Shown piece by piece: positions 1-64,000 of a DNA stretch of 64,000 nucleotides. The position numbers were made by a program, and so were the translations under genes. Source of the stretch: Leifsonia sp. 466MF (GTDB lineage Bacteria; Actinomycetota; Actinomycetes; Actinomycetales; Microbacteriaceae); the NCBI RefSeq assembly GCF_900100265.1, contig NZ_LT629696.1, positions 992,001 to 1,056,000 on the forward strand, read 5' to 3'. The first letter of the stretch is position 1. Every line of letters begins with the position of its first letter. The notes below the pieces were generated by a model, which saw nothing but the letters and a program-made list of their open reading frames with translations, was not told the DNA's origin and ran no database searches.

Positions 1-407
1 TTGGAGATGGCTGCGAAGCGCGCGTCGGGCAGCTTCTCCTGCAGGCCGAGCAGGTGCATCGCCCAGGTCGCGTCGGAGATCGCGTATCGGCCGTCAGGCC
101 GGAGCAGTGCAGCCGCCGGGACGTACTCGTCCTGACCATCGGACCAGTCGGTCAGCCGGATCGCCCCGGCGGCGCGGGTCTCGGCGGCACCGCCGTGCTC
201 GAGCGCAGGCACGAGCATCGTCGGCTCGCCGTCGGCCGGGATGACGAGCAGGGTGATCCGTTCGGTCGTGGCGACGGGAAGGTAGTCGGCGAAGTAGGCG
301 AGGTCGGGGCCGGGCGCGATCACCAGGCCGTCGAATCCCGCCGCGCGGGCCTGGGTCGCGCCGCGCTCCAGGCGCTCCGCGAAGTGGCGCGCTCTGATCT
401 CCTGCAT
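1..407 (-). CDS. M24-family peptidase (creatinase/Xaa-Pro dipeptidase-like), 3' part outside window
   Basis: Only the first ~135 residues are in the window; the gene runs off the left edge. The translation begins MQEIRARHFAERLERG and shows an alternating helix/strand pattern (GFDGLVIAPGPDLAYFADY, then ITLLVIPADGEPTMLVP) typical of the creatinase N-terminal domain that precedes the pita-bread metallopeptidase domain in aminopeptidase P/prolidase proteins. The catalytic metal ligands would lie in the missing part, so activity cannot be judged. The ATG at 407 is chosen because AGAGGAG lies 7-8 bases upstream. It is the last visible gene of a minus-strand operon: 34 bases separate it from the acyl-CoA dehydrogenase stop. 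A peptidase acting on a substrate handled by the two upstream oxidoreductases is possible but inferred. Confidence 0.75.
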   Translation of the reverse strand, partial: MQEIRARHFAERLERGATQARAAGFDGLVIAPGPDLAYFADYLPVATTERITLLVIPADGEPTMLVPALEHGGAAETRAAGAIRLTDWSDGQDEYVPAAALLRPDGRYAISDATWAMHLLGLQEKLPDARFAAIS

Positions 408-441
408 GTGCGTCTCCTCTCCCGGTGCTGTCGTGCCCGAT

Positions 442-1617
442 TCAGTCTTCGATCGGCCCGAGCCAGGCGTTCGCGACGGTGTTGTGCGCCGACTCGGCGT
501 CGGAGGGATGGAAGATCCCGGCGAGAACATCGCGGTACAGGCGCCCCAGCTCGTTGCCGGCGAAGAAGGTGGAGCCGCCCGAGACGCGGATGGCCTGATC
601 CACGACCCGCCGCGCGGTCTCGGTGGCCCGGACCTTCAGTCCGACCAGCTTCGGGAACCACAGCCGGCCGTGGTCGGCGAGGGTGTCGACGTCGCCGGCC
701 AGCGCATCCAGCTGGGGGAGCAGAGCATCCTGCTCGATCGCGGCTTCGGCGACCCGCCACCGGATGTCCGGGTCGTTCGCGTAGCTGCGCCCGTCGTTCT
801 TGAGGCTCGTGCGGCGGTGGGCCGCCTCGACCGCGAGATCGAGAGCCCGTGATCCGATGCCCGTGTAGACCGCGGCGAGCAGGATCTCGAAGTTCGCGAA
901 GATGGCGAACACGAGCGGGTCGGGATTCGGACCGGGGTCGAGGCGCCGCACGACGCGGTCGGCAGTGGCCCGCGCACCGTCGAGCACCGTCGTGTTGCTC
1001 TGCGTCGCACGCATCCCGAGCGTGTCCCAGTCTTCCCGGATCTCGAAGCCGCCTCCGGTGCGCTCGATGAAGCCGTACACGATCTTGGGGGCGTCGTCGC
1101 TCGTGCTGTCGAGGCCCATCGTGCCCAGCCGGGTCCAGGCGGGGGAGAGGGATGTGAAGATCTTCCTGCCGTGGAACCGGTACGACCCGTCGGATTCCGG
1201 GCGCGCCTCCGTCGTCGAGCCGAACAGCACCAGGTCGTTGCCCGCCTCGCTGAGACCGAAGGCGAAGACTTCGCCCTGGCCGGCCTCCCGGAGCACGAAC
1301 TCCAGAGAGTCGTCGCCACGGTCGCGAAGTGTCTTGGCGATGCCCGTCCAGACCAGGTGCATGTTCACGGCGAGGGCGGTCGCGGGCGCGGCCCCGGCCA
1401 GGCGCGCCTGCAGGCGCGCGGTCTGCTGCAGGCTGAGCCCCAGGCCGCCGAACTCGGTCGGCACGAGGGCGCGGAGGTAACCTTCGTCGGCCAGTTCGGC
1501 GAAGTCTTCTGTGAAGAACCGGTTGTCGCGGTCGTAGCCGGCGGCTCGCTCCCGGATGCGGGAGAGGAGGTCGTCGGACAGCAGGGTGGTGTCGGGGGAG
1601 GTGTCGTGCTCGGTCAC
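442..1617 (-). CDS. acyl-CoA dehydrogenase family flavoprotein
   Basis: A 391-residue protein with the acyl-CoA dehydrogenase layout: N-terminal helical domain (ELADEGYLRALVPTEFGGLG near residue 45), central beta domain (FGLSEAGND, then GRKIFTSLSPAW, a flavin/substrate contact region) and a C-terminal four-helix domain ending IRVSGGSTFFAGNELGRLYRD, the typical family signature. The family oxidises acyl-CoA thioesters, but this subgroup also includes flavin monooxygenases, so the substrate is open. Start is GTG at 1617 with GTGAGGAAC just upstream; a longer in-frame reading to 2517 crosses the SDR gene and is rejected. It follows the SDR gene by 77 bases on the same strand, so it is probably in the same TetR-controlled operon. 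Confidence 0.85.
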   Translation of the reverse strand: MTEHDTSPDTTLLSDDLLSRIRERAAGYDRDNRFFTEDFAELADEGYLRALVPTEFGGLGLSLQQTARLQARLAGAAPATALAVNMHLVWTGIAKTLRDRGDDSLEFVLREAGQGEVFAFGLSEAGNDLVLFGSTTEARPESDGSYRFHGRKIFTSLSPAWTRLGTMGLDSTSDDAPKIVYGFIERTGGGFEIREDWDTLGMRATQSNTTVLDGARATADRVVRRLDPGPNPDPLVFAIFANFEILLAAVYTGIGSRALDLAVEAAHRRTSLKNDGRSYANDPDIRWRVAEAAIEQDALLPQLDALAGDVDTLADHGRLWFPKLVGLKVRATETARRVVDQAIRVSGGSTFFAGNELGRLYRDVLAGIFHPSDAESAHNTVANAWLGPIED

Positions 1618-1694
1618 GTTCCTCACCCTAGGCGAGCGCGACCGAGCACGGCAGGCCTCCGGCTCTTCTGTGGAAAGCCGGAGGCTGTGGAGGA

Positions 1695-2450
1695 TTACTG
1701 GGCGGTGTAGCCGCCGTCGACCAGGTGGTAGCTGCCGGTGATGAAGCTCGCGGCATCCGAGGCGAGGAATACGACGAGCGCGGCGACCTCCTCCGGCTCG
1801 CCCAGACGGCCGAGCGCGTGCTTGCCCTCGAGGAACTTCAGGGCGTCCGCATCCAGATTCGATGCGACGAGCGGGGTGCGGATGAAGCCGGGGCCGACCG
1901 CGACGACGCGCACGTTCTGCCCGGCGTACTCGATCGCGGCGTTCTGCGTGAGGCCCAACAGGGCGTGCTTCGCGGTGACGTACGCGGAGGAGTTCGCGAA
2001 TCCGACGCTGCCCAGGATGGACGCCATGTTCACGATAGCGCCGCCGCCGTTGGCGGCGATGGCGTCGAGCTGGGGCTGCATCCCGTAGAAGACGGCGTTG
2101 AGGTTGACCTCGATGACCTTCCTCCACGAGTCGACCGGGTACTCGCCGACGGGCGCGGACGCTCCGCCGATTCCGGCGTTGTTGACGGCGATGCGGAGCG
2201 GAGCGAGCTCGTTCGCCGCTGCGACGCTGGCGGTCGCGAACTCCGGGTCGGTCACATCCCCGGCGAGCGCGCGAGCGGTGCCTCCGGCCGCGGTGATCTC
2301 GTCGACGACGGCCTTCGCGTGCTCCTCGTTCAGGTCGGTCACGAGGACCGAAGCGCCACTCGCCGCGAGGGTGAGCGCGATGGCGCGGCCGATGCCCGAG
2401 CCGCCTCCGGTCACGATCGCGGACCGGTCGGCGACGTCGTACTGAGCCAT
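1695..2450 (-). CDS. SDR family NAD(P)-dependent oxidoreductase
   Basis: Classical short-chain dehydrogenase, 251 aa, the usual size. Seen directly: the cofactor motif TGGGSGIG (residues 14-21), NNAG (90-93) and the catalytic Ser144, Tyr157 and Lys161 of the Yx3K type, with the C-terminal GSYHLVDGGYTAQ typical of the family. The acidic residue after beta-2 (TDLNEE) suggests preference for NAD over NADP, which is an inference. A strong ribosome site AAAGGAG lies 6 bases before ATG 2450. It is the first gene of the minus-strand operon SDR / acyl-CoA dehydrogenase / M24 peptidase. Its promoter contains a perfect palindrome shared with the divergent TetR gene, so it is probably repressed by that regulator. 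Confidence 0.9.
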   Translation of the reverse strand: MAQYDVADRSAIVTGGGSGIGRAIALTLAASGASVLVTDLNEEHAKAVVDEITAAGGTARALAGDVTDPEFATASVAAANELAPLRIAVNNAGIGGASAPVGEYPVDSWRKVIEVNLNAVFYGMQPQLDAIAANGGGAIVNMASILGSVGFANSSAYVTAKHALLGLTQNAAIEYAGQNVRVVAVGPGFIRTPLVASNLDADALKFLEGKHALGRLGEPEEVAALVVFLASDAASFITGSYHLVDGGYTAQ

Positions 2451-2464
2451 GAAAATCTCCTTTC

Positions 2465-2488
2465 GTTATCCGACAACTGTCGGATAAC
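2465..2488. promoter_or_regulatory. TetR-type operator palindrome
   Basis: Perfect inverted repeat GTTATCCGACA-AC-TGTCGGATAAC: two 11-base arms with a 2-base spacer. It lies between the SDR gene (minus) and the TetR-family gene (plus), immediately downstream of the minus-strand -10 box and overlapping the expected -35 region of the plus-strand promoter. Binding here would block both directions. That it is the TetR protein's site is inferred from position and symmetry. Confidence 0.75.
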
Positions 2489-2491
2489 TCC

Positions 2492-2501
2492 ATTGTACGA
2501 T
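2492..2501. promoter_or_regulatory. overlapping divergent -10 boxes
   Basis: On the minus strand TACAAT (2492-2497) matches the -10 consensus in five of six positions and would start transcription inside the operator palindrome. On the plus strand TACGAT (2496-2501) ends 6 bases before GTG 2508, which fits a leaderless transcript of the regulator. The two boxes overlap by two bases, so the genes share one short promoter region. No convincing -35 element was found for either. Confidence 0.5.
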
Positions 2502-2507
2502 CGTCCG

Positions 2508-3119
2508 GTGGATGCACGCCAGCAGAAGACGCTCGCCCGGCTCAGCGCCACCATCCTCGACCTCGCCAGCCGTGGGCCGGTGAGCGAGGTCACGGTGTCG
2601 GCGCTCGCCGCGGCGGCCGGCGTCCACCGCTCGACGGTGTACGAGTACGCGCCGTCACCCGCCGCCCTGCTGGAGAGCGTGCTGCGGTCGGAGCTGGATG
2701 CGCTGCGCACCGAGTACCTCGTCGACGTCGAACCGTCGGATGCCGGAGCCGCCGTCGTCGGCGTCACCCGCGCGGTGCTGCGGCACGTTGACGACCACGA
2801 CATCATCTACCGGCGCGGGCTGGGGACCGAGAGCGGAGCGGCAAGTCTGCACGCCATGCTCAGCGAGCACTTCCAGGCGTCGATCGACCTGCTCCTCGAC
2901 CAGCACAGCCTCGTCGTCCCGGCGGACGACGACGTGGAGCGCCGAGCGATCGCGCGCTACCTCGCCGACGGCACCATCGGCGCGATCGACGTCTGGCTCA
3001 CCCGCCCGCGGCCGCGCGACGTGGATGCGTTCCTCGCTCTCGTCGGGCGGCTCACGCCCGCGTGGTGGCCGGGAAGCGGCGGATCGCAACCCCCGGACAC
3101 CGCATCCCGCCCGGCATAG
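2508..3119 (+). CDS. TetR/AcrR family transcriptional regulator
   Basis: A 203-residue one-domain-HTH regulator of usual TetR length. The N-terminal ~45 residues contain the helix-turn-helix (VSEVTVSALAAAAGVHRSTVYEY, about residues 23-45); the rest is a helical ligand/dimer domain ending with a Trp-rich tail. Start is GTG 2508: there is no Shine-Dalgarno sequence, but a -10 box ends 6 bases upstream, so the message is probably leaderless. It diverges from the SDR/acyl-CoA dehydrogenase operon over a perfect palindrome and most likely represses that operon and itself. The ligand is unknown; an acyl or alcohol compound handled by the operon is a guess. Confidence 0.85.
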   Translation: MDARQQKTLARLSATILDLASRGPVSEVTVSALAAAAGVHRSTVYEYAPSPAALLESVLRSELDALRTEYLVDVEPSDAGAAVVGVTRAVLRHVDDHDIIYRRGLGTESGAASLHAMLSEHFQASIDLLLDQHSLVVPADDDVERRAIARYLADGTIGAIDVWLTRPRPRDVDAFLALVGRLTPAWWPGSGGSQPPDTASRPA

Positions 3120-3128
3120 GCTGAGGGC

Positions 3129-4109
3129 ATGGAACAGCGCATCCTCGGTGGAACAGGACGGGAGGTGTCGGTCGTCGGACTCGGCACCTGGCAGCTCGGA
3201 GCGGACTGGGGAGACGTGTCGGAAGACGACGCCCTCGGTGTGCTCGAAGCGGCGGCGGAGTCCGGCGTCACCTTCTTCGACACCGCCGACGTCTACGGCG
3301 ACGGCCGCAGCGAGCAGATCATCGGGCGGTTCGTGACCGAGCACCCCGAACTGCCGCTCACCGTCGCCACCAAGATGGGGCGGCGCGAAGCGCAGGATCC
3401 GGCCAACTTCACCCTGCCGAAGTTCCGCGAGTGGACGGACCGCTCGCGCCGGAACCTCGGGGTCGACAGGCTGGATCTGGTCCAGCTGCACTGCCCTCCC
3501 ACTCCCGTCTTCTCGACCGACGCCGTGTACGACGCGCTCGACACACTGGTCGAGGAGGGCGCCATCGAGAACTACGGCGTCAGCGTGGAGACCGTGGACG
3601 AGGCGCTGGCGGCGATCGCGCGGCCCGGCACGGCGACGGTGCAGATCATCCTGAACGCCTTCCGCCTCAAGCCGCTCGACCGGGTGCTCCCGGCGGCGCG
3701 CGAGGCCGGCGTCGGTGTCATCGCGCGGGTGCCGCTCGCCTCCGGGCTGCTCAGCGGCCGGTACACCGAGCAGACGACGTTCGCGGCGGACGACCACCGC
3801 ACCTACAACCGCCACGGCGAGGCGTTCGACGTGGGCGAGACCTTCTCGGGCGTGGACTTCGAGGAGGGTGTGAAGGCCGCGCGCGAGTTCGCGGAGCTGG
3901 TGCCGGAGGGCGCGACGCCAGCGCAGGCGGCCATCGCGTGGATCATCGCGCAGGACGGCGTCACCACCGTCATCCCCGGCGCCCGTTCGCCCGAGCAGGC
4001 GCGCGCGAACGCGGCCGCCGCCGGTGTGCGCCTCCCCTCCGACTTCGACGAGGCCGTGCACCGCATCTACGACACCCACTTCCGCGCCTCCGTCCACCCC
4101 CGCTGGTAG
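3129..4109 (+). CDS. aldo/keto reductase
   Basis: A 326-residue TIM-barrel NADPH reductase. The catalytic tetrad is visible: Asp51 and Tyr56 in FFDTADVYG, Lys82 in TKMGRR and His121 in LVQLHCPP. The C-terminal IPGARSPEQARAN motif binds the NADP 2'-phosphate in related proteins. The size and motifs fit the broad AKR group that includes YajO/Tas-like enzymes; no specific substrate can be assigned. It starts 9 bases after the TetR gene stop. TAGGCT ends 6 bases before ATG 3129, so it may have its own leaderless promoter inside the end of the regulator gene, although GAGGG could also act as a ribosome site. First of three aldo/keto reductases in the window. Confidence 0.9.
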   Translation: MEQRILGGTGREVSVVGLGTWQLGADWGDVSEDDALGVLEAAAESGVTFFDTADVYGDGRSEQIIGRFVTEHPELPLTVATKMGRREAQDPANFTLPKFREWTDRSRRNLGVDRLDLVQLHCPPTPVFSTDAVYDALDTLVEEGAIENYGVSVETVDEALAAIARPGTATVQIILNAFRLKPLDRVLPAAREAGVGVIARVPLASGLLSGRYTEQTTFAADDHRTYNRHGEAFDVGETFSGVDFEEGVKAAREFAELVPEGATPAQAAIAWIIAQDGVTTVIPGARSPEQARANAAAAGVRLPSDFDEAVHRIYDTHFRASVHPRW

Positions 4110-4145
4110 CCCCGCCTCCCCGGCTCCCCGCTCCGCCTCCCTCGC

Positions 4146-4202
4146 CGAGGTGCACGTTGTGGCGGCTATTCCGGCGGAATACCGACCACTACGTGCACCT
4201 CG
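4146..4202. repeat. 57-bp palindrome, family A copy 1
   Basis: Near-perfect inverted repeat beginning CGAGGTGCACGTTGTGG and ending CCACTACGTGCACCTCG around a TATTCCG/CGGAATA core, with a few mismatches. It lies between the convergent ends of the aldo/keto reductase and the DUF559-like gene. There is no T-run after the stem. A second copy sits on the other side of the DUF559-like gene. It could be a bidirectional terminator or a REP-like palindrome. Confidence 0.85.
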
Positions 4203-4210
4203 ACGATCCT

Positions 4211-5104
4211 TCACCGGGTGCGGAGCAGGTGACGAACCCGCGAAGCGAGGGTGTGCGGCTCGCGGAGGTCCGCCGCGGTCACCCGCACCATGCGCCAACC
4301 CAGGTCTTCTACGCGTTCCCGGCGGCCGATGTCCTTCATCCAGGTCGCCCGATCCACGCGGTGGACATCGCCCTCGTACTCGAGCGCGATTCGGGATGCC
4401 GGATAGGCCAGATCTGTACGAGCGACGAAGCGGCCGTCGTCGTCGCAGATATCGACGTTGAGGAGTGGCTCGGGCAAGCCGGCCTCGTGCAACGCGAGGC
4501 GCAAACGCGTCTCGCCCGGCGACTCGGAGCCGACGCGAATCTTCTCGAAGGCCGATCGCGCGCGGGCGATGCCTCGCCGACCCGACGCGGCAGTGATCGC
4601 TGCGCGCAGGGCGTTCTTGTCGGTCAGTGGATGACGTCCGCCGATCAAGAAGTCGCCGGCGACGACGAGGGCGGACACCGACAGAAGGGAAGCGAGGTCG
4701 ATCCAGGTCTGCTCCGGTGTCGTGACGGGCAAGCCTCCGACCACGCGCACATCCCAGCGGCGCAGCTTGTGTCCGATGAACCCGTGAATCGACGGCGGTC
4801 GTCCGGGGTCGGGCACACTGACATGGATGCCTGGCGGGAGTTCTGCCGGTACGGGGATGTCGTACAGCCGGGCCGCCGTCGTGTGGCTGAACGCGAAATC
4901 CCGCTCGCGGTGCAGAGCGTATGCGCGTAGGCGGGCTTCGAGACCGTCCGCACAGAGGGGGATGCGGACCCCGCGAATCGGCGTGATGAGGTCGCCGGCG
5001 CGCATCCGGGAGCGGGTCACCCCCGTCTCAGCACCCGCTCGCGTGGTGAAGGGGCCGTCGGTGAGCGCGTCGTCCAGTTCGGCGAGATGTCGTCCCATCT
5101 GCAC
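4211..5104 (-). CDS. DUF559/AbiEi-like protein (N-terminal wing, C-terminal PD-(D/E)XK-like domain)
   Basis: A 297-residue protein. The N-terminal ~100 residues (GVTRSRMRAGDLITPIRGVRIP, then FSHTTAARLYDIP) resemble the AbiEi-type antitoxin/type IV TA helix-wing region. The C-terminal ~110 residues (SPGETRLRLALHEAGLPEP, then VARTDLAYPASRIALEYEGD) have the spacing of the DUF559/Vsr-like nuclease fold with candidate acidic residues Glu..Asp..Glu-Tyr-Glu. Such proteins are common single-copy accessory genes in Actinobacteria and their role is not established. No toxin partner is adjacent. The gene is framed by family A palindromes on both sides, and a DnaA-box-like TTATCCACA lies at 5135-5143 upstream. 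Start at ATG 5104; ATG 5098 two codons later is an alternative. Confidence 0.7.
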   Translation of the reverse strand: MQMGRHLAELDDALTDGPFTTRAGAETGVTRSRMRAGDLITPIRGVRIPLCADGLEARLRAYALHRERDFAFSHTTAARLYDIPVPAELPPGIHVSVPDPGRPPSIHGFIGHKLRRWDVRVVGGLPVTTPEQTWIDLASLLSVSALVVAGDFLIGGRHPLTDKNALRAAITAASGRRGIARARSAFEKIRVGSESPGETRLRLALHEAGLPEPLLNVDICDDDGRFVARTDLAYPASRIALEYEGDVHRVDRATWMKDIGRRERVEDLGWRMVRVTAADLREPHTLASRVRHLLRTR

Positions 5105-5156
5105 ATCGTCTCGGCTGCCGCCCCGTACATCCGGTTATCCACAGCCCCGGCTTTGT

Positions 5157-5213
5157 CGAGGTGCACGTTGTGGCCGCTAAAACGGCGGAATAGCCGCCAC
5201 TACGTGCACTTCG
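5157..5213. repeat. 57-bp palindrome, family A copy 2
   Basis: Same outer arms as the copy at 4146-4202 (CGAGGTGCACGTTGTGG and CCACTACGTGCAC) with a different core (CGCTAAAACGGCGG). It lies 25 bases past the MFS stop codon and 53 bases before the DUF559-like start. Position fits a terminator for the MFS gene, but there is no downstream T-run. Confidence 0.8.
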
Positions 5214-5238
5214 GCGAAAGGGGAGTAGGGGTAGGGGG

Positions 5239-6507
5239 TCAGGAGGGTTGGACGGGGACGGGCTCCGTGTCGGGGATGGGGGAGGCGTCGCGACCGCGCA
5301 GGTCGGGGTGGATGCGGTGCGCCAGGGCGGGCACGACGAAGCCGACCAGGGCGAAGGCCCCGGCCACCCAGAAGGCGCCGACCGCACCGACGCCGTCGAT
5401 GAGGAAGCCCGCGACCGCGGAACCGAGGGCGGCTCCGATGAGCTGGCCGGTTCCGACCCAGCCGTAGGCCTCCGCGGTGTCCGAGAACTTCACACTCGCC
5501 GACACGATCGCGAACAGCACGGCGAGGGCGGGGGCGATGCCGAGGCCGGCGATCAGGAGGGTGAGCGACAGCCCCCACCACGACCACAGCATGAACGTCG
5601 ACAGCACGACGCCGACGAAGACGATGAGCATGCGCCGCGCGGTCGCCCATGGCCCGATCGGCACGTGACCGAACGCAAGGCCGCCGACCAGCGAGCCGAG
5701 CGACCAGATGGCGAGCACGATGCCCGCGAGCGGAGACCCCTCTCCGAACGTCGCGACCACACCGGCCTCGACCGCCGAGCAGGAGCCGATGAGCAGGAAG
5801 CCGACGACCGTCGCGAGGAGCACGGGCGGCCGCGCCAGCACCGTCCCGAACCGCCGCTTGCTGCGCGGGATGCGCACCCGGCCGACCTCGGGCGACGAGA
5901 TGAACCAGCATCCGCCGGCGAGCATGATCGCGACCGACATCAGGATTCCCTCGACGGTTCCGATCTGGGTCGAGACGAAGGTGATGGCGACCGGGCCGGC
6001 GATCCAGATGATCTCCTGCGCCGAGGCGTCGAGCGAGAACAGCGGGGTCAGCTGCCGCGAGTTGACCATCTTCGGATAGATCGTGCGGACGGCCGGCTGG
6101 ATGGGCGGCATGCTGAGGCCGGCGAAGAACGCAACGCCCATGGTCAGGGGGATGGGCATGACGAAGAGGCCGATCGCGGCGACCGCCACCGAGCAAAGCG
6201 CGAGCGTCGTCCAGAGCACGACCCGCATGCCCAGGACGCCCATCAGCCGGCTGGTCATCGGCCCGGCGATGGCCTGTCCGATGCTCATCGCGCCGAGCAC
6301 CAGACCCGCGGCGCCGTACGAGTCGTGGACGCGCTCGATGTGCAGCAGGAAGGCGAGCGACAGCATGCCGAACGGGAAGCGTGCGGTGAGCTGAGCCGCG
6401 ATGATGCGGGCGACGCCCGGCGTCTTCAGGAGGCTCGTGTAGGTGCTCACAGCCATCCACACTATCGGTCGCGGAGGCGGTTCCGCGGGAGTATCCACAC
6501 TGTCCAT
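5239..6507 (-). CDS. MFS transporter
   Basis: A 422-residue integral membrane protein with about 12 hydrophobic segments separated by short charged loops, for example VVLWTTLALCSVAVAAIGLF and LLATVVGFLLIGSCSAVEAG. The central loop (RVRIPRSKRRF, about residue 210) divides two six-helix halves as in the major facilitator superfamily. The pattern resembles drug/sugar efflux members, but the substrate cannot be read from sequence. ATG 6507 is preferred because AAGGGGGG immediately precedes it; an in-frame ATG at 6570 would add 21 residues across the regulatory region. It diverges from nrdAB; the shared 200-base region has DnaA-box-like and NrdR-box-like sites mostly on the nrd side. Confidence 0.85.
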   Translation of the reverse strand: MDSVDTPAEPPPRPIVWMAVSTYTSLLKTPGVARIIAAQLTARFPFGMLSLAFLLHIERVHDSYGAAGLVLGAMSIGQAIAGPMTSRLMGVLGMRVVLWTTLALCSVAVAAIGLFVMPIPLTMGVAFFAGLSMPPIQPAVRTIYPKMVNSRQLTPLFSLDASAQEIIWIAGPVAITFVSTQIGTVEGILMSVAIMLAGGCWFISSPEVGRVRIPRSKRRFGTVLARPPVLLATVVGFLLIGSCSAVEAGVVATFGEGSPLAGIVLAIWSLGSLVGGLAFGHVPIGPWATARRMLIVFVGVVLSTFMLWSWWGLSLTLLIAGLGIAPALAVLFAIVSASVKFSDTAEAYGWVGTGQLIGAALGSAVAGFLIDGVGAVGAFWVAGAFALVGFVVPALAHRIHPDLRGRDASPIPDTEPVPVQPS

Positions 6508-6561
6508 CCCCCCTTCGTGGGGTGTGGAAACTGTGCATAACTTCTCCCCATCTGTGGACGA
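6491..6561. promoter_or_regulatory. cluster of DnaA-box-like sites upstream of nrdA
   Basis: Within 71 bases lie a perfect 9-mer in reverse orientation, TGTGCATAA (6532-6540, complement TTATGCACA), a one-mismatch box GTATCCACA (6491-6499), and two weaker two-mismatch sites, TGTGGAAAC (6523-6531) and TGTGGACGA (6553-6561). DnaA is a known nrd regulator in E. coli; action here is inferred. Some sites lie in the first codons of the MFS gene region. Confidence 0.45.
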
Positions 6562-6566
6562 CACGC

Positions 6567-6616
6567 CCACTAGATGTGGGGGAGTGGAAATGTCGGACCC
6601 CCGCTATATAGTGGTC
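6567..6616 (+). promoter_or_regulatory. tandem NrdR boxes and putative nrdA -10 region
   Basis: Two 16-base palindrome-like sites fit the NrdR pattern ACACwATATnTwGTGT: CCACTAGATGTGGGGG (6567-6582) and CCGCTATATAGTGGTC (6601-6616). Their centres are about 33-34 bases apart, roughly three helical turns, as in other bacterial nrd promoters. TATAGT (6607-6612) inside the second box could be the -10 hexamer, giving a leader of about 95 bases. NrdR itself is not in the window. Confidence 0.75.
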
Positions 6617-6713
6617 GAGCACACAGAGCCGGTCAGCCTCCCCCCGATGCGGGAAGGCACGGTTCCGCGGGGATTTCCGCCGCTCACGCGGCTTAGCGAA
6701 TGAGGGAGAGACA

Positions 6714-9212
6714 GTGGCTATCACAGTCGTGAAGCGCAACGGCGAGCGCGAGCCGTACGACGCCAACAAGATCAACCTGGCCATCGAGAATGCGGCCCAG
6801 GGTCTTGACGAGAACATCACGTGGGTGACGCAGATCGCGAGCGAGCTCGAGCTCACGCTCTTCGACGGCATCACGACGCAGCAGCTCGACGAGGCGGTCA
6901 TCCAGGTCGCCCTCCAGAACGTCAAGGACGACCCGGCGTTCGATACCGTCGCCGCGCGCCTCCTCCTCAAGACGATCTACAAGCGCGTGCTCGGCGACTA
7001 CGAGAGCCACGACGAGCTCGTCGAGCTCCACACCTCCCGCTTCCGCGGCTACATCGAGCGGGGCGTCGCCGAGACGCTGCTCGACGGCCGTTTCACGACC
7101 GCGTTCGACCTCGACCGCCTGGCCGGCTACCTCGACCCCTCCCGCGACGAACTGCTGAAGTACATCGGCGTCGTCACCCTCAACAACCGCTACGGCATCA
7201 AGGCGCGCAACGGCGACTCCCTCGAGGTGCCCCAGTTCTTCTGGATGCGCATCGCGATGGGCCTCTCCCTCAACGAGGCCGACCCCACCAGCCACGCCAT
7301 CGCGTTCTACGACAAGATGTCGAAGCTCGAGTACCTGGCCGCCGGATCGACCCTGGTCAACGCCGGAACCGCCTACCCGCAGCTCTCCAACTGCTTCGTC
7401 ATGGAGATGCAGGACGACATCGAGCACATCGCGAAGAGCGTCCGCGACGTCATGTGGCTCACCAAGGGCACCGGCGGCATCGGCCTCTCGGTCACCAAGC
7501 TGCGTGCGCAGGGCTCGCCCATCCGCTCCAACAACACCACCTCCACCGGTCCGATCCCGTTCATGCACACGATCGACTCGGTACTGCGCGCGGTCAGCCG
7601 CGGCGGCAAGAAGTTCGGCGCCCTGTGCTTCTACATGGAGAACTGGCACATGGACTTCCCGGAGTTCCTCGACCTCCGTCAGAACTCCGGCGACCCGTAC
7701 CGCCGCACCCGCACGGCCAACACCGCGGTGTGGATCAGCGACGAGTTCATGAAGCGCGTCCAGAACGACGAGGACTGGTACCTCTTCGACCCGCTGGAGG
7801 TCGCCGACCTCAACGAGCTGTACGGCAAGGCCTTCTCGGAGCGCTACGCGCACTACGTCGCCGAGGCCGAGGCCGGCAACCTCAAGATGTTCAAGAAGAT
7901 CAGCGCCCGCGCGCAGTTCAAGGACATCCTGATGAGCCTCCAGACCACCAGCCACCCGTGGCTGACCTGGAAGGACACCATCAACAACCGTGCCCTCAAC
8001 AACAACACGGGCACCATCCACCTCTCCAACCTGTGCACCGAGATCACGCTGCCGCAGGACCGCGACAACGTCTCGGTCTGCAACCTCGCGTCGATCAACC
8101 TGTCGCGTCACCTGGTCGACGGGAAGATGGACTGGGAGCGCATCGAGGCCAGCGCCCGCCAGGCGGTCCGCCAGCTCGACAACCTCATCGACATCACCGT
8201 GTCGAGCGTTCCCGAGGCCGACTTCTCGAACCAGCAGAACCGCGCGATCGGCCTCGGCGTCATGGGCTTCACCGACGTCGTCGAGAAGCTGGGCCTCAGC
8301 TACGAGAGCGAAGAGGCCTACGCCCTGATCGACGAGATCATGGAGCACGTCTCGTACGCCGCCATCGACGAGAGCGCCGACCTGGCGCAGGAGCGCGGCG
8401 CGTACCCGAACTTCGAGGGCTCCCGCTGGTCGCAGGGTCTGGTGCCTTATGACTCGATCGCCCTCACCGAGGCCGACCGCGGCGTCCCGATCACCGTTGA
8501 CCGCACCATCCGCCTCGACTGGGACCGTCTCCGCGAGAAGGTCAAGGGCGGCATGCGCAACGCCACCCTCATGGCCATCGCGCCGACCGCGTCGATCGGT
8601 CTCGTCGCGGGCACCACGCCCGGCTTCGACCCGCAGTTCTCGCAGATCTTCAGCCGGTCGACCTCCTCGGGCAAGTTCCTCGAGGTCAACCGCAACCTGG
8701 TCGAGACGCTGCAGGAGCGCGGCATCTGGCAGGACGTCCGCGAGGCGATCTTGCGGTCGCAGGGCGACATCCAGAACATCGCGGAGATCCCGGACGAGGT
8801 TAAGGCCACGTTCAAGACGAGCTTCCAGCTCTCGCCGTACGCCTTCATCGAGGTCGCGGCCCGCGCCCAGAAGTGGATCGACCAGGCGATCAGCCGCAAC
8901 ATGTACCTCGAGACGCGCGACCTCGGCGACATGATGGACATCTACTACGCGGCCTGGGAGAAGGGCGTCAAGACGACGTACTACCTCCACATGAAGCCGC
9001 GTCACCAGGCCGAGCAGTCGACCGTCAAGGTCAACAAGGCCGAGGAGATCAGCGGAGGCCGCAAGGGCTTCGCCTCGGTCGGCGCCGGCGCTCCGGCTCC
9101 GGCTGCGGCTCCCGCCGTCACGGAGACCGCGCCGGCCTCCGCCCCCGCTCGCCGTGGCTTCGGCTTCGGCGGTCTCGGTTCCTCCACCCCGGCGGGCGGT
9201 GAGAACAAGTGA
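6714..9212 (+). CDS. nrdA: ribonucleoside-diphosphate reductase alpha subunit (class I)
   Basis: Catalytic subunit reducing ribonucleoside diphosphates; 832 aa. The N-terminal ~90 residues form an ATP-cone (VVKRNGEREPYDANKINLAI). Active-site cysteines are visible: Cys227 in SNCFVME, Cys441 in NLCTEITLP and Cys456 in SVCNLAS. The start is GTG 6714 with GAGGGAGA 4-5 bases upstream. The C-terminus is odd: after a Pro/Ala-rich linker (residues ~790-820) the frame stops at GGENK without the CxxC pair that normally reduces the active-site disulfide. That pair occurs in a 25-codon frame overlapping the stop codon (9209-9286). The gene is followed by nrdB and preceded by NrdR-like boxes, so NrdR repression is likely. 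Confidence 0.95.
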   Translation: MAITVVKRNGEREPYDANKINLAIENAAQGLDENITWVTQIASELELTLFDGITTQQLDEAVIQVALQNVKDDPAFDTVAARLLLKTIYKRVLGDYESHDELVELHTSRFRGYIERGVAETLLDGRFTTAFDLDRLAGYLDPSRDELLKYIGVVTLNNRYGIKARNGDSLEVPQFFWMRIAMGLSLNEADPTSHAIAFYDKMSKLEYLAAGSTLVNAGTAYPQLSNCFVMEMQDDIEHIAKSVRDVMWLTKGTGGIGLSVTKLRAQGSPIRSNNTTSTGPIPFMHTIDSVLRAVSRGGKKFGALCFYMENWHMDFPEFLDLRQNSGDPYRRTRTANTAVWISDEFMKRVQNDEDWYLFDPLEVADLNELYGKAFSERYAHYVAEAEAGNLKMFKKISARAQFKDILMSLQTTSHPWLTWKDTINNRALNNNTGTIHLSNLCTEITLPQDRDNVSVCNLASINLSRHLVDGKMDWERIEASARQAVRQLDNLIDITVSSVPEADFSNQQNRAIGLGVMGFTDVVEKLGLSYESEEAYALIDEIMEHVSYAAIDESADLAQERGAYPNFEGSRWSQGLVPYDSIALTEADRGVPITVDRTIRLDWDRLREKVKGGMRNATLMAIAPTASIGLVAGTTPGFDPQFSQIFSRSTSSGKFLEVNRNLVETLQERGIWQDVREAILRSQGDIQNIAEIPDEVKATFKTSFQLSPYAFIEVAARAQKWIDQAISRNMYLETRDLGDMMDIYYAAWEKGVKTTYYLHMKPRHQAEQSTVKVNKAEEISGGRKGFASVGAGAPAPAAAPAVTETAPASAPARRGFGFGGLGSSTPAGGENK

Positions 9213-9286
9213 ACAGCACCAAGATCGAGGAGTACTACGTGCCGGTCGACCCGATGGACGACCTGCAGTGCGAGTCCTGCCAGTAA
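9209..9286 (+). CDS. 25-codon ORF carrying the NrdA redox tail (CESCQ)
   Basis: A GTG overlapping the nrdA stop as GTGA opens a 25-codon frame that reads VNSTKIEEYYVPVDP, then MDDLQCESCQ and a TAA. The end CxxCQ, preceded by acidic residues, is what the flexible C-terminal tail of class I NrdA normally looks like. It is in the -1 frame relative to nrdA. Insertion of one G at 9209 (AAG-GTG instead of AAGTG) would fuse it to NrdA, so it is either a translationally coupled peptide, a real recent frameshift, or a sequencing error. No classical slippery heptamer is visible at the junction. Confidence 0.6.
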   Translation: MNSTKIEEYYVPVDPMDDLQCESCQ

Positions 9287-9324
9287 CCCGCCGACCCACC
9301 GAATAACGAAAGAGACGGAACACC

Positions 9325-10314
9325 ATGGGGATTCTGGGAACGGGAATCGAAGAGGGCCTGCTGCTCAAGCCGGTCACGTACCAGTGGGCGATGGACCTCT
9401 ACGACCAGGCCGTCGCGAACACCTGGTTCCCGAACGAGATCCAGCTCGGTGAGGACATCGCCGACTTCAAGCGGATGACCGACGAGGAGCGCCACGCGGT
9501 CACCTTCCTGATGAGCTACTTCAACCCGAACGAGCTGCTCGTCAACAAGGCCCTGGCCTTCGGTGTCTACCCCTACATCAACGCGGCTGAGGCGCACCTC
9601 TACCTCGCCAAGCAGATGTGGGAGGAGGCGAACCACTGCATGTCGTTCGAGTACGTCCTCGAGACGTTCCCGATCGATCGCGAACAGGCCTACAACTCCC
9701 ACGTCGACGTGCCGTCTATGGCGAAGAAGGAGGAGTTCGAGGTCCGCTTCATCAAGCGGATGACCGAGCAGGCGCTCGACATCACGACGACCGAGGGCAA
9801 GCAGGACTTCATCCGCAACCTGGTGGCGTACAACGTCATCCTCGAGGGGATCTGGTTCTACTCGGGCTTCATGGTGGCGCTCTCGTTCCGCCAGCGGAAC
9901 CTGCTGCGCAACTTCGGTTCGCTCATCGACTGGGTGGTGCGCGACGAGTCGCTGCACCTCAAGTTCGGCATCAACCTCATCCTGACGGTGCTGGAGGAGA
10001 ACCCGGACCTGCAGACGCCGGAGTTCGCCAACGAGATCCGCCAGATGATCCTGGACGCCGTGGAGATGGAGGAGCAGTACAACCGCGACCTCCTCCCGGG
10101 CGGCATCCTGGGCCTGAACGCGAACTACATCAACCAGTACGTGAAGTACCTGGCCGACCGCCGTCTGGAGGAGCTGGGCTTCGAGGCCGAGTACAAGGTC
10201 TCCAACCCGGCCAAGTGGATGGCGACCGCCAACGACACGCTGGAGCTGGTGAACTTCTTCGAGTCCACCAACACCTCCTACGAGTCGAACGCCAAGGCCT
10301 CCACCGGTCGCTGA
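9325..10314 (+). CDS. nrdB: ribonucleoside-diphosphate reductase beta subunit, class Ic-like
   Basis: Radical-generating subunit, 329 aa. The six metal ligands are seen as Glu70, Glu101, His104, Glu174, Glu208 and His211. The spacings (31 residues Glu70-Glu101, 34 residues Glu174-Glu208) match class I R2 proteins and not the R2lox oxidases. At the position of the tyrosyl radical, four residues after His104, there is Phe108 (EANHCMSFEY). The first ligand is Glu where class Ia has Asp. Both are hallmarks of class Ic enzymes such as the Chlamydia Mn/Fe protein, so a Mn/Fe cofactor without Tyr radical is inferred. Ribosome site GAAAGAG lies ~11 bases upstream. It sits 38 bases after the CESCQ frame and 1 base before the sulfurtransferase. 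Confidence 0.95.
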   Translation: MGILGTGIEEGLLLKPVTYQWAMDLYDQAVANTWFPNEIQLGEDIADFKRMTDEERHAVTFLMSYFNPNELLVNKALAFGVYPYINAAEAHLYLAKQMWEEANHCMSFEYVLETFPIDREQAYNSHVDVPSMAKKEEFEVRFIKRMTEQALDITTTEGKQDFIRNLVAYNVILEGIWFYSGFMVALSFRQRNLLRNFGSLIDWVVRDESLHLKFGINLILTVLEENPDLQTPEFANEIRQMILDAVEMEEQYNRDLLPGGILGLNANYINQYVKYLADRRLEELGFEAEYKVSNPAKWMATANDTLELVNFFESTNTSYESNAKASTGR

Positions 10315-10315
10315 T

Positions 10316-11200
10316 ATGGCAACGGAGACTTCTCCGCTGATCACCGCCGCCGCGCTGGACGTCGCTCTCGGGGCTGAATCCCTGTGGAGCGGCGCCGGCC
10401 GGCGGCGTTCGGCGTGGCGCGTGCTCGACGTCCGCTGGAAGCTGGGCGGACCGCCCGGCCGCGAGGAGTTCGAGCGCGGGCACATCCCCGGCGCGGTGTA
10501 CGTCGACCTGGACACCGAGCTGGCCGGGCATGGCGAGCCCACGGATGGTCGCCACCCGCTTCCGTCGCCGGACGCCTTCCAGGAGGCGGCGCGACGCTGG
10601 GGCCTCGGCGACGGCGACTCCGTCGTCGTGTACGACGACGCCTCCGGAACGTCCGCCGCCCGGGCGTGGTGGCTGCTGCGCCACGCGGGCGTGCGCGACG
10701 TCCGCGTCCTCGACGGCGGGATCGCCGCCTGGCGCGACGCCGGGATGCCGCTCGAGAAGGGGCCTGACGCTACGCCGATCCCCGGCAGCATCCACGTGCA
10801 GTTCGGCGCGCTTCCGACCCTCGACGGCGACGCGGCTGCCGCCCTCGCCGCCGCGGCGGACGCCGTGTTGCTGGACGCGCGCGCGGCCGAACGCTTCCGC
10901 GGCGAAGTGGAGCCGGTCGATCCGCGACCCGGCCACATCCCGGGTGCCGTCAGCGCACCCACCACGGACAATGTCGACGCCGACGGACGGATGCTTCCCG
11001 CCGACGCGCTGGCGGAACGGTTCCGCGGCCTCGGCATCGACGCCGACACGCCCGTCGGCGTGTACTGCGGATCGGGCGTCACGGCCGCCCACGAAGCCCT
11101 CGCCATGGTCGTCGCCGGTCTTCCGCTGCCCGCTCTGTACGCGGGTTCGTACTCGGCGTGGTCGAACGACCCGGAACGGCCGGTCGTTACGGGAGCGTGA
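10316..11200 (+). CDS. sseA: sulfurtransferase (two rhodanese domains)
   Basis: A 294-residue protein with two rhodanese modules. The N-terminal inactive module has VLDVRWKLGG, then HIPGAVYVDLD and WWLLRHAGV; the C-terminal module has LLDARAAERFRG, HIPGAVSAP and the catalytic loop CGSGVTAAHEA with its active cysteine. This loop fits the thiosulfate/3-mercaptopyruvate sulfurtransferase group that moves sulfane sulfur to cyanide or thiols. The ATG lies one base after the nrdB stop, so it is almost certainly translated from the nrd message. Why a sulfurtransferase is in the RNR operon is unclear. Confidence 0.9.
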   Translation: MATETSPLITAAALDVALGAESLWSGAGRRRSAWRVLDVRWKLGGPPGREEFERGHIPGAVYVDLDTELAGHGEPTDGRHPLPSPDAFQEAARRWGLGDGDSVVVYDDASGTSAARAWWLLRHAGVRDVRVLDGGIAAWRDAGMPLEKGPDATPIPGSIHVQFGALPTLDGDAAAALAAAADAVLLDARAAERFRGEVEPVDPRPGHIPGAVSAPTTDNVDADGRMLPADALAERFRGLGIDADTPVGVYCGSGVTAAHEALAMVVAGLPLPALYAGSYSAWSNDPERPVVTGA

Positions 11201-11438
11201 CCTCCGGGCGCCACCGCGGCGTCCGGGCGCATCCCGCGCGGGTTTCGCCGTGCGTCCACGCACAATTCCACGGATTTCGCTGCCGTAATCGACGAAACCT
11301 TCCGGAAACATCCGTGAAAAACGCCGTTCCCTGCGCGAATTAGTGTTGAAGCGCGGCGACGCCGCTGGGGTATCCTCCCCTTACCCTTGCAATACGCATC
11401 AGGCACATTCCTGTACAGGAAGAAGGACAACGACAATC

Positions 11439-12338
11439 ATGCGCATTCGTACCGTGGCTCCCATCGCCGCAGTCGCCGCCGTTGCAGCGCTCGCGCTCAG
11501 CGGTTGCGTCGACAACAGCACCCCGTCCGGCAGCTCAACGACGAGCTCGGTCTCGGACGTGAAGAAGGACGACACCCTCGCCGGACAGCTGCCCCAGAAG
11601 GTGAAGGATGCCGGCAAGCTGGTGGTCGGCATGGACAACACGTACCCGCCGAACGAGTTCAAGGACGACAACGCCCAGCCGGTCGGCTGGGAGGTCGACC
11701 TCGCCAAGGCCATCGGCGACAAGCTGGGGGTGAAGACGGAGTTCGCGATCGCGAAGTTCGACAACATCATCCCGAGCGTCGCCGGCGGCAAGGACGACTA
11801 CGGAATGTCGTCGTTCACCGACACCACCGAGCGCGAGCAGCAGGTCGACTTCGTCAACTACTACTCGGCAGGCATCCTCTGGGCCTCCCAGAAGGGCAAG
11901 GACATCGACCCGGACAACGCCTGCGGCCTGAAGGTCGCCGTCCAGTCGACGACCTACGAGGACACCGACGAGGTCCCCGCCAAGTCGAAGAAGTGCACGG
12001 ATGAGGGCAAGCCCGCCATCCAGGCGCTCCGCTACGACACCCAGGACGACGCGACGAACGCGGTCATCCTCGGCAAGGCGGACGCCCTCAGCGCCGACTC
12101 GCCCGTCACGCTGTACGCGATCTCGAAGTCGAACGGCAAGCTCCAGGAGGCCGGCAAGACCTTCGACGAGGCGCCCTACGGCCTCCCCGTCAAGAAGGAC
12201 TCGGAGCTCACCCCCGTGCTGCAGAAGGCCGTCCAGGCCCTCATCGACGACGGCACCTACAAGAAGATCCTCGACAAGTGGGGCGTCGCCGACGGCGCCG
12301 TCGAGACGGCCGAGGTCAACGCGGCCTCGAAGGGCTGA
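11439..12338 (+). CDS. amino acid ABC transporter substrate-binding lipoprotein
   Basis: Extracellular solute-binding protein family 3, 299 aa. The N-terminus is a lipoprotein signal: [20 protein letters not shown], then a lipobox LSGC (Cys at about residue 24), so the mature protein is lipid-anchored. The ligand domain carries [15 protein letters not shown] and the [19 protein letters not shown] segment, where the conserved Arg would bind an amino acid carboxylate. GAAGGA precedes ATG 11439 by about 12 bases. A possible promoter (TTGAAG at 11346, TATCCT at 11371, 19-base spacer) would leave a leader of about 55 bases. First gene of a three-gene importer; permease starts 5 bases after its stop. 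Confidence 0.9.
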
Positions 12339-12343
12339 CCTTC

Positions 12344-13327
12344 ATGTCACAGAGCAACACCGCCCACCCGGCGACGGGATCCGTCCCGTCGCCGGGCGGG
12401 ACCCGTCCCGAGCCGATCAAGGCGATCAAGCTCCGGCACCCCTGGCGCATCGTCATCGCGGCGATCCTCATCCTCCTGCTGGTCTGGTTCATCGTGGACG
12501 CTTCCCAGCGCGAGGCCTACGGCTGGCAGTACGTCGGCAAGTACGTCTTCGACAAGCGCATCAGTGCTGCTGCGCTCGTCACCCTCCAGTTGACGATCTA
12601 CTCGATGATCATCGGCGTCGTGCTCGGCCTCATCCTCGCGGTGATGCGCCTCTCGCCGAACCCGGTCGTGAAGTCGGTCGCCTGGCTGTACCTGTGGATC
12701 TTCCGTGGCACCCCGGTCTACGTGCAGCTGGTCTTCTGGGGCCTGTTCTCGCTGATCTACCCGCAGATCTTCCTCGGCGTGCCGTGGACGAACATCGGCG
12801 TGGATCTGAACCTCGGCTTCATGCAGAACGCCTTCGTGATCGCCGTCATCGGTCTCGCGCTGAACGAGGCCGCGTACATGGCGGAGATCGTCCGCGCCGG
12901 CCTGCTCTCGGTCGACGAGGGCCAGGAGGAGGCGGCGACCGCGCTCGGCATGTCGTGGTGGCAGACGATGACCCGGATCGTCATCCCGCAGGCCATGCGC
13001 GTCATCATCCCGCCGACCGGCAACGAGGTGATCTCGATGCTGAAGACCACCTCGCTGGTGGCGGCGATCCCGCTGACGACCGACCTGTACGGCGTCGCGC
13101 GCGACATCTCGGCGGTCACCTACACGCCCATCCCGCTGCTCATCGTGGCGTCGCTCTGGTACCTGCTCTTCACCTCCTTGCTGATGGTCGGGCAGTACTT
13201 CTTGGAGAAGCGGTTCTCCCGCGGCGTCAACGCGCGCCGCCCGGACCGCAACGACCCGGCCCTCGCGACCGGCGCGCTCCCCGCGGCCGGCGCACCGGAC
13301 GGCAACGACCTCGGAGGCAAGGGATGA
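12344..13327 (+). CDS. amino acid ABC transporter permease
   Basis: A 327-residue membrane protein of the HisM/GlnP group. After a polar 35-residue N-terminus comes a hydrophobic anchor ([19 protein letters not shown]), then a long linker and five further segments. The EAA-loop that contacts the ATPase is present as [21 protein letters not shown] followed by IPPTGNE. The stretch [13 protein letters not shown] is the conserved polar amino acid permease motif. Only one permease is encoded, so it probably forms a homodimer. Its stop overlaps the ATPase start as ATGA, showing tight coupling. Confidence 0.92.
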
Positions 13328-14097
13328 CCGACACGAAGACCCCCATGGTGCTGGCCGAGGGCGTCTCGAAGAGCTTCGGCTCGAACGAGGTGCTCAAGAG
13401 CATCGACCTCAAGGTGAACCCGGGCGAGGTGCTGTGCATCATCGGCCCGTCGGGCTCCGGCAAGTCGACGTTCCTCCGCTGCATCAACCATCTGGAGCGC
13501 GTCGACGCCGGCCGTCTCTCGGTCGACGGCGAAGTGGTCGGCTACCGCCAGCACGGCGACAAGCTGTACGAGCTGAAGCCGAAGGAGGCCGCCCGGCAGC
13601 GTCGCGAGATCGGGATGGTGTTCCAGCGGTTCAACCTCTTCCCGCACATGACCGCGCTGGAGAACATCATCGAGGCGCCCATCCGTGTGAAGGGCCTCTC
13701 GAAGGCGAAGGCGGTGGAGCGCGCGACCGAGCTGCTCGCCCGCGTGGGACTCAGCGACAAGGGCGACCACTACCCGTCGCAGCTGTCCGGCGGTCAGCAG
13801 CAGCGCGTAGCGATCGCGCGTGCGCTCGCGATGGACCCCAAGCTGATGCTGTTCGACGAGCCCACCTCGGCGCTCGACCCGGAGCTCGTCGGCGAAGTGC
13901 TGGATGTGATGAAGGGCCTCGCCGCGAGCGGCATGACCATGGTGGTCGTGACGCACGAGATGGGCTTCGCCCGCGAGGTCGCGGACGAGCTGGTGTTCAT
14001 GGACGGCGGCGTCGTCGTCGAGTCCGGCGACCCGCGCGAAGTGCTCAGCAACCCGCAGCACCAGCGGACGCAGGCGTTCCTCTCGAAGGTGCTCTAG
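13324..14097 (+). CDS. amino acid ABC transporter ATP-binding protein
   Basis: A 257-residue ABC ATPase with Walker [10 protein letters not shown] (41-49), signature LSGGQ (154-158) and Walker B LMLFDEP (174-180) followed by the THEMGF switch-His region. The layout matches GlnQ/HisP-type importers of polar amino acids. The start ATG 13324 overlaps the permease stop by four bases; GGAGGCAAGGG lies just upstream. The last gene of the importer operon; a 20-base-stem hairpin begins 10 bases after its stop and is probably the terminator. The amino acid transported is unknown. Confidence 0.95.
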
Positions 14098-14106
14098 CCT
14101 CCCCTC

Positions 14107-14168
14107 ATCGGCTCCGGAGTTTTTCGGCCTCGACACGGCGTGTCGGGGCGAAAAACTCCGGAGCCGAT
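14107..14168. terminator. 20-bp-stem hairpin, family B copy 1
   Basis: Perfect inverted repeat ATCGGCTCCGGAGTTTTTCG and its complement, with a 22-base loop. The stem has T5 on the plus strand arm and A5 on the other, the same core (GGAGTTTTTCG) as in the copies at 27743 and 56739. It begins 10 bases after the ABC ATPase stop; its right edge overlaps the -10-like TAGCAT of the next gene. Confidence 0.85.
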
Positions 14169-14179
14169 AGCATCACGGG

Positions 14180-14950
14180 GTGGATGCGAAGCGGGCTGTG
14201 GTGTTCGTGACCGGTGCGAGCCGACGGGGGTCGATCGGCGATGCGATCGCCCGGAACCTCGCGTCCATCGGGTTCGATGTCGCGTTCGGGTACTGGGACG
14301 GGTACGACTCGGAGATGCCGTGGGGTGCGCATCCGACCGAGCACGAGGCGCTCGCGGAGGAGCTGCGCGGGATGGGCGCTCGCGCGTTGCCCGTGCCGGT
14401 CGACCTGGCGGACACGGAGGCTCCGGCCGCCGCGATGGCGCGGGTGCGCGACGAGCTGGGACCGGTGCAGGCGCTCGTGATGAGCCACGCGCACTCGGTC
14501 GACAGCGGCATCCTCGACACCTCGGTTGAGGCGTTCGACCGGCATTTCGCCGTGAACACGCGCGGCTCGTGGCTGCTCATCAGGGCGTTCGCCGAGCAGT
14601 TCCCGTCCGGCGCATCCGGTCTCGGGCGGATCGTCGCGCTGACCAGCGACCACACCGCGCACAACCTGCCGTACGGCGCGAGCAAGGGTGCCCTCGACCG
14701 GATCGTGAAGGCTGCCGCCGTCGAGCTTGCGCACCTCGGGATTACGGCCAACCTCATCAATCCCGGACCGATCGACACCGGGTGGATGACGCCCGAACTG
14801 GTCGAGCAGTTGACAGCGGAGACCGCGCTGGGCCGCCTGGGACGCCCGCACGACACCGCCGGCCTCGTCGCGTTCCTCCTGTCCGAGAGCGGCGGCTGGA
14901 TCACCGGCCAGCTCCTCCACTCCAACGGCGGCTTCCACCTCGGCGTCTGA
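14180..14950 (+). CDS. SDR family oxidoreductase
   Basis: A 256-residue short-chain dehydrogenase-like protein. The cofactor loop is TGASRRGSIG (11-20), a form seen in FabG- and enoyl-reductase-like SDRs, and the catalytic Ser156, Tyr165 and Lys169 (YGASK) are present. In place of the usual NNAG there is VMSHAHS, so the active-site structure is atypical. The C-terminus ends GQLLHSNGGFHLGV. GTG 14180 is chosen because TAGCAT ends 6 bases upstream, which fits leaderless expression; there is no ribosome site. Substrate unknown. It is convergent with hrpA, with a long perfect hairpin between. Confidence 0.85.
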   Translation: MDAKRAVVFVTGASRRGSIGDAIARNLASIGFDVAFGYWDGYDSEMPWGAHPTEHEALAEELRGMGARALPVPVDLADTEAPAAAMARVRDELGPVQALVMSHAHSVDSGILDTSVEAFDRHFAVNTRGSWLLIRAFAEQFPSGASGLGRIVALTSDHTAHNLPYGASKGALDRIVKAAAVELAHLGITANLINPGPIDTGWMTPELVEQLTAETALGRLGRPHDTAGLVAFLLSESGGWITGQLLHSNGGFHLGV

Positions 14951-14975
14951 CCCCGTATCCCTCGTCAGCCGCCCG

Positions 14976-15041
14976 CCGTCGAGTCCGCAAACTTTGCACG
15001 CCACACACGGTTGGAGTGTGCAAAGTTTGCGGACTCGACGG
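14976..15041. terminator. 24-bp perfect-stem hairpin (family D)
   Basis: Perfect inverted repeat with arms CCGTCGAGTCCGCAAACTTT-GCAC and complement, 18-base loop. It starts 26 bases after the SDR stop and ends 30 bases before the hrpA stop on the other strand, a convergent position that suits a bidirectional terminator. No terminal T-run. Only one copy in the window. Confidence 0.8.
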
Positions 15042-15070
15042 TGGGACGGAGTGGGGCGGAGGCGCGAGGG

Positions 15071-18000
15071 TCAGGAGGCGAGGACTTTGCGGATGCGCTG
15101 CAGGGAGACGGTCTCGGCGGTGCCCAGCGACTGCGCGAAGAGCGAGACGCGGAACTCCTCTAGCATCCACCGCGCGTGCACCAGCGACGGCGGCGAACCG
15201 GGCGCGAGCGGGATGCGGCCGCCCGCGTCCGTGTACAGGGCGACCGCCGTCTCCACCTGCGTCTGCCAGGCCCGGTCGCGGCCGGGGTTCGTGGGCAGCG
15301 CCTGCATGCGCTGCGTGATCCCGGCGAGGTACCGCGGCAGGTGCCGCAACTGCTCGAGCCCTGTCGCCGACACGAATCCGACGCCCTTCCCGGCCCACAC
15401 CAGTCCGGAGAGCTGCCCCTTCGCGTCGTTCAGCGCCGCCAGGTAGGTCAGCGCCGTCACGCCCGCGATCGCCTTCTCGGCTGTGCGGGCGGCGGTGAGG
15501 ATGCGGGTGACGAGCGCGACCGTCTCGAACATCGAGTCCATCACGATGCCGGACACCCGATCCCGCACCGCCTCGAATTCGGCGCGCATGAACACCTGGC
15601 CGTCGGGCTTCATCCGGTACAGCACCGAGTCGATCACGGCCAGCAGGCAGTCGTCGAACAGCGCCTTGGTGTTGGGGTAGGGGCTCGCCGCGAGCGTGAG
15701 CTTCTCGTTGGCCGTCAGGTGCTGCTGCACGTAGGCGACGGGCGAGGGGATGCTGGCGAGCAGCAGCCGCCGCACACCGCCCGGCATGGCCCGGGCCTGC
15801 TCGGCGGGCGTTCCCATCAGGCGGATGCTGACGGAGTCGCCGTCGTCGACGAGCGCCGGGTAGGCGCGGATCACGTTCTTCGTGCCGCCCGGTCCGGTGT
15901 GCGTGGAGTCGACGAAGCGGGGGAGCTCGTCGAGATCCCAGGTCGTCAGCCCGGTCCGTTCGATCGCGTTGGGCGTTCGCGCCTCCGCGACGGCGGCGAC
16001 CGAGTCGCGGGCCCGCGATCGCAGCCGCTCCTGCAGCGCGCCGAGGTCCTTCCCGCTGGCGAGCGTGCGTCCGCGCTCTCCGACGACCTGGAAGGTCGGC
16101 CGGAGGTGCGCGGGGAGGCGGTCGAGGTCGAAGTCCGAGCCGCTGACGCGGGATCCGGTCAGCCGCGAGATCGTCGCCGCGAGCGTGTCGGCGAGGGAGG
16201 CCGCGGGCCGCTCACCCTCGTGGGCGCGCATCCCGGCTGTTCCGGACAGCTCGCCGAGCAGCCGCTGCGCCCAGTCGGCGGCCGGGACCACCTGTCGCCG
16301 GATCGCCTTCGGCAGCGACTTGATGAGCGCGGTCACGAGCTCGTGGCGCAGCCCGGGCACCTGCCAGTCGAAGCCGTCGGGGAGCAGCCCGGCGAGCAGC
16401 GGAAGCGGCACCTGCACGGTCACCCCGTCGTCCTCCGCACCCGGCTCGAACCGGTACCGCAGGGTCAGCTGCTGGTCGCCCTGCCGCCAGACGGGCGGGA
16501 AGGCGTCCTCGTCGACCTCGGCCGCCTCCTCGTCGAGCAGCGCCTCCGGCGTCATCGTGAGGAGGTCGGGCGTCTCCTGCCTTGCCTTCTTCCACCAGCC
16601 CTCGAACGAGCGGGTGGACACCACGTCGGCGGGGATGCGCTTGTCGTAGAACTCGAAGACCGCCTCGTCGTCGTTGAGGATGTCGCGGCGGCGGGTGCGC
16701 TCCTCCAGCTCGCGCAGCTCGGCCCGGAGCTTCCGGTTGGCGCGGTCGAACGCCTGGTGCGAGTCCCATTCGCCGTCGACGAGGGCGTGCCGGATGAAGA
16801 GCTCGCGTGACAGCTCCCGGTCGATTCGCGCATACTGCACGCGCCGGCGCGGGATGATCGGGACGCCGAACAGCGTCACGCGCTCGTAGGCGACGACGGA
16901 CCCCTGGTTCTTCTCCCAGTGCGGCTCGCTGTATTGGCGCTTGCAGAGGTCTCCCGCGATGGGCTCGGCCCACGCCGGGTCGATGGCCGCGTTCATCCGC
17001 GCGAACAGCCGGGATGTCTCCACCAGCTCGGCGCTCATCACCGCGTTCGGCTGCTTCTTGGCCAGGGTGGATCCGGGGAAGATCACGAACCGGGTCTGGC
17101 GGGCGCCGAGATACTCGGCCTGCCTGCTGCGCGGGGCCTTGCCCGCACCCTTCGGCGCAGGACCGGTCTCGCGCACATCCTTCAGCCCGATGTGCGAGAG
17201 CAGCCCGGCGAGCAGCGAGCGGTGGATGCCGTCGGGGTTGACGGACGGCTCGCCGATGGTCAGCCCGAGCGGCTTGGCGAGCTGCCGCAGCTGGCGGTAG
17301 ACGTCCTGCCACTCGCGCACCCGCAGGAAGTTGAGGAACTCGGCCTTGCAGAGCCGCCGGAAGGCGCTGGACGAGAGCTCCTTCTGCTGCTCTTCGAGGT
17401 AGTTCCAGAGGTTGAGGAGGGTGAGGAAGTCGCTGGTCGGGTCGGCGAACCGGGCGTGCTTCTCGTCGGCGCTGCCGCGGCGCTCGACGGGACGCTCGCG
17501 CGGGTCCTGGATGGTGAGTCCGGCGACGATGGCCATCACCTCTCGCGAGGTGCCGTGACGTTTCGACTCGACGACCATGCGGGCGAACCGCGGGTCGATC
17601 GGGAGCTGTGCGAGCTGACGTCCCACCGGCGTGAGCTTCGTGCCCTCCTTCGCCGTCGCGATCGCGCCGAGCTCGGTGAGCAGATCCAGACCGTCTTTAA
17701 TGCCGCGCGAGTCCGGCGGGGTGAGGAACGGGAACGCCGCGATGTCGCCGAGGCCGAGCGAGATCATCTGCAGGATCACCGCGGCGAGGTTGGTGCGGAG
17801 GATCTCGGGCTCGGTGAACTCGGGCCGCTTGGCGAAGTCCTCCTCGGAGTACAGCCGGATGGCGATGCCGTCGCTGGTGCGGCCGGAGCGGCCCGACCGC
17901 TGGTTGGCGCTGGCCTGCGAGATCGCCTCGATCGGGAGCCGCTGCACCTTCGCCCGCGTGCTGTACCGGCTGATCCGGGCCGTGCCCGCATCCACCACGT

Positions 18001-18952
18001 ACTTGATGCCGGGGACGGTGAGGCTGGTCTCGGCGACGTTCGTGGCGAGGACGACGCGGCGCCGGATGCCGGGGAGCGTCGACGGCTGGAAGACGCGGTG
18101 CTGCTCGGCGGAGGAGAGGCGGCCGTAGAGCGGCAGAACCTCGGTTCCGGGCAGATTGCGGCCACGGATCGCGTCGGCCGCATCCCGGATCTCGTTCTCG
18201 CCGGAGAGGAAGACGAGCACGTCGCCTGCGGCCTCGCGGGCCAGCTCGTCGAGCGCGTCGTTGATGCCCTGAAGGTAGTCGCGGTCGGCCGACGGCACCG
18301 GGTCCGGATCGTCGTCGTCCTCGTCCAGCGCTTCGGCGACCAGCGGACGGTAGCGGATCTCGACCGGGTAGGTGCGGCCGGAGACCTCGACGATCGGCGC
18401 CGGGGTGCCGTCCGCGGAGGCGAAGTGCTGCGCGAAGCTCTCCGGGTCGATGGTCGCGGAGGTGATGATGAGCTTGAGGTCGGGACGCTGCGGCAGCAGC
18501 TGCTTGAGGTATCCCAGCAGGAAGTCGATGTTGAGGCTGCGCTCGTGCGCCTCGTCGATGATGATCGTGTCGTACGCCCGCAGCATCCGGTCGCGGCGCA
18601 GCTCGTTGAGCAGGATGCCGTCGGTCATCAGCTTGATCCTGGTCGCCTTGGACACCTTGTCGGTGAAGCGGACCTGGTAGCCGACCAGCTCGCCGACGGA
18701 CTGGCCCAGCTCCTCCGCGATCCGCTCCGCGATGGTACGAGCGGCGAGGCGGCGGGGCTGCGTGTGACCGATGCTGGTGCGGCCGAGCTCCAGCGCGATC
18801 TTCGGCAGCTGCGTGGTCTTGCCCGACCCGGTCGCGCCGGCGACGATGACGACCTGGTTGTCGCGGATGGCGCGCGCGATGTCCTCCCGCTTCCGGCTGA
18901 CCGGCAGCTCGGGCGGGAAGACGATGCGGGGGAGGGTTGCGGTCGAAGACAT
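15071..18952 (-). CDS. hrpA: ATP-dependent RNA helicase HrpA (DEAH box)
   Basis: A 1293-residue DEAH-box helicase, the normal HrpA length. Motif I GATGSGKT (39-46), DEAH (133-136), motif III SAT (ITSATID, about 164) and motif VI QRSGRSGR (in ASANQRSGRSGRTSDGIA, about 350) are all present. The HA2/OB region follows, and the last ~600 residues are the DUF3418-type C-terminal extension typical of bacterial HrpA. It acts on structured RNA in the cytoplasm; in E. coli it resolves stalled ribosomes, which is family knowledge. GGAGGG lies just before ATG 18952 and TAAACT about 15 bases upstream may be the -10. Single gene, bounded by a hairpin at its 3' end. Confidence 0.95.
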   Translation of the reverse strand: MSSTATLPRIVFPPELPVSRKREDIARAIRDNQVVIVAGATGSGKTTQLPKIALELGRTSIGHTQPRRLAARTIAERIAEELGQSVGELVGYQVRFTDKVSKATRIKLMTDGILLNELRRDRMLRAYDTIIIDEAHERSLNIDFLLGYLKQLLPQRPDLKLIITSATIDPESFAQHFASADGTPAPIVEVSGRTYPVEIRYRPLVAEALDEDDDDPDPVPSADRDYLQGINDALDELAREAAGDVLVFLSGENEIRDAADAIRGRNLPGTEVLPLYGRLSSAEQHRVFQPSTLPGIRRRVVLATNVAETSLTVPGIKYVVDAGTARISRYSTRAKVQRLPIEAISQASANQRSGRSGRTSDGIAIRLYSEEDFAKRPEFTEPEILRTNLAAVILQMISLGLGDIAAFPFLTPPDSRGIKDGLDLLTELGAIATAKEGTKLTPVGRQLAQLPIDPRFARMVVESKRHGTSREVMAIVAGLTIQDPRERPVERRGSADEKHARFADPTSDFLTLLNLWNYLEEQQKELSSSAFRRLCKAEFLNFLRVREWQDVYRQLRQLAKPLGLTIGEPSVNPDGIHRSLLAGLLSHIGLKDVRETGPAPKGAGKAPRSRQAEYLGARQTRFVIFPGSTLAKKQPNAVMSAELVETSRLFARMNAAIDPAWAEPIAGDLCKRQYSEPHWEKNQGSVVAYERVTLFGVPIIPRRRVQYARIDRELSRELFIRHALVDGEWDSHQAFDRANRKLRAELRELEERTRRRDILNDDEAVFEFYDKRIPADVVSTRSFEGWWKKARQETPDLLTMTPEALLDEEAAEVDEDAFPPVWRQGDQQLTLRYRFEPGAEDDGVTVQVPLPLLAGLLPDGFDWQVPGLRHELVTALIKSLPKAIRRQVVPAADWAQRLLGELSGTAGMRAHEGERPAASLADTLAATISRLTGSRVSGSDFDLDRLPAHLRPTFQVVGERGRTLASGKDLGALQERLRSRARDSVAAVAEARTPNAIERTGLTTWDLDELPRFVDSTHTGPGGTKNVIRAYPALVDDGDSVSIRLMGTPAEQARAMPGGVRRLLLASIPSPVAYVQQHLTANEKLTLAASPYPNTKALFDDCLLAVIDSVLYRMKPDGQVFMRAEFEAVRDRVSGIVMDSMFETVALVTRILTAARTAEKAIAGVTALTYLAALNDAKGQLSGLVWAGKGVGFVSATGLEQLRHLPRYLAGITQRMQALPTNPGRDRAWQTQVETAVALYTDAGGRIPLAPGSPPSLVHARWMLEEFRVSLFAQSLGTAETVSLQRIRKVLAS

Positions 18953-19087
18953 GAGCCCTCCAGTTTACCCGTGTGGGGCGCCATCCCGGACGGTCCCCAG
19001 CCGGGGGCGTTGCCCCGCGCCCGCCGCTGACGTAGGTTCGCATCACACCCGGAACGGGTCCGGCGTCAATGGAGACGAGGAGAACCC

Positions 19088-21554
<2,467 letters not shown>

Positions 21555-21612
21555 TTCACCGGCCGGGAGCGTGCGGCCCATCCGTGTCGCCGCTCCCGGC
21601 TAGGCTCGACGG

Positions 21613-22023
21613 GTGAGGATCACGTCGGTCACGGGGAAGATCGCCTACGTCGTCGGCGTCTTCGCGTTCATCCTGCTGGTGAACGGGTTCATCATCGCGA
21701 ACCTCGTCAACGCCACCCTCGACGTGCTGATCGTCGCCGCCCTGAACGTGGCGTACGTCATCGTCGGGGTGCGCTGCTTCCGCGGCGCCGGCGAGAACCG
21801 CACCGATCCGCGGCCCTGGTGGCGCGCGACCGCCCGTCCCGCGGCCGGGTTCTGGATCGGCGCAGCGCTGGTGATCCTGGCGTTCATCTCCGGCGTCGGC
21901 GCGCTGGCCAGCCGCCCGGAGGGGGCATTCATCCCGGCCGTCTCCTGCCTGACCTACGCGGTGCTCGCCGCGTTCTACCTCAACTCGTCCGTGCGGCTGC
22001 ACGGGATGGATCGGCCGGCCTGA
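21613..22023 (+). CDS. small four-helix membrane protein, unknown function
   Basis: A 136-residue protein with four hydrophobic segments: IAYVVGVFAFILLVNGFIIA, LDVLIVAALNVAYVIVGV, AAGFWIGAALVILAFISGVG and AFIPAVSCLTYAVLAAFYL. The loop between helices 2 and 3 is basic and carries CFRGAGENRTD. I do not recognise a family. GTG 21613 is used because TAGGCT (21601-21606) ends exactly 6 bases upstream, a leaderless pattern. The next gene downstream is the YyaL-like protein on the same strand with its own leaderless-type -10. Confidence 0.7.
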   Translation: MRITSVTGKIAYVVGVFAFILLVNGFIIANLVNATLDVLIVAALNVAYVIVGVRCFRGAGENRTDPRPWWRATARPAAGFWIGAALVILAFISGVGALASRPEGAFIPAVSCLTYAVLAAFYLNSSVRLHGMDRPA

Positions 22024-22095
22024 TCGCATCCGTACGACTGCTGCCTTGCGGCGTCGAGGGCTTACGTTCCCGCGCCCGGGTCGTAGGGTGAGCCC

Positions 22096-23946
22096 ATGGT
22101 GAATCGGCTCGCGGACGCGGTCAGCCCCTACCTGCGCGCTCACGCGTCCAACCCGGTCGACTGGTTCCCGTGGGGCGCCGAGGCGTTCGCGGAGGCGCGG
22201 CGGCGGGATGTGCCGGTGCTGATCTCCATCGGGTACGCGACCTGCCACTGGTGCCACGTCATGGCACGCGAGAGCTTCAGCGATCCGATCGCCGCCGGCG
22301 AGCTGAACGCGCGGTACGTGGCGATCAAGGTCGACCGGGAGGAGCATCCCGAGGTGGATGCGGCCTACCTCTCCGCCGCGAGCGCCTTCACGGACAACCT
22401 GGGCTGGCCGCTGACGGTGTTCGCCACACCAGAAGGCCGCGCGTTCTTCGCGGGGACCTACTTCCCGCCCGAGCCGATCGGCGGCCGCGCGTCGTTCCGT
22501 CAGGTGCTCGACGCCGTCGCCGACGCGTGGATGAACCGCCGGGACGCCGTGGAGTCGGACGCCGCGCGGGTCGGCGAGGCGATGACCGCTGCGGCCGCAG
22601 CCGCGACGGCGGTCGCCGACCTGCCCGACGACCGAGTCCTCGACGCGGCTGTCGAGCGGCTCGCGCAGGCGGAGGACCCGCAGTACGGCGGCTTCGGGAC
22701 GGCGCCGAAGTTCCCCGTCGCGCCGGTCCTTGGCTTTCTGCTCGCCCGGCCGTCCGGCCGCGAGCTGGGGCACCGGACCCTGGAGCGCATGGCCGCCTCG
22801 CCACTCCGCGACCCGGTCGACGGCGGCTTCTTCCGGTACGCCACCCGCCGCGACTGGAGCGACCCGCACTACGAACGGATGCTCTACGACAACGCGCTGC
22901 TGCTCGACGCGTACGCCACCGCGTGGCAGCAGGGCGGCGCCGCCTGGGCGGAGCGAACGGCCGACGGGGTCGCCGCGTTCCTGCTGGCGGTGCTGCGGCG
23001 ACCGGCCGGAGGCTTCGCCTCTGCGCAGGACTCCGAGAGCGTCATCGACGGCGCGCGGGTCGAGGGCACCTACTACACGGTCCCGCCGGAGGAGCGCGCC
23101 AGGCTGGAACCGCCGGCCGTTGACGGTAAGGTGTTGACCGGGTGGAACGGCTTCGCGATCGGCGCCCTCGCGCGAGCCGGTCGCATCCTCGACCGACCGG
23201 CCTGGATCGCCGCGGCGGGGGAGGCAGCCGACATGCTGCTGACCCGCCACCGGCGGCCGGACGGGCTGCTGCTCCGCGCCTCCCTCGGCGGCCGGGCCAG
23301 CGACGCGGAGGCGACACTCGAGGACTACGGTGGGCTCGCCGGCGGCCTCCTGGAGCTGGCGCTCGCCGGCGGCGGAGCGCGCTACGCGGCGGCGGCGCGC
23401 GACCTGGTGGACCTGTGCCTGGATGCGGCACGCGAGGGGACGTGCCCGTTCGAGACCCCGGGCGGAGGCGACCCGGTGCTGGCCGCGACCGGGTTGGCCG
23501 TGCGCGTCGACCCGAGCGAGGGCGCGTATCCCTCGGGTCTGAGCGCGACCGCCGCGGCGGCGCACACGCTCTACCTGCTGTCGGGGGAGCGGAAGTACGA
23601 GCGGGCTGCACGGGAGGCGATGCGGATGGTCGCCGCGCAGGCGCCCCAGGTGCCGAGCGGCTTCGGGGCGTCGCTCACGCTGATGTCCCGCCTGGGGGAG
23701 GAGCCGGAGCAGCTCGTCGTGGTGCGGCCGGCGGAGCCGGGCGCGGATACCGGAGGGCTCGTGCAGGCCGCGCGGCGGCATCCGGCACCGCTGATCGCTC
23801 TGGTGACCGAACAGGATGCGGCCGACCTGGCCGCGGACGGGTTCGAGCTGTTCGAGGGGCGCGTCACTCGCGACGGCCTACCGACCGCGTATCTCTGCCG
23901 CGACTTCGTCTGCCGGCTGCCCGTGACGGACGCGGCGGCGTTGTAG
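22096..23946 (+). CDS. thioredoxin-domain protein, YyaL/DUF255 family
   Basis: A 616-residue protein. The N-terminal thioredoxin-like domain opens with the family hallmark [15 protein letters not shown] and contains CHWCHVM (Cys50 and Cys53), the YyaL redox-like site. The rest is an alpha/alpha-barrel-like region with repeated helices resembling the N-acylglucosamine 2-epimerase/glycosidase fold ([42 protein letters not shown]). The biochemical role of the family is not settled. ATG 22096 follows TAGGGT by 6 bases (leaderless type). It converges with the FAD oxidase gene, 38 bases apart. Confidence 0.9.
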
Positions 23947-23984
23947 CAGCCGGCGCACAACCGGGAACCTCCGACCGGACGGGG

Positions 23985-25562
23985 TCATTGCGGTGCGATG
24001 CCCTGGGCGTACCCGAAGACGCCGCGCGGGTCGTAGGCGGACTTGACCGCTCGCAGCCGCGCGTAGTTGCGCCCGTAATAGGCCTGCTGCGGATCTCGCA
24101 GATACGGATCCGGGAAGTTCTGGTAGGCGCGCGTCGACGGAACGAGGGCGGTCAGGCCGTCCAGCCACTCCCGGTGCACCCGCAGGCTCGACGCCGGATC
24201 GCCCTCCGACCAGTTGACGTTGAACTGCGCGATGAACAGGGCATCGCGGTGGACGTATGCCGTCGCTTCCGCGGCGACGTCGTTCACGGCGCCGCCCAGC
24301 GCGAAGAGGGCGATGTCGACGCCGTCCGGGTTGGAACTGCCCGGCCAGGTCAGCAGGTGGTCGCGGACGGCGGCTATCCGTTCGCCGGGAAGAGGCTCGG
24401 TCAGCACGGCCGATGCTCCCGTGAACGGAGCGGGCGCGACATCCTCGTTGAGCAGTTCGCTCGCCTCGGCCAGGGTGACGTCGCGGATGCTCGCCGCGTT
24501 GGCCGCCTGCTCCGACGGCGTGCCGAGTCGCAGCGCGGGGGCGAGCAGGTCGCGCAGCTCACGGGCGCTGCCATAGAACTGCCCGATGGCCGTCACCGAA
24601 GCGTTGGCGCGGACCTGTGGGGCTGACGTGCCGGACGTCCCCAGGCCGATGCGCATGTGCAGCCGTGGGTCGCGGAAGGCGTCGGCGCACGCGCGCTGGA
24701 GCGCGACGGCCGCATCCACCGCCGTGTCGATGCTCCAGCTGAAGCGGTAGAAGGCGACCGTCCCGTGGTATTTGTCGTAGTCGAGGGTGAAATCGAAGTG
24801 GATGCCGAAGTTGTCGCCCGCTCCACCGCGCACCGCCCAGAAGAGGTCGGCGTTCTCCTTCTCGCTGCACGTGATCCACTCGCCGTCGGCCCCGATCAGC
24901 CGGGTCTCCACCAACCGGTCGCAGGTGAGCCCCGCCATCTTGTCGCTGAATCCGATGCCTCCGCCGAGCACGAGCCCGGCGACCCCGACACTGCTGCATC
25001 GACCGGTCGGAAGGACGATGTTGCCCCGTTCCAGCAGGGGATGCAGCATGCCGTTGGTGACACCGGCCTCCACCAGCAGGGTCCCCGCTTTCTTCGTCAA
25101 CGTGCCCGTCGAGTAGCAGACGACCGGCGCGGACGCGTGGGCGTCATCCTGCCAGACCACATCCGTCATCAGCGAGAGCACCAGCAGCAGACCGCCGGTG
25201 GTCGAGAACCCGGCGTAGTTGTGGCCGAGCCCGCTGCGCGGCGTGATCGGCACGCCGTTGCGCACGGCCCAGCGGACGCACGCCGCGATGTCGGCAGGAC
25301 TGCGCGGCGTGACGATCGCCAACGGGCGGACGGAGGCGAATTGGCGGTTGAACGGAGGCGCGAGCTGCTCGTACCGCGGCTGGCCGGGGATCAGCAGGTA
25401 GTCGGGCCGGGAGAGGGCACGACGGAGCTCCTCGAGATCGGGGCCGTCACCGCCGAAGGGCGCCGCCTCCGGTGCCGAGTGCGCCATCGTCGTGGGCGAG
25501 AGGCCCAGCCCCGCGCCGATCGCCGCACCGAATCCGGTGCGGAGCAGTGTTCTCCGGTCCAT
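23985..25562 (-). CDS. Tat-exported FAD-linked oxidase (BBE-type)
   Basis: A 525-residue berberine-bridge-like oxidase. The N-terminus MDRRTLLRTGFGAAIGAG has a twin-arginine followed by a hydrophobic stretch, so Tat export of the folded flavoprotein is likely. The FAD domain shows PRSGLGHNYAG with His114 and GRCSSVGVAGLVLGGGIGF with Cys189. Both are the residues that bind FAD covalently in bicovalent members, although the usual RSGGH spacing has one extra residue here. The C-terminal YYGRNYARLRAVKSAYDP motif is the BBE domain. The ATG 25562 has GGAG upstream; an earlier ATG would hide the Tat motif. Substrate unknown (sugar or alcohol oxidase-like). Confidence 0.85.
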   Translation of the reverse strand: MDRRTLLRTGFGAAIGAGLGLSPTTMAHSAPEAAPFGGDGPDLEELRRALSRPDYLLIPGQPRYEQLAPPFNRQFASVRPLAIVTPRSPADIAACVRWAVRNGVPITPRSGLGHNYAGFSTTGGLLLVLSLMTDVVWQDDAHASAPVVCYSTGTLTKKAGTLLVEAGVTNGMLHPLLERGNIVLPTGRCSSVGVAGLVLGGGIGFSDKMAGLTCDRLVETRLIGADGEWITCSEKENADLFWAVRGGAGDNFGIHFDFTLDYDKYHGTVAFYRFSWSIDTAVDAAVALQRACADAFRDPRLHMRIGLGTSGTSAPQVRANASVTAIGQFYGSARELRDLLAPALRLGTPSEQAANAASIRDVTLAEASELLNEDVAPAPFTGASAVLTEPLPGERIAAVRDHLLTWPGSSNPDGVDIALFALGGAVNDVAAEATAYVHRDALFIAQFNVNWSEGDPASSLRVHREWLDGLTALVPSTRAYQNFPDPYLRDPQQAYYGRNYARLRAVKSAYDPRGVFGYAQGIAPQ

Positions 25563-25686
25563 GTCGACTCCATCCCTCGCCTTAACCGACGGAGACGGAC
25601 GCGCGAACATGACCGGATCGGGCGTTTAAACCTGATGGGGTGCGAGCGGCATCCCGGGCGGGTATGCGCGCCCGGTGACCGCCCTC

Positions 25687-26298
25687 TCAGCGACGCACGC
25701 GATACGTGAGGTGCGCGACCTCGGGGGTCACGCGCTCGCGCAGCAACTCCAATTCGAGCGAGGGCACACGGTCGAAGACACGCTCACCCGCGCCGAGGGT
25801 GACGGGAGCGATGTGCAGCCGCAGCTCGTCGACGATCCCCGCCCACAGCGCCTGATTGAGGGTCTCGGCGCCGCCGGCGATGGCGACGTCCGCATCCCCG
25901 GCGATCTCTCGCGCCTGCTCGACCGCCGAGTGGATGCCGTCGGTGACGAACCGGAACGTGGTCCCGGTCAGCTCCAGCGGGTCGCGGGCGTAGTGCGTGA
26001 GCACGAACACCGGCGCGTGATACGGCGGCTCCTCGCCCCACCACCCGATCCAGTCGCCGAGCGGCTCGTCCGGGGTGGGCCACTCGTTCCGCACCGGGCC
26101 GAACATCTTGCGTCCCATCACGTAGGCGCCCGCCGCGGTGATGGCGTCGATCTCCTCCGCGTGCGCGTCGGCGTACTCGAACATCCACGCGTGCAGGCGG
26201 TTGGCCGCTCCACCGCCCAGCGGCTGCTCCAGCGACTGGTCGGGGCCGGCCGCGAAGCCGTCGAGCGAGATGGCGATGTCGGCGGTGACGATTCCCAT
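25687..26298 (-). CDS. dihydrofolate reductase/RibD-like oxidoreductase
   Basis: A 203-residue protein of the RibD C-terminal/DHFR-like family. It begins MGIVTADIAISLDGFAAGPD, with the typical SLDG motif, and contains GAYVMGRKMFGP and the nucleotide-binding DVAIAGGAETLNQAL near residue 140. Relatives are NADPH-dependent reductases of unassigned substrate and are widespread in Actinobacteria. AGAGTA (complement TACTCT) ends exactly 6 bases before ATG 26298, so leaderless expression is likely. It follows the 111-residue gene by 13 bases, so the two may also be cotranscribed. Confidence 0.88.
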   Translation of the reverse strand: MGIVTADIAISLDGFAAGPDQSLEQPLGGGAANRLHAWMFEYADAHAEEIDAITAAGAYVMGRKMFGPVRNEWPTPDEPLGDWIGWWGEEPPYHAPVFVLTHYARDPLELTGTTFRFVTDGIHSAVEQAREIAGDADVAIAGGAETLNQALWAGIVDELRLHIAPVTLGAGERVFDRVPSLELELLRERVTPEVAHLTYRVRR

Positions 26299-26311
26299 GC
26301 GGGAAGAGTAG

Positions 26312-26647
26312 TCAGGCGCGCTCGACCTTGTCGAGCATCCCCCAGACCGCTTCGCTGAGTTCGGGATGCTCCAGGGCGATCCGGCGCAGCACCCCGTACT
26401 CGAAGCGGGCGAACACATCGCGGCCGGCCGAGGGATGGTGTGCGCGGGACTGCTCGTCGGCGAGGTCGAACGCCTCGATCGCGGTGGCGCGGAGGCCGAT
26501 GACGACCTGCTCGTCGACACTCGGCAGATCGGGGATGAACTGCCACGGATCTTCCCCGGCACGGCAGCGGTGCTCGATGATCGCGGACAGCTCGTCGCGC
26601 GCCTGCTGGCGGAGCAGCTCGATGCTGCGCGGCACCGGTTCGGTCAT
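26312..26647 (-). CDS. hypothetical helical protein (111 aa)
   Basis: A 111-residue, probably all-helical, charged protein (SIELLRQQARDELSAIIEHR, then FARFEYGVLRRIALEHPE). No membrane segment, signal peptide or cysteine cluster is visible. I do not recognise a family. A clear ribosome site GGAAGGAGGG lies about 8 bases before ATG 26647, which supports translation. It precedes the RibD-like gene by 13 bases on the same strand, so they may be cotranscribed. Confidence 0.6.
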   Translation of the reverse strand: MTEPVPRSIELLRQQARDELSAIIEHRCRAGEDPWQFIPDLPSVDEQVVIGLRATAIEAFDLADEQSRAHHPSAGRDVFARFEYGVLRRIALEHPELSEAVWGMLDKVERA

Positions 26648-26790
26648 CTCGCACCCTCCTTCCCCGGGTCGTGGACGGGTCGTTCGCCCGCCGCGCCGGC
26701 CCCATCGCCCGCGCAGTGGGAACAGCCTAGGCGGTGCCGGCGACACCACGCCAATCGGGGTGCAACGAAGGGTCTACGTGTCGCGCGATG

Positions 26791-27684
26791 TCACTCGGTG
26801 CGAGCGAGGAGGTAGGCGTTCAGCTCAGCGGTGAGGGCCGCATCCACCGGGTACTCGCGCTCGTCCAGGTGCGTGACGGGCGCCGCCTGGCGGACGCTCG
26901 ACACCAGCCAGAGGGCGTCGGCGGCGGTCACGTCGTCAAGGGTCAGGGGAGCGAACTCCGTCCGCAGACCGCGGCTCTCGAAGAAGTCGAAGACGGCCGC
27001 CTGCGTGGTCCCGGCGAGGATGCCCTGGTCGGTGTTCGGCGTGCGGACGACGCCGTCGGTGAGGGTCACGACGTTCGAGGTGGGGCCCTCGAGTGCGTAG
27101 CCGTCGCTGCTGACGAAGAGCACGTCATCGGCCCCGCGGCGGACCGCCTCGCGCTGCGCGGCGCGGTTGATCGCGTACGACAGCGTCTTCGCGCCGGCGA
27201 GCAGCCAGGGCGACGTCTCGGCGACGTCGTGGCGGTACCCGCGATCGAGGGTGACCACCCGGATGCCGAGGCGGGCCCGCGAGAAGTCCTCGCCCAGATC
27301 CACGAACAGCCAGCCGCTCGGGACGCCAGAGCCCTCGATCCCGCGGCTGTAGATGAGCTTGGCGTAGAGCTCCGCATCCCGGTCGCCGTTGCGGGTCAGG
27401 TAGTCGGCGACGCCAGCGCGCACGGCCTCCCGCCAGACGTCGAGCGCCGGGGCCGGGAGGTCGAGCAGCGCGGCGGAGTGCGCCAGTCGCGCGAGGTGCG
27501 GTTCGAGCGCCTGCGGGTGGCCGTCGATGACGGCGATCGTCTCGAAGACGCCGTCGCCGCGGGTGACCGACAGATCGGTGACGCGCACCTGCGGCGCGTC
27601 GAAGTCGGACACCACGAACCCGGGATCGCCGGCCTCCGGGGTCCCGGTCGGCGTGGTGATGGTGAGGAGTGTCGCGCGCGTCAT
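26791..27684 (-). CDS. pabC: class IV aminotransferase / aminodeoxychorismate lyase-like
   Basis: A 297-residue PLP enzyme of fold type IV. The PLP lysine is Lys166 in LLAGAKTLSYA, with Glu at EGPTSNVV and the phosphate-cradle GILAGTTQAAV. The motif order resembles 4-amino-4-deoxychorismate lyase (folate pathway), but D-amino acid and branched-chain aminotransferases share these motifs, so the gene symbol is a best guess. No pabA/pabB is adjacent. CAGAAT lies 6 bases before ATG 27684, consistent with leaderless transcription. A family B hairpin lies between it and the acylphosphatase gene upstream of it. Confidence 0.8.
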   Translation of the reverse strand: MTRATLLTITTPTGTPEAGDPGFVVSDFDAPQVRVTDLSVTRGDGVFETIAVIDGHPQALEPHLARLAHSAALLDLPAPALDVWREAVRAGVADYLTRNGDRDAELYAKLIYSRGIEGSGVPSGWLFVDLGEDFSRARLGIRVVTLDRGYRHDVAETSPWLLAGAKTLSYAINRAAQREAVRRGADDVLFVSSDGYALEGPTSNVVTLTDGVVRTPNTDQGILAGTTQAAVFDFFESRGLRTEFAPLTLDDVTAADALWLVSSVRQAAPVTHLDEREYPVDAALTAELNAYLLARTE

Positions 27685-27742
27685 GCCCCCATTCTGCCCC
27701 GCGCCTCCTTCCCCGCGTCCGTCCCTCCCGTAACGAGCCAAG

Positions 27743-27797
27743 AGCTCCTGAGTTTTTCCGCTTTCGCGCGGTGATTCGTGCGAAAAACTCAGGAGCT
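27743..27797. terminator. hairpin with T5/A5 stem, family B copy 2
   Basis: Inverted repeat AGCTCCTGAGTTTTTC and complement around a 23-base centre. It lies 17 bases after the acylphosphatase stop on the minus strand and shares the core and part of the loop (ATTCGTGCGAAAAACTC) with the copy at 56739-56791. Likely the acylphosphatase terminator. Confidence 0.85.
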
Positions 27798-27814
27798 GTT
27801 CGGTTGGGGAGGGG

Positions 27815-28090
27815 TCAGTGGGTTTCGTGGATGCGGAAGGCGTCGTCGTGGGCGAGCGGGAGGTCGGAGACGGCGACGTTCGAGACGGATGCGCCCGGCG
27901 GCCCGGTGCGCAGCCAGTCGAGCATCCCGTCGACCTGCTCCGGCGTGCCCTCGATCTCGGCCTCGACCGTTCCGTCGAGGCGGTTGCGCGCCCATCCGGT
28001 CACGCCGAGGCGCTGCGCGGCCTCCCGCGCACCCCAGCGGAACCCGACGCCCTGCACGCCCCCGGACACGATCGCTCTCTTGCGGATCAC
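27815..28090 (-). CDS. acyP: acylphosphatase
   Basis: A 91-residue protein with the acylphosphatase signature GGVQGVGFRW (catalytic Arg18) and the catalytic Asn36 in WARNRLDGTVE. It hydrolyses acylphosphates such as 1,3-bisphosphoglycerate or carbamoyl phosphate in vitro. The start is GTG 28090; CAGAAT ends 6 bases upstream, the same element seen before the PabC-like gene, so the message is probably leaderless. It diverges from the methyltransferase gene, 31 bases apart. Confidence 0.9.
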   Translation of the reverse strand: MIRKRAIVSGGVQGVGFRWGAREAAQRLGVTGWARNRLDGTVEAEIEGTPEQVDGMLDWLRTGPPGASVSNVAVSDLPLAHDDAFRIHETH

Positions 28091-28121
28091 AGCCCCATTC
28101 TGCCCCTGCTTCAATGGAAGG

Positions 28122-29651
28122 ATGAGCGCACCCGCCGTCCCGGCCGCCGAACGCATCCCCGACCTCCGGTCCGACCTCATCCGCGCCGGCCTCACGGTCG
28201 ACGCGCTGACCGACCTCTGGGGCGAGGAGGCGGCGGATGCCCTGCACCGCGGGCAGCGCGTCCCGGCGGAGCGGGCGCTGCGACGCCGCGGCCCCTCGGC
28301 GCTGGCAACGCTCGCCCGCCTGTTCGTGCTCGGCCGGCCGGTCCCGCGCGACGAGGTCGCCGAAGCCCTCCCCGAGCTCGGGATCGACGGTGCGCTCGGC
28401 CTCGAACTCGTCACCGTCGAGGGCGATACGGTCGCTTCGGCGGTCGACCTCCGCCCGTACGGCTTCGTGGATGCGGCGGGCCCTGCCGAGTGGTGGATCG
28501 TCTCCGACCTCGGCGAGCTCGCCCTCGGCCACGCACTGCCCGAGGACCATGTGCTCGGCGTCGGCGGCGCATCCCTCACCCTCAGCGGACTGATGCTGCA
28601 GACCCCCGTCGACAGCGCGCTCGACCTCGGGACGGGATGCGGCATCCAGGCGATGCACGCCGCACGCCACGCCCGCCGGGTCGTCGCGACCGACATCTCG
28701 CCGCGCGCCCTCCGCCTGGCGGCCCTGAACCTCGCGCTCAACGAGATCGACGGCGTCGAGCTGCGGCTCGGGAGCATGTTCGAGCCGGTCGCCGGCGAGC
28801 GTTTCGACCACATCGTGTCCAATCCGCCGTTCGTCATCACGCCGCGGGTGGAGGGTGTTCCCGCGTACGAGTACCGCGACGGCGGCATGGTCGGCGACGG
28901 CCTGGTGGCCTCCTTCGTGAGCCGATGCGGCGAGCACCTGCAGCCCGGCGGGGTCGCGCAGCTGCTCGGCAACTGGGAGTACCGCGGCCCCGGCGACGGT
29001 CTCCAGCGTGTGCGCGACTGGGTGGACGCGTCCCCCGTCCCGCTCGACGCCTGGGTCATCGAGCGCGACGTCGAGGACGCGGTGCGTTACTCGGAGACGT
29101 GGATCCGCGACGGCGGCACCCGCCCGGGCACCCCGGAGTTCGAGCGGCTGCTCGGCGCGTGGCTCGACGACTTCGAGGCCCGCGAGGTGCGCTCGGTCGG
29201 GTTCGGGTACCTGCTGCTCCGTCGGTCGGCGGGCGTGCCGACGCTGCGCCGGTTCGAGAGGCTGCACGGTTCGCTCGGCGCCAACGAGGCAGGGCTCGGC
29301 GTGCACCTGGGCGAGGCGCTGGCAGCGCATGATCTGCAGGCCGCACTGACGGACGATGAGCTCGGCCGCTTGCGACCGGTGGTCGCCGGCGACGTGACGG
29401 AGGAGCGGCACCTGTGGCCGGGCGCCGACGCGCCGACGGCGATCCTGCTCCGGCAGGGTGGAGGGTTCGGGCGGACGGTGTCGGCCGACACCGGACTCGC
29501 GGCGCTGGTCGGCGCGTGCGACGGCGAGCTGTCCGTCGCGGCGATCGTTGCGGCGCTGGCGCAGCTGCTGGAGGTCGACGACGACGCGCTGCTCGCTGAC
29601 CTCCTGCCCGCCGTGCGGGGCATGCTCGTCGACGGCTTCCTGCGCGCCTGA
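28122..29651 (+). CDS. SAM-dependent methyltransferase with NPPF motif
   Basis: A 509-residue protein. An N-terminal ~160-residue helical part precedes a class I methyltransferase domain with SAM motif I DLGTGCG (168-174) and the catalytic NPPF (234-237), which marks enzymes that methylate exocyclic or side-chain nitrogens (PrmC/HemK-, RlmG-like). The C-terminal ~180 residues are an additional domain common to actinobacterial members of this group. The target (protein glutamine, rRNA or other) is not known. GGAAGG lies just before ATG 28122. It converges with the metallophosphoesterase, with a family C palindrome between. Confidence 0.85.
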   Translation: MSAPAVPAAERIPDLRSDLIRAGLTVDALTDLWGEEAADALHRGQRVPAERALRRRGPSALATLARLFVLGRPVPRDEVAEALPELGIDGALGLELVTVEGDTVASAVDLRPYGFVDAAGPAEWWIVSDLGELALGHALPEDHVLGVGGASLTLSGLMLQTPVDSALDLGTGCGIQAMHAARHARRVVATDISPRALRLAALNLALNEIDGVELRLGSMFEPVAGERFDHIVSNPPFVITPRVEGVPAYEYRDGGMVGDGLVASFVSRCGEHLQPGGVAQLLGNWEYRGPGDGLQRVRDWVDASPVPLDAWVIERDVEDAVRYSETWIRDGGTRPGTPEFERLLGAWLDDFEAREVRSVGFGYLLLRRSAGVPTLRRFERLHGSLGANEAGLGVHLGEALAAHDLQAALTDDELGRLRPVVAGDVTEERHLWPGADAPTAILLRQGGGFGRTVSADTGLAALVGACDGELSVAAIVAALAQLLEVDDDALLADLLPAVRGMLVDGFLRA

Positions 29652-29681
29652 CGCGCTGGCGCCTCCCCGGGGCGGCATCCC

Positions 29682-29731
29682 GGGGTCGCAACACGCCGTT
29701 ATGGGGCGCGCATAACGGCGAGTTGCGCCCC
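29682..29731. repeat. 50-bp palindrome, family C copy 1 (imperfect)
   Basis: Arms GGGGTCGCAACACGCCGTTATG and its near complement with three mismatches, 6-base loop. It lies 31 bases after the methyltransferase stop and 9 bases before the metallophosphoesterase stop (convergent). Two much more perfect copies are at 42947 and 60269. No T-run. Confidence 0.85.
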
Positions 29732-29739
29732 GTGGAACG

Positions 29740-30240
29740 TCAGCTGCGTTCGACCGGCACCAGCGTGACGTCGGCGATCCGCCCGTCCGCGACGTCCAGC
29801 GTCAGGTAGGTGCAGACCGGCTGCCGTCGCCGATCCGTCGGCGAGCCGGGGTTGAGGAGGCGGAGCCCGCGCGGCGACACCGTGTCCCACGGGATGTGCG
29901 AGTGCCCGAACACCAGCACGTCCGCATCCGGGTGGTCGCGTTCCGCCCGCATTTCGCGGCCGGTCGCCGGGCCGGTCTCGTGCACGACCGTGAACCGCAG
30001 CCCGCCCAGCTCCACGTGCGCGACCTCCGGCAGTCGCCGCCGCAGCTCGGGTCCGTCGTTGTTGCCCCAGACGCCGACGAGCCGCCGTGCGCGCTGCTCC
30101 AGCAGGTCGAGCGTCGCCGCATCCACCCAGTCCCCGGCATGGATGACGACATCGGCCACATCCACCGCCGCCAGCACCTGGGCGGGCAGGGCGCGAGCGC
30201 GTTTCGGGACGTGCGTGTCGGAGATCAGGAGCAGCTTCAC
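29740..30240 (-). CDS. metallophosphoesterase (YfcE-like)
   Basis: A 166-residue calcineurin-like phosphoesterase. The metal ligands are visible: Asp8 and His10 (SDTH), Asp37 (HAGDW), Asn60 in GNND, His87, and GHSH at 112-115. The small size and order fit the YfcE/MJ0936 phosphodiesterase group that cleaves phosphodiester bonds with Mn or similar ions. Start is GTG 30240, with TACTGT about 8 bases upstream on the minus strand and no ribosome site. The start codon lies inside the left copy of a 58-base direct repeat; before an insertion it probably faced the aldo/keto reductase at 31577 across a 46-base divergent promoter. Confidence 0.88.
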   Translation of the reverse strand: MKLLLISDTHVPKRARALPAQVLAAVDVADVVIHAGDWVDAATLDLLEQRARRLVGVWGNNDGPELRRRLPEVAHVELGGLRFTVVHETGPATGREMRAERDHPDADVLVFGHSHIPWDTVSPRGLRLLNPGSPTDRRRQPVCTYLTLDVADGRIADVTLVPVERS

Positions 30241-30294
30241 GATGGCACACAGTACGCAAACCGCCGGGACGGGGCTAGTTTCGCGCTATGGATC
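30237..30294. repeat. 58-bp perfect direct repeat, left copy
   Basis: Identical to 31526-31583. It starts TCACGATGGCACACAGTACG and ends GCGCTATGGATC. It contains the metallophosphoesterase start codon, its minus-strand -10, and a copy of the plus-strand -10 and first codons of the downstream aldo/keto reductase. Beyond the perfect part a weak similarity to the reductase 5' end continues (GCAAC and CGGAA blocks). The period to the other copy is 1289 bases. Confidence 0.95.
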
Positions 30295-30325
30295 CGTGCA
30301 ACACGGAACGGCTGTGGCGGGCCGC

Positions 30326-30625
30326 TCACCCCGGGACGAGGGTCACCTTCCCGTCTCCCGTGTCATCGAAGGTTGCCGCGGTTGCCACCCCCAGTGCCAC
30401 CCCGACGACGATTGACAGACTGAGCAGGACGATCGCGGTGGTGAGCATCGCCACCGAACGCGGCCGCTGGCGGGCCAATCGCACCACGGCCCAGACCAGG
30501 AGGACGACTGCGACGACGAGAGCGGGCCACACGATCGGGGCCAGAAGACCCACCACTACGGAAGCGACCAGCAGCCGCCGGTCGGTCACGAGAGAGTGGG
30601 TTCGGGTGACAGGGGGTGTGGTCAT
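30326..30625 (-). CDS. small membrane protein, unknown function
   Basis: A 99-residue protein with a polar N-terminus and two long hydrophobic stretches: LLVASVVVGLLAPIVWPALV continuing into VVAVVLLVWAVV, then AMLTTAIVLLSLSIVVGVALG, so two or three membrane spans. The C-terminus (DDTGDGKVTLVPG) is acidic. I do not recognise a family. ATG 30625 is 2 bases after the stop of the secreted protein gene, so the two form an operon. Both lie inside the unit bounded by the 58-base direct repeats. Codon use looks less GC-biased than in the neighbours, which fits recent acquisition. Confidence 0.65.
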   Translation of the reverse strand: MTTPPVTRTHSLVTDRRLLVASVVVGLLAPIVWPALVVAVVLLVWAVVRLARQRPRSVAMLTTAIVLLSLSIVVGVALGVATAATFDDTGDGKVTLVPG

Positions 30626-30627
30626 GG

Positions 30628-31308
30628 CTAGATGTTCTTCAGGCTCGCGCTGGTGAGCCTGGTGCCCTTGTAGACGAGCTGCTGCTGCTTGTTGGCGGTG
30701 AAGAAGGATCCCTTGAAGGCAAGCGACATGGTGTACTTGACCGTGCATGCGCCCTGACCGCCGGAGACGTAGTTGCTTTGGCTGGTCCCGATGTTCCAGA
30801 CCCCGGCCGCCCCGGTGAACCAGCCCGTGCACTCCAGGTTCCGGGTGACGTTGGTCGACGTCGCCTCGAAGACGTAGCGCATGGTGAACGTGCCAGTCGT
30901 GATCCCGAACAGGCTCGCGTTCACCGGGTAGGTTGCCGTGTACCGAGGCGCGGTCGCGGACGCCAGGATGTGGAGCCCGCGGGCGGAATTGCGTGCCAGC
31001 GCCGGTTGTGCAGAGGTTCCGGTTCCCGAGGTCAGCGTCGGCGCACCGGCGTCGAATACCATCACAGACAGCGGATTCTCCTCTATCGCGTCCGCGACCC
31101 GCTCCTGCTCGGCTGGCGGCAGGTCATCGAACCGCTCGGTCAGCGCAGCATCGGTCTTGGCGTCGACTCGGAGGCTGTCGAGAAACTCCTCGAACACCGC
31201 CTCAGCCGAGTCGGGTGCCTCCTCCGCATGAGCCGCGGTGATTCCGGTCCCCAGGATCAGGCCCAGCGCAACGCCGCTTGCCGTCACCATCTTCGTCAGT
31301 CGGTTCAT
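30628..31308 (-). CDS. secreted protein, unknown function
   Basis: A 226-residue protein with a clear Sec signal: MNRLTKMVTASGVALGLILG, then TGITAAHA with likely cleavage before EEAPD. The mature part has an acidic helical segment (AEAVFEEFLDSLRVDAKTDA) and a C-terminal ~120 residues rich in Thr, Ser, Gly and aromatic residues, with two cysteines (NLECTGWFTG and GACTVKY) that may form a disulfide. No family is recognised; a beta-sandwich-like secreted domain is a guess. ATG 31308 is preferred over TTG 31320. It leads a two-gene operon with the membrane protein and sits within the direct-repeat-bounded unit. About 215 bases upstream hold no recognised gene. Confidence 0.7.
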   Translation of the reverse strand: MNRLTKMVTASGVALGLILGTGITAAHAEEAPDSAEAVFEEFLDSLRVDAKTDAALTERFDDLPPAEQERVADAIEENPLSVMVFDAGAPTLTSGTGTSAQPALARNSARGLHILASATAPRYTATYPVNASLFGITTGTFTMRYVFEATSTNVTRNLECTGWFTGAAGVWNIGTSQSNYVSGGQGACTVKYTMSLAFKGSFFTANKQQQLVYKGTRLTSASLKNI

Positions 31309-31525
31309 CTGAATCTGCAATTTCCGTTCGTCTGTGAACGCGCGATCCTCGTGTCCCTCACCCGACGTTCGGAAGGGGCGGTGCGGTTCGCGACCGTACA
31401 GGGAGCGACCCCGTTACCCAGGAAGACGACGCATCGCTCGGATCGTGACGCCACGTGCGCCGAGGGGAGGGTGATGACGCCCGGAGGCCGCGTGAGGCCG
31501 CACTAGGACACGGAGGCGCGAAACC

Positions 31526-31583
31526 TCACGATGGCACACAGTACGCAAACCGCCGGGACGGGGCTAGTTTCGCGCTATGGATC
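31526..31583. repeat. 58-bp perfect direct repeat, right copy
   Basis: Identical to 30237-30294. Here the end of the repeat is the genuine 5' end of the aldo/keto reductase gene: TAGTTT (31565-31570), 6 bases, then ATG 31577 and its first codons. The other end contains an orphan copy of the metallophosphoesterase start codon, which runs into unrelated sequence. The 217 bases between 31309 and 31525 show no coding sequence. Confidence 0.95.
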
Positions 31584-32608
31584 TACGCAACCTCGGAAAC
31601 AGCGGAACGATCGTGTCGGAGTTCGCCCTCGGCACGATGACCTTCGGAGCGGAGGCGGACGAGCAGACCTCGCACGCCATCCTGGAGCGCTACCTCGACG
31701 CGGGCGGCAACTTCATCGACACGGCGGACGTGTACACGACAGGCGCCTCGGAGTCGATCATCGGCCGGTGGCTGGCCCGCAACCCGGGTCGCCGCGACGG
31801 GGTGGTGATCGCGACGAAGGGCCGGTTCCCGATGGGCGGCGGCCCCAACGACCTCGGCCTCTCGCGCACCCACCTCCGCACCGCGCTCGACGCCTCCCTG
31901 CGGCGGCTCGGCGTCGACCACATCGACCTGTACCAGATGCACGCGTGGGATGCGCTGACGCCGATCGAGGAGACCCTGCGGTTCCTCGACGACGCCGTCA
32001 CCGCGGGCAAGATCTCGTACTACGGCTTCTCGAACTACCTCGGCTGGCAGCTGACGAAGGCGGCGCAGGTCGCCCGCGCGAACGGGTGGGCCGCGCCGGT
32101 CACCCTGCAGCCGCAGTACAGCCTGATCGTGCGGGGCATCGAGCACGAGGTGGTGCCGGCTGCTCTGGATGCGAACATCGGCCTCCTGCCGTGGTCGCCG
32201 CTCGCGGGCGGCTGGCTGAGCGGCAAGTACCGTCGTGACGAGCCGCCGACGGGCGCGACGCGCCTCGGCGAGAACCCGACCCGCGGCATGGAGGCGTGGG
32301 AGGCCCGCAACGCCGACCCGCGGACGTGGGAGATCATCGACGCGGTGGATGCGGTCGCGAGCGAGACCGGAGCATCCGCCTCGCAGGTGTCGCTGGCCTG
32401 GCTGAGCGATCGCCCGGCGGTCACATCCGTCATCCTCGGCGCCCGGACGGTCGAGCAGCTGGAGGACAACCTCGGCGCGGCCGACCTGGAGCTGACCGAC
32501 GAGCAGCGGGCACGCCTCGACGAGGCGAGCACGCCGCGCACCGACATCTACCCGTACGGCGAGCAGGCGATCCAGCAGCGTCACCGGAAGCGCGAGGGCG
32601 GCCGCTGA
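31577..32608 (+). CDS. aldo/keto reductase
   Basis: A 343-residue reductase with Asp48 and Tyr53 (FIDTADVYTTG), Lys81 (IATKGRF) and His122 (YQMHAWD). The C-terminal VILGARTVEQLEDN is the NADPH-binding signature. It resembles the voltage-gated-channel-beta/YghZ-like AKR group; the substrate is unknown. ATG 31577 follows TAGTTT by 6 bases with no ribosome site, so a leaderless message is likely. The 5' end is part of the 58-base direct repeat. Third aldo/keto reductase of the window. Confidence 0.9.
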   Translation: MDLRNLGNSGTIVSEFALGTMTFGAEADEQTSHAILERYLDAGGNFIDTADVYTTGASESIIGRWLARNPGRRDGVVIATKGRFPMGGGPNDLGLSRTHLRTALDASLRRLGVDHIDLYQMHAWDALTPIEETLRFLDDAVTAGKISYYGFSNYLGWQLTKAAQVARANGWAAPVTLQPQYSLIVRGIEHEVVPAALDANIGLLPWSPLAGGWLSGKYRRDEPPTGATRLGENPTRGMEAWEARNADPRTWEIIDAVDAVASETGASASQVSLAWLSDRPAVTSVILGARTVEQLEDNLGAADLELTDEQRARLDEASTPRTDIYPYGEQAIQQRHRKREGGR

Positions 32609-32632
32609 CCCGGGTCGCGGCGTCCGCCGACC

Positions 32633-33055
32633 CTAGCGGCGGAGGCCGTCGAGCTCCAGGAGGAGGTCGCGGGCGGCGGCGCTGACCGCCGCCTGCGGCG
32701 CACGCAGACCGACCACGACATCCGCGGTGCCGCCGCCGGCCGCCGCCATGCGCAGCACCGCCATCCGCAGTTCGACCGTCCCGCCCGGGATGCGGTGGCC
32801 GCTGAGCGAGATGACGGTGGAGGCGAACGTGAGCGACGTCCACTCGTCGTCGGCGGCCGTGGTGTCGTCGGCGATGCCGGCGAGCCATGCCGCCAAGTCC
32901 CTCGCCTCGTCGTCGGTCAGGCAGGCGTCGGTCAGCGTCCAGCGCCGGGCGCCGTCCTCCACGACCGCGTCGACGACCACGCGGTCGCTCGCCGAGTCGT
33001 AGGCGGCCGGCCGTAGCTCGACGCTGCGGTCGCCGCCCTCGTCCTGCAGTCTCAC
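32633..33055 (-). CDS. hypothetical protein, possibly WapI-like immunity family
   Basis: A 140-residue protein starting GTG 33055, which overlaps the stop of the flavin reductase as GTGA, so its translation is coupled. The pattern SVELRPAAYDS, then RRWTLTDACLTDDEARDLAAWLAGIADD and EWTSLTFASTVISLSG recalls the small WapI-type immunity/WD-like antidote proteins (VELR .. W .. DPCL .. EA..L..WL .. L.F..P.LSF). This is recognition by pattern only and is weak. No toxin gene is adjacent. It is convergent with the aldo/keto reductase, 24 bases apart. Confidence 0.55.
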   Translation of the reverse strand: MRLQDEGGDRSVELRPAAYDSASDRVVVDAVVEDGARRWTLTDACLTDDEARDLAAWLAGIADDTTAADDEWTSLTFASTVISLSGHRIPGGTVELRMAVLRMAAAGGGTADVVVGLRAPQAAVSAAARDLLLELDGLRR

Positions 33056-33654
33056 GATGCGCTCGGCACCACCGTCAGCACGCGCTCGATGTACTCGAAG
33101 AACGCGTTCATGAAGCCGCGGAGGAACTCCTCCGTCCCCGGATCGGTGACGGTGCCGTCCTCCTCGATGAGGCCGGGGCGCATCCAGATGTAGGCCTCCG
33201 GTGCGTTCATCTGCGGCGCCTGGAGGAAGCTGAGGACGCTGCGCAGCTGCTGCTGTGCGACGGCCGTCCCGATCTGTCCGGGCGACGCCCCGATGACGGC
33301 GGTCGCCTTGCGCGCGATGACGTTCTCGCCGTAGGGGCGGCTGGCCCAGTCGATCGCGTTCTTCAGCGCGCCCGGGATGGACCGGTTGTACTCCGGCGTG
33401 ATGAAGAGGAGCGCATCCTGCTGGGCGATGAGCGCCTTGAACTCGCGGGCGACCGGCGGGAAGTCGCCGTCGAAGTCGCGGTTGTAGAGGGGCAGCTCGC
33501 CGATGGGGATCTCGGTGAACACGAGGTCGGACGGAGCCAGCCGGAGCAGGGCGCGGGAGAGCGTGCGGTTGACGGAGCTCGTGGACAGGCTGCCCACGAA
33601 GTAGCCGACTTTGTACGGAGGTTGGAGTTCGTTGATCGTCGCCATGTCCGCCAT
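33052..33654 (-). CDS. NADPH-dependent FMN reductase family protein
   Basis: A 200-residue flavodoxin-fold protein. The FMN phosphate loop is GSLSTSSVNR (about residues 21-30), followed by PLYNRDFD and the flavin-contacting FITPEYNRSIPGALKNAIDW. It belongs with chromate/azo/quinone reductase-like members that use NAD(P)H to reduce FMN or quinones. ATG 33654 has GGGGAG four bases upstream; ATG 33645 is an alternative start. It is translationally coupled to the small downstream protein. Role in redox defence is a reasonable inference. Confidence 0.9.
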   Translation of the reverse strand: MADMATINELQPPYKVGYFVGSLSTSSVNRTLSRALLRLAPSDLVFTEIPIGELPLYNRDFDGDFPPVAREFKALIAQQDALLFITPEYNRSIPGALKNAIDWASRPYGENVIARKATAVIGASPGQIGTAVAQQQLRSVLSFLQAPQMNAPEAYIWMRPGLIEEDGTVTDPGTEEFLRGFMNAFFEYIERVLTVVPSAS

Positions 33655-33795
33655 GCTGCTCCCCGCGGTCGGCGGAGTGAAGCCCCCTTATGCGTCGGTC
33701 TCGCGTCGCCGGGGCGAGGAATAGGGCATCTTCCCGATGTCTGCGGGGGGCCTTAGCGAGAAGTCTGAGACTCACGAAGAAGAGGGGATCGGATC

Positions 33796-34035
33796 ATGAT
33801 GATCGAGGAGTTCGTGGACTTCCGGGTACGGGCCGGCGAGACGGCGCGCGAGGAGCGGCAGCGCGAGCAGGCGCGCCGCGCCGACGAGCGGGGCCGGTGG
33901 CTGCGGTCGGAGCGCCGGGGGCGCACGAGTGCACGGTCGGCGGCCGTCAGCTCGGCTGCGGTCGTGCCGGTGCCGGCACCCGCCGCGGAGGGCCTGAGCG
34001 AGGAGCGCAGGGAGCTGGCCGACGTCGCCCGCTGA
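33796..34035 (+). CDS. small charged protein, unknown
   Basis: A 79-residue protein with a strongly charged helical first half (FRVRAGETAREERQREQARR) and an Ala/Val/Pro-rich second half. No family recognised. GAGGGGATC lies just before the ATG pair at 33796/33799, which supports translation, and third-position GC is high. It sits alone between the divergent flavin reductase and the LuxR-type regulator. It could be spurious. Confidence 0.45.
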   Translation: MMIEEFVDFRVRAGETAREERQREQARRADERGRWLRSERRGRTSARSAAVSSAAVVPVPAPAAEGLSEERRELADVAR

Positions 34036-34120
34036 GGGCGGCGCCGGGCGGCTGTCTGCCGTCCGCAGACCCACCTTCGCGGTGGCCACGGATGTCGGTG
34101 GTCGGTGGCACGATGATGTC

Positions 34121-37072
34121 ATGCGAGCACCGGCGTCGAGCCCCACATTGATCGGACGGGAGTCCGATCTGGTGGCGCTGCGCGACGCGCTCCGCGATGC
34201 TCAGGAGGGGGAGCCGCAGGCCGTCGTGATCGGCGGCGAGGCGGGCATCGGCAAGACCCGGCTGCTGGAGGAGTTCCTGTCGGCCCAGGAGTCGACGGCC
34301 ACCGTGCTGCTCGGCCGTTGCGTCGATCTGGGCGACGACGCCGCGCCGTACGCGCCGTTCGCCGCGGTGCTCCGCCGCCTCATCCAGACGGTCGGGCTGG
34401 AGCGTGTGCTCGACGCGACGGGCTCAGGGGCCGGGGTGCTGTCGGCTCTGCTGCCCGAACTCGCCGACGAGTCGGCGGTGCCTCCGCGCACCGGCGCCGA
34501 GCGGCTCTACGAGCTCGTGACGGTGCTGCTGGAGAAGATCTCCGGCGATCGGCCCGTCATCCTGGCGATCGAAGACGTGCAGTGGGCCGACCGCTCGACG
34601 CTCGAGCTGCTCCGGTTCATCGTGCGGATGGCCGAGGGAGGGCGTCTCCTGGTCGTCCTCACCTACCGCAGCGACGAGGTGCCGCGCGGCCACGTCCTGC
34701 GGTCATGGCTGCCGGAGCTGGAGCGCACCCGGCGCGTGACGCGCTGGGAGCTCTCCCGCCTGGGCCCGGAGCAGGTCGCCGAGCTGGTGGCGGAGCTCCT
34801 CGGGCGCGTGCCCGACGATCCCTCCCTCGCCCGGGTCACGGAGCTGAGCGAAGGCGTGCCGTTCTTCGTCGAGGAGCTGGTGTGCATCGACGGCCTGCAG
34901 TCCGGCGACGACCTCCCCGAGACCCTGCGCGAGCTGGTGCTCGCCCGGTTCGAGAGGCTGAGCGACCCGGCGCAGCGCCTGCTGCGCGTGCTGGCGGCGG
35001 GCGGTGTCTGCGTCACGCACGAACTGCTCGCGGCCGTCTTCGAGGGCACACCCGACGAGCTGGATGCGGGAGCCCGCGAGGCCGTCGTCGCCAACCTGCT
35101 GTCCGCCGACTCCACGGAGTACGCGTTCCGTCACGCGCTGGTCCGCGAGGCCATCCACGCCGACCTGCTACCGGGGGAGCGCACGCGCTTCCACGCCCGG
35201 TACGCCGAGGCGCTCGAGCAGAGCCCGCAGCGGTCCGCGGTGCAGCTCTCGTCGCACTGGCTCGCGGCGCACGATGTGCGGCGCGCCTTCCTCGCCTCGC
35301 TGGAGGCGATGGAGGAGGCCAAGCGCTCCTACGCGTACGCCACCACCGCGGCCATGGGCGACCGTGTGCTCGAGCTCTGGGATCGCATCCCGGACGCCGA
35401 GACCCTGAGCGGGCGCGACCGCGCGTCGGTGATCGCTCGCACGGCATCCGCCCTCCGCAACGCCGGCAACAACGAGCGGGCGCTGGCGCTGGTGGAATCC
35501 GCGCTGGCCGAAGCCGACGACCTGGCGCCGTCCCGGCGGGCACGGCTGCTGCGCGACAAGGGCCAGTACCTTGCGAACCTCAACCGCCCGGGCAGCGCCG
35601 AGCTCCTGGAGGAGGCGCTCGCCCTCGTGCCGCCGGAGGCGGTATCGCCGGGCGACCCCCTGCGGCCGCATCTGCTGACGGAGCTCGCGGCGCAGCGGAT
35701 GCTCGCCGGGCTCTTCGACATCGCGATCGAGACGGCACGTGCCGCGATCGCGGAGGCCGAGGCGGCCGCGCCCTCGATGCGTTCCGTCGCCCACAACATC
35801 CTCGCGGCGTCGCTCGTCGAGTGCGGTCGCATCGACGAGGGGTTCGCCGAGTTCGAGATCGCCGGACGCCTCGCGGTCGGTGACGCGGGGGCAACGCTGC
35901 GCTATGCCGTCAACGCGTCGGACGCCCTGAACTCGGTCGGCCAGTACGCCGAGGCGGTCCGGTTGGCGGAGTCCGGGGTCGCGCAGGCGCGCGAGCGCGG
36001 AGTCGAGCGCACCTCCGGAGTCTGGCTCGCGGCCAACACGGCCGAGCCGCTGATCGCGCTCGGACAGTACGAGCGGGCGGAGGAGATGCTGCGCATCGCC
36101 CTCGGGTTCGACGACCGCACGGGCGTGACCGCCCAGCTGCAGCGAGCGCGTCTCTGGGTGTGGCACGGCGAGCCGCAGCGGGCGGAGGCGCTGCTCCGGC
36201 GGTTGCGGACACCCCTCCGCGCACTCGCCGAGCTGGAGCAGCAGACCCGGCTGTCGCTGGCGCGCGTGTCCGCCGAGGTGGCGATCGCGCTGGGCGACTA
36301 CGACCGCGCGTGGGCCGAGACGCGGGGGATCGGCTCGCTGCCGTTCCGCTCGCTACCGGGGTACGACCTGCCGGTGCTGGCGTCCGCGTCGCGAGCGCTC
36401 GCCGAGCTCGCAGTCCGCGGCGACGGCATCCCTGGCTCGACTGCCGGTGCGGCCGGCGACGACGGCGGTGCGCTGGATGTCCTGGCAGAGGCCGCGCGCC
36501 TGGAGGCCACCCTCGACCGCCTGCGTTCCTGGCCGACGGCGACGGCGTGGGCACCGCTGGTCGAGGCCGAACTCGCGACCGCGCGCGCCGCGGTCTCGGA
36601 TACCGCGGACCGCGCCGGGCGGTACGCCGACGCCCTCGCTGCCTGGGAACGCGCGATCGTCGCCGCGGATCACGCGGTGGCGCCCGCTCACCTGCGGCCG
36701 TACGCTCTGCTGCGCGGCGCACGTGTCGCCCTCGCCGCCGGGGAGCGTTCGCGGGCCGACGCGCTCGTCGCCGAGGGTCGTCAGGCGGCGGCCGGTTACG
36801 GCATCCCACTCCTCGTCCACGTCGCCGACGCTCTCGGCGAGCACCCCGCCGGTCGTCCCGCCGCGGTCGCGACTGCGCACGGCCAGCCGCTGACCGAGCG
36901 CGAGGAACAGGTACTCGCCCTCATCGAGCAGGGCCTCAGCAACAAACAGATCGGCGAACGCCTCTACATCAGCGCCAAGACTGCGAGCGTGCACGTGTCG
37001 AGCATCCTGCGCAAGACCGGAGCGTCCAGCCGCACGGAGGCCGTCTATCTGGCCTCGAAGCCGTTGCCCTGA
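34121..37072 (+). CDS. large ATP-binding LuxR-family regulator (LAL type)
   Basis: A 983-residue regulator. An N-terminal AAA/STAND ATPase domain has Walker A GGEAGIGKT (38-46) and Walker B-like VILAIEDVQWADRS. A long TPR-like helical middle follows. The last ~60 residues form a GerE/LuxR helix-turn-helix (LTEREEQVLALIEQGLSNKQ, then ISAKTASVHVSSILRKTG). This is the architecture of MalT-like/LAL activators that bind an inducer and ATP before activating promoters. ATG 34121 is chosen because CACGAT ends 6 bases upstream and the domain begins at once; a GTG 39 bases earlier is possible. No obvious target gene is adjacent. Confidence 0.9.
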   Translation: MRAPASSPTLIGRESDLVALRDALRDAQEGEPQAVVIGGEAGIGKTRLLEEFLSAQESTATVLLGRCVDLGDDAAPYAPFAAVLRRLIQTVGLERVLDATGSGAGVLSALLPELADESAVPPRTGAERLYELVTVLLEKISGDRPVILAIEDVQWADRSTLELLRFIVRMAEGGRLLVVLTYRSDEVPRGHVLRSWLPELERTRRVTRWELSRLGPEQVAELVAELLGRVPDDPSLARVTELSEGVPFFVEELVCIDGLQSGDDLPETLRELVLARFERLSDPAQRLLRVLAAGGVCVTHELLAAVFEGTPDELDAGAREAVVANLLSADSTEYAFRHALVREAIHADLLPGERTRFHARYAEALEQSPQRSAVQLSSHWLAAHDVRRAFLASLEAMEEAKRSYAYATTAAMGDRVLELWDRIPDAETLSGRDRASVIARTASALRNAGNNERALALVESALAEADDLAPSRRARLLRDKGQYLANLNRPGSAELLEEALALVPPEAVSPGDPLRPHLLTELAAQRMLAGLFDIAIETARAAIAEAEAAAPSMRSVAHNILAASLVECGRIDEGFAEFEIAGRLAVGDAGATLRYAVNASDALNSVGQYAEAVRLAESGVAQARERGVERTSGVWLAANTAEPLIALGQYERAEEMLRIALGFDDRTGVTAQLQRARLWVWHGEPQRAEALLRRLRTPLRALAELEQQTRLSLARVSAEVAIALGDYDRAWAETRGIGSLPFRSLPGYDLPVLASASRALAELAVRGDGIPGSTAGAAGDDGGALDVLAEAARLEATLDRLRSWPTATAWAPLVEAELATARAAVSDTADRAGRYADALAAWERAIVAADHAVAPAHLRPYALLRGARVALAAGERSRADALVAEGRQAAAGYGIPLLVHVADALGEHPAGRPAAVATAHGQPLTEREEQVLALIEQGLSNKQIGERLYISAKTASVHVSSILRKTGASSRTEAVYLASKPLP

Positions 37073-37130
37073 GCGGGTGCCCTGCGCAGTTGCCTGAGGC
37101 CGCTGCCGCGGGCGGCTTGCCGCCGACCGA

Positions 37131-37577
37131 TCAGCTCTCGACGGCGACCGCGCACCGGATGCACAGCTCGGCGGTCGGCCGCGCCCGCAGGCGGTCCACG
37201 CCGATCGGCTGCCCGCAGCGTGCGCACACGCCGTAGGTGCCCATCCGCAGCCGCTCGAGCGCCGCATCCACCGCGACGATGTCGTGTGCGGCATCCGACC
37301 GCAACGCCTGCAACCGGCTCCACTCCGACGACAGCGTCGGGCCCTCCGGATCGTGCTCGTCGTCGGCGGTCGACTCCGACCGGGACGCCAGCAGCACGCC
37401 CAGCGACTCCGCCATGCGCTGCGACTCGGCGAGGTCGCCGCGCCGCCGCTCGCGCAGCAGTGCGCCCAGCTCGTTCCGCTCCTCGGCGGTGAGGACGTCC
37501 TCGTCCGACACCAGCCGCAATTCGGCGGTCACCGGCTCGTCGGCCCGTGCCCGCTCATCCATCTGCGCATCCTGCAC
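37131..37577 (-). CDS. TraR/DksA family zinc-finger protein
   Basis: A 148-residue protein with an N-terminal coiled-coil-like helical half (EERNELGALLRERRRGDLAE) and a C-terminal C4 zinc finger: CARCGQPIG, then CIRCA 16 residues later. The acidic coiled-coil tip residues of true DksA (DxxDxA) are not evident, so it belongs to the looser TraR/DksA/YteA group that binds RNA polymerase secondary channel or is uncharacterised. The initiator is GTG 37577 with GGAAGGGG upstream; ATG 37562 is an alternative. It converges with the LuxR regulator. Confidence 0.8.
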   Translation of the reverse strand: MQDAQMDERARADEPVTAELRLVSDEDVLTAEERNELGALLRERRRGDLAESQRMAESLGVLLASRSESTADDEHDPEGPTLSSEWSRLQALRSDAAHDIVAVDAALERLRMGTYGVCARCGQPIGVDRLRARPTAELCIRCAVAVES

Positions 37578-37674
37578 CAGCGCACCCCTTCCGATCCCCC
37601 GATCGTGCTTCTGACCGAGTCAGGGTACGCCTGCTCGATCGATTCCGTCTCCGCGACGCGCGTAGGCTCAGCGG

Positions 37675-37965
37675 GTGCCCTCCTTCCGCGTGATCGTCGC
37701 CGTCGGCCGTCTTCGCCCGGGAGTGGACCCGCGCTCCGTGGAACCGACGGCCGCAGACGCCGCCCGCGAGCTCGCCGTCGTCGAGGCGTCGAGCGTGGAT
37801 GTCGTGGCCGGCGAGGCGCGCATCACCGTCCGGTTCACCGAGGACTCCGCGCAGTCCGCCCTCCGGGTGGCCGAGCACACCGTCGCCGGCCTCCGCTCGG
37901 TCGCGGAGACCGGTCCGTGGCGGCTCACCGAACGCGTCGGAGGCCGCTGGTTCCGTCGGGCCTGA
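37675..37965 (+). CDS. hypothetical protein (96 aa)
   Basis: A 96-residue protein, probably alpha/beta (SFRVIVAVGRLRPGVDPRSV, then ARITVRFTEDSAQSALRVAE), ending with an aromatic/basic tail RWFRRA. No family recognised; the two similar strand-helix units hint at a ferredoxin-like fold. GTG 37675 follows TAGGCT (37663-37668) by exactly 6 bases, the leaderless pattern repeated elsewhere, which supports it as real. It converges with the glutathione peroxidase gene, 21 bases apart. Confidence 0.65.
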   Translation: MPSFRVIVAVGRLRPGVDPRSVEPTAADAARELAVVEASSVDVVAGEARITVRFTEDSAQSALRVAEHTVAGLRSVAETGPWRLTERVGGRWFRRA

Positions 37966-37986
37966 GCCTGACCGCCGGTGCGCCGG

Positions 37987-38475
37987 TCAGGCTGCGGCCG
38001 GCAGTGACTCCTCGATCAGCCCGAGGATGGCCGGGTCGTCCGGCTCGGTCTGCGGGCGGAAGCGGTGCACGGCGCCGTCGGGCGTGATCACGAACTTCTC
38101 GAAGTTCCACTTCACCCGCCCGGCCTTGCCCTCCGCATCGGGCGACTTGGTCAGCTCCTGGTACAGCGGGTGGGCGTTGCGCCCGTTCAGCCGCACCTTC
38201 TCCATCATCGGGAACGTGACGCCCCAGGTGGTGGAGCAGTACTCCTTGATGGCGTCGGTGGAGCTCAGCTCCTGGAGGAACTGGTTGCTCGGGAACCCGA
38301 CGACGGTGAACCCGCGGTCGCCGTAGGTCTCCTGCAGCTTCTCGAGCTTCTCGTACTGCGGAGCGAGCCCGCAGCGAGAGGCGACGTTGACGACGAGGAC
38401 GACTTTCCCGGCGAATGCCGCGAGGGAGGTCTGCTCGCCGTCGATGGTGTGGAAGGGGATGTCCATCACGGTCAT
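37987..38475 (-). CDS. glutathione peroxidase (Cys type)
   Basis: A 162-residue peroxidase with the catalytic tetrad Cys35 (NVASRCGLAPQY), Gln65 (GFPSNQF), Trp123 and Asn124 (VKWNFEKF). It has cysteine rather than selenocysteine. Bacterial enzymes of this type usually reduce peroxides using thioredoxin rather than glutathione, which Actinobacteria lack. ATG 38475 is preferred; AGCGTA (complement TACGCT) ends 6 bases upstream, indicating leaderless expression. Single gene, ahead of the serine dehydratase on the same strand. Confidence 0.93.
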   Translation of the reverse strand: MTVMDIPFHTIDGEQTSLAAFAGKVVLVVNVASRCGLAPQYEKLEKLQETYGDRGFTVVGFPSNQFLQELSSTDAIKEYCSTTWGVTFPMMEKVRLNGRNAHPLYQELTKSPDAEGKAGRVKWNFEKFVITPDGAVHRFRPQTEPDDPAILGLIEESLPAAA

Positions 38476-38554
38476 GATCGCAGCGTATGGCCCGTGCCTT
38501 CGAACCTGCTCTGAGTCTGCGATTCGGCGCGCCGCATCCGGCGCCACCGCATCC

Positions 38555-39940
38555 TCAGCACTCGATGACGTTGACCGCCAGGCCGCCCTCGCTGGTCTCC
38601 TTATACTTGGTCGACATGTCGAGACCGGTCTGTCGCATGGTCTCGATCACGGTGTCGAGCGACACGAGGTGCGAACCGTCGCCGTGCAGGGCGAGGCGGG
38701 CGGCCGACACGGCCGTCGAGGAGGCGATCGCATTGCGCTCGATGCACGGGATCTGGACCAGGCCGCCGACCGGGTCGCACGTGAGGCCGAGGTGGTGCTC
38801 CATCGCGATCTCGGCCGCGTTCTCCACCTGGCGTGGGGTTCCGCCGAGCACCGCGCACAGAGCGCCGGCCGCCATGGCGCACGCCGATCCGACTTCCGCT
38901 TGGCAGCCTCCCTCGGCTCCCGAGATGGAGGCGTTGGCCTTGAACAGCGAGCCGATCGCCGTCGCGGTGAGCAGGTACTGCCGGATGCCCTCGGCGGAGG
39001 CGCCGGGCACGAACCGCAGGTAGTAGTGGGCGACGGCCGGGACGATGCCGGCCGCGCCGTTCGTCGGCGCGGTGACCACCCGGCCGCCGGACGCGTTCTC
39101 CTCGTTCACCGCGAGCGCGAACGCATGAAGCCACTCGAGAGCGGTGGCGCGGCCCGGGTCGTCCTGGACCGACTCCAGGTGCTGTCGCATCTTCGCGGCG
39201 CGGCGCCAGACGCCGAGGCCGCCGGGCAGCGTCCCGTCGCCGGAGAGCCCGCGGGCGACGCACTCGGCCATGGCCTCCCAGATGAGGTCGAGGCGTTCGC
39301 GCGTCGCGTCCTCCCCGTGCAGTGCGACCTCGTTGCGGCGGGCGACCTCGCAGATCGGGATCGACTCCCGGTCGCAGATCGCGATCAGCTCCTCGGCGGT
39401 GTCGTACGGGAGCGGATGCGCCTTGCGTGCCGCGAGCTCGGCCTCCTCGCCGTCGCGGCGGATGAATCCGCCGCCGATGGAGTAGTAGGTCTCTTCGAGC
39501 AGGGGGAGCGGTGACCGCTCTCCGTTCTCGTCGCGGCCCCAGGCTCGCAGGGTCAGGGCGTTGGGGTGGCCGGGTAGGCGCGTGCGCGGTTCGAAGGCGA
39601 TGTCGTCCTTCGACAGCGGGATGCTGCGGCGGCCGGCGAGCTGGAGCGTCGCGCCGGGGGCGAGGTCCGCCCAGGCGCCGCGGACGTCTTCCGGGCGGCA
39701 GGTCTCGGGCTGCAGCCCGCGGAGTCCGGCGATGACGGCGTCCGGTGTCCCGTGGCCGATGCCGGTGGAGCCGAGCGAGCCGTAGAGAGCGCAGGTGACC
39801 TGGTCGACGCGGTCGAGCATCCCTGCGTCGTCGAGCCGCGAGGCGAACGCGGCGGCCGCTCGGAGGGGTCCGACGGTGTGCGAACTCGACGGGCCGATGC
39901 CGATCGAGAACAGGTCGAAGGCCGAGACGTACGCTGTCAC
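38555..39940 (-). CDS. sdaA: L-serine ammonia-lyase (iron-sulfur, single chain)
   Basis: Converts L-serine to pyruvate and ammonia. It has 461 residues, with the beta domain first ([18 protein letters not shown]) and the alpha domain after it ([20 protein letters not shown]). The iron-sulfur cysteines are visible in GGCQAEVG, in the LTCDPVGGL segment and in VQIPCIERN. The single-chain beta-alpha fusion is usual in Actinobacteria and Proteobacteria. Start is GTG 39940: TACACT ends 6 bases upstream on the minus strand, and a GGAG sits very close. The dehydratase is followed by the glutathione peroxidase gene 79 bases away. Confidence 0.95.
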
Positions 39941-40025
39941 TTCTCCAGTGTATGTCGCTGTCCGCGCGGCTTTCCCGCGTACCCGCGCGCATCCGCGCAC
40001 GTATCGTGCGTACGCCCCCGCGTCA

Positions 40026-40082
40026 CGATTTGCGCCAAATCGCGGTTTTCGGGCGGCGTTAACCGAGATTTGGCGCAAATCG
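40026..40082. terminator. palindrome with 16-bp outer arms (family E)
   Basis: CGATTTGCGCCAAATC and GATTTGGCGCAAATCG form the outer stem around an inner GCGGTT/AACCG pairing. A 21-base tract containing AAATCGCGGTTTTCGGGCGG recurs almost unchanged at 40077-40097, so the palindrome also contains short direct repeats. It lies between the serine dehydratase start and the end of the ABC permease gene, about 97 bases after the latter's stop. Terminator role is uncertain. Confidence 0.6.
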
Positions 40083-40178
40083 CGGATTTCGGGCGGCCAG
40101 GGCGGCGGGGATGCGGAAGCGGCCGCCGCATCCCTCCGCAGGATGCGACGGCCGCCGTTCACGGGACCGGCTGGGCGA

Positions 40179-40997
40179 TCAGGCCTTCCGCATGTAGGCG
40201 CGGACCGTCAGCGGGGCGAACACCGCGACGATCACAGCGGCGCCCGCGAGGGCGATCCAGCCGTCGGCGCCGAAGGTGCCGCTGTTGGCAAGGTCGCGCA
40301 CCGCGGTGACCAGGTGCGACACCGGGTTGATGTTCACGAACCACTCCAGCCAGCTCGGGAGTGTGCTCGGCGACACGAAGGCGTTCGAGAAGAACGTCAG
40401 CGGGAACAGCACCAGGAACGAGATGCCCTGCACCGAGCCGGCGGTCCGGGCGATCACCCCGAAGAAGGCGAAGATCCAGCTGATCGCCCACGCGCAGGCG
40501 ATGACGAGCAGGCCGCCGAGCGCCGCATAGCCGACCCCGGCTCCGGGCTTGTAGCCCATCGCGAACCCGACGATGAACGTGACCGCCGTGGCGATCGTGT
40601 ACCGCAGGGTGTCCGCGAGCAGGGCGCCCGAGAGCGGGGCGATGCGCGCGATCGGGAGCGACTTGAAGCGGTCGAACACGCCCTTGTCCATGTCCTCGCG
40701 GAGCTGGACGCCGGTGACCACGGAGGCCGTGATCACCGTCTGGACGAGGATGCCCGGGATCAGCTGCGGCAGGTACGCCTGGACGCTGCCCGCGAGGGCG
40801 CCGCCGAACAGGAACGCGAACATGACGGTGAAGATCACCGGCTGGAGCGTCACATCCATCAGCTGCTCCGGCGTCCGCTTGATCTTCAGCAGGCCGCGGT
40901 GCGCCATGGTGACGGTGTTGGCGAGCGTCTGGCTCAGGCTCACGTGGTTCTTCAGCCGCCGCTCGGACGGCGGGGTGATGGTGGTCAGGGCGGTCAT
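40179..40997 (-). CDS. ABC-2 type exporter permease (DrrB-like)
   Basis: A 272-residue permease with six hydrophobic segments after a polar N-terminus and the ABC-2 pattern (FAFLFGGALAG, then YLPQLIPGILVQTVITASV, and PLTFFSNAFVSPSTLPSWL near residue 200, the signature turn before the last helices). It forms an efflux system with the ATPase encoded just upstream; its ATG overlaps the ATPase stop as ATGA. The family exports drugs, lipids or polysaccharide precursors; the cargo is unknown. Confidence 0.9.
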   Translation of the reverse strand: MTALTTITPPSERRLKNHVSLSQTLANTVTMAHRGLLKIKRTPEQLMDVTLQPVIFTVMFAFLFGGALAGSVQAYLPQLIPGILVQTVITASVVTGVQLREDMDKGVFDRFKSLPIARIAPLSGALLADTLRYTIATAVTFIVGFAMGYKPGAGVGYAALGGLLVIACAWAISWIFAFFGVIARTAGSVQGISFLVLFPLTFFSNAFVSPSTLPSWLEWFVNINPVSHLVTAVRDLANSGTFGADGWIALAGAAVIVAVFAPLTVRAYMRKA

Positions 40998-41995
40998 GCG
41001 GAGACCTTCTCTCCTTCTTCGGCGGACGCCTCGTCCGCCTTCTCGTCTTCGACGCCGTGGCCGGTGAGGGTGAGGAACACCTCGTCGAGCGTCGGCTTCT
41101 GCACGGACATCTCCGACAGGTGGATGCCCGCCTCGCGGAACGTGATGAACAGGTCGGTGACCGCGTCCGCGTTGCGCATGGGGGCGGTGATGCGGGAGCC
41201 TTCGGGCGACACCACCGCATCCACACCGAGCACGGTCTGGATGGCACGGCGGGCGTCCTCGATGTCGGCCGGGTCGCTGATGCGCAGCTGCAGCGACGAC
41301 TCTCCGACCGAGGCCTTGAGCTCGTCGGCCGTACCTTCGGCGACGACGCGTCCGCGGTCGATGACCGCGATACGGTCGGCCAACTGATCGGCCTCGTCCA
41401 GGTACTGCGTGGTGAGCAGCACGGTGGATCCGGTGGCGACCAGGCGGCGGATGGTGTCCCACATCTGGGCGCGGGTGCGCGGGTCGAGGCCGGTGGTCGG
41501 CTCGTCGAGGAAGATGAGCGGCGGCTGCGCGATCAGGCTGGCCGCGAGGTCGAGGCGACGCCGCATGCCGCCGGAGAACTTCTTCAGCGGGCGCTTCGCC
41601 GCCTCCGTCAGCCCGAACTCCTCGAGCAGCTCGGCCGTCTTCTGCTTGGCCTCGCGCCCGCTCAGGCCGAGCAGGCGCGAGAAGATGATGAGGTTCTCAT
41701 TGGCCGACAGGGTCTCGTCGACCGAGGCGAACTGCGCGGTGACGCCGATCAGCTGGCGGACGACCTGCTGCTCCTTGCGGATGTCGTGGCCGAAGATGAA
41801 GGCCTCGCCGGCATCCGGCTTCAGCAGGGTTGCGAGCATGGAGATGGTGGTGGTCTTGCCGGCCCCGTTCGGGCCGAGGACGCCGTAGACGGCGCCGGCG
41901 CGAACGGTGAGGTCGACGCCGTCGACCGCGCGGTTGTCGCCGAAGACCTTGACGAGCCCGTGGGCTTCGACGGCCCACTCGGAGCTTCGAGTCAT
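40994..41995 (-). CDS. ABC exporter ATPase (DrrA-like)
   Basis: A 333-residue ATPase with Walker A GPNGAGKTT (41-49), signature FSGGMRRRLD and Walker B PLIFLDEPTTGLD. The ~85-residue C-terminal extension (GESSLQLRISDPADIEDA) is the DrrA regulatory domain seen in daunorubicin-type self-resistance exporters; the family is much wider than drug resistance. ACCAGGAAAGGAAC lies before ATG 41995 as ribosome site. It heads a two-gene operon with the permease. Confidence 0.93.
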   Translation of the reverse strand: MTRSSEWAVEAHGLVKVFGDNRAVDGVDLTVRAGAVYGVLGPNGAGKTTTISMLATLLKPDAGEAFIFGHDIRKEQQVVRQLIGVTAQFASVDETLSANENLIIFSRLLGLSGREAKQKTAELLEEFGLTEAAKRPLKKFSGGMRRRLDLAASLIAQPPLIFLDEPTTGLDPRTRAQMWDTIRRLVATGSTVLLTTQYLDEADQLADRIAVIDRGRVVAEGTADELKASVGESSLQLRISDPADIEDARRAIQTVLGVDAVVSPEGSRITAPMRNADAVTDLFITFREAGIHLSEMSVQKPTLDEVFLTLTGHGVEDEKADEASAEEGEKVSA

Positions 41996-42141
41996 GGTGT
42001 TCCTTTCCTGGTTGGAATGGTGATGCTCCGATAGTGCGCGGGCGCGCTTACATCGCCCTCACGTGCCGCTTACAGCGCGGGCGAGGGGATGTAAGAGCGC
42101 GTGAGCGCGTGTCAGGATGCGGTGTGCGCGCGGCGCTGAGG

Positions 42142-42651
42142 TCAGGCCGCGCGGCGTGCGGACGCGAGGAGTCCCAGACTGTCGATGCCCGCCAGAGCGA
42201 GGGCGCGTGGCACGGTGCCGAGCTCGAGGCTGAGGAGGGCGGCGAGGAGGTCGAGCTCCCCGGACCGCTGCCGCCGGTTGGCGGCGGCGACCCGGTGGGC
42301 GCGGACGAGTGCCTCTCGGGCGGAGGCGCCCCAGCGGGGGCGGACGACGCGCGGCGACGCCGATAGGCGTTCGGCGGGCGGCGGGGTGACACCGGCGACG
42401 CGCAGGCTGGCGGCCCGCTCGTCGGCCAGCGCGGCGTCGAGGCCCTTGGGGTCGAGGCCGGCGGCGGCGAGGACGGTGCGCACCGGCTCGCTTCCCTCGC
42501 GGGACAGCGCGAGCAGCAGGTGCTCGGCTTCGACGGTGGACGAGCTGCGCTGCTGCGCCTCGGCGACCGAGCGGATGATCACCGGACGCAACGCGCGCGA
42601 CAGCGGCTGGCCGGGCACGTTCTGGGCGGAGCCGGGAGCGATCTCAGACAT
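42142..42651 (-). CDS. Clp N-terminal domain protein
   Basis: A 169-residue protein consisting of two Clp R-type (ClpN) repeats: RPVIIRSVAEAQQRSSSTVE with AEHLLLALSRE, then ASAREALVRAHRVAAANRRQ and LDLLAALLSLELGTVPRAL. ClpC/ClpA use this domain to take substrates or adaptors, but no ATPase module is attached here. It overlaps the stop of the upstream HTH gene by 8 bases, so both are cotranslated. A role as a decoy, adaptor or sensor is inferred. Confidence 0.85.
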   Translation of the reverse strand: MSEIAPGSAQNVPGQPLSRALRPVIIRSVAEAQQRSSSTVEAEHLLLALSREGSEPVRTVLAAAGLDPKGLDAALADERAASLRVAGVTPPPAERLSASPRVVRPRWGASAREALVRAHRVAAANRRQRSGELDLLAALLSLELGTVPRALALAGIDSLGLLASARRAA

Positions 42652-42886
42652 TGCGTCTCCTCAATTCGACGCCGGCCGCGGCGACACGGCGCAGGTGCTT
42701 CTTGTGGACCGCCTGCCGCGTGATGCCGAGAGCGTCGGCGATCTGGGTCCAGCTCCAGCCTTCGCGGAGCGCGCGCTCGACCTCGGCGTCTTCGAGGCGG
42801 TCGGCGAGCTCACGGAGGGCGACCACCGCGGCGAGGCCGTCGGCGACGCCTCCGACCGGGTCGGGGAACGGTGCTTTCGGAGTCAT
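42644..42886 (-). CDS. HTH DNA-binding protein (sigma-r4/MarR-like helix-turn-helix)
   Basis: An 80-residue protein with one helix-turn-helix: ALREGWSWTQIADALGITRQ followed by AVHKKHLRR, typical of sigma70 region 4-like or Xre-like DNA readers. It probably binds as a dimer. It starts at ATG 42886, 7 bases after TATAGT on the minus strand and without ribosome site, so its message is leaderless. Two palindromic operators overlap its promoter, which suggests autoregulation. The stop overlaps the Clp-N gene start by 8 bases. Confidence 0.85.
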   Translation of the reverse strand: MTPKAPFPDPVGGVADGLAAVVALRELADRLEDAEVERALREGWSWTQIADALGITRQAVHKKHLRRVAAAGVELRRRNV

Positions 42887-42888
42887 GG

Positions 42889-42933
42889 AAGCAACTATAG
42901 TTGCTTATCCGAATTTGTCAACCAAAGTTGCTC
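42889..42933 (-). promoter_or_regulatory. consensus promoter with two operators, HTH/Clp-N operon
   Basis: Minus strand: TTGACA (42916-42921), 16-base spacer, TATAGT (42894-42899), then 7 bases to ATG 42886. The first operator is an 18-base perfect palindrome AAGCAACTATAGTTGCTT (42889-42906) covering the -10 box. The second is an imperfect copy, GAGCAACTTTGGTTGACA (42916-42933), covering the -35 box. Centres are 27 bases apart. This is the best sigma70-type promoter in the window. Confidence 0.85.
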
Positions 42934-42946
42934 ATCCACGACGGGA

Positions 42947-42997
42947 TGGGTCGCAACACGCCGTTATGGCGCGCGCATAACGGCGTGTTGCGACCCA
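42947..42997. repeat. 51-bp palindrome, family C copy 2 (perfect)
   Basis: Perfect 22-base arms TGGGTCGCAACACGCCGTTA-TG and complement with a 7-base loop. It lies 54 bases downstream of the end of the AfsR-type gene and upstream of the HTH gene promoter. No T-run. It shares its whole arm with the copy at 60269-60321. Confidence 0.9.
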
Positions 42998-43050
42998 CGG
43001 AGGGCATGGGAAGGGGCGGACGGGACGGGAGGGAAGGACGCGGGGCCGGG

Positions 43051-46000
43051 TCAGGGGCGCACGTCGGAGAGCAGCGCCAGCCCGCGCACGACGGCCTCGG
43101 CGGGCGGGACGGCCGCCACGGACGCGGCGGCGGCCTGCAGGCGCTCGCGCCCCCACGTCTCCGCGATCCGGTCCGCGAGAGCGTCCTGGTGCAGGCTCGC
43201 GACGTCCTGCCGGGCGTTCGCTCGCCCGGAGAGTGCGAACAGCGTCAGCCCCGCATCCACCCAGCCGTCGGGATACCGCTCGGCCGTTCGCGGGTCGAGC
43301 ATCCACACGGCGAATCCGGACAGACCGGACCCGGTGACCGGCCGGTCGAGCGACGGCGGGTTGAGGCGGGAGGTGACCAGGATGCGCGTGCGCAGGGCCG
43401 CGGCAACCGCATCCGTCTCCGCGGCGTCGACGACGGTCGGGTCCGCGGCGAGCACGCGCAGCCGCACGACCAGCGCCGCCGCCCCCAGCACGATCGTCCA
43501 CGGGTTCAGGATGCGCTCGCCGGTGGTGGGCGCGCCGCCGAACGCGGCGAGCGCCTCGTCGTAGAGCCGCAACGCCTCGGGCAGGTCGCCCTCCGCCACC
43601 GCGATCTCCGCCATCCCGGCGTAGCCGATCGCGTAGTAGTCGGCGTAGTCGAAGCCGGTGCGGTCGATCTCGACGGCGAGGTACCGCTCCAGCAGGGTGC
43701 GCCCGCGGGCGGTGTCGCCGTTCGCGATGGCGTTCATCGCGATCAGCCAGTCGAGCTGGCGGAGGTCGCCGTCGGCCTGCAGCTGCGACATCTGGTCGTG
43801 GGCGCGCTGTGCCCACTCCAAGGCCTCGGCGGGATGCGCGAGCTGGCTGTGGCACTGCGCGATGGCCTGGGCGGCGGACGCCAGCGACCAGGCGTCCCCG
43901 GCGGCCTGGGCGGCCTCCCACCCGCGCGTTGCGCGCTCGAGCGCCTGATCCAGCTCGCCGGAGTTCTCGTGCAGCTGTGCGAGCAGCAGGTTGCCGATGG
44001 CCGCGCGCTCGGGATCGTCCGAGTCGGCGTAGGTGCGCAGCAGATCCAGGCCGGTGTCGGCCCGGCCGGCGTGCAGGACGAGTGCGGCCATCGCATCCAG
44101 CCGGGAGTCGGCGAACGGCCGGCGGCGACGGAGCCTGCGCAGCCGAGAGATCGCCCGGGCGGAGGTTCGCAGGTCGACGAACAGGAAGGTGCCGCCCACG
44201 ATGGTGTAGGTCGCGGCGACCGCCTCCCGGAGCTCGCCCTCCGGCTCCCACCCCTGCAGCAGGTCCATGATCGCCGAGCCGAAGCCGAGCACCTCCGAGT
44301 GCGCACTGCGGAGCGACCAGTAGTAGGCGAGCGTGGCGAAGACCACCGCGGCGGTGTCGCGCCGTCCGCCGTCGATCGCGGAGCGGAGGACGGTGACGAG
44401 GTTGTCCTGCTCCGCGGTCACGCGCTGGAAGGTCGGCACCTGCTGCGGGCCGTGCATCCGCGACAGCGTCTCGCGGCAGAACGCCACGGCCCACGCGTCC
44501 ATCCCGACGAGCACGGCGTCCTCCTCGCGGGCGCCGACCAGCTCGTGGTCGCCGAACTCGCGGACGGTCTCCAGCATCCGGTAGCGGAGGAGTCCGGTGC
44601 TGCGGTCCTCGGTCACGGTCACCAGCGACTGCGCGACGAGGGCGTCGAGGTCGTCCAGCACGGTCACGGCGCCGGAGCCGGCGACGGCCTCCGCGGCCTC
44701 GGCGCTGAAGCCGTCGGGGAAGCGCGACAGCCGCCGCAGCAGCGCCTGCTCCGACGTGCTGAGGAGGTTCCAGCTCCACTCGATGACGGCGAAGAGGGTG
44801 CGGTGCCGCTGCGGGGCTGTGCGCTCGCCGCCGGTGAGCAGGGCGAAGCGATTGCCGAGACGGCGCTCGATCTCATCCACCGACAGGGATCGGGTGCGTG
44901 CGGCGGCGAGCTCGATGGCGAGCGGGAGGCCGTCGAGCCGGTCGCAGAGTCGGGCCACGACGTCGAGGGGCAGCACGGCTCCGGGTCGTGCGGCGCGGGC
45001 GCGCTCGACGAACAGGGCGACGGCCGGGCCGTAGTCGTCGGCGGCGGACGAGCCGGATGCGGGCCGGGCACCCGACGCGCGGGCCGCGTCCCCGTCGGTG
45101 CTCTTGAGCGAGTCGAGCGGGTACACGCGCTCGGCGCCGATCGCGAGCGGAGCGCGGCTGGTCGCCAGCACGCGGACGTTGGTGGTGGAGTCGAGGATGT
45201 CCTGCACGTACGCTGCCGCCGCATCCACGATGTGCTCGCAGTTGTCGACGATGAGCAGGGTCTCGCGTTCGGAGAGCAGGCCGAGGATGCGCGAGCGCAG
45301 GTCGAGCTGCGAGCCGGGGTCGGCCGCCCGCGTCGCCCGGGCCTCACGGATGCCGAGGGTCGACGCGAACGCGAGCTCCACATCCTCGCCCGACCGGACG
45401 CTCGCCAGCTCGACCACGATGACGGCGGGGGTGTGCACGGCGCGATTGCCCACCTCCTGCGCCAGACGGGTCTTGCCAAGGCCGCCGGCGCCGAGGATGG
45501 TCGTCAGCCGGGAGGTGGCGATGAGGTCTTCAACCGCTTGAAGGTCGTACTCGCGGCCGACCAGCGCGTTCGGCGCGGTGCGGAGCCCGATCCGGACGCG
45601 GCGCGGAGTGCTGGGCCGCTCGTCCTCGTCGGCGGCGAGCAGCTCGGCGTTGAGGGCGACGAGTTCGGGTCCGGGGCGGGTGCCGAGCCGGTCGAGCAGC
45701 GCCTCCTTCAGCTCGGCGAACGCCAGCAGCGCCTCGCTGCGCCGTCCGGCGTCGGCGAGCGCCCGCAGCTGCTCCAGCCGCAGGGCCTCGTCGAGCGGGC
45801 GGCTCTCGAGGAGCGGGCGGAGGTCGTCGAGGGCGGAGGTCGGATCGCCGGCCGCACGCCGGGCGCGGGCGCGCAGGAGCAGCAGCTCGTCGCGGAGGGA
45901 GGCGGCGGTGCGCTGCAGTTCGTCGGCGAGCGGCGAGCTGCCCAGCTCGGCGCCGGGTTCGCCGCGCCACAGCCGGAGCGCACGCGTCGTCTCGGCGATC

Positions 46001-46374
46001 GCGGAGGCGGTGTCGCCCGAGCGCAGGGCGACGGTGGCGCGGTCGAGGCAGTGACGGGCGAGACCGAGGTCGGTCTGCTCGGGGGCGACGGCGAGGGTGT
46101 AGCCGCTCGGCGTGGACTCCAGCAGACCGTCGGCGCTGGTCGTCCGCACGCGCGAGACGAGGGTCTGCAGGGCCGCGCGCTCCTGCCGGGGTGGGGCGTC
46201 ATCCCAGAGATCCTCGACGAGGGACGGGACCGTCGCGACGCCGCGTGCGAGCACCAGCGCCACGATCAGGCTCTTGCCGAGCACGCCGGCGGGCTCCGCC
46301 AACGCGCCGGCGCGGTCCTCCACCAGCACCGGGCCGAGCACGGCGACGCGAGGGGGCGGGGGCGCGGACTGCAC
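43051..46374 (-). CDS. AfsR/SARP-type regulator with BTAD and NB-ARC domains
   Basis: A 1107-residue regulator. The N-terminal winged helix (ALQTLVSRVRTTSADGLLES, about residues 31-100) is followed by a bacterial transcriptional activation domain of TPR-like helices (104-250). An NTPase domain follows with Walker A GAGGLGKT (295-302) and TLLIVDNCEH. A long TPR-like C-terminus ends the protein. This matches AfsR-like activators of secondary metabolism or cell-surface genes. The start is GTG 46374; TAAGAT ends exactly 6 bases upstream, so the mRNA is leaderless. It lies 43 bases downstream of the giant repeat gene on the same strand. The winged helix begins unusually close to the N-terminus. 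Confidence 0.88.
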   Translation of the reverse strand: MQSAPPPPRVAVLGPVLVEDRAGALAEPAGVLGKSLIVALVLARGVATVPSLVEDLWDDAPPRQERAALQTLVSRVRTTSADGLLESTPSGYTLAVAPEQTDLGLARHCLDRATVALRSGDTASAIAETTRALRLWRGEPGAELGSSPLADELQRTAASLRDELLLLRARARRAAGDPTSALDDLRPLLESRPLDEALRLEQLRALADAGRRSEALLAFAELKEALLDRLGTRPGPELVALNAELLAADEDERPSTPRRVRIGLRTAPNALVGREYDLQAVEDLIATSRLTTILGAGGLGKTRLAQEVGNRAVHTPAVIVVELASVRSGEDVELAFASTLGIREARATRAADPGSQLDLRSRILGLLSERETLLIVDNCEHIVDAAAAYVQDILDSTTNVRVLATSRAPLAIGAERVYPLDSLKSTDGDAARASGARPASGSSAADDYGPAVALFVERARAARPGAVLPLDVVARLCDRLDGLPLAIELAAARTRSLSVDEIERRLGNRFALLTGGERTAPQRHRTLFAVIEWSWNLLSTSEQALLRRLSRFPDGFSAEAAEAVAGSGAVTVLDDLDALVAQSLVTVTEDRSTGLLRYRMLETVREFGDHELVGAREEDAVLVGMDAWAVAFCRETLSRMHGPQQVPTFQRVTAEQDNLVTVLRSAIDGGRRDTAAVVFATLAYYWSLRSAHSEVLGFGSAIMDLLQGWEPEGELREAVAATYTIVGGTFLFVDLRTSARAISRLRRLRRRRPFADSRLDAMAALVLHAGRADTGLDLLRTYADSDDPERAAIGNLLLAQLHENSGELDQALERATRGWEAAQAAGDAWSLASAAQAIAQCHSQLAHPAEALEWAQRAHDQMSQLQADGDLRQLDWLIAMNAIANGDTARGRTLLERYLAVEIDRTGFDYADYYAIGYAGMAEIAVAEGDLPEALRLYDEALAAFGGAPTTGERILNPWTIVLGAAALVVRLRVLAADPTVVDAAETDAVAAALRTRILVTSRLNPPSLDRPVTGSGLSGFAVWMLDPRTAERYPDGWVDAGLTLFALSGRANARQDVASLHQDALADRIAETWGRERLQAAAASVAAVPPAEAVVRGLALLSDVRP

Positions 46375-46417
46375 CCGCCGATCTTAGCCAGTGCGGACGA
46401 CGCTCGGTGGGATGCGC

Positions 46418-49400
46418 TCAGCCGGTCACGATGGGGAGGTGGGCGATCGCGCGCACGGGCAGGGCCAGGGTGGACTCCGGCGAGCCGACACGGCCACCGT
46501 CCGGACCGATTCCGGTCGCGACCGCTGTGTCGCTGATCGACGTCGCGAGCATCATGTCCGCGGTGGTGACGGTGTAGGTGGCGGTGCACGTCATCCGCTC
46601 TCCCGGTGCGAGGACGGCGGCCGGACAGGAGACGGGCGAGAGGTTCGCCTGGTCGGAGGGGGCGGCGACGGTGTCGGTGACGACGATCCCGTCGAGGGTG
46701 ACGTTTCCGGTGTTCTGGACGGCGAACTGGAAGACGACCTGCTGCCCGGCCATGGTCACGGCTCCGGTCTCGGTGGTCTTGTCGACGGTCAGGCCGGGTG
46801 CCGGAGTCGCGGCCAGGGTAACGGTGGACGGCGGCGACGTGACGGGCGACGGTGTGGGGTCGGTCGGCGTGGCCGGAGGGGTCCCGGTCGCGGTGGCGCT
46901 ATCGGTGACCGAGCCGTTGTCCACGTCCGCCTGCGTGACCGTGTAGGTGGCGGTGCACGTCATCGTCTGGGCGGGCGCGAGCGTGCCCTGCGGGCAGTCG
47001 ACGGCCGACAGGCTCGCGGGATCGGAGGGCGCTGCGACCTGGTCGGCTACTGTCACGCCGGTCAGGGCGACGTTTCCGGTGTTCGTGACGAGAAATGTGT
47101 ACGCGACCTGTTGGCCGGTCCGCGTGACAGCGGCCGCGGTCGTGGACTTCTGCACGCTGAGGCCGGGCGTCTGGTCGACCGCGATCGTCACCGTCGAGTC
47201 CGGCGACGACACGGCGGGCGGGTTGGGGTCGCCCGGTGTGGCAGGCGGGGTTCCGCTCGCCGTGGCCGTGTCGGCGACCGACCCGTTGTCCACATCCGCC
47301 TGGGTGACGGTGTAGGTGGCGGTGCACGTCATGGTCTGGGCGGGGACGAGCGTGTCCTGCGGGCACTCGACGGCCGTAAGGTTGGCCGGATCGGAGGGCG
47401 CCGAGACCTGATCGACGACTGTCACGGCGGTCAGCGTGCTGGTGCCGCTGTTCGTGACCAGGAAGTCGTACGGCACCCGCTGCCCGACCTGCGTGACGGC
47501 GGTGGTGGTGGACGACTTCGTCACGGTCAGCGACGGTGTCGCCGGCGACGGGATGCTGAGGGTGCTCTCGGGCGACGCAACGCGCGGCGGCGTCGGGTCG
47601 GCGGGGGTGGCGGGCGGCCGGCCGGACGCGGTGGCGCGGTCGGTGATGCTGCCGTGGTCGACGTCCGCCTGGGTGACGGTGTACGTCGCGGTGCAGGTGA
47701 CCTGGGCGCCGGGCGCAAGCGCGCCGGGCGGGCACGTCACAGGCGAGAGGCTGCTCTGGCTGGCGGGGGCGTCTTGGATGTCGTCCACCTGGATGTCGGT
47801 GAGCGTCACGTTTCCGGTGTTGCGGACCAGGAAGTCGTACGTGATCACGGCTCCAGCGGCGGTCGGCGGGGTCGCCGACTGCGGGGACGACTTGGTGACG
47901 GTGAGCGCGGGCTGGCCGGTGACGCTGATGGTCACGGTGGAGACGGGCGAGTCGACCGGCGGAGGTGTGGGGTCGGTCGGAGTCGCGGGCGGTGTGCCGG
48001 AGGCTGTCGCGCTGTCCGCGACCGAGCCGTTGTCCACATCCGCTTGGGTCACGGTGTATGTCGCCGGCCACGTGGTGGTGGCGGCCGGCGCCAGCGTGGT
48101 GACCGGGCAGTCGATCGTGGACAGGTTCGCAGGGTCGGAAGGCGCGGTGACCTGGTCGTCGACGGTGATGCCGGTGAGGGTGACGTTGCCGGTGTTGGTG
48201 ATCAGGAATTCGTACGGCACGACCTGTCCGACCTGCGTGATCGCGGTGGTCGTGGAGCTCTTGACGACGGTGACTCCCGTCGCCTGGGTCACGGCGATCG
48301 TGAGCGTGTCGACGGGCGAGCCGACCGTCGGCGGGTTCGGGTCGGCCGGTGTCGCGGGCGGGGTGCCGGAGGCTGTCGCGCTGTCCGCGACCGAGTCGTT
48401 GTCGACATCCGCTTGGGTCACGGTGTAGGTCGCCGTACACGTGGTCGTCGCGGTCGGCGCGAGCGTGGTCACCGGGCAGTCGATCGCGGACAGGTTCGCC
48501 GGGTCGGACGGGGCAGCGACCTGGTCGTCGACCGTGATGCCGCTCAGCGTCACGTTTCCGGTGTTCGTGACGAGGAACTCGTAGGGCACGACCTCGCCGA
48601 CTTGACTGACGGTCGCCGTCGTGGACGACTTGGCGACCGTAAGCGCCGGCGCCGGTGTCACGGCGATCGTGAGCGTGTCGACGGGTGAGTCGACCGGGGG
48701 AGGCGTTGGGTCGGTCGGCGTGGCGGGCGGAGTGCCGGAGGTGGCGGCGTTGTCGGTGACGGCTCCGTTGTCGACATCCGCCTGGGTGACGGTGTACGTC
48801 CCGGTGCAGGTGGTCGTCGCGGTCGGCGCCAGCGTGGTGACCGGGCAGTCGATCGCGGACTGGTTCGCCGGGTCGGACGGGGCGGCGACCTGGTCGTCGA
48901 CGGTGATGCCGCTCAGCGTCACGTTTCCGGTGTTCGTCACGAGGAACTCGTAGGGCACGACCTGACCGGCCTGCGTCACCGCGGTCGTGGTGGACGACTT
49001 CGCCACTGTCAGCGCCGGAGCCTGCGTGACCGCGATCGTGAGCGTGTCGACGGGCGAGCCGACCGTCGGCGGGTTCGGGTCGGCCGGAGTCGCGGGAGGG
49101 GTGCCGGAGGCCGTCGCGCTATCCGAAACCGCACCGCTGTCGACATCCGCCTGCGTCACCGTGTACGTCGCGGTGCAGGTCGTCGTCGCGGTCGGCGCGA
49201 GCGTGGTCACCGGACATGAGACAGGGGAGAGGTTCGCGGGGTCGGAAGGCGCCGCGACCTGGTCGTCGACGGTGATGCCGGTGAGGGTGACGTTTCCGGT
49301 GTTGGTTACGAGGAAGGCGAACGGCACCACCTGCCCGACCTGCGTGATCGCCGGCGTGCTGGACGATTTGGCCACGGTGAGGGCGGGCTGGCCGGCCACA

Positions 49401-52400
49401 GCGAGGGTCACCGTGGAGATGGGCGAGCCGACCGGGGGAGGCGTGGGGTCGGTCGGTGTGGCCGGCGGCGTGCCAAAGGCGGTCGCGCTGTCGCTGACGG
49501 AGCCGCTGTCCACATCCGCCTGGGCCACGGTGTAGGTGGCGGTGCAGGTCATCGTCGCGGCCGGCGCCAGCGCCGTCTGCGGGCACGTGACCGCCGACAG
49601 GTTCGCTGGGTCGGAGGGCGCGGCGACCTGGTCGTCCACGACGATCCCCGACAGGGTGACCGTTCCGGTGTTCGTCACGAGGAACTCGTACGGCACCTGC
49701 TGCCCGGCCTGCGCGACCGCGGTGGTTGTCGAGGTCTTCACGACGGTGATCCCGGTGACCCGGTCCGCGTCGATGGTGACGGTGGAGACGGGCGAGACGA
49801 CGGCGGGCGGGTTCGGGTCGCTAGGGGTCGCGGGCGGCAGACCGGACGCGGTGGCGCTGTCGACGACGGATCCGTTGTCCACGTCCGCCTGCGTCACCGT
49901 GTAGGTCGCCGTGCAGATCGTCGTGGCCTGCGGTGCGAGTGTGGTCTGCGGGCAGCTGATCGCGGAGAGGTTCGCCGGAGAGGATGGGGCGGCGACCTGG
50001 TCGTCGATGGCGATCCCCGAGAGCGTGACGTTTCCGCTGTTCGTCACCAGGAACGCGTACGGCACCACCTGCCCGGGCTGCGTGACGGTCGCCGTGGGCG
50101 AAGACTTGGTCACGGTGATCGCGGGCACCGGAGCGGCGGAGACGGTGAGCGTCGCCTGCGGCGACGTGATCCGGGGCGGGTTCGGGTTCTGCGGCGTCGT
50201 CGGCGGCTGGCCGGAAGCGGTCGCCTGGTCGGTGATGGCGCCGTTGTCGACGTCCGCCTGGGTGACGGTGTACGTCGCGGTGCAGGTGATCCGGGCGCCC
50301 GGCGCGATCGGTCCGGGCGGGCAGGTCACCGGCGAGAGGTTGGCCTGGGTCGCCGGCGCCACCTGCACATCCTCGACCGTCACATCCGCCAGGGTCTCGT
50401 TGCCGGTGTTCTCGACCAGGAACTCGTACTGGATCTGCTGGCCCGCCGCCGTCGGCGGGTTCGCCGTCTGCGGCGACGACTTCACCACGGTCAACGCGGG
50501 ATCGGAGGCGACGAGCAGCGTCACCTGCGACCCGGTCGACACCACCGGCCCGGGGGTCGGGTCGCCCGGGCTCGGCGCGGGCCGGCCCGATGCGATCGCG
50601 GTGTCGTGCACCTGGCCGTTGTCCACATCCGCTTGGGTGGTGGTGTAGCTCGCCGTGCACGTCGTGGAGTCTCCCGGCGCCAGCACCGTCGCGGGACAGA
50701 CCACCGGGGTCAGGTTCGCGGGGTCCGACGGCGCGGTGACCGTGTCGGTGACCTGGATGTCGGAGATCGACAGGTTGCCGGTGTTGGTGACCAGGAACGT
50801 GTACGGGATGGTCTCGCCGGCGCGCGTCACGCCGGGTGCGGCCGAGGATTTCAGGATGGTCAGCTCGGCCTGGTAGTCCACCGGGAGGGAGACGGTCGAG
50901 GGGCCGGAGGTCGCGGGTGCCGGGTTCGGGTTTCCCGGGGTGGCCGGCTGGGTGCCGCTCGCGGTGGCGGTGTCGTTCACGGTGCCGTGGTCGATGTCCG
51001 CCTGGGTGACCGTGTACGTCGCGGTGCAGGTCACCGTCCCGGCGGGCGGAACCGTCGTCGTCGGGCAGGTCACGGCGGTCAGGCCGCCGGGGAGGGAGGG
51101 CGGCGCGACCGTGTCGGTCACGGCGACGTTCGCGAGAGTCACGTTGCCCGTGTTGGTGACCAGGAACCGGTACGGGATCTGCTGTCCGGCGCGCACCACG
51201 GCGGTCGTCGTCGACGACTTCACCAGGGTGATGGCCGGCGCGGCGACCGTGGGGATGCTCAGCGCATCCTCGCCCGAGTGGATGGGCAGCCCGGCCGGCG
51301 TCGTCCCGTGCGCGGTCGCGGAGTCGTTCACCGACCCGTTGTTGAGGTCCGCCTCGGTGGTCGTGTACGTGGCCGTACAGGTCGCCGTGGCGTTGGGTGC
51401 CAACGGAGTGGTCGGGCAGGTCACCGCGCTGAGGTTGGACTGCGCCGACGGCGAGGCGACCACATCCGTCACCGACAGCGCGGTGATGGTCTGGGTGCCG
51501 GTGTTGGTGACGACGAACTGGTACGGAACCTGCTGGCCGACCTGCGTGATCGTGGTGGTGGTGGAGCGCTTGTCGATCGTCAGGCTGTTGTCGACCGGGT
51601 CGACCAGCACCACGAACGTCGAGGGCGACGACTGCACGACCGTGCCACCCGGGTCGCGCCCGGTCGCCACGGCCGAGTCGTCGATCCGTCCGTGGTCGAA
51701 GTCGGGCTGGGTCGTCGTATAGGTGGCCGTGCACGTCATCGACGCACCGGCCGCGAGAGTCGTGGACGGACAGGTGACGGACGACAGGTTCGACTGCGAC
51801 GCAGGGGGCGCCTGCGTGTCGGTCACCCGAACCTCGGTGAGGGTGACCGCGGAGTTGTTGGTCACCTCGAAGCTGTACGGGATCTGCTCGTTCAGGGTGC
51901 TGACGCCCTGCGACGACGAGGACTTCACGATGGAGATCGCCGGCGGTGTGGAGGGCGCCGGGATGCTGAGGGCGTCGGGCGTCGACCGCACGGCGACGCC
52001 GCCCGGCGTCGTTCCGGTGGCGACGGCGAAGTCGGCGACCGAGCCGTTGGCGACGTCGGCCTGGCTCACGGTGTAGGTGGCGGTACAGGTCTGCGACTGG
52101 CCGGGTTCGAGCGACGGGTACGGGCAGGCGATCGGCGAGAGGTCGCCCTGCTGCGCGGGCGGCAGCTGCACATCTTCCACGTCGACGCCGTCGATGCGGA
52201 CGTTGCCGGTGTTTGTGATGAGGAAGCGGTAAGTGAGGGTCTGGCCGACCGCGGTGATCACAGAGGTGCTGGACGACTTCGCGACCGTCAGCTCGGGGGA
52301 CTGCTGCGCGGGGATGGCGAGCTCGGACGGCTCGGACGGCGGCAGCGGCAGGCCGTTCGAGTCGGTGCCCTCCGCCACGGCCGAGTCGTCGACCGCGCCG

Positions 52401-55400
52401 TTCGCGATGTCGGCGGCGGTCGCGGTGTAGGTGCCGTGGCAGAGCGTGGAGGCGCCGGGCGCGAGCGTGACGTCGTCGCAGACGATCGCGGACATCCCCG
52501 CCTGGCTCGACGGGAAGATCTGCGTGTCGTCCACCCGCACGTTCGAGACCGGTGTCGTGCGGATGTTCGTCACCAGGAACTCGTACGGCACCTGCTGGCC
52601 GATGGCGGTGATGAGCGTGGTGGTCGACGACTTCTCGATGGTGAGCGCCGGGTTGGCGGTGATGCGGAGCCGGGCCTCGGGCGCATCCACCGGATTCCCG
52701 GTCGGGTCCGTCGCGCGCGCGGTCGCGGTGTCGGCGACGAGGCCGTGGTCGAGGTCCGCCTGCGTGACCGTGTACGTGCCGGTGCAGTCGACGGTGTCGC
52801 CCGGTGCGAGCGCACCCGGCGGACACGTCACGGCGCTCATGTTCGCCGGGGTGGCCGGCGGCATCTGGGTGTCGGTGACGGTGACGTCGGTCACGTCCAC
52901 GTTTCCGGTGTTGCGGACGGTGAAGACGTACGGCACCTCCTGGCCGAGCGCCGTGATCCGGGTCACGGTCGACGTCTTGGTCACGGTGATGGCGGGCGAT
53001 TGGATGGCCGGGATGATCGTGCTCGACCGCGCGGTCGTGTAGGTGTTGCTGGCCACATCCACTCCGGTCGCTGTCGCGAAGTCGCTGAGCCATCCGTTCG
53101 TGATGTCGGCCGCGGTCACCGAATAGGTGGCCGAGCAGACCGCCACCTGGCTGGGCGCGAGGGTGGTGCGGTCGCAGGTGATGAGCGACAGCCGGCTCTG
53201 CGTGGCCGGGGCGACCTGGGTGTCCTGGATGGTGATGTTCCGGTACGTGGTCGACGAGTTGTTGGTGACGGTGAACGTGTACCGCACCGGCTGGCCGACG
53301 GCGTTGAACGAGTTAGTCGACGAGGCCTTGACCATGGTCAGGGCCGCGGGCGTCGCGTTGACCGATGCGGCCGACTGCGGGGAGGTGACGGTGGCCCCTG
53401 CCGGGTTACGGCCGGATGCGGTCGCGAAATCGTTCACCGACCCGTTGCCGAGGTCGGCCGCCGTCACCTGGTACGTCCCCGTGCACGACATCGACGCGCC
53501 GGGGTTGAGGGTGGTCTGCGGGCACGAGACCGCCGACATGTTCGCCTGCGAGGCGGGCGGAACCTGAGTGTCGGCGACCGCCACGTTGGTGAGCACCTGG
53601 TTTCCGGTGTTCGTGACGAGGAACGCGTACGGGACCAGCTGACCCACGGCCGACACCGAGGTCGCGGTGGTGGATTTTACGATCGTCAGTGCGGAGACGG
53701 GGGAGAACAGCTCGACGCGCGACGGCGAGGAGAGGACCGGGTTGCCGACGGGATCGGTCCCGGACGCGCGGGCGTGGTCGGCGACGACCCCGGCGTTCAC
53801 ATCGGCGGACGTGACGCGGTATGACGCCGTGCACGTGGTCGACGCACCCGGTGCCAGCGTCGTCTGCGGGCAGCTCGGGGTGGTCAGGTTGGCCGGCAAC
53901 GACGGCGCCTCGGCGGTGTCGGTGACGGCCACGTTGTTGACGACGACGGTGGAGTTGTTGGTCACCAGGAAGGTGTAGGGGATGACCTGGCCGATCGCCG
54001 TCACCGCGGCCGTCGTCGTCGCCTTCCGGATGGTCAGCGAACCGGGCAGCTGGGTCGGGATGGACAGGTCGGACGGCGCGGAGGTCACCGCGGTCCCACC
54101 CTCCGGGGTGCCGGAGGCCGTCGCCGAGTCCGCGAGCGTGCCGTTCTGCAGGTCCGCGAGGGTCGCGGTGTACGTGCCGATGCACGACTGCGACTCGCCC
54201 GGCGCGAGAGCCGGGTTCGGACAGGTGATGGCCGACAGGTTCGCGGACGACGCCGGAGGGGCGGGGGTGTCGGTCACGGAGACGCCGAACAGGGTCACGT
54301 TCCCGGTGTTCGTCACGAGGAACCGGTAGGGGATCTGCTGGCCGACCGAGCTCGCCAGCGTGGTCGTCGTCGACTTGACCACCGAGATCGCCGGGCGGGC
54401 GCTCGTGATGGTGAGGGTGGCCGGCGGCGCGGTGACGGTCGCCCCGCCCGGGTCGAGACCGCTCGCGGTCGCGGTGTCGTGCACGGAGCCGTTGTCGAGG
54501 TCCGCCTGCGTCACGGTGTAGCGCGCGGTGCAGGTGGTGGATGCCTGCGGTGCCAGAGTCTGCGTCTCGCAGAGGATCGCAGAGAGGTTCGCTTGCGAGG
54601 CGGGCGGGGTCTGCGCATCCACCACCGAGATGCCGTGCAGGGTCACCTGCGACCGGTTCGTGACCACGAACTTGTACGTCACCACCTGCCCGACCCGCGT
54701 GATCGCGGTCGTGGACGACGCCTTGGTGACGAGCAGCGAGGCGGGCGGTGTCACCGTCAGCGGGGTGTCGGCCGGCGGGTTCAGCCCGTCGAGTCCGGCC
54801 GTCCCCTCGGGGAAGTTGCCCGGACCGTTCGTGTAGGTGCCCGGCACCGTCGCGGTCACCTGCACGGTCACGGTGCAGGCGTTCTGGCCCTGGGTGAGGG
54901 TGCCGTTCGCGACGACGACCGAAGTCGATCCGGCCGCAGCCGTGACGGTGCCGCTGGAGCAGGTCGTCGCGTTCACCCCGGTGGCCGTCACGCCGGCGGG
55001 GAGGTCGTCGTGGAACGACCAGCCGTTCTTCGCCGCGAGCTCGGAGGTGTTGGTGATCGTGAAGGTCAGCGTCGAGGTCTGGCCGGAGGCGATGGTCGCC
55101 GGGCTGAACGCCTTGTCCAGCTGCGGGGTCACGTCCAGGATCTGGGGGAGGTCGAACGCGCCGTCGTTGCCGGCGACCACCGCGCTCTGGTTCTCGAGCT
55201 GCATGCCGACGGTCGGCGTCCCCGTGCTCGGCACTTTGATCGCCGCCGAGGTGAGGCCGGCGACCATGGTGGGTCCGAAGGGTCCCGAGCCGTACTGGAC
55301 GGCGCCGGGGTAGTTGCAGGGATCGAGCTGCGACGCCAGCACGTTCTTGACCCCGTTGATGAACAGCGACAGTGTCTCGGCCGGGTTCCCGGAGCTGTTC

Positions 55401-55981
55401 GCGACGCAGTTGGTCGCGGCGACGATCGACGTCACCTGGTAGAAGTGGCCGGGAACCGCGGGGATGGCCGTGTTCGTCCTCAACTGGATGCCCGGGACGG
55501 TACCGCTCGCGGTATACGCCGTGACCGCCTGGTTCTGGGCCGCCGCCGCCGTCGAGTAGCCCTGGTATTGACCCATCGCGTTGGCGAGGATCTGCACGCC
55601 CGAGATCGGGCATCCCGAGTTCCAGCCGGGCGGCGCCGGGGTCGTCGAGCCGTTCACGATGTAGCCGTTGCAGTACAGGCCGTCCGCCCAGCGCGGGTCG
55701 GCGTAGTACGTCTCGGAGTTCGCGCCCGAGACGCCGGGGACGTACGTGCTGCCGGGCGTGCCTTGGTACGACGTGATCTTGATCGCGGTGGATGCGGCGT
55801 TCTGGCCGGAGAAGTCCTCGGTGAACAGGGCGGTCGGCGGTTGCGGAGTGCCCGGAGTGCCCGCGGTCGTCGCTGCCGCGCGAGGCGCCGGGATGCCGAC
55901 GCTGATGCCGGTCACCGTCAGGCCCAGGATGGCGACGGTGGCCACGATCGCTCGTCGGACGCTCGGTTTCCGCTGACGCAT
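46418..55981 (-). CDS. giant secreted DUF11-repeat surface protein
   Basis: A 3187-residue protein. A Sec signal opens it ([20 protein letters not shown], cleavage expected near residue 37). Residues ~40-300 are a unique N-terminal region, followed by one DUF11/DUF7507-like domain preceding the array. About 23 tandem repeats of ~120 residues follow from ~residue 410 (54.74 kb) to 46.44 kb. Each has the pattern [13 protein letters not shown].[12 protein letters not shown], an APSDPANLS segment, [26 protein letters not shown] and an SATASGTPP linker. Two cysteines per repeat probably form a disulfide. Repeats 14-23 are very alike; the first are diverged. There is no C-terminal membrane helix or canonical LPxTG anchor (it ends HLPIVTG). 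GGAAGGAAG precedes ATG 55981. Adhesion or surface-layer function is inferred. Confidence 0.9.
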
Positions 55982-56133
55982 GTGAACTTCCTTCCGGCGC
56001 TCCGCCCCCGACCGAAGCTGCGAGAGAGCGCCGGTGGCCGCCTGCCTGACAAGCTAGGGCGGTGCCGGGTGACTCGAAAGACAGCTGCGTGTGGCTGGCC
56101 CGGCCGAGGCGCGCTCCGCGTAGGCTCGGCGAC

Positions 56134-56715
56134 ATGGCGTTCGACTGGTCGCAGTTCTACGAGAAGCAGGGCGGACGCGGCGTGCGGCCGACCTTCCAGA
56201 GCGCCCTCGCCGCGTGGGACGGGGAGCCGGGCGACGCGGTCGATCTCGGCTGCGGCGACGGCGTCGAGACGCGTCACCTGGCCGAGCACGGGTGGCGGGT
56301 GCTGGCGGTGGATGCGGACCCGGGCGTCGAGGAGCGCGTGCGCTCGGGACTGTCAGGGGAGGCATCCGAGCGGGTGGAGGTGCGGCGCGCGTCGTTCGAG
56401 ACGCTGGGAGAGCTGCCGCCCGCGGACCTTGTCTATGCCGGCTTCGCGCTGCCGTTCTGCGACGAGTCGCACTTCCCGTACCTGTGGGCCGACATCCGCG
56501 AGGCCCTGCGGCCCGGCGGGGTGTTCGCGGGGGAGCTGTTCGGCCCGCACGACGAGTGGGCCGGCCGGTCCGGGATGAGCTTCCACGACCGATCCCAGGT
56601 GGAGGGGATGCTCGCCGGGATGGACGTGGTGCAGCTGGTGGAGGACGACCGCCGAGGCATGTCCTTCGAGGGCCCGAAGCACTGGCACGTCTTCCACATC
56701 GTGGCGCGCGCCTGA
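56134..56715 (+). CDS. SAM-dependent methyltransferase
   Basis: A 193-residue class I methyltransferase-like protein. Motif I is AVDLGCGDGVETRHL (about residues 40-54) and the acidic loop after beta-2 is VLAVDADPG; the post-motif region carries LRPGGVFAGELFGPHDEWAG. It resembles tellurite-resistance TehB-like or generic small-molecule methyltransferases. The substrate is unknown. ATG 56134 is preferred because TAGGCT ends 7 bases upstream (leaderless); an ATG 24 codons earlier adds a basic, non-conserved extension. It diverges from the giant protein gene. Confidence 0.85.
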   Translation: MAFDWSQFYEKQGGRGVRPTFQSALAAWDGEPGDAVDLGCGDGVETRHLAEHGWRVLAVDADPGVEERVRSGLSGEASERVEVRRASFETLGELPPADLVYAGFALPFCDESHFPYLWADIREALRPGGVFAGELFGPHDEWAGRSGMSFHDRSQVEGMLAGMDVVQLVEDDRRGMSFEGPKHWHVFHIVARA

Positions 56716-56738
56716 GATGTCGCGCCCCTCAGCTCACG

Positions 56739-56791
56739 GCTCCTGAGTTTTTCGCGCTCTGACCATCCATTCGTGCGAAAAACTCAGGAGC
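56739..56791. terminator. hairpin with T5/A5 stem, family B copy 3
   Basis: GCTCCTGAGTTTTTCGC and complement with a 19-base loop, closely matching the copy at 27743-27797 including part of the loop. It starts 24 bases after the methyltransferase stop and ends 19 bases before the CoA-binding protein stop (convergent), as expected for a bidirectional terminator. Confidence 0.85.
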
Positions 56792-56809
56792 TGTTAGTGA
56801 GGGGACGGG

Positions 56810-57412
56810 TCAGCGGAGCGTCTTGCGCGCGGTGATCTGGCCGGTGTCGAAGCCGAGCAGGTGCAGTCCGCCGTGGAAGCGGGCGTGCTCGATCTTCATG
56901 CAGCGGTCCATGACGACCGTCAGCCCCTTCGACTCGCCGTACTCGGCGGCCTCCTGGTTCCAGATCCCCAGCTGCACCCACACGGTCGGAGCGCCGATCG
57001 CGAGCGCCTCATCGATGACCGCGGGGATGTCGGCGGGCTTGCGGAACACATCCACGATGTCCGGAACCTCGGGCAGCGACGCGAGGTCGGGGTAGGCCTT
57101 CTGGCCCAGGATGGTGTCGGCGTTCGGGTTGACGAAGTACAGCCGGTAGTCGCTCGACTGCTGCAGGTACGTGCCGACGAAGTAGGAGGAGCGGGCCGGG
57201 TTGGGCGACGCGCCGACGATCGCGACGGACTTCGCGCCACGCAGGATCTTCAGGCGCTCCTTCGCGTCCGGCCCCACCCAGGTGCGCTGCGACTTGAGCA
57301 GCTTGGCGAGCGGGGAGTCGGACGGCAGCGCGCAGCTCAGCCCGTTCGCGAGCTGGACCTCGGTCGTGGACTCCGCGGTGGACTCCGTGGTGGGTTCGGT
57401 GGCAGTCGTCAT
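56810..57412 (-). CDS. CoA-binding protein (YccU-like)
   Basis: A 200-residue protein. A Thr/Glu-rich N-terminus (TTATEPTTESTAESTTE) precedes a CoA-binding Rossmann domain with SVAIVGASPNPARSSYFVG, the YFVNPN and QKAYPDLASLPEVPDIVDVF blocks, and the end VMDRCMKIEH. These match the small single-domain YccU/CoA-binding family, whose function is unknown. The ATG 57412 overlaps the stop of the upstream metY-like gene as ATGA, so translation is coupled. An association with methionine/acetyl-CoA metabolism is inferred from this. Confidence 0.88.
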   Translation of the reverse strand: MTTATEPTTESTAESTTEVQLANGLSCALPSDSPLAKLLKSQRTWVGPDAKERLKILRGAKSVAIVGASPNPARSSYFVGTYLQQSSDYRLYFVNPNADTILGQKAYPDLASLPEVPDIVDVFRKPADIPAVIDEALAIGAPTVWVQLGIWNQEAAEYGESKGLTVVMDRCMKIEHARFHGGLHLLGFDTGQITARKTLR

Positions 57413-58710
57413 GCTGCGTTCGCCTCCTCGACGGCGATCGTGAGCGCCTGATCGAGATCGTAGATGATGTCGTCGACATCTTCGATCCCGACGCTGATGC
57501 GCACGACGCCGGGCAGCACACCCGCGTCGAGCAGCTGCTGCTCGGTCAGCTGCGCGTGGGTGGTCGACGCGGGATGGATGACCAGCGTCTTCGCATCGCC
57601 GATGTTGGCGAGGTGGCTGGCGAGGTTCACCGACTCGATGAACTTCTGGCCCACCTCCCGGCCGCCCTTCACGACGAAGCTGAACACGCTGCCCGGCCCC
57701 TTCGGCAGGTACTTGAGCGCGCGTTCGTGGTGCGGGTGCTCGGGCAGTCCGGCCCAGAACACCTTCTCGATGCGCGGGTCGGCATCCAGCCATTCGGCCA
57801 CTGCGCGAGCGTTGTCGACGTGCGCCTGGATGCGGTACGGCAGCGTCTCGACGCCCTGCGCCAGCAGGAAGGCCGAGTGCGGTGCGAGCACCGGGCCGAT
57901 GTCGCGCAGCTGCTCCGCGCGCAGCCGCGTGAGGAACGCGTACTCGCCGAAGTTGCCCGACCACTGCAGCCCGCCGTACGAGGGCACCGGCTCGCCGAAC
58001 AGGGGGAACTTCGAGGAGTGCCAGTCGAAGCGTCCGCTCTCGACCACCACGCCGCCGAGGGTCGTGCCGTGGCCGCCGAGGAACTTGGTGGCCGAGTGGA
58101 TGACGATGTCGGCTCCCCACTCGAACGGCCGGTTGAGGTACGGGGTCGCGATCGTGGAGTCGATGGCGAGCGGGATGCCGGCCGCGTGGGCGACCTCCGC
58201 CAGCCCTTCGATGTCGGCGATCTCGCCGGAGGGGTTGGCGATGGTCTCAGCGAAGACGAGCTTGGTGCGGTCCGTGATCGCGGCGGCGTAGTCCGCGGGA
58301 TCGGCGCTCTGCACGAAGGTGGTCTCGACGCCGAAGCGCCGGAGGGTCACATCCAGCTGGGTGATCGATCCGCCGTAGAGGTTCGCGGACGCGACGATGT
58401 GGTCGCCCGCACCGACCAGCGACGCGAAGGTGATGTACTGCGCGCTGAGGCCGGAGGCCGTCGCCACGGCGCCCAGGCCGCCTTCGAGGCTGGCGACCCG
58501 CTCTTCGAACGAGGCCACGGTCGGATTGGCGAGACGCGAGTAGATGTTGCCGTACTTCTGCAGGGCGAAGCGTGCCGCGGCATCCGCCGTGTCGTCGAAC
58601 ACGAACGCGCTGGTCTGGTAGATCGGCAGCGCGCGCGCTCCCGTCACCGGGTCGGGGATGTTGCCCGCGTGGATCGCCCGCGTGCGGAAACCGTATTCGC
58701 GATCTGCCAT
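57409..58710 (-). CDS. metY: O-acetylhomoserine aminocarboxypropyltransferase/sulfhydrylase
   Basis: A 433-residue PLP enzyme of the Cys/Met metabolism family. The PLP lysine is Lys209 in IHSATKFLGGHGTT; the phosphate-binding YSRLANPT and the ASGLSAQ loop are in the expected places. The length and the SGEIADIEGLAEVAHAAGIP and HPASTTHAQL blocks fit O-acetylhomoserine sulfhydrylase, which makes homocysteine (or methionine) from O-acetylhomoserine and sulfide (or methanethiol). No metX is adjacent in the window. It is the first gene of a two-gene operon with the CoA-binding protein. Upstream, divergently, lies the guanidine riboswitch. Confidence 0.92.
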   Translation of the reverse strand: MADREYGFRTRAIHAGNIPDPVTGARALPIYQTSAFVFDDTADAAARFALQKYGNIYSRLANPTVASFEERVASLEGGLGAVATASGLSAQYITFASLVGAGDHIVASANLYGGSITQLDVTLRRFGVETTFVQSADPADYAAAITDRTKLVFAETIANPSGEIADIEGLAEVAHAAGIPLAIDSTIATPYLNRPFEWGADIVIHSATKFLGGHGTTLGGVVVESGRFDWHSSKFPLFGEPVPSYGGLQWSGNFGEYAFLTRLRAEQLRDIGPVLAPHSAFLLAQGVETLPYRIQAHVDNARAVAEWLDADPRIEKVFWAGLPEHPHHERALKYLPKGPGSVFSFVVKGGREVGQKFIESVNLASHLANIGDAKTLVIHPASTTHAQLTEQQLLDAGVLPGVVRISVGIEDVDDIIYDLDQALTIAVEEANAA

Positions 58711-58802
58711 GGGCTCACGCTACCCGACGCCGCCGACGCTCTCCGGCGGGCGTCGTAACACGCCGCAACCCGCTTTGCTACCCTGGTGCGAGGCCCACGC
58801 AG

Positions 58803-58848
58803 GGCCCCGGACGACGGTTCAGTACCCGGTGAGCGACAAGACTGGCCA
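58803..58848 (+). promoter_or_regulatory. guanidine-III (ykkC-III) riboswitch
   Basis: The segment contains the conserved ykkC-III blocks in order: CCCCGGACGA, CAGTACCCGGTGAG, then CGACAAGAC and GGCC. CCGG/CCGG pairing and a pseudoknot-type overlap are possible. Its 3' end runs into the Shine-Dalgarno sequence AAGGAG 8 bases before GTG 58861, so translational control by guanidinium is expected. TACCCT at about 58779-58784 could be the -10 box. Confidence 0.85.
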
Positions 58849-58860
58849 AGGAGTCGGATC

Positions 58861-59175
58861 GTGTCCTGGATCGTTCTCATTCTCTCCGGCGTGCTCGAAG
58901 CCGTCTGGGCCACAGCGCTCGGCCGCTCGGAGGGGCTCTCGCGGCTGTGGCCGTCCGTGGTCTTCGTCGGAGCGCTTCTCGCATCCATGGCCGGACTGGC
59001 CTTCGCGATGCGGGAGATCCCCACCGGGACCGCCTATGCGGTCTGGGTCGGCATCGGCGCGGCGCTGACCGTGCTCTACGCGATGACGTTCGGCGGTGAC
59101 GGGTTCTCCCTCGTCAAGGCGCTGCTGATCGTCGGCCTGGTGGGCTGTGTCATCGGACTGAAACTGGTCGACTGA
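58861..59175 (+). CDS. gdx: SMR-family guanidinium exporter (Gdx/SugE-like)
   Basis: A 104-residue protein with four hydrophobic helices (VLILSGVLEAVWATALGR, then VFVGALLASMAGLAFAM, AVWVGIGAALTVLYAM and ALLIVGLVGCVIGLKL). The membrane-embedded Glu13 that binds the cation and protons in small multidrug resistance proteins is present in SGVLEAVWA. The guanidine riboswitch just upstream supports the Gdx (guanidinium/H+ antiport) subgroup over the multidrug subgroup. It works as an antiparallel dimer. Start is GTG with AAGGAG at optimal distance. It converges with the YeiH-like gene. Confidence 0.92.
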   Translation: MSWIVLILSGVLEAVWATALGRSEGLSRLWPSVVFVGALLASMAGLAFAMREIPTGTAYAVWVGIGAALTVLYAMTFGGDGFSLVKALLIVGLVGCVIGLKLVD

Positions 59176-59182
59176 GCGCGAG

Positions 59183-60205
59183 TCAGGCGGCCGTCGACAC
59201 CCAGACGGCGGCCAGCGCGAGCACGGCGATCAGCAGCCACGAGACGAGTCCGGTGACGAGGGCGCGCCCGCCGGTGCCGACCAGGGTGCGGAGGCGGACG
59301 GCGGTGCCGAGGCCGAACAGCGCCATGGCGAGCAGCACGGTCTGCAGGGTGTCGGCGCCGTCCGTCACGGCGGACGGGAGCGGCACGAACGTCCGCACCA
59401 GAACGGCGAGCAGGAACCCGGCGACGAAGAGCGGGACGATGGGCGGGCGCTTCACGCCCGGGTCGCCGGCGACGTGGCGGCGACGCTCCACGACCGCGGC
59501 GACCGCCACGATCGGGGCGAGCATCAGCACACGGGTGAGCTTGACGACGACCGCGACGGCCAGGGCGGCGGCGCCCGCGAGTTGCGCGGTCGCGACGACC
59601 TGCCCGACGTCGTGGACGCCGGCGCCGACCCAGTGGCCGAACTGCTGCGCATCCAATCCCAGTGGATGCCAGAACAGCGGCAGGACGAAGATCGCGAGCG
59701 TGCCGCACAGCGTCACCAGGGCGACCGGAGTCGCGGCCTCCTCGTCCTTCGGCTTCACGACGCCGCTCATGGCGCCGATCGCGGATGCGCCGCAGATCGA
59801 GAAGCCGGTGGCGATCAGGAGCGGCTGATGACCCGGGAGGCGCATCAGCCGACCGATCCAGAAGGTGCCCGCGAAGCTGAGCAGCACGACGCCGACGGTG
59901 GTCAGGATGGCCACCCAGCCGAGCCCGGCGATGTCGCCCAAGCTGAGTTTCAGGCCGAGCAGCACGACGCCGATGCGCATCAGGCGTTTGGCGCTGACGG
60001 ACAGTCCCGGTGCGAGTCGTCCGGTCACGGCCGGCCGGGCGACCGGGAGCTGGCCCACCACGATCCCGAGCACCACGGCCGCGGTCAGCAGCGGCACGGC
60101 GGGCACCAGCCAGTGGACACCCCACGCGACGGCCGCGGCCACGGCGCACACCACGAGGCCCGGAAGCCAGGGCAGCGGACGGGCGGTCACCGACGGAGTG
60201 CTCAC
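59183..60205 (-). CDS. YeiH/UPF0324 family membrane protein
   Basis: A 340-residue integral membrane protein with about ten hydrophobic segments. Family landmarks are the ATGFSICGASAIGAMSGVVKPKDEE block and GHWVGAGVHDVGQVVATAQL. Members are thought to be sulfate or sulfonate exporters or small-molecule permeases, without firm proof. GTG 60205 is used because CAGAAT ends 6 bases upstream, the same leaderless element as at the pabC and acyP genes. Ends 7 bases past the SMR stop, convergent. Confidence 0.88.
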   Translation of the reverse strand: MSTPSVTARPLPWLPGLVVCAVAAAVAWGVHWLVPAVPLLTAAVVLGIVVGQLPVARPAVTGRLAPGLSVSAKRLMRIGVVLLGLKLSLGDIAGLGWVAILTTVGVVLLSFAGTFWIGRLMRLPGHQPLLIATGFSICGASAIGAMSGVVKPKDEEAATPVALVTLCGTLAIFVLPLFWHPLGLDAQQFGHWVGAGVHDVGQVVATAQLAGAAALAVAVVVKLTRVLMLAPIVAVAAVVERRRHVAGDPGVKRPPIVPLFVAGFLLAVLVRTFVPLPSAVTDGADTLQTVLLAMALFGLGTAVRLRTLVGTGGRALVTGLVSWLLIAVLALAAVWVSTAA

Positions 60206-60268
60206 CGATCCATTCTGTCGGCCCGGCTCGCCCGTCCGTGCCGCGCACACGTCGCGCGCGTCCGCAGC

Positions 60269-60321
60269 GTGGGTCGCAACACGCCGTTATGCGCGCCGCA
60301 TAACGGCGTGTTGCGACCCAC
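60269..60321. repeat. 53-bp palindrome, family C copy 3 (perfect)
   Basis: Perfect 25-base arms beginning GTGGGTCGCAACACGCCGTT with complement and a 3-base loop. It lies 28 bases downstream of the S53 peptidase stop (minus strand) and upstream of the YeiH-like gene. Arm sequence is the same as in the copy at 42947-42997. No T-run. Confidence 0.9.
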
Positions 60322-60348
60322 CGGCCGCCCGGCCGAGCCGCGTGCCGG

Positions 60349-61941
60349 TCAGAGCGACGACAGCAGCCTCGTCCCGTCCGGCACGCCCAGACCCGTGCAC
60401 GCGTCCCACCCGGCCGCCGCCCGATAAGCGCCGTTGTCGCCGGTCGTGATGTCACGGAACCCGTCCGCCACTTTCCCGGCAGGAACGGAATCGTAGAGCC
60501 GGGGCTGGAGTAGCCCGAGCGGCTTCCCCGTGGACTGCGCCAGCCGGGCCACGAGCGCCGCCCACAGCGGGGCGACCGCGCTGGTGCCGCCGATCACGGT
60601 GTCCTGACCGTCGACGCGGATGCGGTATCCGGTCTGAGGGTCCGCGACCGCCGAGACGTCGGGCACCCCGCGCCCGCCCGGGCCGTTGGCCGAGCCTCCC
60701 GCGTCGGTCCCGTCCGCACCCGAAGGCACCCCGACTCCCGCCTGCCACGACGGCAGCGGGAAGACCGCGCTGACGCCGCCCCCGGTGGCGCCGCCGCCCG
60801 TCCCGTTGTTCCAGACGATCTCCGAGCGCACCGTGCCGGTCGAGGTGTCCGCCTCGAGCCGCGTGCCTCCGCAGGCGAGCGCGTGCGGCGAGGAGGCGGG
60901 GAAGTCGACGTGCGGCCGTCCGTCGCCGACCCGGTCGCTGCTCCCGTCGTCTCCCGCGGCCGCGGTGGTCGTCACGCCGAGGGCGGCGGCGTCCTGCAGC
61001 GCCTCATCGAACGCGGTGCGCGCCTGCGCCGTCCAGCCGTCCTCCGACTGACCCCAGCTGATGCTGATCGCCGCGGGGGTCGGGTCCGCGTGCGCGGCGG
61101 TGGTCACCGCATCCAGGAAGCCGGCGTCGGTGTTGGGCGCGAAGTAGACGACGATCTCGGCCTTCGGGGCCAGCGCGCCGGCCACCTCGATGTCGAGCAT
61201 GACCTCGCCGTCGGCGCCGTTCGGGTTGCCGTCCGGTGCGTTCGAGCCGCCGTCGACGCCGACCGCGCGCACGCTGGGCGTCGGGATGCCGAGGCCGGCG
61301 AAGTAGGTGTCGAGGTCCTCCTGCACGTAGCCGCCGCCGAGTTCGATGATGGCGATGGTCTGCCCGCCCCCGTCGGTGCCGTCGGGGAACGCGTAGACCG
61401 TGCCGAGCTGCGGCGGTGTGTAGCTCGTGTTGACCGCGGCCGCGGGGACGTAGCGGTACTGCGCCCGCGCCTGAGGCCGGTCGTCGAGACCGAGGACAGC
61501 GGTCACCACGCCGGCGAGCGCGGCCGGGATGCTGAGCCCCCCTGTCCGCTGCCGGTAGACGGTCGCACCCTCGCCCGCGTCTTCGGCGCTCGACTCGGCC
61601 AGATCGGTGCCGAACACCCGAGCGACGGTCTGCACAGGGCCGGAGACACGGACACGACGCGCGCCCGCATCCACCTCGTCGACCGTCAGCCCGAGCCCTT
61701 CGAGCGTGCTGCGGACCAGTTCGACGTCCTGCGGGGACGCGCCGTAGCGTTCCGCGAGCTCGTCGCGGCTCAGCGGCTCGGCGAAGGCGCTCTGCGGGAG
61801 TTCGGCGCGGCGGCGCAGGACGAGCGTCGCATCCACCCGGGAGTCGGGCGCGAGGCCGCCGTGCGCGCGGAAGCCGGGACGTTCCGGCCGTTCGCTTCCG
61901 GGAAGGGGGACGAGGTCGAGGGGCTGTTCCGCATCGGTCAT
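60349..61941 (-). CDS. S53 family (sedolisin/kumamolisin-type) serine-carboxyl peptidase
   Basis: A 530-residue protease precursor. Residues 1-~170 are the pro-kumamolisin activation domain (ERYGASPQDVELVRSTLEGL). The catalytic domain has Glu246 and Asp250 (GEVMLDIE), the oxyanion Asp331 in AAAGDDGSSD and the nucleophile Ser454 in GGTSAVAPLW. The Ca-binding DITTGDNGAY is near the C-terminus. These enzymes are acid-active endopeptidases that self-process and are usually secreted. No signal peptide is visible before the propeptide, so export is unexplained. ATG 61941 is preferred to the ATG at 61971. Confidence 0.92.
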   Translation of the reverse strand: MTDAEQPLDLVPLPGSERPERPGFRAHGGLAPDSRVDATLVLRRRAELPQSAFAEPLSRDELAERYGASPQDVELVRSTLEGLGLTVDEVDAGARRVRVSGPVQTVARVFGTDLAESSAEDAGEGATVYRQRTGGLSIPAALAGVVTAVLGLDDRPQARAQYRYVPAAAVNTSYTPPQLGTVYAFPDGTDGGGQTIAIIELGGGYVQEDLDTYFAGLGIPTPSVRAVGVDGGSNAPDGNPNGADGEVMLDIEVAGALAPKAEIVVYFAPNTDAGFLDAVTTAAHADPTPAAISISWGQSEDGWTAQARTAFDEALQDAAALGVTTTAAAGDDGSSDRVGDGRPHVDFPASSPHALACGGTRLEADTSTGTVRSEIVWNNGTGGGATGGGVSAVFPLPSWQAGVGVPSGADGTDAGGSANGPGGRGVPDVSAVADPQTGYRIRVDGQDTVIGGTSAVAPLWAALVARLAQSTGKPLGLLQPRLYDSVPAGKVADGFRDITTGDNGAYRAAAGWDACTGLGVPDGTRLLSSL

Positions 61942-61986
61942 ACCACTCGGTCTACCACCGGCCTCCGACACCGCACAGGGCCGCAG

Positions 61987-63600
61987 CTACACCCAGCTGG
62001 GCAGCCACATGTGGATCTGCCAGAACCAGAACGGCACCTGCTGGCCCGTCCAGATCGGCCAGAAGAAGGCGCTCACCAGGGTGCAGGCGGCCAGGAAGAC
62101 GCTGGTCCAGAGGATGCCGCGGCGCCGTCGTGGCTCCGGATCGGTGCGTTTCCCGAGCACGATCGCGATGGCCGCCGTGAGGGCGAGGATGAGGTACGGC
62201 TCGAAGGCGATCGAGTAGAAGGTGAAGATCGTCCGGCCCATGTAGAGCCACCACGGCAGGTAGCCCGCCGCCAGCCCGGTGAGGATGAGGCCGATCCTCC
62301 AGTCGCGGTAGCGGATCAACCAGTAGACCAGGAAGAGGATGGCGGCCGTTCCCGCCCACCAGATGAGCGGGTTGCCGAGCGAGGTGATCGCCGCAGAGCA
62401 GGAGTCCCACTGGCAGCCGTCCTGCCCCTTCGTCGTTCCGACGTAGTACATGCTCGTCGGCCGCAGCATCAGCGTCCACGTCAGCGGGTTCGACTGGTAG
62501 GGGTGCGGGGTGTGCAGGTTGATGCTGTAGTTGTACATCTGCGTCTGGTAGTACCAGAGGTTCTGCACCCAGAGCGGCACCCAGCTGAAGGCGCCCGTCC
62601 ACTGCGCGTGTGCGGCCTCCGCCCAGTGGCGGTAGTAGCCGTTGCTCGACAGGATCCAGCCCGTCCACGTCGCGACGTAGGTGACGAACGCGAGCGGGAC
62701 CATCAGCACGAAGGTCGCCGGCGCCTGCTTGAGCAGGGCGCCGCTCGCGTAGAACGGCAGCCGCTCTCGGCGGCGGGCCACCGCATCCACCACAACGGTG
62801 TACACGGCGAAGAAGGCGAGGAAGTAGAAGCCGGTCCACTTGACCCCGGCGCACAGCCCGCAGAGGATGCCCGCGGCGATCAGCCAGGGACGCCACCACA
62901 GCACCGGTCCCCACGCCGGATCGCGACCCGCTGACCGGGCGGCCCCGACCTTGGCAGCCAGCCGATCGGCCGCCCAGCGCCGGTCGAGCAGGATGCAGCA
63001 GAACGCCAGCAGCGCGAAGAACATCACGAAGTTGTCGAGGAGCGCGACGCGGCTCATCACGATGGCGTGACCGTCGATCGCGAAGAGGAAGCCGGCGATC
63101 GTGGCGAGCATCGTCGAGCGGAACAGGGTGCGCGCGATGAGGAAGACGAGCAGCACGGCGATCGTCCCGGCGATCGCGGTGGACACCCGCCAGCCGAACG
63201 AGTTCGCGGGGCCGGTGGCCGCCATCCCGAGCCCGATCAGCCACTTGCCGAGCGGTGGATGCGCGACGAACGACGGATCCGCGTCGAAGATCTGCGTCTG
63301 GCCCGCGGCGAATCGCGCATCGGCCTTGTCGGGCCAGCTGCCCTCGTAGCCGAGGTTCCATATGCTCCAGGAGTCCTTCACGTAGAAGGTCTCATCGAAG
63401 ACGAGCGCGTGCGGCTGGCCCAGGTTCCACAGCCGCAGCACGGCGGCGAGCAGGGTCACCGCGACGGGCGCACCCCACATCCACAGCCGCAGGCGGGCCG
63501 GCGTCCCGAGGACGCGCGCCCACCAGTCGTCGAGGCGCGTGCCGACGGGGACCGCGGCGACGTGCGCGGCCGGGAGGTCGGTCGGAGGAGCAGAGGTCAC
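61987..63600 (-). CDS. pmt: protein O-mannosyltransferase (Pmt)
   Basis: A 537-residue polytopic membrane glycosyltransferase. The catalytic acidic pair is Asp69-Glu70 in ALVFDETFYVKDSWS in the first periplasmic loop, followed by VAHPPLGKWLIG and about ten hydrophobic segments. Actinobacterial Pmt adds mannose from polyprenyl-phosphomannose to Ser/Thr of Sec-exported proteins. The repeat surface protein and secreted proteins in this window are rich in Thr and could be substrates (inference). Start is GTG 63600; TAGCAT ends exactly 6 bases upstream, a leaderless signature. It diverges from rsmI, the usual neighbour in Actinobacteria. Confidence 0.93.
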   Translation of the reverse strand: MTSAPPTDLPAAHVAAVPVGTRLDDWWARVLGTPARLRLWMWGAPVAVTLLAAVLRLWNLGQPHALVFDETFYVKDSWSIWNLGYEGSWPDKADARFAAGQTQIFDADPSFVAHPPLGKWLIGLGMAATGPANSFGWRVSTAIAGTIAVLLVFLIARTLFRSTMLATIAGFLFAIDGHAIVMSRVALLDNFVMFFALLAFCCILLDRRWAADRLAAKVGAARSAGRDPAWGPVLWWRPWLIAAGILCGLCAGVKWTGFYFLAFFAVYTVVVDAVARRRERLPFYASGALLKQAPATFVLMVPLAFVTYVATWTGWILSSNGYYRHWAEAAHAQWTGAFSWVPLWVQNLWYYQTQMYNYSINLHTPHPYQSNPLTWTLMLRPTSMYYVGTTKGQDGCQWDSCSAAITSLGNPLIWWAGTAAILFLVYWLIRYRDWRIGLILTGLAAGYLPWWLYMGRTIFTFYSIAFEPYLILALTAAIAIVLGKRTDPEPRRRRGILWTSVFLAACTLVSAFFWPIWTGQQVPFWFWQIHMWLPSWV

Positions 63601-63675
63601 CCAGCCATGCTAGGGGCGGAGGCTCGGTGTCGCCTTTCGACGGACAGACAACTTTCGACTGCCACACTAGAAGCC

Positions 63676-64000
63676 ATGATCATCCTCGCCGCGACTCCGA
63701 TCGGCAATCTCGGCGACGCGTCGCGGCGGCTGGTGGAGGTGCTGTCCGCGGCGACGGTGGTCGCGGCGGAGGACACCCGGGTCGCCCAGCGGCTGCTGGC
63801 GGGCCTCGGCGTCGAGAACCGCCCGCGGCTGATCGCCCTGCACGACCACAACGAGCGGGATCGGGCAGCGGAGCTCGTGGAGCTGGCGCGCGATCAGGAT
63901 GTGGTGCTGCTCTCCGACGCCGGGATGCCCACGGTGTCCGACCCCGGATTCCACCTGGTCGAGGCGGCCGCCGCGGCGGGGGTGGGCGTGACGGCGCTGC
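63676..64000 (+). CDS. rsmI: 16S rRNA (cytidine(1402)-2'-O)-methyltransferase RsmI, 5' part
   Basis: The first 108 residues are in the window; the gene continues past the right edge. The start is ATG 63676, translation MIILAATPIGNLGDASRRLV. Hallmarks of the SAM-dependent tetrapyrrole-type methylase are PIGNLGD, AAEDTRVAQRLL and LLSDAGMPTVSDPG. It methylates ribosomal RNA at C1402 at the decoding centre. It diverges from pmt, an arrangement common in Actinobacteria. Confidence 0.92.
   Translation, partial: MIILAATPIGNLGDASRRLVEVLSAATVVAAEDTRVAQRLLAGLGVENRPRLIALHDHNERDRAAELVELARDQDVVLLSDAGMPTVSDPGFHLVEAAAAAGVGVTAL

Follow-up and report, generated by a model that had tools for sequence, protein, structure and literature searches.

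A separately encoded C-terminal redox tail of class I ribonucleotide reductase in Leifsonia and its relatives

Where does the class I ribonucleotide reductase (RNR) encoded in this stretch of Leifsonia DNA keep its C-terminal reducing cysteines? The C-terminal Cys tail of the class I enzyme is regarded as an integral part of it. Class I tails are treated as attached in the accessible part of PMC9669993, and, according to the portion of PMC4520616 that is available, the thiol exchange that takes place at the active site of class I and class II RNRs is carried out by their C-terminal cysteines. In the window (the whole stretch of DNA that was analyzed, 64,000 nucleotides), three genes raise the question:

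6714..9212, plus strand: nrdA, class I RNR catalytic subunit, 832 aa, GTG start, TGA stop (NF005101, PF02867, PF00317, PF03477)
9209..9286, plus strand: ORF of 25 codons for the detached tail, starting at a GTG that shares bases with the nrdA stop (GTGA); core VPVDPMDDLQCESCQ
9325..10314, plus strand: nrdB, class I RNR radical subunit, predicted class Ic-like (NF007186, PF00268; best PDB match 1syy)

NrdA scores 1684 bits against NF005101 and lies above the cut-off for PF02867, PF00317, and PF03477 (the barrel, all-alpha, and ATP-cone domains), and its Pfam domains stop at residue 758. It has a 98% match in a named Leifsonia record. The gene ends ...GGT GAG AAC AAG TGA, with the stop at 9210-9212, and the chain ends ...GGENK. 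Because its sole cysteines are C227, C305, C441, and C456, the chain is without a C-terminal Cys pair, as a sequence-only reading of this DNA had claimed. C227, C441, and C456, which we take to be the active-site set (redox pair and thiyl Cys, with roles after the E. coli enzyme), are kept in 109/109, 108/109, and 109/109 loci, respectively (duplicates counted). NrdA has the domains, the active-site redox pair, and the thiyl Cys of its class; the C-terminal pair that a class I NrdA carries on the same chain is found on a separate ORF. The gene adjoining nrdA encodes an NrdB with the small-chain domain (PF00268, NF007186), closest to Chlamydia R2. At the presumed radical-Tyr site its Phe aligns to the Phe of 1syy/4d8f, and by this alignment it has the Phe that replaces the radical Tyr in class Ic; NrdB is predicted to be class Ic-like, for which a Mn/Fe cofactor would be expected. 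The window genome has one PF02867 protein, a count that covers PF02867, with class III NrdD outside it.

The separate ORF begins with GTG at 9209-9211, translates as MNSTKIEEYYVPVDPMDDLQCESCQ, and ends with TAA at 9284-9286, followed by nrdB at 9325. The earlier claim that a frame overlapping the nrdA stop encodes a redox tail holds, down to the coordinates it gave. Ten tail residues (V, P, D, P, M, L, C, S, C, and Q) are invariant over all 90 distinct junctions, and 8 of these 10 show codon variation; the Ser, for instance, is AGC in 45, TCC in 41, and TCG in 4. The last residues of the tail are not independent evidence, because the search for adjacent tails demanded C-x-x-C before the stop and the count retained SCQ ends (0 dropped). 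Adjacent tails are 21 to 57 residues long (median, 26). The first tail start overlaps the nrdA stop in 78 of the 90, by -1 in 43 and +2 in 35, through overlaps of the types GTGA/ATGA or TAATG/TGATG, and at these overlapping starts the SD sequence falls within nrdA codons. The median anti-SD energy of the 90 adjacent tails is -9.0 kcal/mol, compared with -2.4 kcal/mol at 450 random nrdA places and -5.7 at 47 nrdB starts. No family was found in Pfam for the window's tail or in NCBIfam for three tails, and the single PHROGs match of the three is at chance level (E 0.18). Judged by its sequence, the adjacent tail ORF is coding and conserved rather than a chance frame.

Of 110 loci (L002 to L111), 104 have the tail directly 3' of nrdA. 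The 110 include the window's own locus (L002) and 11 repeat contigs, recognized by their equal lengths, removal of which leaves 98 distinct relatives; the tail adjoins nrdA in 92 of them, four are without it (L049, L075, L089, and L109), and two end at a contig edge (L093 and L106). The nrdA ends of relatives are thus split in 92/98, not fused in one frame throughout. The named records are mostly Microbacteriaceae, together with some metagenome bins bearing broader or other labels. The nrdA frame is disrupted near the C-terminal end in L029, L031, and L129, and the first two were for this reason excluded from the junction counts.

Elsewhere in the order, the tail is generally attached. NrdAs from its other families have a fused CxxC end in 48 of 49 cases. 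Of 36 such proteins with 66 to 75% identity, 35 end in a fused CPxDPxxxLxCxxC, mostly CPVDPMExLQCESCQ, the exception being the disrupted L129, and 13 with 37 to 42% identity have another fused form, CS/CA...CEAC (e.g., CSLENPESCEACQ). The residue before the first Pro is Cys in the related fused tails, whereas it is V in 90/90 split junctions. We infer that the fused tail is the ancestral state. The 29 positions found to separate split from fused NrdA are confounded by phylogeny and were set aside.

A profile (A1) built from 20 tail peptides was run on eight genomes, including the four without an nrdA-adjacent tail, and it found the tail elsewhere in 4/4 of the latter. These four loci had appeared tailless because the exact DNA pattern omitted AGY serine codons. 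Loss of the tail in some species had been considered and was rejected, given that the profile located it elsewhere in all four genomes. In genome G447, likewise, nrdB follows nrdA without an intervening tail, yet there is one tail match in the genome. At L049, a terminator-like hairpin (by eye, 5484-5535) stands directly 3' of nrdA at the site of the relatives' tail, with nrdB ~200 bp further on.

The window genome itself has a further tail gene, and paired NrdR-like boxes are found upstream of both this gene and nrdA:

G000:C1:3110474-3110557, minus strand: second, free-standing tail gene, outside the window, MDYENDSVGGYSVPVDPMDLLQCDSCQ (profile match)
G000:C1, 3110607-3110654: putative paired NrdR-like boxes upstream of the second tail gene (exact pattern)
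6568..6614 (= G000:C1:998568-998614), minus strand: putative pair of NrdR-like boxes 5' of nrdA, reading CCACTATATA...CATCTAGTG on that strand

The second tail gene has its own ribosome site, AGGGGAGG 5' of the ATG, and a terminator-like hairpin 3' (by eye). An ORF of 25 to 39 residues is present at 48/48 free-standing loci examined, 8 from the eight-genome run and 40 chosen as distant from nrdA, with one repeat; their median anti-SD energy is -11.0 kcal/mol, with starts picked partly by SD match.

Tails also occur in other settings. In Naasia lichenicola (L185, G431:C5:94777), an NrdH-like ORF with a degraded CxxC (PGDPDC) carries an RNR-type tail, APVDPEDGLDCDSCQ, at its C terminus. Its match to Pfam Glutaredoxin (E 0.0089) is under cut-off strength, and the arrangement is a hint at a modular tail. 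Diaminobutyricibacter tongyongensis (L187, G436:C5:16248) has a third tail gene, of 49 aa with LQCETCQ, after a small excisionase/HTH-like ORF (by eye). A search with this tail returned 14 proteins of 49 to 52 aa, of which one is identical to the query, one is named "hypothetical protein," and the others are without a name.

The exact box pattern, CCACTATATA-N14-40-CATSTWGTG, was derived from the two window-genome sites, which are the only ones in its 4.14 Mb, before nrdA and before the free-standing tail. It is present in 26 of 28 genus genomes (at least two sites in 13 and one in 13), and the reversed pattern was found in 0/28. In one genus genome the box pair, in its nrdA form, occurs at a third site, G025:C1:2448346-2448392. 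In the window genome the boxes of a pair, such as ACACTACATGTAGTGG and TTATATAGTGG, stand 32 to 33 bp apart, start to start. NrdR boxes have a length of 16 bp and a consensus; assuming 16-bp boxes, the spacer here is 16 to 17 bp. Spacers of 15 to 16 bp are usual, and all four NrdRs tested bind at 14 to 17 bp, according to the accessible part of PMC12051234. Two boxes separated by about that distance 5' of RNR genes constitute a putative NrdR-type promoter. Counting distinct genes, a relaxed pattern placed a box pair of near-constant spacing before 45 of 47 free-standing tails and 96 of 98 nrdA copies, compared with 0/940 and 0/1960 base-shuffled controls, respectively; the motif was taken from Leifsonia nrdA and tail sequences prior to counting. 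The pair was missing at L356, which probably is on a plasmid, and at L387, L049, and L052, and one locus was too short.

Two explanations would do away with a separate peptide. Since NrdA and the tail lie in different frames in the window, as they would after a one-base loss, the split could reflect a lost G or a sequencing error in one strain, as the sequence-only reading allowed. It recurs, however, in many independently sequenced species with differing junctions, some with an in-frame stop, and an error is therefore excluded; we assign this explanation practically no probability. The same reading also considered recoding, by which a frameshift or readthrough at the nrdA end would join the tail to some NrdA chains. 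Relative to nrdA, the frame of the tail is 2 in 81 of the 90 distinct junctions, 0 in 6, and 1 in 3 (50, 7, and 3 among 60 adjacent pairs of a family survey with partly overlapping species). A single favored frame reachable by a -1 shift would suit recoding, as would the X XXY YYZ heptamer found within the shared open stretch in 2 of the 81 frame-2 junctions. However, the bias also follows from the stop-start overlaps at -1 or +2, and the slippery heptamer is absent from the other 79, the window's included. Recoding is not a general mechanism, because the tails occupy all three frames, with 9/90 in the two other frames, because a stop precedes the tail in 5/5 of the same-frame pairs opened (of 7; two of the five are the contigs of L053 and L111, already among the 90 junctions), and because the tail occurs only elsewhere in four genomes. 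The distant tail genes, moreover, are equipped with separate starts, ribosome sites, and boxes, and we regard recoding as very unlikely. With separate ORFs and genes, three frames, and distant copies, the remaining proposal of that reading, that NrdA and a detached tail are made separately, fits the DNA best.

The tail follows the split NrdA closely. In a survey of 299 family genomes (thresholds, E<=1e-100 for NrdA and E<=1e-3 for the tail), a tail match was found in 130/130 NrdA-positive genomes versus 6/169 NrdA-negative ones, making 136 genomes with a tail, and 163 genomes have neither an NrdA of the split type nor a tail. Five of the six exceptions are 77 to 94% complete, and the sixth is a complete genome with a weak match. 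At least two tail matches occur in 118 of the 130 NrdA-positive genomes, and the split-type NrdA was found in 41 of the 85 genera sampled in the family. Across the phylum, only the window's own genome among 396 matched the tail profile at E<=1e-4. Of 26 genomes from other families, 25 of which have an NrdA match, 13 gave a single profile match, located at the nrdA end, and 13 gave none. The 13 whose own tail was recognized show no second profile match anywhere; in the other 13, divergent stand-alone tails could be missed because the profile does not recognize the genomes' own tails. Of the four genomes whose nrdA has no tail beside it, two encode a second PF02867 RNR, as do, with low identity, 4 of 27 other genus genomes; therefore, the split enzyme is not the sole RNR everywhere.

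Stand-alone tails are also present in at least 120 IMG/VR viral contigs (DNA pattern, stop included). Among the 120 matches listed, the tail ends an ORF in all, as the pattern required; counted from the first start, the ORF has at most 44 residues in 103, is longer in 16, and is cut by the contig end in 1. These matches comprise 103 distinct tail ends. Ahead of the first Pro, 79 of the 120 listed (L218 to L337) have V, 24 have C, 9 have I, and 8 have another residue; the form with C resembles the fused tails and may point to other hosts. A tblastn search of annotated phages (limit, E 10) returned six records, one for Pontimonas phage phiPsal1 (E 0.006), two each for Clavibacter phages CMP1 (0.05) and CN1A (2), and one, no better than chance (E 10), for a Staphylococcus phage. 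The tails of phiPsal1, CMP1, and CN1A, phages of Microbacteriaceae, are clear stand-alone ORFs that are unannotated in the records. Pan2, a phage of the cyanobacterium Pseudanabaena (L412, ON968453.1), has a tail-like ORF, MDDFDTIDGFACPNDPADLVSCESCQ, near 21258-21323 in a frame other than that of the annotated CDS. PF02867 was absent from all 46 tail-bearing phage records searched, of 123 (the 120 IMG/VR contigs listed and the three phages); the 46 are mostly longer records, one of them, judged by its length, is CN1A as deposited in IMG/VR, and many could be incomplete. Tail matches (E up to 0.1) were also obtained in 19 plasmid records (Clavibacter, 15; Leifsonia, 3; Gryllotalpicola, 1), of which three were opened. 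A strict box search found 0/79 5' of viral tails, and none were found at three plasmid tail copies. A 33-residue Leifsonia plasmid tail is labeled "ribonucleotide-diphosphate reductase subunit beta" (WP_223361114.1), and database traces of the tail therefore exist.

It is very probable, in our judgment, that the tail is a diffusible, separately encoded peptide that acts in trans to re-reduce NrdA. The genetic evidence, made up of gene anatomy, conservation, separate genes, shared boxes, and co-occurrence, is strong; expression of the peptide, its binding, the electron transfer, and the role in phages are predicted from it. In this clade, the class I RNR would have lost its covalently attached redox tail, which would instead be translated as an independent peptide, the adjacent copy being made by translational coupling within an nrdA-tail-nrdB operon. 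A further copy is present in most genomes, commonly as a free-standing gene under nrdA-type paired NrdR-like boxes. Having bound NrdA, the peptide would enter the active site in trans and pass electrons to the C227-C456 disulfide formed in each turnover, and the oxidized peptide would be re-reduced by thioredoxin or NrdH. By analogy, it should act in trans because C-terminal cysteines and NrdJb, which performs thiol-disulfide exchange in a split class II RNR and is required in vivo (PMC4520616, in the part available), carry out thiol exchange in known RNRs. A free 25-residue peptide may be unstable. The phage and plasmid copies, most simply, would support the host RNR.

The peptide might, on another view, be linked to RNR without being the reductant of NrdA, acting as a regulator, an inhibitor, or the reductant of another partner, with the phage copies as modulators or decoys. 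A regulator would suit several copies under separate promoters as well as the phage and plasmid copies, and the bacterial detached tails have V at the Cys position of the fused tails. The core of the peptide, however, is the fused tail itself, CxxC included; NrdA retains its active-site pair and is devoid of further cysteines at the C terminus; and the co-occurrence of tail and NrdA is near perfect, which together make such a role unlikely. Returning to a tail that reduces NrdA in trans, we think it probable, with some reserve, that an essential enzyme here has a separately regulated, diffusible redox peptide of ~26 residues as an exchangeable part, and that phages and plasmids spread this peptide without the catalytic subunit, in support of the split RNR of the host, as an auxiliary metabolic peptide.

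The tail appears to have been severed, retained in many genera, duplicated under the control boxes of the enzyme, and acquired by phages and plasmids, which suggests that viruses can provide the redox part of an enzyme in place of the whole enzyme. These enzyme parts, mostly of fewer than 45 residues, are so small that records often omit their annotation. They offer a natural system for asking how a tail reaches the active site, whether it is able to act between subunits, and what affinity is required; in yeast R1, the tail of one subunit reportedly serves the neighboring subunit.

Among the titles and abstract openings listed in a literature search, with subscription papers and preprints mostly beyond its coverage, none concerned a detached class I RNR tail, and we know of no close precedent for a free, multicopy, phage-borne redox peptide. 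The ordinary fused class I NrdA of other families of the order has a related tail at the same protein end, in one frame and with no stand-alone copy where the profile could detect one (13/26 genomes), whereas the Leifsonia-type tail is detached. The detached class I tail is a form of split RNR, and split RNR itself is known from class II and from phages. As described in the available part of PMC4520616, NrdJa-NrdJb of Pseudomonas aeruginosa is alike in that re-reduction of the active site falls to a distinct polypeptide, one required for activity in vivo; that enzyme is class II and B12 dependent, with an NrdJb of 229 residues and both genes in one operon. The Leifsonia system shares with it, at the DNA level, reducing cysteines on a separate gene product, but in place of a class II core with B12 binding it has class I nrdA and nrdB, a tail of ~26 residues, free-standing genes, and phage and plasmid copies. 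The NrdA-a/NrdA-b of Aeromonas phage Aeh1 and other split phage RNRs are functional two-gene class I NrdAs; according to the accessible part of PMC3653736, the gene of a single phage was in each case broken up by the insertion of endonucleases, introns, or inteins. The Leifsonia-type split, in contrast, involves no insertion, extends over many genera, and detaches the tail alone.
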